A DNA stretch of 5,977 nucleotides from assembly GCA_020349865.1 (NCBI GenBank), contig CP070700.1, forward strand, positions 4,366,956 through 4,372,932, in the 5' to 3' direction. The translations under genes and the position numbers were made by a program. Positions within the stretch are counted from its first letter, which is position 1; every line of letters begins with the position of its first letter. The notes under the pieces were generated by a model. It saw only the letters and a program-made list of their open reading frames with translations, did not search any database and was not told the DNA's origin. This document shows positions 1-5,977 of the stretch, piece after piece. The DNA is from Desulfobacteraceae bacterium (GTDB lineage: Bacteria > Desulfobacterota > DSM-4660 > Desulfatiglandales > Desulfatiglandaceae).

Positions 1-1
1 T

Positions 2-196
2 ATTGATTTTTCGGACCGCAAGAACGATAAACGGGTTATAACAAGCGGATGCTCAGGCCAATTTAACAGTAAGTTTTACGCCAACCAGAACAAATTGTGG
101 AGGAAAGGCGAATACCATCCCATCTTGATGGATAGGAAGCAGATTGAGGAAAGTGCTGAGGCAATCCTAACCTTGGAGCCCCAAAAGGGCTACTAG
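2..196 (+). CDS. Penicillin acylase family (Ntn-hydrolase) protein, C-terminal end only
   Basis: This is the last 64 codons of a gene that begins left of the window; it stops at TAG 194-196. The visible segment reads like the C-terminus of penicillin amidase/acylase-family proteins. It has a 'VITSGCSGQFNSKFYANQ' block, where family members usually have a G-x-SG-x-x-x-S-x-x-Y-x-x-Q pattern. Next come 'LWRKGEYHP' (family: LW-x-x-G-x-Y-x-P) and a closing 'LTLEP'. Family members are N-terminal-nucleophile hydrolases, usually periplasmic and self-processed, that cleave amide bonds of acylated substrates such as beta-lactams or acyl-homoserine lactones. The catalytic Ser and the signal peptide lie outside the window, so activity and substrate cannot be judged. 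The assignment comes from recalled family pattern, not from a search. Confidence 0.75.
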   Translation: MDFSDRKNDKRVITSGCSGQFNSKFYANQNKLWRKGEYHPILMDRKQIEESAEAILTLEPQKGY

Positions 197-198
197 GA

Positions 199-335
199 GG
201 CTGTCTGAGAATGAGATATTTTTTTCAAGATCAAGCCTTCGGCCCGTCGGGCCTGCGACCCGGAGGGGAAGGCGAAAATTATAACCATAGGAATACATTG
301 AAGTATTTTGAGGGTTGTAATTTGAGCCTGACCCC
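199..335. repeat. REP-like intergenic element with two consecutive hairpins
   Basis: This structured block starts 3 nt after the acylase stop codon. Hairpin 1 has an outer stem GCCTTC (235-240)/GAAGGC (268-273) enclosing GGCCC (241-245)/GGGCC (249-253). Hairpin 2 has an 11-bp stem, AAATTATAACC (276-286)/GGTTGTAATTT (313-323), with one G-U pair. It is capped by AATAC (292-296)/GTATT (303-307). The outer edges, GGCTGTCTGAGAA on the left and GAGCCTGACCCCGG on the right, look like element ends, but no matching inverted copy is present in the window. There is no ORF inside and no T-tract after either hairpin, so it is not a classic terminator. Identity as a dispersed repeat is inferred from structure only. 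Confidence 0.45.
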
Positions 336-435
336 GGTGAAATAGCCAGAACATCATGACCTTAGCGACCTATGGAAGGATGCCTTGGCGTAAAGAGAAT
401 CAGTTTCCCAAAAAATATAGCAAAAGGTAATCAGT

Positions 436-777
436 ATGCCGGAAACAGAAAAAAGGAAATATCCAAGAATCAAAACCCATAACGTCATTTCTTATATCTG
501 TACAGATAAAGATGGAAACCAGGTAGGTGAGGGTTTGGGAGAAACCATGAATATAAGTCAAGGCGGAGTTCTTCTAAAAACTCCCCTCCCCATTGAATCA
601 GAATACATTTTGTTAACGTCCATTGATTCGGAAAGTAATATGATAGAAATCAAAGGAAAGATAGCCCATTCTCGGAGAGCCGAATCCGGAGAGTGCGAAA
701 CAGGTATCAGATTTCTGGGAACACATGACGAAAACATTCAAATAGTGAAGAGCTTAGTAAAGAGTAGAGTTCGTTGA
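436..777 (+). CDS. Single-domain PilZ protein (c-di-GMP receptor)
   Basis: This 113-residue protein consists almost entirely of one PilZ domain. Both c-di-GMP-binding signatures are present: RxxxR at residues 7-11 (R-K-Y-P-R) and the (D/N)xSxxG motif at residues 39-44 (N-I-S-Q-G-G). A beta-rich remainder ends in a typical 'GIRFLG' strand near residues 90-95. It has no signal peptide, membrane segment or output domain, so it is probably a cytoplasmic adaptor that changes partner binding when c-di-GMP is bound. The start is ATG 436, preceded by AAAAGG (422-427) at 8-nt spacing. It lies 76 nt upstream of the NifA-type gene in the same orientation, with no terminator visible between them. The partner process (motility, polysaccharide, regulation) cannot be read from the sequence. 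Confidence 0.88.
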   Translation: MPETEKRKYPRIKTHNVISYICTDKDGNQVGEGLGETMNISQGGVLLKTPLPIESEYILLTSIDSESNMIEIKGKIAHSRRAESGECETGIRFLGTHDENIQIVKSLVKSRVR

Positions 778-797
778 AATTGCGGCTTTAATAATAT

Positions 798-814
798 TGG
801 GCACAAATCCCGCC
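798..814 (+). promoter_or_regulatory. Weak candidate sigma-54 (-24/-12) promoter upstream of nifA-like gene
   Basis: The invariant sigma-54 dinucleotides GG (800-801) and GC (812-813) occur with exactly 10 nt between them, and GGCAC of the -24 box is intact. The T before GG, the TT before GC and the final W are mismatched. It lies about 40 nt upstream of ATG 854. Auto-activation of a sigma-54 activator would be sensible, but the -12 element is poor and chance occurrence is quite possible. Confidence 0.25.
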
Positions 815-853
815 AAAAGATAATTTGTACATTAACACACAGGAAGCTTTATT

Positions 854-1813
854 ATGCGTTCAAAGGGTGTCAACCCCAGGTTGGGTGAGATCACATGCCT
901 TTATGAGATTACCAAGGCCATTCATGCCACGTTAGACCTGCGAAAGTCTCTTTATAAGGTTCTGGACCTGTTGTCGGAACATCTTGGCATGAACAGGGGC
1001 TCTATTACAATCTTGAACCCTGATACCAGAGAGATACATGTCGAGGTAGCACATGGTATTTCTACTAAGGAAAAAACAAGGGGCCGATACAAATTAGGTG
1101 AAGGGGTTACGGGCCGTGTCATTGAATCCGGGCGTCCCATGGCCGTGCCACACATTGATTCCGAGCCCCTTTTCCTTGATAAAACCAAAGCCAGGAGTCG
1201 GATCGACAAATCGAAAATCTCCTTTACATGTGTCCCCATAAAAGAAGGGCGCAGGGTTATTGGGGCCCTCAGTGTTGACCGCGTCTTTCAAGGCGCGGCG
1301 CCCCTGGATGAGGACATAAGACTCATGACCATCATCAGCACGCTCATCGCCCAGAAGGTAGCCTTGCTTGAGAAAATAAACAGGGAGCAAGATCAACTAA
1401 GGGAGGAAAACATACGGCTGAGAAAGGAACTCAACAAGAAATACAGCTTTTCCAACATCATAGGTAACAGCCACAAAATGCAGGAAGTGTTTTATCTCAT
1501 TATCCAGGTGGCCAAGAGCAATGCCAATGTGCTCTTGTTGGGAGAAAGCGGTACCGGGAAAGAACTGGTGGCCAATGCCATCCATTACAACAGCCTCCGA
1601 CACTCCAAACCATTGGTTAAGGTTAACTGCGCCGCGCTACCAGCTAATCTGGTAGAGGCGGAGCTTTTCGGTTATGAAAAAGGGGCCTTTACCGGGGCCA
1701 ATCGTGAGAAGGCGGGTAAATTCGAATTAGCAAATGGCGGCACCATCTTCCTGGATGAAATTGGCTCTCTTGCTTTGGAAAGTCAGGGAAAACTGCTCAG
1801 GGTCCTTCAGTAA
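854..1813 (+). CDS. N-terminal fragment of NifA-type activator: GAF plus first half of AAA+
   Basis: This is the 319-residue product if translation stops at the internal TAA. It keeps the GAF sensor domain, Walker A, the GAFTGA loop and Walker B, but loses sensor I, the arginine fingers, sensor II and the DNA-binding HTH. Such a fragment could not form a functional ATPase ring or bind enhancer DNA. If stable, it might interfere with intact AAA+ partners. It is listed separately because automatic annotation would call it as its own gene; I regard it as part of the disrupted gene above. Confidence 0.5.
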   Translation: MRSKGVNPRLGEITCLYEITKAIHATLDLRKSLYKVLDLLSEHLGMNRGSITILNPDTREIHVEVAHGISTKEKTRGRYKLGEGVTGRVIESGRPMAVPHIDSEPLFLDKTKARSRIDKSKISFTCVPIKEGRRVIGALSVDRVFQGAAPLDEDIRLMTIISTLIAQKVALLEKINREQDQLREENIRLRKELNKKYSFSNIIGNSHKMQEVFYLIIQVAKSNANVLLLGESGTGKELVANAIHYNSLRHSKPLVKVNCAALPANLVEAELFGYEKGAFTGANREKAGKFELANGGTIFLDEIGSLALESQGKLLRVLQ

Positions 1814-1852
1814 AAAGAGCTTGAACGACTGGGGGGGACGAGTATTATAAGG

Positions 1853-2395
1853 GTGAATATCCGTCTTATAGCAGCAAGCAATCTAGATCTTGCCGGTGCC
1901 GTTGAAGAGGGGATCTTTCGGGAGGATTTGTTTTATCGGCTGAATGTTTACCCTATCTATTTGCCAGCATTAAGGGAAAGAGAAGCGGATCTTCTGCTAC
2001 TGGCCGACTATTTCCTTGAAAAGTATTCCAAAGAATACAGCAAGGAGATTAAAAGGATTTCTACCCCAGCAATTGACGCCTTAACGAGATACCACTGGCC
2101 AGGAAACGTAAGGGAGCTTGAAAATTGCATGGAGAGGGCAGTGCTCCTTTGCGACGATCAGGTTATCCATAGCTACCATTTGCCACCTACGCTCCAAACA
2201 GCGGAGGACACGGGAACTCAGCAGTCGCAATCCTTTGAGGGGGCGGTTGAAAGATTTGAAAAGGAGTTGCTAATTGACGCCCTGAAAAGCAGCAGGGGGA
2301 ATATACGGCAGGCTGCAATGGCACTCAAGACAACAGAACGTATTTTTGGATATAAGGTTAAAAAATACGACATAATTGCAAAGCAGTACCGATAG
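1853..2395 (+). CDS. C-terminal fragment of NifA-type activator: second half of AAA+ plus Fis HTH
   Basis: This is the same reading frame after the stop. It could only be made separately by restarting at GTG 1853, which is simply a Val codon of the full protein ('IIRVNIRLIAASN'). The purine-rich run G1831-G1837 is 15 nt upstream, too far for a good ribosome binding site, so independent translation is doubtful. It contains sensor I 'RLIAASN', the arginine-finger region, 'WPGNVRELEN' and the Fis-type HTH, but no Walker A and no GAFTGA loop. It ends at TAG 2393-2395. An isolated HTH fragment could in principle bind enhancer sites without activating. Confidence 0.4.
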   Translation: MNIRLIAASNLDLAGAVEEGIFREDLFYRLNVYPIYLPALREREADLLLLADYFLEKYSKEYSKEIKRISTPAIDALTRYHWPGNVRELENCMERAVLLCDDQVIHSYHLPPTLQTAEDTGTQQSQSFEGAVERFEKELLIDALKSSRGNIRQAAMALKTTERIFGYKVKKYDIIAKQYR

Positions 2396-2463
2396 TCACT
2401 TGGAATCATTTTTTATCATCTGAAGCAGTTTCAATCTATTGCTGAATTATTTGAAAAAGGGTA

Positions 2464-2492
2464 TTGACAAAATGTTTTATGGAGAGTAATAA
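2464..2492 (+). promoter_or_regulatory. Sigma-70-type promoter of the leader/small ORF
   Basis: A perfect -35 box TTGACA (2464-2469) is followed after 17 nt by TAATAA (2487-2492). An overlapping alternative -10 is AGTAAT (2485-2490) at 15-nt spacing. The -10 is weak but the -35 and spacing are ideal. Transcription would start near 2498-2500, about 15 nt before the small ORF. Confidence 0.55.
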
Positions 2493-2514
2493 AAAAAGTC
2501 TAAAGGAAAAAACT

Positions 2515-2580
2515 ATGTTCGTTACACACATCACAGAAAGGTATTACTTTTATTTTAGCAGGAGGGCCGGGATGCCTTAG
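2515..2580 (+). CDS. 21-residue aromatic-rich leader peptide candidate
   Basis: ATG 2515 to TAG 2578-2580 encodes a 21-residue peptide, too short for usual gene callers. AAAGGA (2502-2507) sits 7 nt upstream of the ATG, a good Shine-Dalgarno placement. Codons 10-14 are Tyr-Tyr-Phe-Tyr-Phe (2542-2556), followed after Ser by tandem AGG-AGG arginine codons. The peptide ends R-A-G-M-P-stop. Runs of one amino-acid class just ahead of an intrinsic terminator are the signature of ribosome-mediated attenuation, as in the Phe-rich pheA leader. Here the promoter, SD, ORF, stems and terminator are in the right order. No convincing antiterminator arm was found, and the downstream gene is not an obvious aromatic biosynthesis gene. 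A free-standing small protein or chance ORF remains possible. Confidence 0.45.
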   Translation: MFVTHITERYYFYFSRRAGMP

Positions 2581-2611
2581 TGTGTGACGACGCAAACATT
2601 TTATGACCAAG

Positions 2612-2640
2612 AAGCGGAGCACATGCTCCGCTTTTTTTTT
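2612..2640 (+). terminator. Strong rho-independent terminator
   Basis: A perfect 9-bp stem AAGCGGAGC (2612-2620)/GCTCCGCTT (2625-2633) with the tetraloop ACAT (2621-2624) runs directly into nine T residues (2632-2640). It lies 31 nt after the small ORF stop and 41 nt before the GNAT start codon. It would end transcripts from the promoter at 2464 and read-through from the NifA-type gene. The GNAT gene would then need read-through or an unseen promoter. Confidence 0.9.
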
Positions 2641-2667
2641 GATTAGTTTTGCAAATGTCTGTCATTA

Positions 2668-2674
2668 AGAGGAG
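2668..2674 (+). promoter_or_regulatory. Ribosome binding site fixing the GNAT gene start
   Basis: AGAGGAG lies 7 nt before ATG 2682. This selects ATG 2682 over in-frame TTG 2649 and ATG 2655 upstream, which have no Shine-Dalgarno and lie immediately behind the terminator T-tract. Confidence 0.8.
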
Positions 2675-2681
2675 ATATAAG

Positions 2682-4277
2682 ATGACGGAGACATCGCGGA
2701 GGAAGGTTTTACCGGGGCGTTCTGTTGCACCAAAAAAACGCCTTGGACTGGATGAAAGACTGGGCCTTATAGGCCTTATCGACGAAGGAATGCGTTTGGG
2801 TTCTCACCACTGCCCTGTTATTTCAGACCTTTTTAACGACCTCTGGGATCTTGTTAGTAAAACGGTGTCTGGGAGCAAAATTGATAGCCTGAAACCTGAA
2901 GACTCCAAGAACGGTTTTCGAGTATTTGAAATAAACGCTGAAACAGGGGAAAATTTAGGCCGTCTCAATATGTCCTACCTGAAAAAACCCATCCCCTGCT
3001 ATTACCTGGTTTATGTTGAGGTGGCTGCGCCTTTTAGAAGAAAAGGGCTGGGAAATCGAATACTGGAGTATTTTCGAGACTTCTTGATCAAAAAATCTGC
3101 CGTCGGGATTCTTGATAATATCATTCCCGAAGATGATTCAACTTACAGTATCTATTTCAAGCAGGGATGGGAACCCGTTGAAGCAATCATCGGGGACAAT
3201 ATCACGGATGCAGACGACAATTACATGATCTACCTTCCACCAAGGTTTCAAGACCAAGATCTACATGAGTCTATTGTAAAGCTGGTATATCACCTGAAAA
3301 GAAAGCGAGCTGAAATAGATATGAGGGACAATGAGGTGATGGTCCAGCGAACCATTGAAGAGTTCAAAGACCTCCACTTAGCGCTCCTTACCTACTTTGA
3401 GCGCGCAATCCAAAAAAACGAGCAAACGCCGCTTATGCGGTTCATGTTCACTCGTTTCGTCACCAAACTTATTGCCTTCAGGCGCCGAATAGGAGATCTC
3501 ATCGGTTATACGGGCGGCGATTCCCTGGAACAGATTGTCCTGACTCCAGAGATAGCAGCACTGCCGGTGCAATCCTATTCCCCTTATGACCTTGCAAGTG
3601 AGCCATCATTGGTGATCGGGAACAGGGATATGTATTTACGTCTTCCTCAGATAATGAAAACTCAACCCGCCCGTAGTATCGAGAGGCTGCCCAACTACAG
3701 GAGGCCAAGCTTCGTTAAATGGATGAAGGAGAGAGGAATCGAAGCGAGCGATACCCTGAATATCGGTGATCTCATGGACCTGGGTTTTGATCCTACGCGT
3801 CTCAAGGAAATCACCATTGGCGGTAGGGAGTTAATATTCGAAAGAATCCAGGCAAGACAAATTCCGGAACTGGAGAGAAAGAAAGAAGTGCTGGACCACT
3901 TAACATCAGGGATGCCTGGTACCAGGGCCAGAAACGCCCAGTTGAGGGTCAATCCTCCATTGCTGGCGATTAGGGACAGAGGAAACGCCTATGTGCTGCG
4001 CCAAAAAGTAAGCGGAATTCACTGGGAAGAAGCTATTGAACAACTCCAGGGCTCTCCTCATTTGAGAAGCCTGAATGCCTCTTTGAAAACTGACAGGATG
4101 GTTTTTAACACCGTAAAAAAGGCCAATGAGATTGTTACAAAGCTCCTAAGCGTTATAGGAGAAGAAACCTTAGTTAGCCTGCTGACCTATTTTATTTCAT
4201 GGGATCTAAAAAGCAATCAGCCGAAGTTGTTGGTTGACTTCACAGGCACTTGCCTGGAATCGGTGTGGGTAGCGTAG
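2682..4277 (+). CDS. GNAT N-acetyltransferase-domain protein with large uncharacterised C-terminal region
   Basis: This is a 531-residue protein from ATG 2682. After a basic, polar N-terminus (1-30) and a helical segment, residues about 75-185 form a GNAT fold. It includes the acetyl-CoA-binding motif A 'VEVAAPFRRKGLGNRIL' (112-128) with R119-x-x-G122-x-G124. The later 'STYSIYFKQGWEPV' (153-166) matches the GNAT motif B pattern of a late aromatic residue before a G-W turn. Residues about 195-245 are helical and charged. The remaining roughly 285 residues contain no motif I recognise; most GNAT enzymes are only 150-200 residues long. No signal peptide or clear membrane segment is seen, so it is probably cytosolic. 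Substrate unknown. It follows the small aromatic ORF and terminator, and ends at TAG 4275-4277 without a clear terminator. GNAT call fairly sure; function open. Confidence 0.8.
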   Translation: MTETSRRKVLPGRSVAPKKRLGLDERLGLIGLIDEGMRLGSHHCPVISDLFNDLWDLVSKTVSGSKIDSLKPEDSKNGFRVFEINAETGENLGRLNMSYLKKPIPCYYLVYVEVAAPFRRKGLGNRILEYFRDFLIKKSAVGILDNIIPEDDSTYSIYFKQGWEPVEAIIGDNITDADDNYMIYLPPRFQDQDLHESIVKLVYHLKRKRAEIDMRDNEVMVQRTIEEFKDLHLALLTYFERAIQKNEQTPLMRFMFTRFVTKLIAFRRRIGDLIGYTGGDSLEQIVLTPEIAALPVQSYSPYDLASEPSLVIGNRDMYLRLPQIMKTQPARSIERLPNYRRPSFVKWMKERGIEASDTLNIGDLMDLGFDPTRLKEITIGGRELIFERIQARQIPELERKKEVLDHLTSGMPGTRARNAQLRVNPPLLAIRDRGNAYVLRQKVSGIHWEEAIEQLQGSPHLRSLNASLKTDRMVFNTVKKANEIVTKLLSVIGEETLVSLLTYFISWDLKSNQPKLLVDFTGTCLESVWVA

Positions 4278-4318
4278 TTCTTGTCCTCTCTTAGATCTAC
4301 GGCTGCTCTCCTCTTTCC

Positions 4319-4347
4319 TTGACACTGAAATGCCGTTTCGTTATCAT
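4319..4347 (+). promoter_or_regulatory. Sigma-70-type promoter of the bactofilin-methyltransferase unit
   Basis: TTGACA (4319-4324), a 17-nt spacer and TATCAT (4342-4347, 5 of 6 to consensus) form a strong promoter. Transcription should begin near 4353-4355. That is downstream of the in-frame ATG 4330, so the longest version of the bactofilin reading frame cannot be the main product of this transcript. Confidence 0.7.
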
Positions 4348-4384
4348 GCTAAGGCGTTAAAAAAAATGAATTCTGCCATTTTCC

Positions 4385-4392
4385 AGAGGGGG
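4385..4392 (+). promoter_or_regulatory. Ribosome binding site fixing the bactofilin start
   Basis: AGAGGGGG sits 6 nt before ATG 4399. In-frame ATG 4330 and ATG 4366 have no comparable site, and ATG 4330 lies inside the promoter. Confidence 0.7.
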
Positions 4393-4398
4393 ATAAAA

Positions 4399-4884
4399 AT
4401 GTTAAAAAAGACAAAGAGCGAAAAGGACAGTATGGCGCCCGATTCCAGCCCGGTCTCGGTGGCGGGAATGACAATCATCGGCAAACAGGTTTCCATTGAG
4501 GGGGGCATCCAGGGAGGGGAAGATCTGGTCATCGAGGGTACTGTGAAGGGAAGCATCGAGCTAGAAAAATTCCACCTCACTGTTGGTCCCAAGGGCAAGG
4601 TGGAGGCCGAGATCCACGCTGGCAATGTGACCATCAGCGGCCAGCTGAAAGGCAATATTAAGGCCTTAGACAAGGTAGAGATCACCAAAGACGCTGACTT
4701 CAACGGCGAGATCAAGGCCAGACGCATCTCCGTGGAAGATGGAGCCTACCTCAAGGCAGTGATCGAGGTGGAGCGGGAGCCTCAGAAGAAAGCCGAGCCT
4801 GTGGCCAAGGCGGTCAATTTACAGGCCTCTGGGGCAGGTAAGGAACCAATCCCGTTGATAAGCGAGGCCGAGAAGGGAAAGTGA
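4399..4884 (+). CDS. Bactofilin family polymer-forming cytoskeletal protein
   Basis: This 161-residue protein is of typical bactofilin size. A short charged N-terminal tail (1-22) precedes the bactofilin domain (about 24-125). The domain is a run of short beta-strand repeats with regularly spaced glycines: 'TIIGKQVSIEGGIQGGEDLVIEG', 'GTVKGSIE', 'VGPKGKVEAEIHAGNVTISGQLKGNI' and 'DFNGEIKARRISVEDGAYLKAVIEV'. This is the right-handed beta-helix pattern of the family. A low-complexity Lys/Glu/Ala tail (126-161) follows. Bactofilins assemble nucleotide-independent filaments at the membrane and scaffold cell-shape, stalk, motility or peptidoglycan enzymes. The start is ATG 4399 from the RBS and promoter positions; a longer frame opens at 4330. 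Its stop is 3 nt before the methyltransferase-like gene, so the two are probably co-transcribed and translationally coupled. Confidence 0.92.
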   Translation: MLKKTKSEKDSMAPDSSPVSVAGMTIIGKQVSIEGGIQGGEDLVIEGTVKGSIELEKFHLTVGPKGKVEAEIHAGNVTISGQLKGNIKALDKVEITKDADFNGEIKARRISVEDGAYLKAVIEVEREPQKKAEPVAKAVNLQASGAGKEPIPLISEAEKGK

Positions 4885-4887
4885 TCC

Positions 4888-5502
4888 TTGGCCAACCCTG
4901 TTATCTTGACCGAACGGCCCTGGGAGGCCCCACAATCCGAGTCTGTACCAGTTTTTTATACCAGCAACGTTTTGCGTTTTTTTGCCGAAAATCTTGAGCG
5001 GCGGCGAGAGACGCAGGTCTTGGACATGGGACCTGTCTGCGGAGAGAACATCAGCTTCTTTGCCAGGAGGGTGAAAAGGCTATACGTATGCGACATGTTT
5101 CTCCGCCTGGACCTGGACCGCCGGAAGGGTCTTCCCCCAAGCCTGGCGTGGCGGCATTTGGACTACCCGCCCCAGAGCTTCGACGGTATTCTGCTTTGGG
5201 AACTGGCGGACCGCCTTGAGGACCGCGAAGCGCGAAAGCTCACTGAGCTATGCAGCAGCCTAATGAGGCCTGGTGGCAAGGTGGTAGTGTTCGTCCTTGG
5301 CGAACAGGCGGTCCCACCAGTAGTGAATAGCTTTGTGATTGGGGATGGGTTCCGGGTATACCTGCGATCTCAGCCCCACCTGGACCTCCCAATGCGGGGT
5401 CGTCAGAACCGAGATGTGCTATCCATGATGACCCCCTTCAAACCAGTCAAATCTTTTATTTATCGCAACGGGCTCAGGGAATTTCTTTTCAAGCACGATT
5501 AA
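4888..5502 (+). CDS. Small SAM-dependent methyltransferase-like protein (class I fold)
   Basis: This 204-residue protein starts at TTG 4888. AAGGGA (4873-4878) lies 9 nt upstream, inside the end of the bactofilin gene. No ATG is available before motif I, which supports the TTG start. The Rossmann-like order is visible. Motif I is 'VLDMGPVCGENISFFA' (44-59), with D46-x-G48 but no canonical GxGxG. 'LYVCDM' supplies an acidic residue at strand 2 (D69). 'FDGILLWELADRL' (98-110) corresponds to motif IV, and 'LMRPGGKVVVF' (125-135) to the late motif with its Pro-Gly-Gly turn. The C-terminal 70 residues do not show a known substrate domain. The weakened SAM loop leaves open a non-catalytic role. Coupling to bactofilin suggests envelope- or filament-related work. 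Substrate unknown. Confidence 0.72.
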   Translation: MANPVILTERPWEAPQSESVPVFYTSNVLRFFAENLERRRETQVLDMGPVCGENISFFARRVKRLYVCDMFLRLDLDRRKGLPPSLAWRHLDYPPQSFDGILLWELADRLEDREARKLTELCSSLMRPGGKVVVFVLGEQAVPPVVNSFVIGDGFRVYLRSQPHLDLPMRGRQNRDVLSMMTPFKPVKSFIYRNGLREFLFKHD

Positions 5503-5515
5503 GGCCTAAAGGCCT
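5502..5515 (+). terminator. Weak hairpin after the methyltransferase-like gene
   Basis: AGGCC (5502-5506)/GGCCT (5511-5515) with a TAAA loop begins on the last base of the stop codon. No T-tract follows, so it is at best a weak or rho-assisted terminator, or an RNA-stabilising 3' hairpin. Confidence 0.3.
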
Positions 5516-5545
5516 CTCCAACCCATCAAAAAAAGCCAGCAGCTA

Positions 5546-5730
5546 TTTAAACCCATATTGTGCAGCCGCCTCCTACTGCGACTTGAAAATCCTTGCTGCA
5601 ACGCTTGTTTCCCAATTTTGCTCCTCGACATATTTATGAATATGCCTACGTCACAAAATCGCTCCAACTGCGCGTTTCGCTATGGTTTTCTGCGCCTCGC
5701 TACGGATTCTACCGCACAATCTGGGTTAAA
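5546..5730. repeat. MITE-like element with terminal inverted repeats
   Basis: The left end AACCCATATTGTGC (5550-5563) and right end GCACAATCTGGGTT (5714-5727) are inverted copies matching at 13 of 14 positions. With one 1-nt gap the match extends into the flanking TTTAA/TTAAA. The roughly 180-bp interior is non-coding and GC-richer than the AT-rich DNA to its right. It holds a small palindrome (CATATT-TATG-AATATG, around 5629-5644) and a diverged direct repeat: CTGCGCGTTTCGCTA (5668-5682) and CTGCGCCTCGCTA (5690-5702). No transposase is encoded, as expected for a non-autonomous element. A target-site duplication is not clear. Copy number in the genome would decide whether it is mobile or merely structured. 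Confidence 0.55.
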
Positions 5731-5775
5731 AAAACACAACATATAGCACCACCATTATTTTGAGCATACTATATA

Positions 5776-5790
5776 TACATAAATTATGTA
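5776..5790. promoter_or_regulatory. Palindromic operator candidate upstream of the XRE gene
   Basis: TACATAA-A-TTATGTA is a perfect 7-bp dyad with a single central base, 26 nt upstream of the -35 box. The half-site TTATGTA recurs at 5830-5836, next to the -10 box. The larger block TATATATACATAA (5770-5782) has an exact inverted copy at 5830-5842. Repeated half-sites around a promoter suit an autoregulating repressor, probably the XRE protein next door. AT-richness raises the chance background. Confidence 0.4.
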
Positions 5791-5816
5791 AATCACAGTT
5801 AATTTATAAAAAAAAC

Positions 5817-5844
5817 TTGACAAATAATATTATGTATATATAAT
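5817..5844 (+). promoter_or_regulatory. Consensus sigma-70 promoter of the XRE regulator
   Basis: Both hexamers match the sigma-70 consensus exactly: TTGACA (5817-5822) and TATAAT (5839-5844), with 16 nt between. Transcription would start near 5851, giving a leader of about 46 nt before TTG 5897. A near-palindrome (5829-5844, 14 of 16 symmetric) overlaps the -10 box, so a bound repressor would block polymerase. Such a strong promoter for a regulator gene usually implies repression. Confidence 0.75.
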
Positions 5845-5896
5845 TATAGACAATTTAAATTAAATATATCGTGATGATTAGATATTGAGAGTTAAA

Positions 5897-5977
5897 TTGG
5901 AACTCAACCTTGTAAAAAAAATCAGAGAAGAGCGCCTCATGAGCAAGGCAGAGCTTGCCCGGAAGGCAGGAGTTTCC
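5897..5977 (+). CDS. XRE-family helix-turn-helix regulator, N-terminal 27 residues
   Basis: The gene runs off the window end; 27 codons are visible. 'LVKKIREERLMSKAELARKAGVS' has the pattern of a Cro/C1-type (XRE) DNA-binding domain: helix 1 'LVKKIREERL', helix 2 'SKAELARKAG' and the start of the recognition helix after 'GVS'. It should be a small cytoplasmic DNA-binding repressor or activator. The start is uncertain. TTG 5897 has GAGAG (5886-5890) upstream, in-frame TTG 5885 would add four residues, and TAG 5879-5881 prevents anything longer. There is no in-frame ATG before the domain. Its promoter carries inverted repeats that look like self-binding sites. Confidence 0.8.
   Translation, partial: MELNLVKKIREERLMSKAELARKAGVS

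What the first reader, a model, noticed from the sequence alone, without database searches (positions are those of the whole stretch)
2464..2681. Possible attenuation system: aromatic-rich 21-codon leader ORF, structured RNA and terminator ahead of a GNAT gene
Seen: a TTGACA promoter, an SD, a 21-codon ORF with five consecutive Tyr/Phe codons (2542-2556), overlapping stems, a 9-bp plus T9 terminator, then the GNAT ORF with its own SD. No good promoter is visible in the 41 nt after the terminator. Known: runs of regulatory codons before an intrinsic terminator characterise transcription attenuation (pheA, trp and his leaders). Inference: expression of the GNAT protein may respond to charged Tyr/Phe tRNA or to ribosome stalling. 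The weak point is the lack of a classic antiterminator. The only competitor I find is AGC(A)GGAG (2557-2564) pairing with CTCCGCT (2627-2633) of the terminator 3' arm. A leader of this kind ahead of a GNAT gene is unfamiliar to me.
Basis: partly seen in the sequence, partly recalled or inferred. Interest (0 to 1): 0.75.

Follow-up and report, generated by a model that had tools for sequence, protein, structure and literature searches.

The report
Phe/Tyr attenuator controlling an acetyltransferase gene
Ahead of a little-known acetyltransferase gene lies a small RNA switch that very probably reads the supply of phenylalanine and tyrosine through a stalling ribosome, and its relatives in related bacteria tie this gene to the making of aromatic amino acids.

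Summary
Observation confirmed; interpretation largely right. Window 2464-2640 looks like a ribosome-mediated transcription attenuator: TTGACA promoter, 21-codon ORF with Tyr-Tyr-Phe-Tyr-Phe, pause hairpin, strong terminator, then the GNAT gene. Of 61 loci with usable upstream DNA (window included), 45 carry an aromatic-run leader ORF plus terminator ahead of the gene, 3 more have the gene inside an aromatic biosynthesis operon, 13 show no clear leader. An automatic rule marks 36 of 60 GNAT-cluster ORFs and 4 of 338 others. Runs vary almost only between Phe and Tyr codons. The missing antiterminator is found: AGUGUGUG (2579-2586), overlapping the stop codon, pairs with CACAUGCU (2620-2627); 20 of 20 group-A sequences keep all 8 pairs. 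Models built on these leaders find further leaders mostly ahead of this GNAT gene, an MBL-GNAT fusion, or shikimate-pathway genes. Shikimate leaders contain Trp codons (20 of 21), GNAT leaders seldom do (4 of 44), pointing to the Phe/Tyr branch. The mechanism is classical; no Rfam family matched, and my literature searches found no report of this target. There are no expression data, folding controls give moderate support, and the GNAT's reaction is unknown.

The parts
2464..2492 (+). Sigma-70-like promoter: -35 TTGACA 2464-2469, -10 TAATAA 2487-2492
   Evidence: by sight; TTGACA (30) or TTGACT (2) with a 16-18-nt spacer within 75 nt upstream of the leader start in 32 of 32 leaders. The window's -10 is weak.
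2502..2507 (+). Shine-Dalgarno AAAGGA of the leader ORF
   Evidence: By sight; 7 nt before the ATG
2515..2580 (+). Leader peptide ORF, 21 codons, MFVTHITERYYFYFSRRAGMP*
   Evidence: ORFs of 19-24 codons in the 32 leaders with a GCGGAG-type terminator (window included; start codons chosen by rule)
2542..2556 (+). Control codons Tyr-Tyr-Phe-Tyr-Phe
   Evidence: in 32 leaders the run holds 91 Phe, 89 Tyr, 2 Cys and 1 Ile codons
2519..2529 (+). 5' arm of pause hairpin P1, inside the ORF; pairs with 2580-2590
   Evidence: 82.9% of cells paired in 20 sequences, 0 of 500 shuffles as high, 17 cells changed on both sides (1 of 500 shuffles as high)
2579..2590 (+). Segment 2: AGUGUGUG 2579-2586 (antiterminator AT1) overlapping the stop codon; 2580-2590 is the 3' arm of P1
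   Evidence: AT1 paired in 160 of 160 cells (20 sequences); variable pair U-G, U-A, C-G, no C-A
2591..2593 (+). AT1 extension CGC pairing GCG 2614-2616
   Evidence: 86.7% of cells paired
2557..2561 (+). AT2: segment just after the control codons that can pair with 2628-2632 of the terminator 3' arm
   Evidence: 2 to 5 of 5 pairs per sequence (4 in the window); supporting element only
2612..2640 (+). Intrinsic terminator, stem 2612-2620/2625-2633 and T9; 2620-2627 is the AT1 partner
   Evidence: GCGGAG..CTCCG in 32 leaders
2668..2674 (+). Shine-Dalgarno of the GNAT gene
   Evidence: By sight
2682..4277 (+). Regulated gene: 531-aa protein with a GNAT fold (about residues 62-213) and a C-terminal part of unknown function

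Best explanation
A classical ribosome-mediated transcription attenuator that senses charged tRNA-Phe and tRNA-Tyr and controls a GNAT acyltransferase gene belonging to the aromatic amino acid regulon. Transcription starts shortly before the leader ORF. If Phe and Tyr are plentiful, the ribosome passes the Tyr/Phe run, reaches the stop codon and covers segment 2 (2579-2590), so the terminator 2612-2640 forms and transcription stops before the gene. If the leader is not translated, segment 2 can be held in the pause hairpin P1 and the terminator forms too. If Phe- or Tyr-tRNA runs short, the ribosome stalls on codons 10-14, covers the 5' arm of P1 and frees segment 2 to pair with terminator nucleotides 2614-2627, which leave the polymerase before the 3' arm is complete; the terminator is delayed or prevented and the GNAT gene is transcribed. 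Shown by sequence comparison: the parts, their conservation and their company. Inferred: the response to starvation and its direction. The likely role of the GNAT protein, inferred from its company, lies in Phe/Tyr metabolism; its reaction is unknown.
For: Leader ORF plus terminator ahead of the gene in 45 of 61 usable loci (sorting partly by eye). Automatic criterion: 36 of 60 GNAT-cluster ORFs against 4 of 338 other ORFs, two of those four being ahead of an aro gene and of trpD. Codons of the run nearly all Phe/Tyr. P1 covaries; AT1 160 of 160 cells paired. Leaders with another terminator have another matching antiterminator (fusion and aro leaders: 95.1% of cells paired, two pairs changed on both sides, 25 of 500 shuffles as high). 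Length-by-length folding with a masked ribosome footprint: with the 3' end 3 nt short of the complete stem, terminator-to-upstream pairs exceed terminator pairs in 30 of 32 stalled, 22 of 32 free and 6 of 32 at-stop leaders; at 2 nt short in 28, 11 and 0. For the window at 3 nt short: stalled 12.4 against 0.0, free 1.2 against 3.9, at stop 1.0 against 3.9. Leaders in GNAT-bearing genomes precede aroK, aroK-aroC and the DeoC-type aldolase gene. Distant orthologues lie in aroC-pheA-GNAT-DUF362-NMO-trpE-trpG (L053) and DHQS II-pheA-GNAT (L046, L052). Trp codons in 20 of 21 aro leaders but 4 of 44 GNAT leaders.
Against: With the complete terminator the equilibrium favours the terminator in every ribosome state for the window and for all 20 group-A leaders; only group-B leaders flip when stalled (5 of 32 below 0.5 at the second stall position), so the switch would have to be kinetic. 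In one search upstream pairing in the stalled state falls to 13 of 32 with the stem complete and 7 of 32 three nt later. Shuffled spacers also give more upstream than terminator pairing in 493 of 640 cases at 3 nt short; observed pairing is stronger (mean 11.0 against 6.3 pairs) but beats all 20 shuffles in only 11 of 32 leaders, and 1 of 20 shuffles reached the window's value. AT1 shows only one-sided changes within group A and the shuffle control does not single it out (107 of 500). 13 of 61 loci show no clear leader. No expression data; the window's own genome is not held.
Confidence: 0.9

Rival explanations
1. The hairpin is only the terminator of the upstream regulator gene (or of a small RNA), and the GNAT gene has its own start downstream; the ORF is incidental.
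For: The complete terminator is favoured at equilibrium in every state for the window, and the window alone cannot show read-through.
Against: No homologue of the upstream genes PilZ was found in the other loci and NifA-like hits lie elsewhere, while leader and terminator stay with the GNAT gene; the Tyr/Phe run is kept with F/Y exchanges; no promoter is listed in 2641-2681.
Confidence: 0.05
2. The leader senses slowed translation in general (antibiotic or nascent-peptide arrest) and not aminoacyl-tRNA supply.
For: Ribosome-mediated attenuators of that sort exist (PMC4191407, title and abstract start in the listing; PMC8632094, passage on hflX).
Against: Residues around the run differ between groups while F and Y replace one another; similar leaders precede aromatic biosynthesis genes and contain Trp codons there.
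Confidence: 0.04
3. The attenuated leader RNA or its peptide also acts in trans as a small regulator (in addition to the cis role).
For: A trans-acting attenuator peptide, peTrpL, is described (abstract start of PMC7298713 in the listing); the terminated leader would be a short structured RNA.
Against: No target was sought here; the conservation is explained by the cis mechanism.
Confidence: 0.05

Closest known systems
E. coli/Salmonella trp, his and pheA attenuators (recalled; passages of PMC1183508)
   Same: Short ORF with a run of control codons, pause hairpin, antiterminator and terminator in mutual exclusion, sensing amino acid supply by ribosome position
   Different: No Rfam family matched; Phe and Tyr codons mixed; in the window's group the antiterminator takes the terminator's loop and upper 3' arm besides three bases of the 5' arm; the target is a GNAT of unknown function and not a known biosynthetic enzyme
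Putative attenuator ahead of the Desulfovibrio vulgaris aroA'-aroB'-pheA-aroF-tyrA-trp supraoperon (PMC1173090, passages and Table 7, taken there from Merino's predictions)
   Same: Predicted attenuator ahead of an aro/phe/trp gene run that begins with two alternative enzymes of aromatic biosynthesis, in a delta-proteobacterium
   Different: That entry concerns the biosynthetic operon and names no GNAT gene ('acetyltransferase' occurs 0 times in its text). Its leader sequence is not in the passages I saw, so homology is untested
uORFC-13-1 motif ahead of aroF in Acholeplasma (PMC8632094, passages)
   Same: uORF with a Phe-coding U run before an apparent intrinsic terminator, ahead of an aromatic gene
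   Different: Other phylum, other gene, no Tyr run described in the passages seen

Membership tests
Ribosome-mediated transcription attenuator | Leader ORF with control codons for particular amino acids | tested here: met
   (translation itself not tested)
Ribosome-mediated transcription attenuator | Intrinsic terminator between leader ORF and structural gene | tested here: met
Ribosome-mediated transcription attenuator | Antiterminator mutually exclusive with the terminator | tested here: met
   (in silico); shuffle controls give moderate support
Ribosome-mediated transcription attenuator | Ribosome stall on control codons frees the antiterminator, ribosome at the stop codon hides it | tested here: inconclusive
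   separates the states for transcripts ending inside the terminator; (complete terminator) does not for group A; one search shows part of the effect in shuffled spacers. Footprint sizes are assumed
Ribosome-mediated transcription attenuator | Read-through rises when the amino acids run short | not testable with these tools
   No expression data
Rfam families (Rfam 15 library) | Match to a curated covariance model | tested here: not met
   0 matches at E <= 1 in the window; 5 matches at E 0.14-0.84 in 8 related loci, all below gathering score and none a leader family
GNAT superfamily (regulated protein) | GNAT fold and acyl-CoA motif | tested here: met
   for residues about 62-213; RRKGLG at residues 119-124 by sight (motif rule recalled); many listed relatives carry PF00583, the window's own protein has no Pfam match
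Known aromatic biosynthesis enzymes | Domain of a known pathway enzyme in the regulated protein | tested here: not met
   Prephenate dehydrogenase and dehydratase domains each occur in 27 of 36 GNAT genomes at E <= 0.001, so the GNAT does not simply stand in for them

The most novel reading that the evidence does not exclude
This 531-aa GNAT family is an unrecognised working part of phenylalanine/tyrosine metabolism in Desulfobacterota, for example an acyltransferase acting on Phe, Tyr, an intermediate of that branch or their aminoacyl-tRNA. It is kept under Phe/Tyr control either by lying in an aro-pheA(-trp) operon or, where it stands alone, by its own attenuator, whose antiterminator has taken at least three different forms while the Phe/Tyr codons stayed.
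Probability: 0.6. Interest if true: 0.65.

Novelty: new member of a known kind. Interest (0 to 1): 0.52.

Why it matters
It assigns a regulatory signal, Phe and Tyr supply, to an uncharacterised GNAT family found in 30 of 395 sampled genomes of the phylum and thereby proposes a pathway for it, which can be tested directly. It also gives a set of leaders in which control-codon make-up follows the pathway (Trp present for the shared shikimate genes, mostly absent for the GNAT) and in which the antiterminator differs between groups while the sensing codons stay, a good case for studying how attenuators evolve.

Tried and rejected
Terminator of the upstream gene: rejected, the upstream genes are not shared between loci. 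Known Rfam element: no match (8 of the related loci searched). The region or gene on plasmids or viruses: no match in the two collections searched. GNAT as a stand-in for prephenate dehydrogenase: not supported, PDH_N matches in 27 of 36 GNAT genomes, 25 over the cut-off (the rest may be gaps of incomplete MAGs). AT2 as the main antiterminator: demoted, 2 to 5 of 5 pairs. Reverse-strand hits of model R1 mirror the terminator stem, and L149, L150, L152 look like plain terminators by eye: discarded. Training sequences are not counted as independent finds. Literature searches found no report of this leader or of this GNAT under attenuation; only open-licence PMC papers were searched, and of the papers found I read passages of four (PMC2965389, PMC8632094, PMC1183508, PMC1173090).

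Full report
What is there. The leader ORF 2515-2580 reads MFVTHITERYYFYFSRRAGMP*, with Tyr-Tyr-Phe-Tyr-Phe at 2542-2556. The terminator (2612-2640) is the only plus-strand site among five terminator-like sites listed and folds at -18.8 kcal/mol, z -6.6. The whole leader folds at z -4.8 with 0 of 200 shuffles as low; without the terminator z is -1.9, 9 of 200.

Is it conserved? The downstream 531-aa protein has 874 relatives at E <= 1e-5 among the 7998 candidates scored (best 120 listed) and 64 loci in GTDB genomes, mostly MAGs titled Deltaproteobacteria, Desulfobacteraceae, Desulfomonile or Syntrophaceae. In a sample of 395 genomes of one phylum, 30 have the protein at E <= 1e-20. A nucleotide search with window 2400-2720 lists 28 of the 64 loci at E <= 1.2e-4 in the part shown; the alignment made from all its hits (limit E 10) holds 33 loci besides the window. 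By leader type over the 64 loci and the window: 4 loci (L004, L009, L063, L064) lack upstream DNA; of the other 61, 20 are group A (the window's type), 12 group B, 6 group C (ahead of a metallo-beta-lactamase-fold/GNAT fusion), 6 group D, and L001 is a group-A leader cut at its 5' end, 45 in all; 3 (L046, L052, L053) have the gene inside an aromatic operon; 13 (L022, L027, L030, L038, L043, L047, L048, L050, L054, L055, L059, L061, L062) show no clear leader, of which L022, L030 and L038 may have remnants. Groups C and D and the 13 were sorted partly by eye. A similar rule applied to 25 loci (several of them the same places) finds a leader with terminator in 16. An automatic rule (9-45-codon ORF, at least 4 aromatic residues in 7, terminator within 150 nt) is met by 36 of 60 GNAT-cluster ORFs and 4 of 338 other ORFs in the loci and window; it misses some leaders because ORF starts were taken too far upstream. 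Of the four controls, one (L046) is ahead of an aro gene and one (L045) ahead of trpD with a Trp-rich leader.

Is the ORF coding? In the 32 leaders with the GCGGAG-type terminator the ORFs have 20-25 codons including the stop; the aromatic run holds 88 TTT, 3 TTC, 66 TAT, 23 TAC and 3 other codons, so change is nearly confined to Phe-Tyr exchange and synonymous change. TTGACA (30) or TTGACT (2) stands within 75 nt upstream in 32 of 32, with 16-18-nt spacing to the best -10.

RNA structure. The pause hairpin P1 (2519-2529/2580-2590) is supported by covariation in group A (82.9% of cells paired, 0 of 500 shuffles as high; 17 cells changed on both sides, 1 of 500 as high). The antiterminator AT1 pairs AGYGUGUG, which overlaps the stop codon, with CACAYGCU of the terminator: 160 of 160 cells in 20 sequences. 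Its changes are one-sided, and the shuffle control does not single it out (107 of 500), so within group A the evidence is constancy and the slide control (96.4% against at most 55.5%, with the 3-pair extension) more than covariation. In group B, 9 of 12 leaders pair UCUUCGCU or GCUGCGCU with the terminator's 5' arm, while L013, L019 and L021 use a GUGUG-type segment. Group C and the aro leaders pair GCCC-type segments with CCGUGGGC (95.1% of cells, two pairs changed on both sides, 25 of 500 shuffles as high). On a quick tree of 58 GNAT proteins the leader types follow kinship (14 changes against 34.0 shuffled).

Does the switch work on paper? With the complete terminator, the terminator is favoured in every state for the window and all 20 group-A leaders; when stalled, 5 of 32 leaders, all group B, fall below 0.5 at the second stall position. 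Folding transcripts that end within the terminator, as they would leave the polymerase, separates the states: upstream pairing exceeds terminator pairing in (stalled / free / at stop, of 32) 30/27/20 at 5 nt short, 30/22/6 at 3 nt short, 28/11/0 at 2 nt short, 13/5/0 with the stem complete, 7/1/0 three nt later. Spacer shuffles show that part of this is generic: 493 of 640 shuffled cases also favour upstream pairing at 3 nt short, though more weakly (6.3 against 11.0 pairs); 11 of 32 leaders beat all 20 shuffles, and 1 of 20 reached the window's value. Footprint sizes are assumptions.

Company. A covariance model of group A (R1), run over 18 genomes reached through loci, matches all 18; in three of them (G003, G009, G017) a match stands ahead of aroK, with aroC next in two (the third contig ends); in G017 it is the only match. 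A second model (R2, from 6 fusion leaders and these 3) matches 21 of 31 genomes, 41 rows. Twenty-nine of the rows were fetched as new loci L110-L138: 21 lie at shikimate-pathway genes (shikimate kinase, chorismate synthase, a DeoC-type aldolase, DHQS II), 7 at GNAT or MBL-GNAT, one ahead of a class I/II aminotransferase; 9 of the 29 are training sequences, leaving 18, 1 and 1. The other 12 rows include one known GNAT leader (L067) and 11 that were not examined. Over 395 genomes of the phylum R1 gives 18 rows in 16 genomes: GNAT leaders in 10 genomes, 2 aro leaders, 1 ahead of an MBL gene, 1 ahead of a CoA-transferase III gene, 3 plain terminators and one reverse-strand echo. That search used strict filters and scored 8 candidates per genome, so it undercounts. 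In distant relatives the gene itself lies in aroC-pheA-GNAT-DUF362-NMO-trpE-trpG (L053), DeoC-type aldolase-DHQS II-pheA-GNAT (L046) and the same followed by trpE, trpG and trpD (L052). L046's gene run has an F/Y/W leader, the genome of L053 has one ahead of its aldolase gene (L128, R2 E 0.002), and the stand-alone GNAT of L057 carries a leader peptide very like that of L046 (by eye). Leaders of shikimate genes contain Trp in 20 of 21 cases, GNAT leaders in 4 of 44 (Fisher p 7e-12, not corrected for kinship; L129, where no aromatic peptide was found, and L135, cut by a contig end, are left out).

Literature. PMC1183508 (passages) describes the mechanism; PMC1173090 (passages and Table 7) lists a predicted attenuator ahead of the D. 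vulgaris aroA'-aroB'-pheA-aroF-tyrA-trp supraoperon; PMC8632094 (passages) has a Phe-run uORF ahead of aroF in Acholeplasma; PMC2965389 (passages) has no occurrence of 'GNAT', 'acetyltransferase' or 'Desulfo' in its main text. None of my nine searches turned up this leader or target.

Verdict. The finding is real, and ribosome-mediated attenuation by Phe and Tyr is by far the best explanation (0.9). As a mechanism it is a new member of a known kind; the interest lies in the regulated gene and in the regulon it points to.

Noticed in passing
window 854-2395: NifA-like sigma-54 regulator gene (GAF, AAA+, HTH_8) broken by an in-frame TAA at 1811-1813 within the AAA+ domain; both halves match Pfam. 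Decayed gene or sequence error.
   Followed up: no
L025, L026, L028-L031, L035: GNAT ORFs of 853-863 aa with a metallo-beta-lactamase-fold domain in front (Pfam run on L025; PF00753 in similar 854-856-aa relatives); in L039 two neighbouring genes. They have Phe/Tyr leaders with a different terminator and antiterminator, except L030, where only a remnant is seen.
   Followed up: partly
L113-L137, L147, L151: Leaders ahead of aroK-aroC and of the DeoC-type aldolase gene often read xxWQ-FYFYF: Trp, Phe and Tyr in one leader ahead of the shared shikimate pathway. G088 and G309 have such leaders but no GNAT match.
   Followed up: partly
L138 (leader about 1501-1638): F/Y-rich leader MVEKSYFSACDFFLFSFFGYFPVRGPD* ahead of a class I/II aminotransferase, perhaps an aromatic one.
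   Followed up: no
L144 (leader about 1501-1632): Phe-rich leader MVNTIRGFFCFFSFRRSTCVT* with the same kind of terminator ahead of a CoA-transferase family III gene; maybe Phe catabolism or a moved leader.
   Followed up: no
L045 5201-6295 (minus strand): Trp-rich short ORF (LFWWWW) with terminator upstream of trpD: a likely trp attenuator.
   Followed up: no
window 5817-5977: Perfect TTGACA-16-TATAAT promoter followed by what reads by eye like the start of a Cro/C1-type HTH regulator at about 5899, cut by the window end.
   Followed up: no
window 4399-5502: Bactofilin and methyltransferase genes follow the GNAT gene here, but blastp found no relatives of them among the ORFs of the other loci, so this neighbourhood is not shared.
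   Followed up: yes
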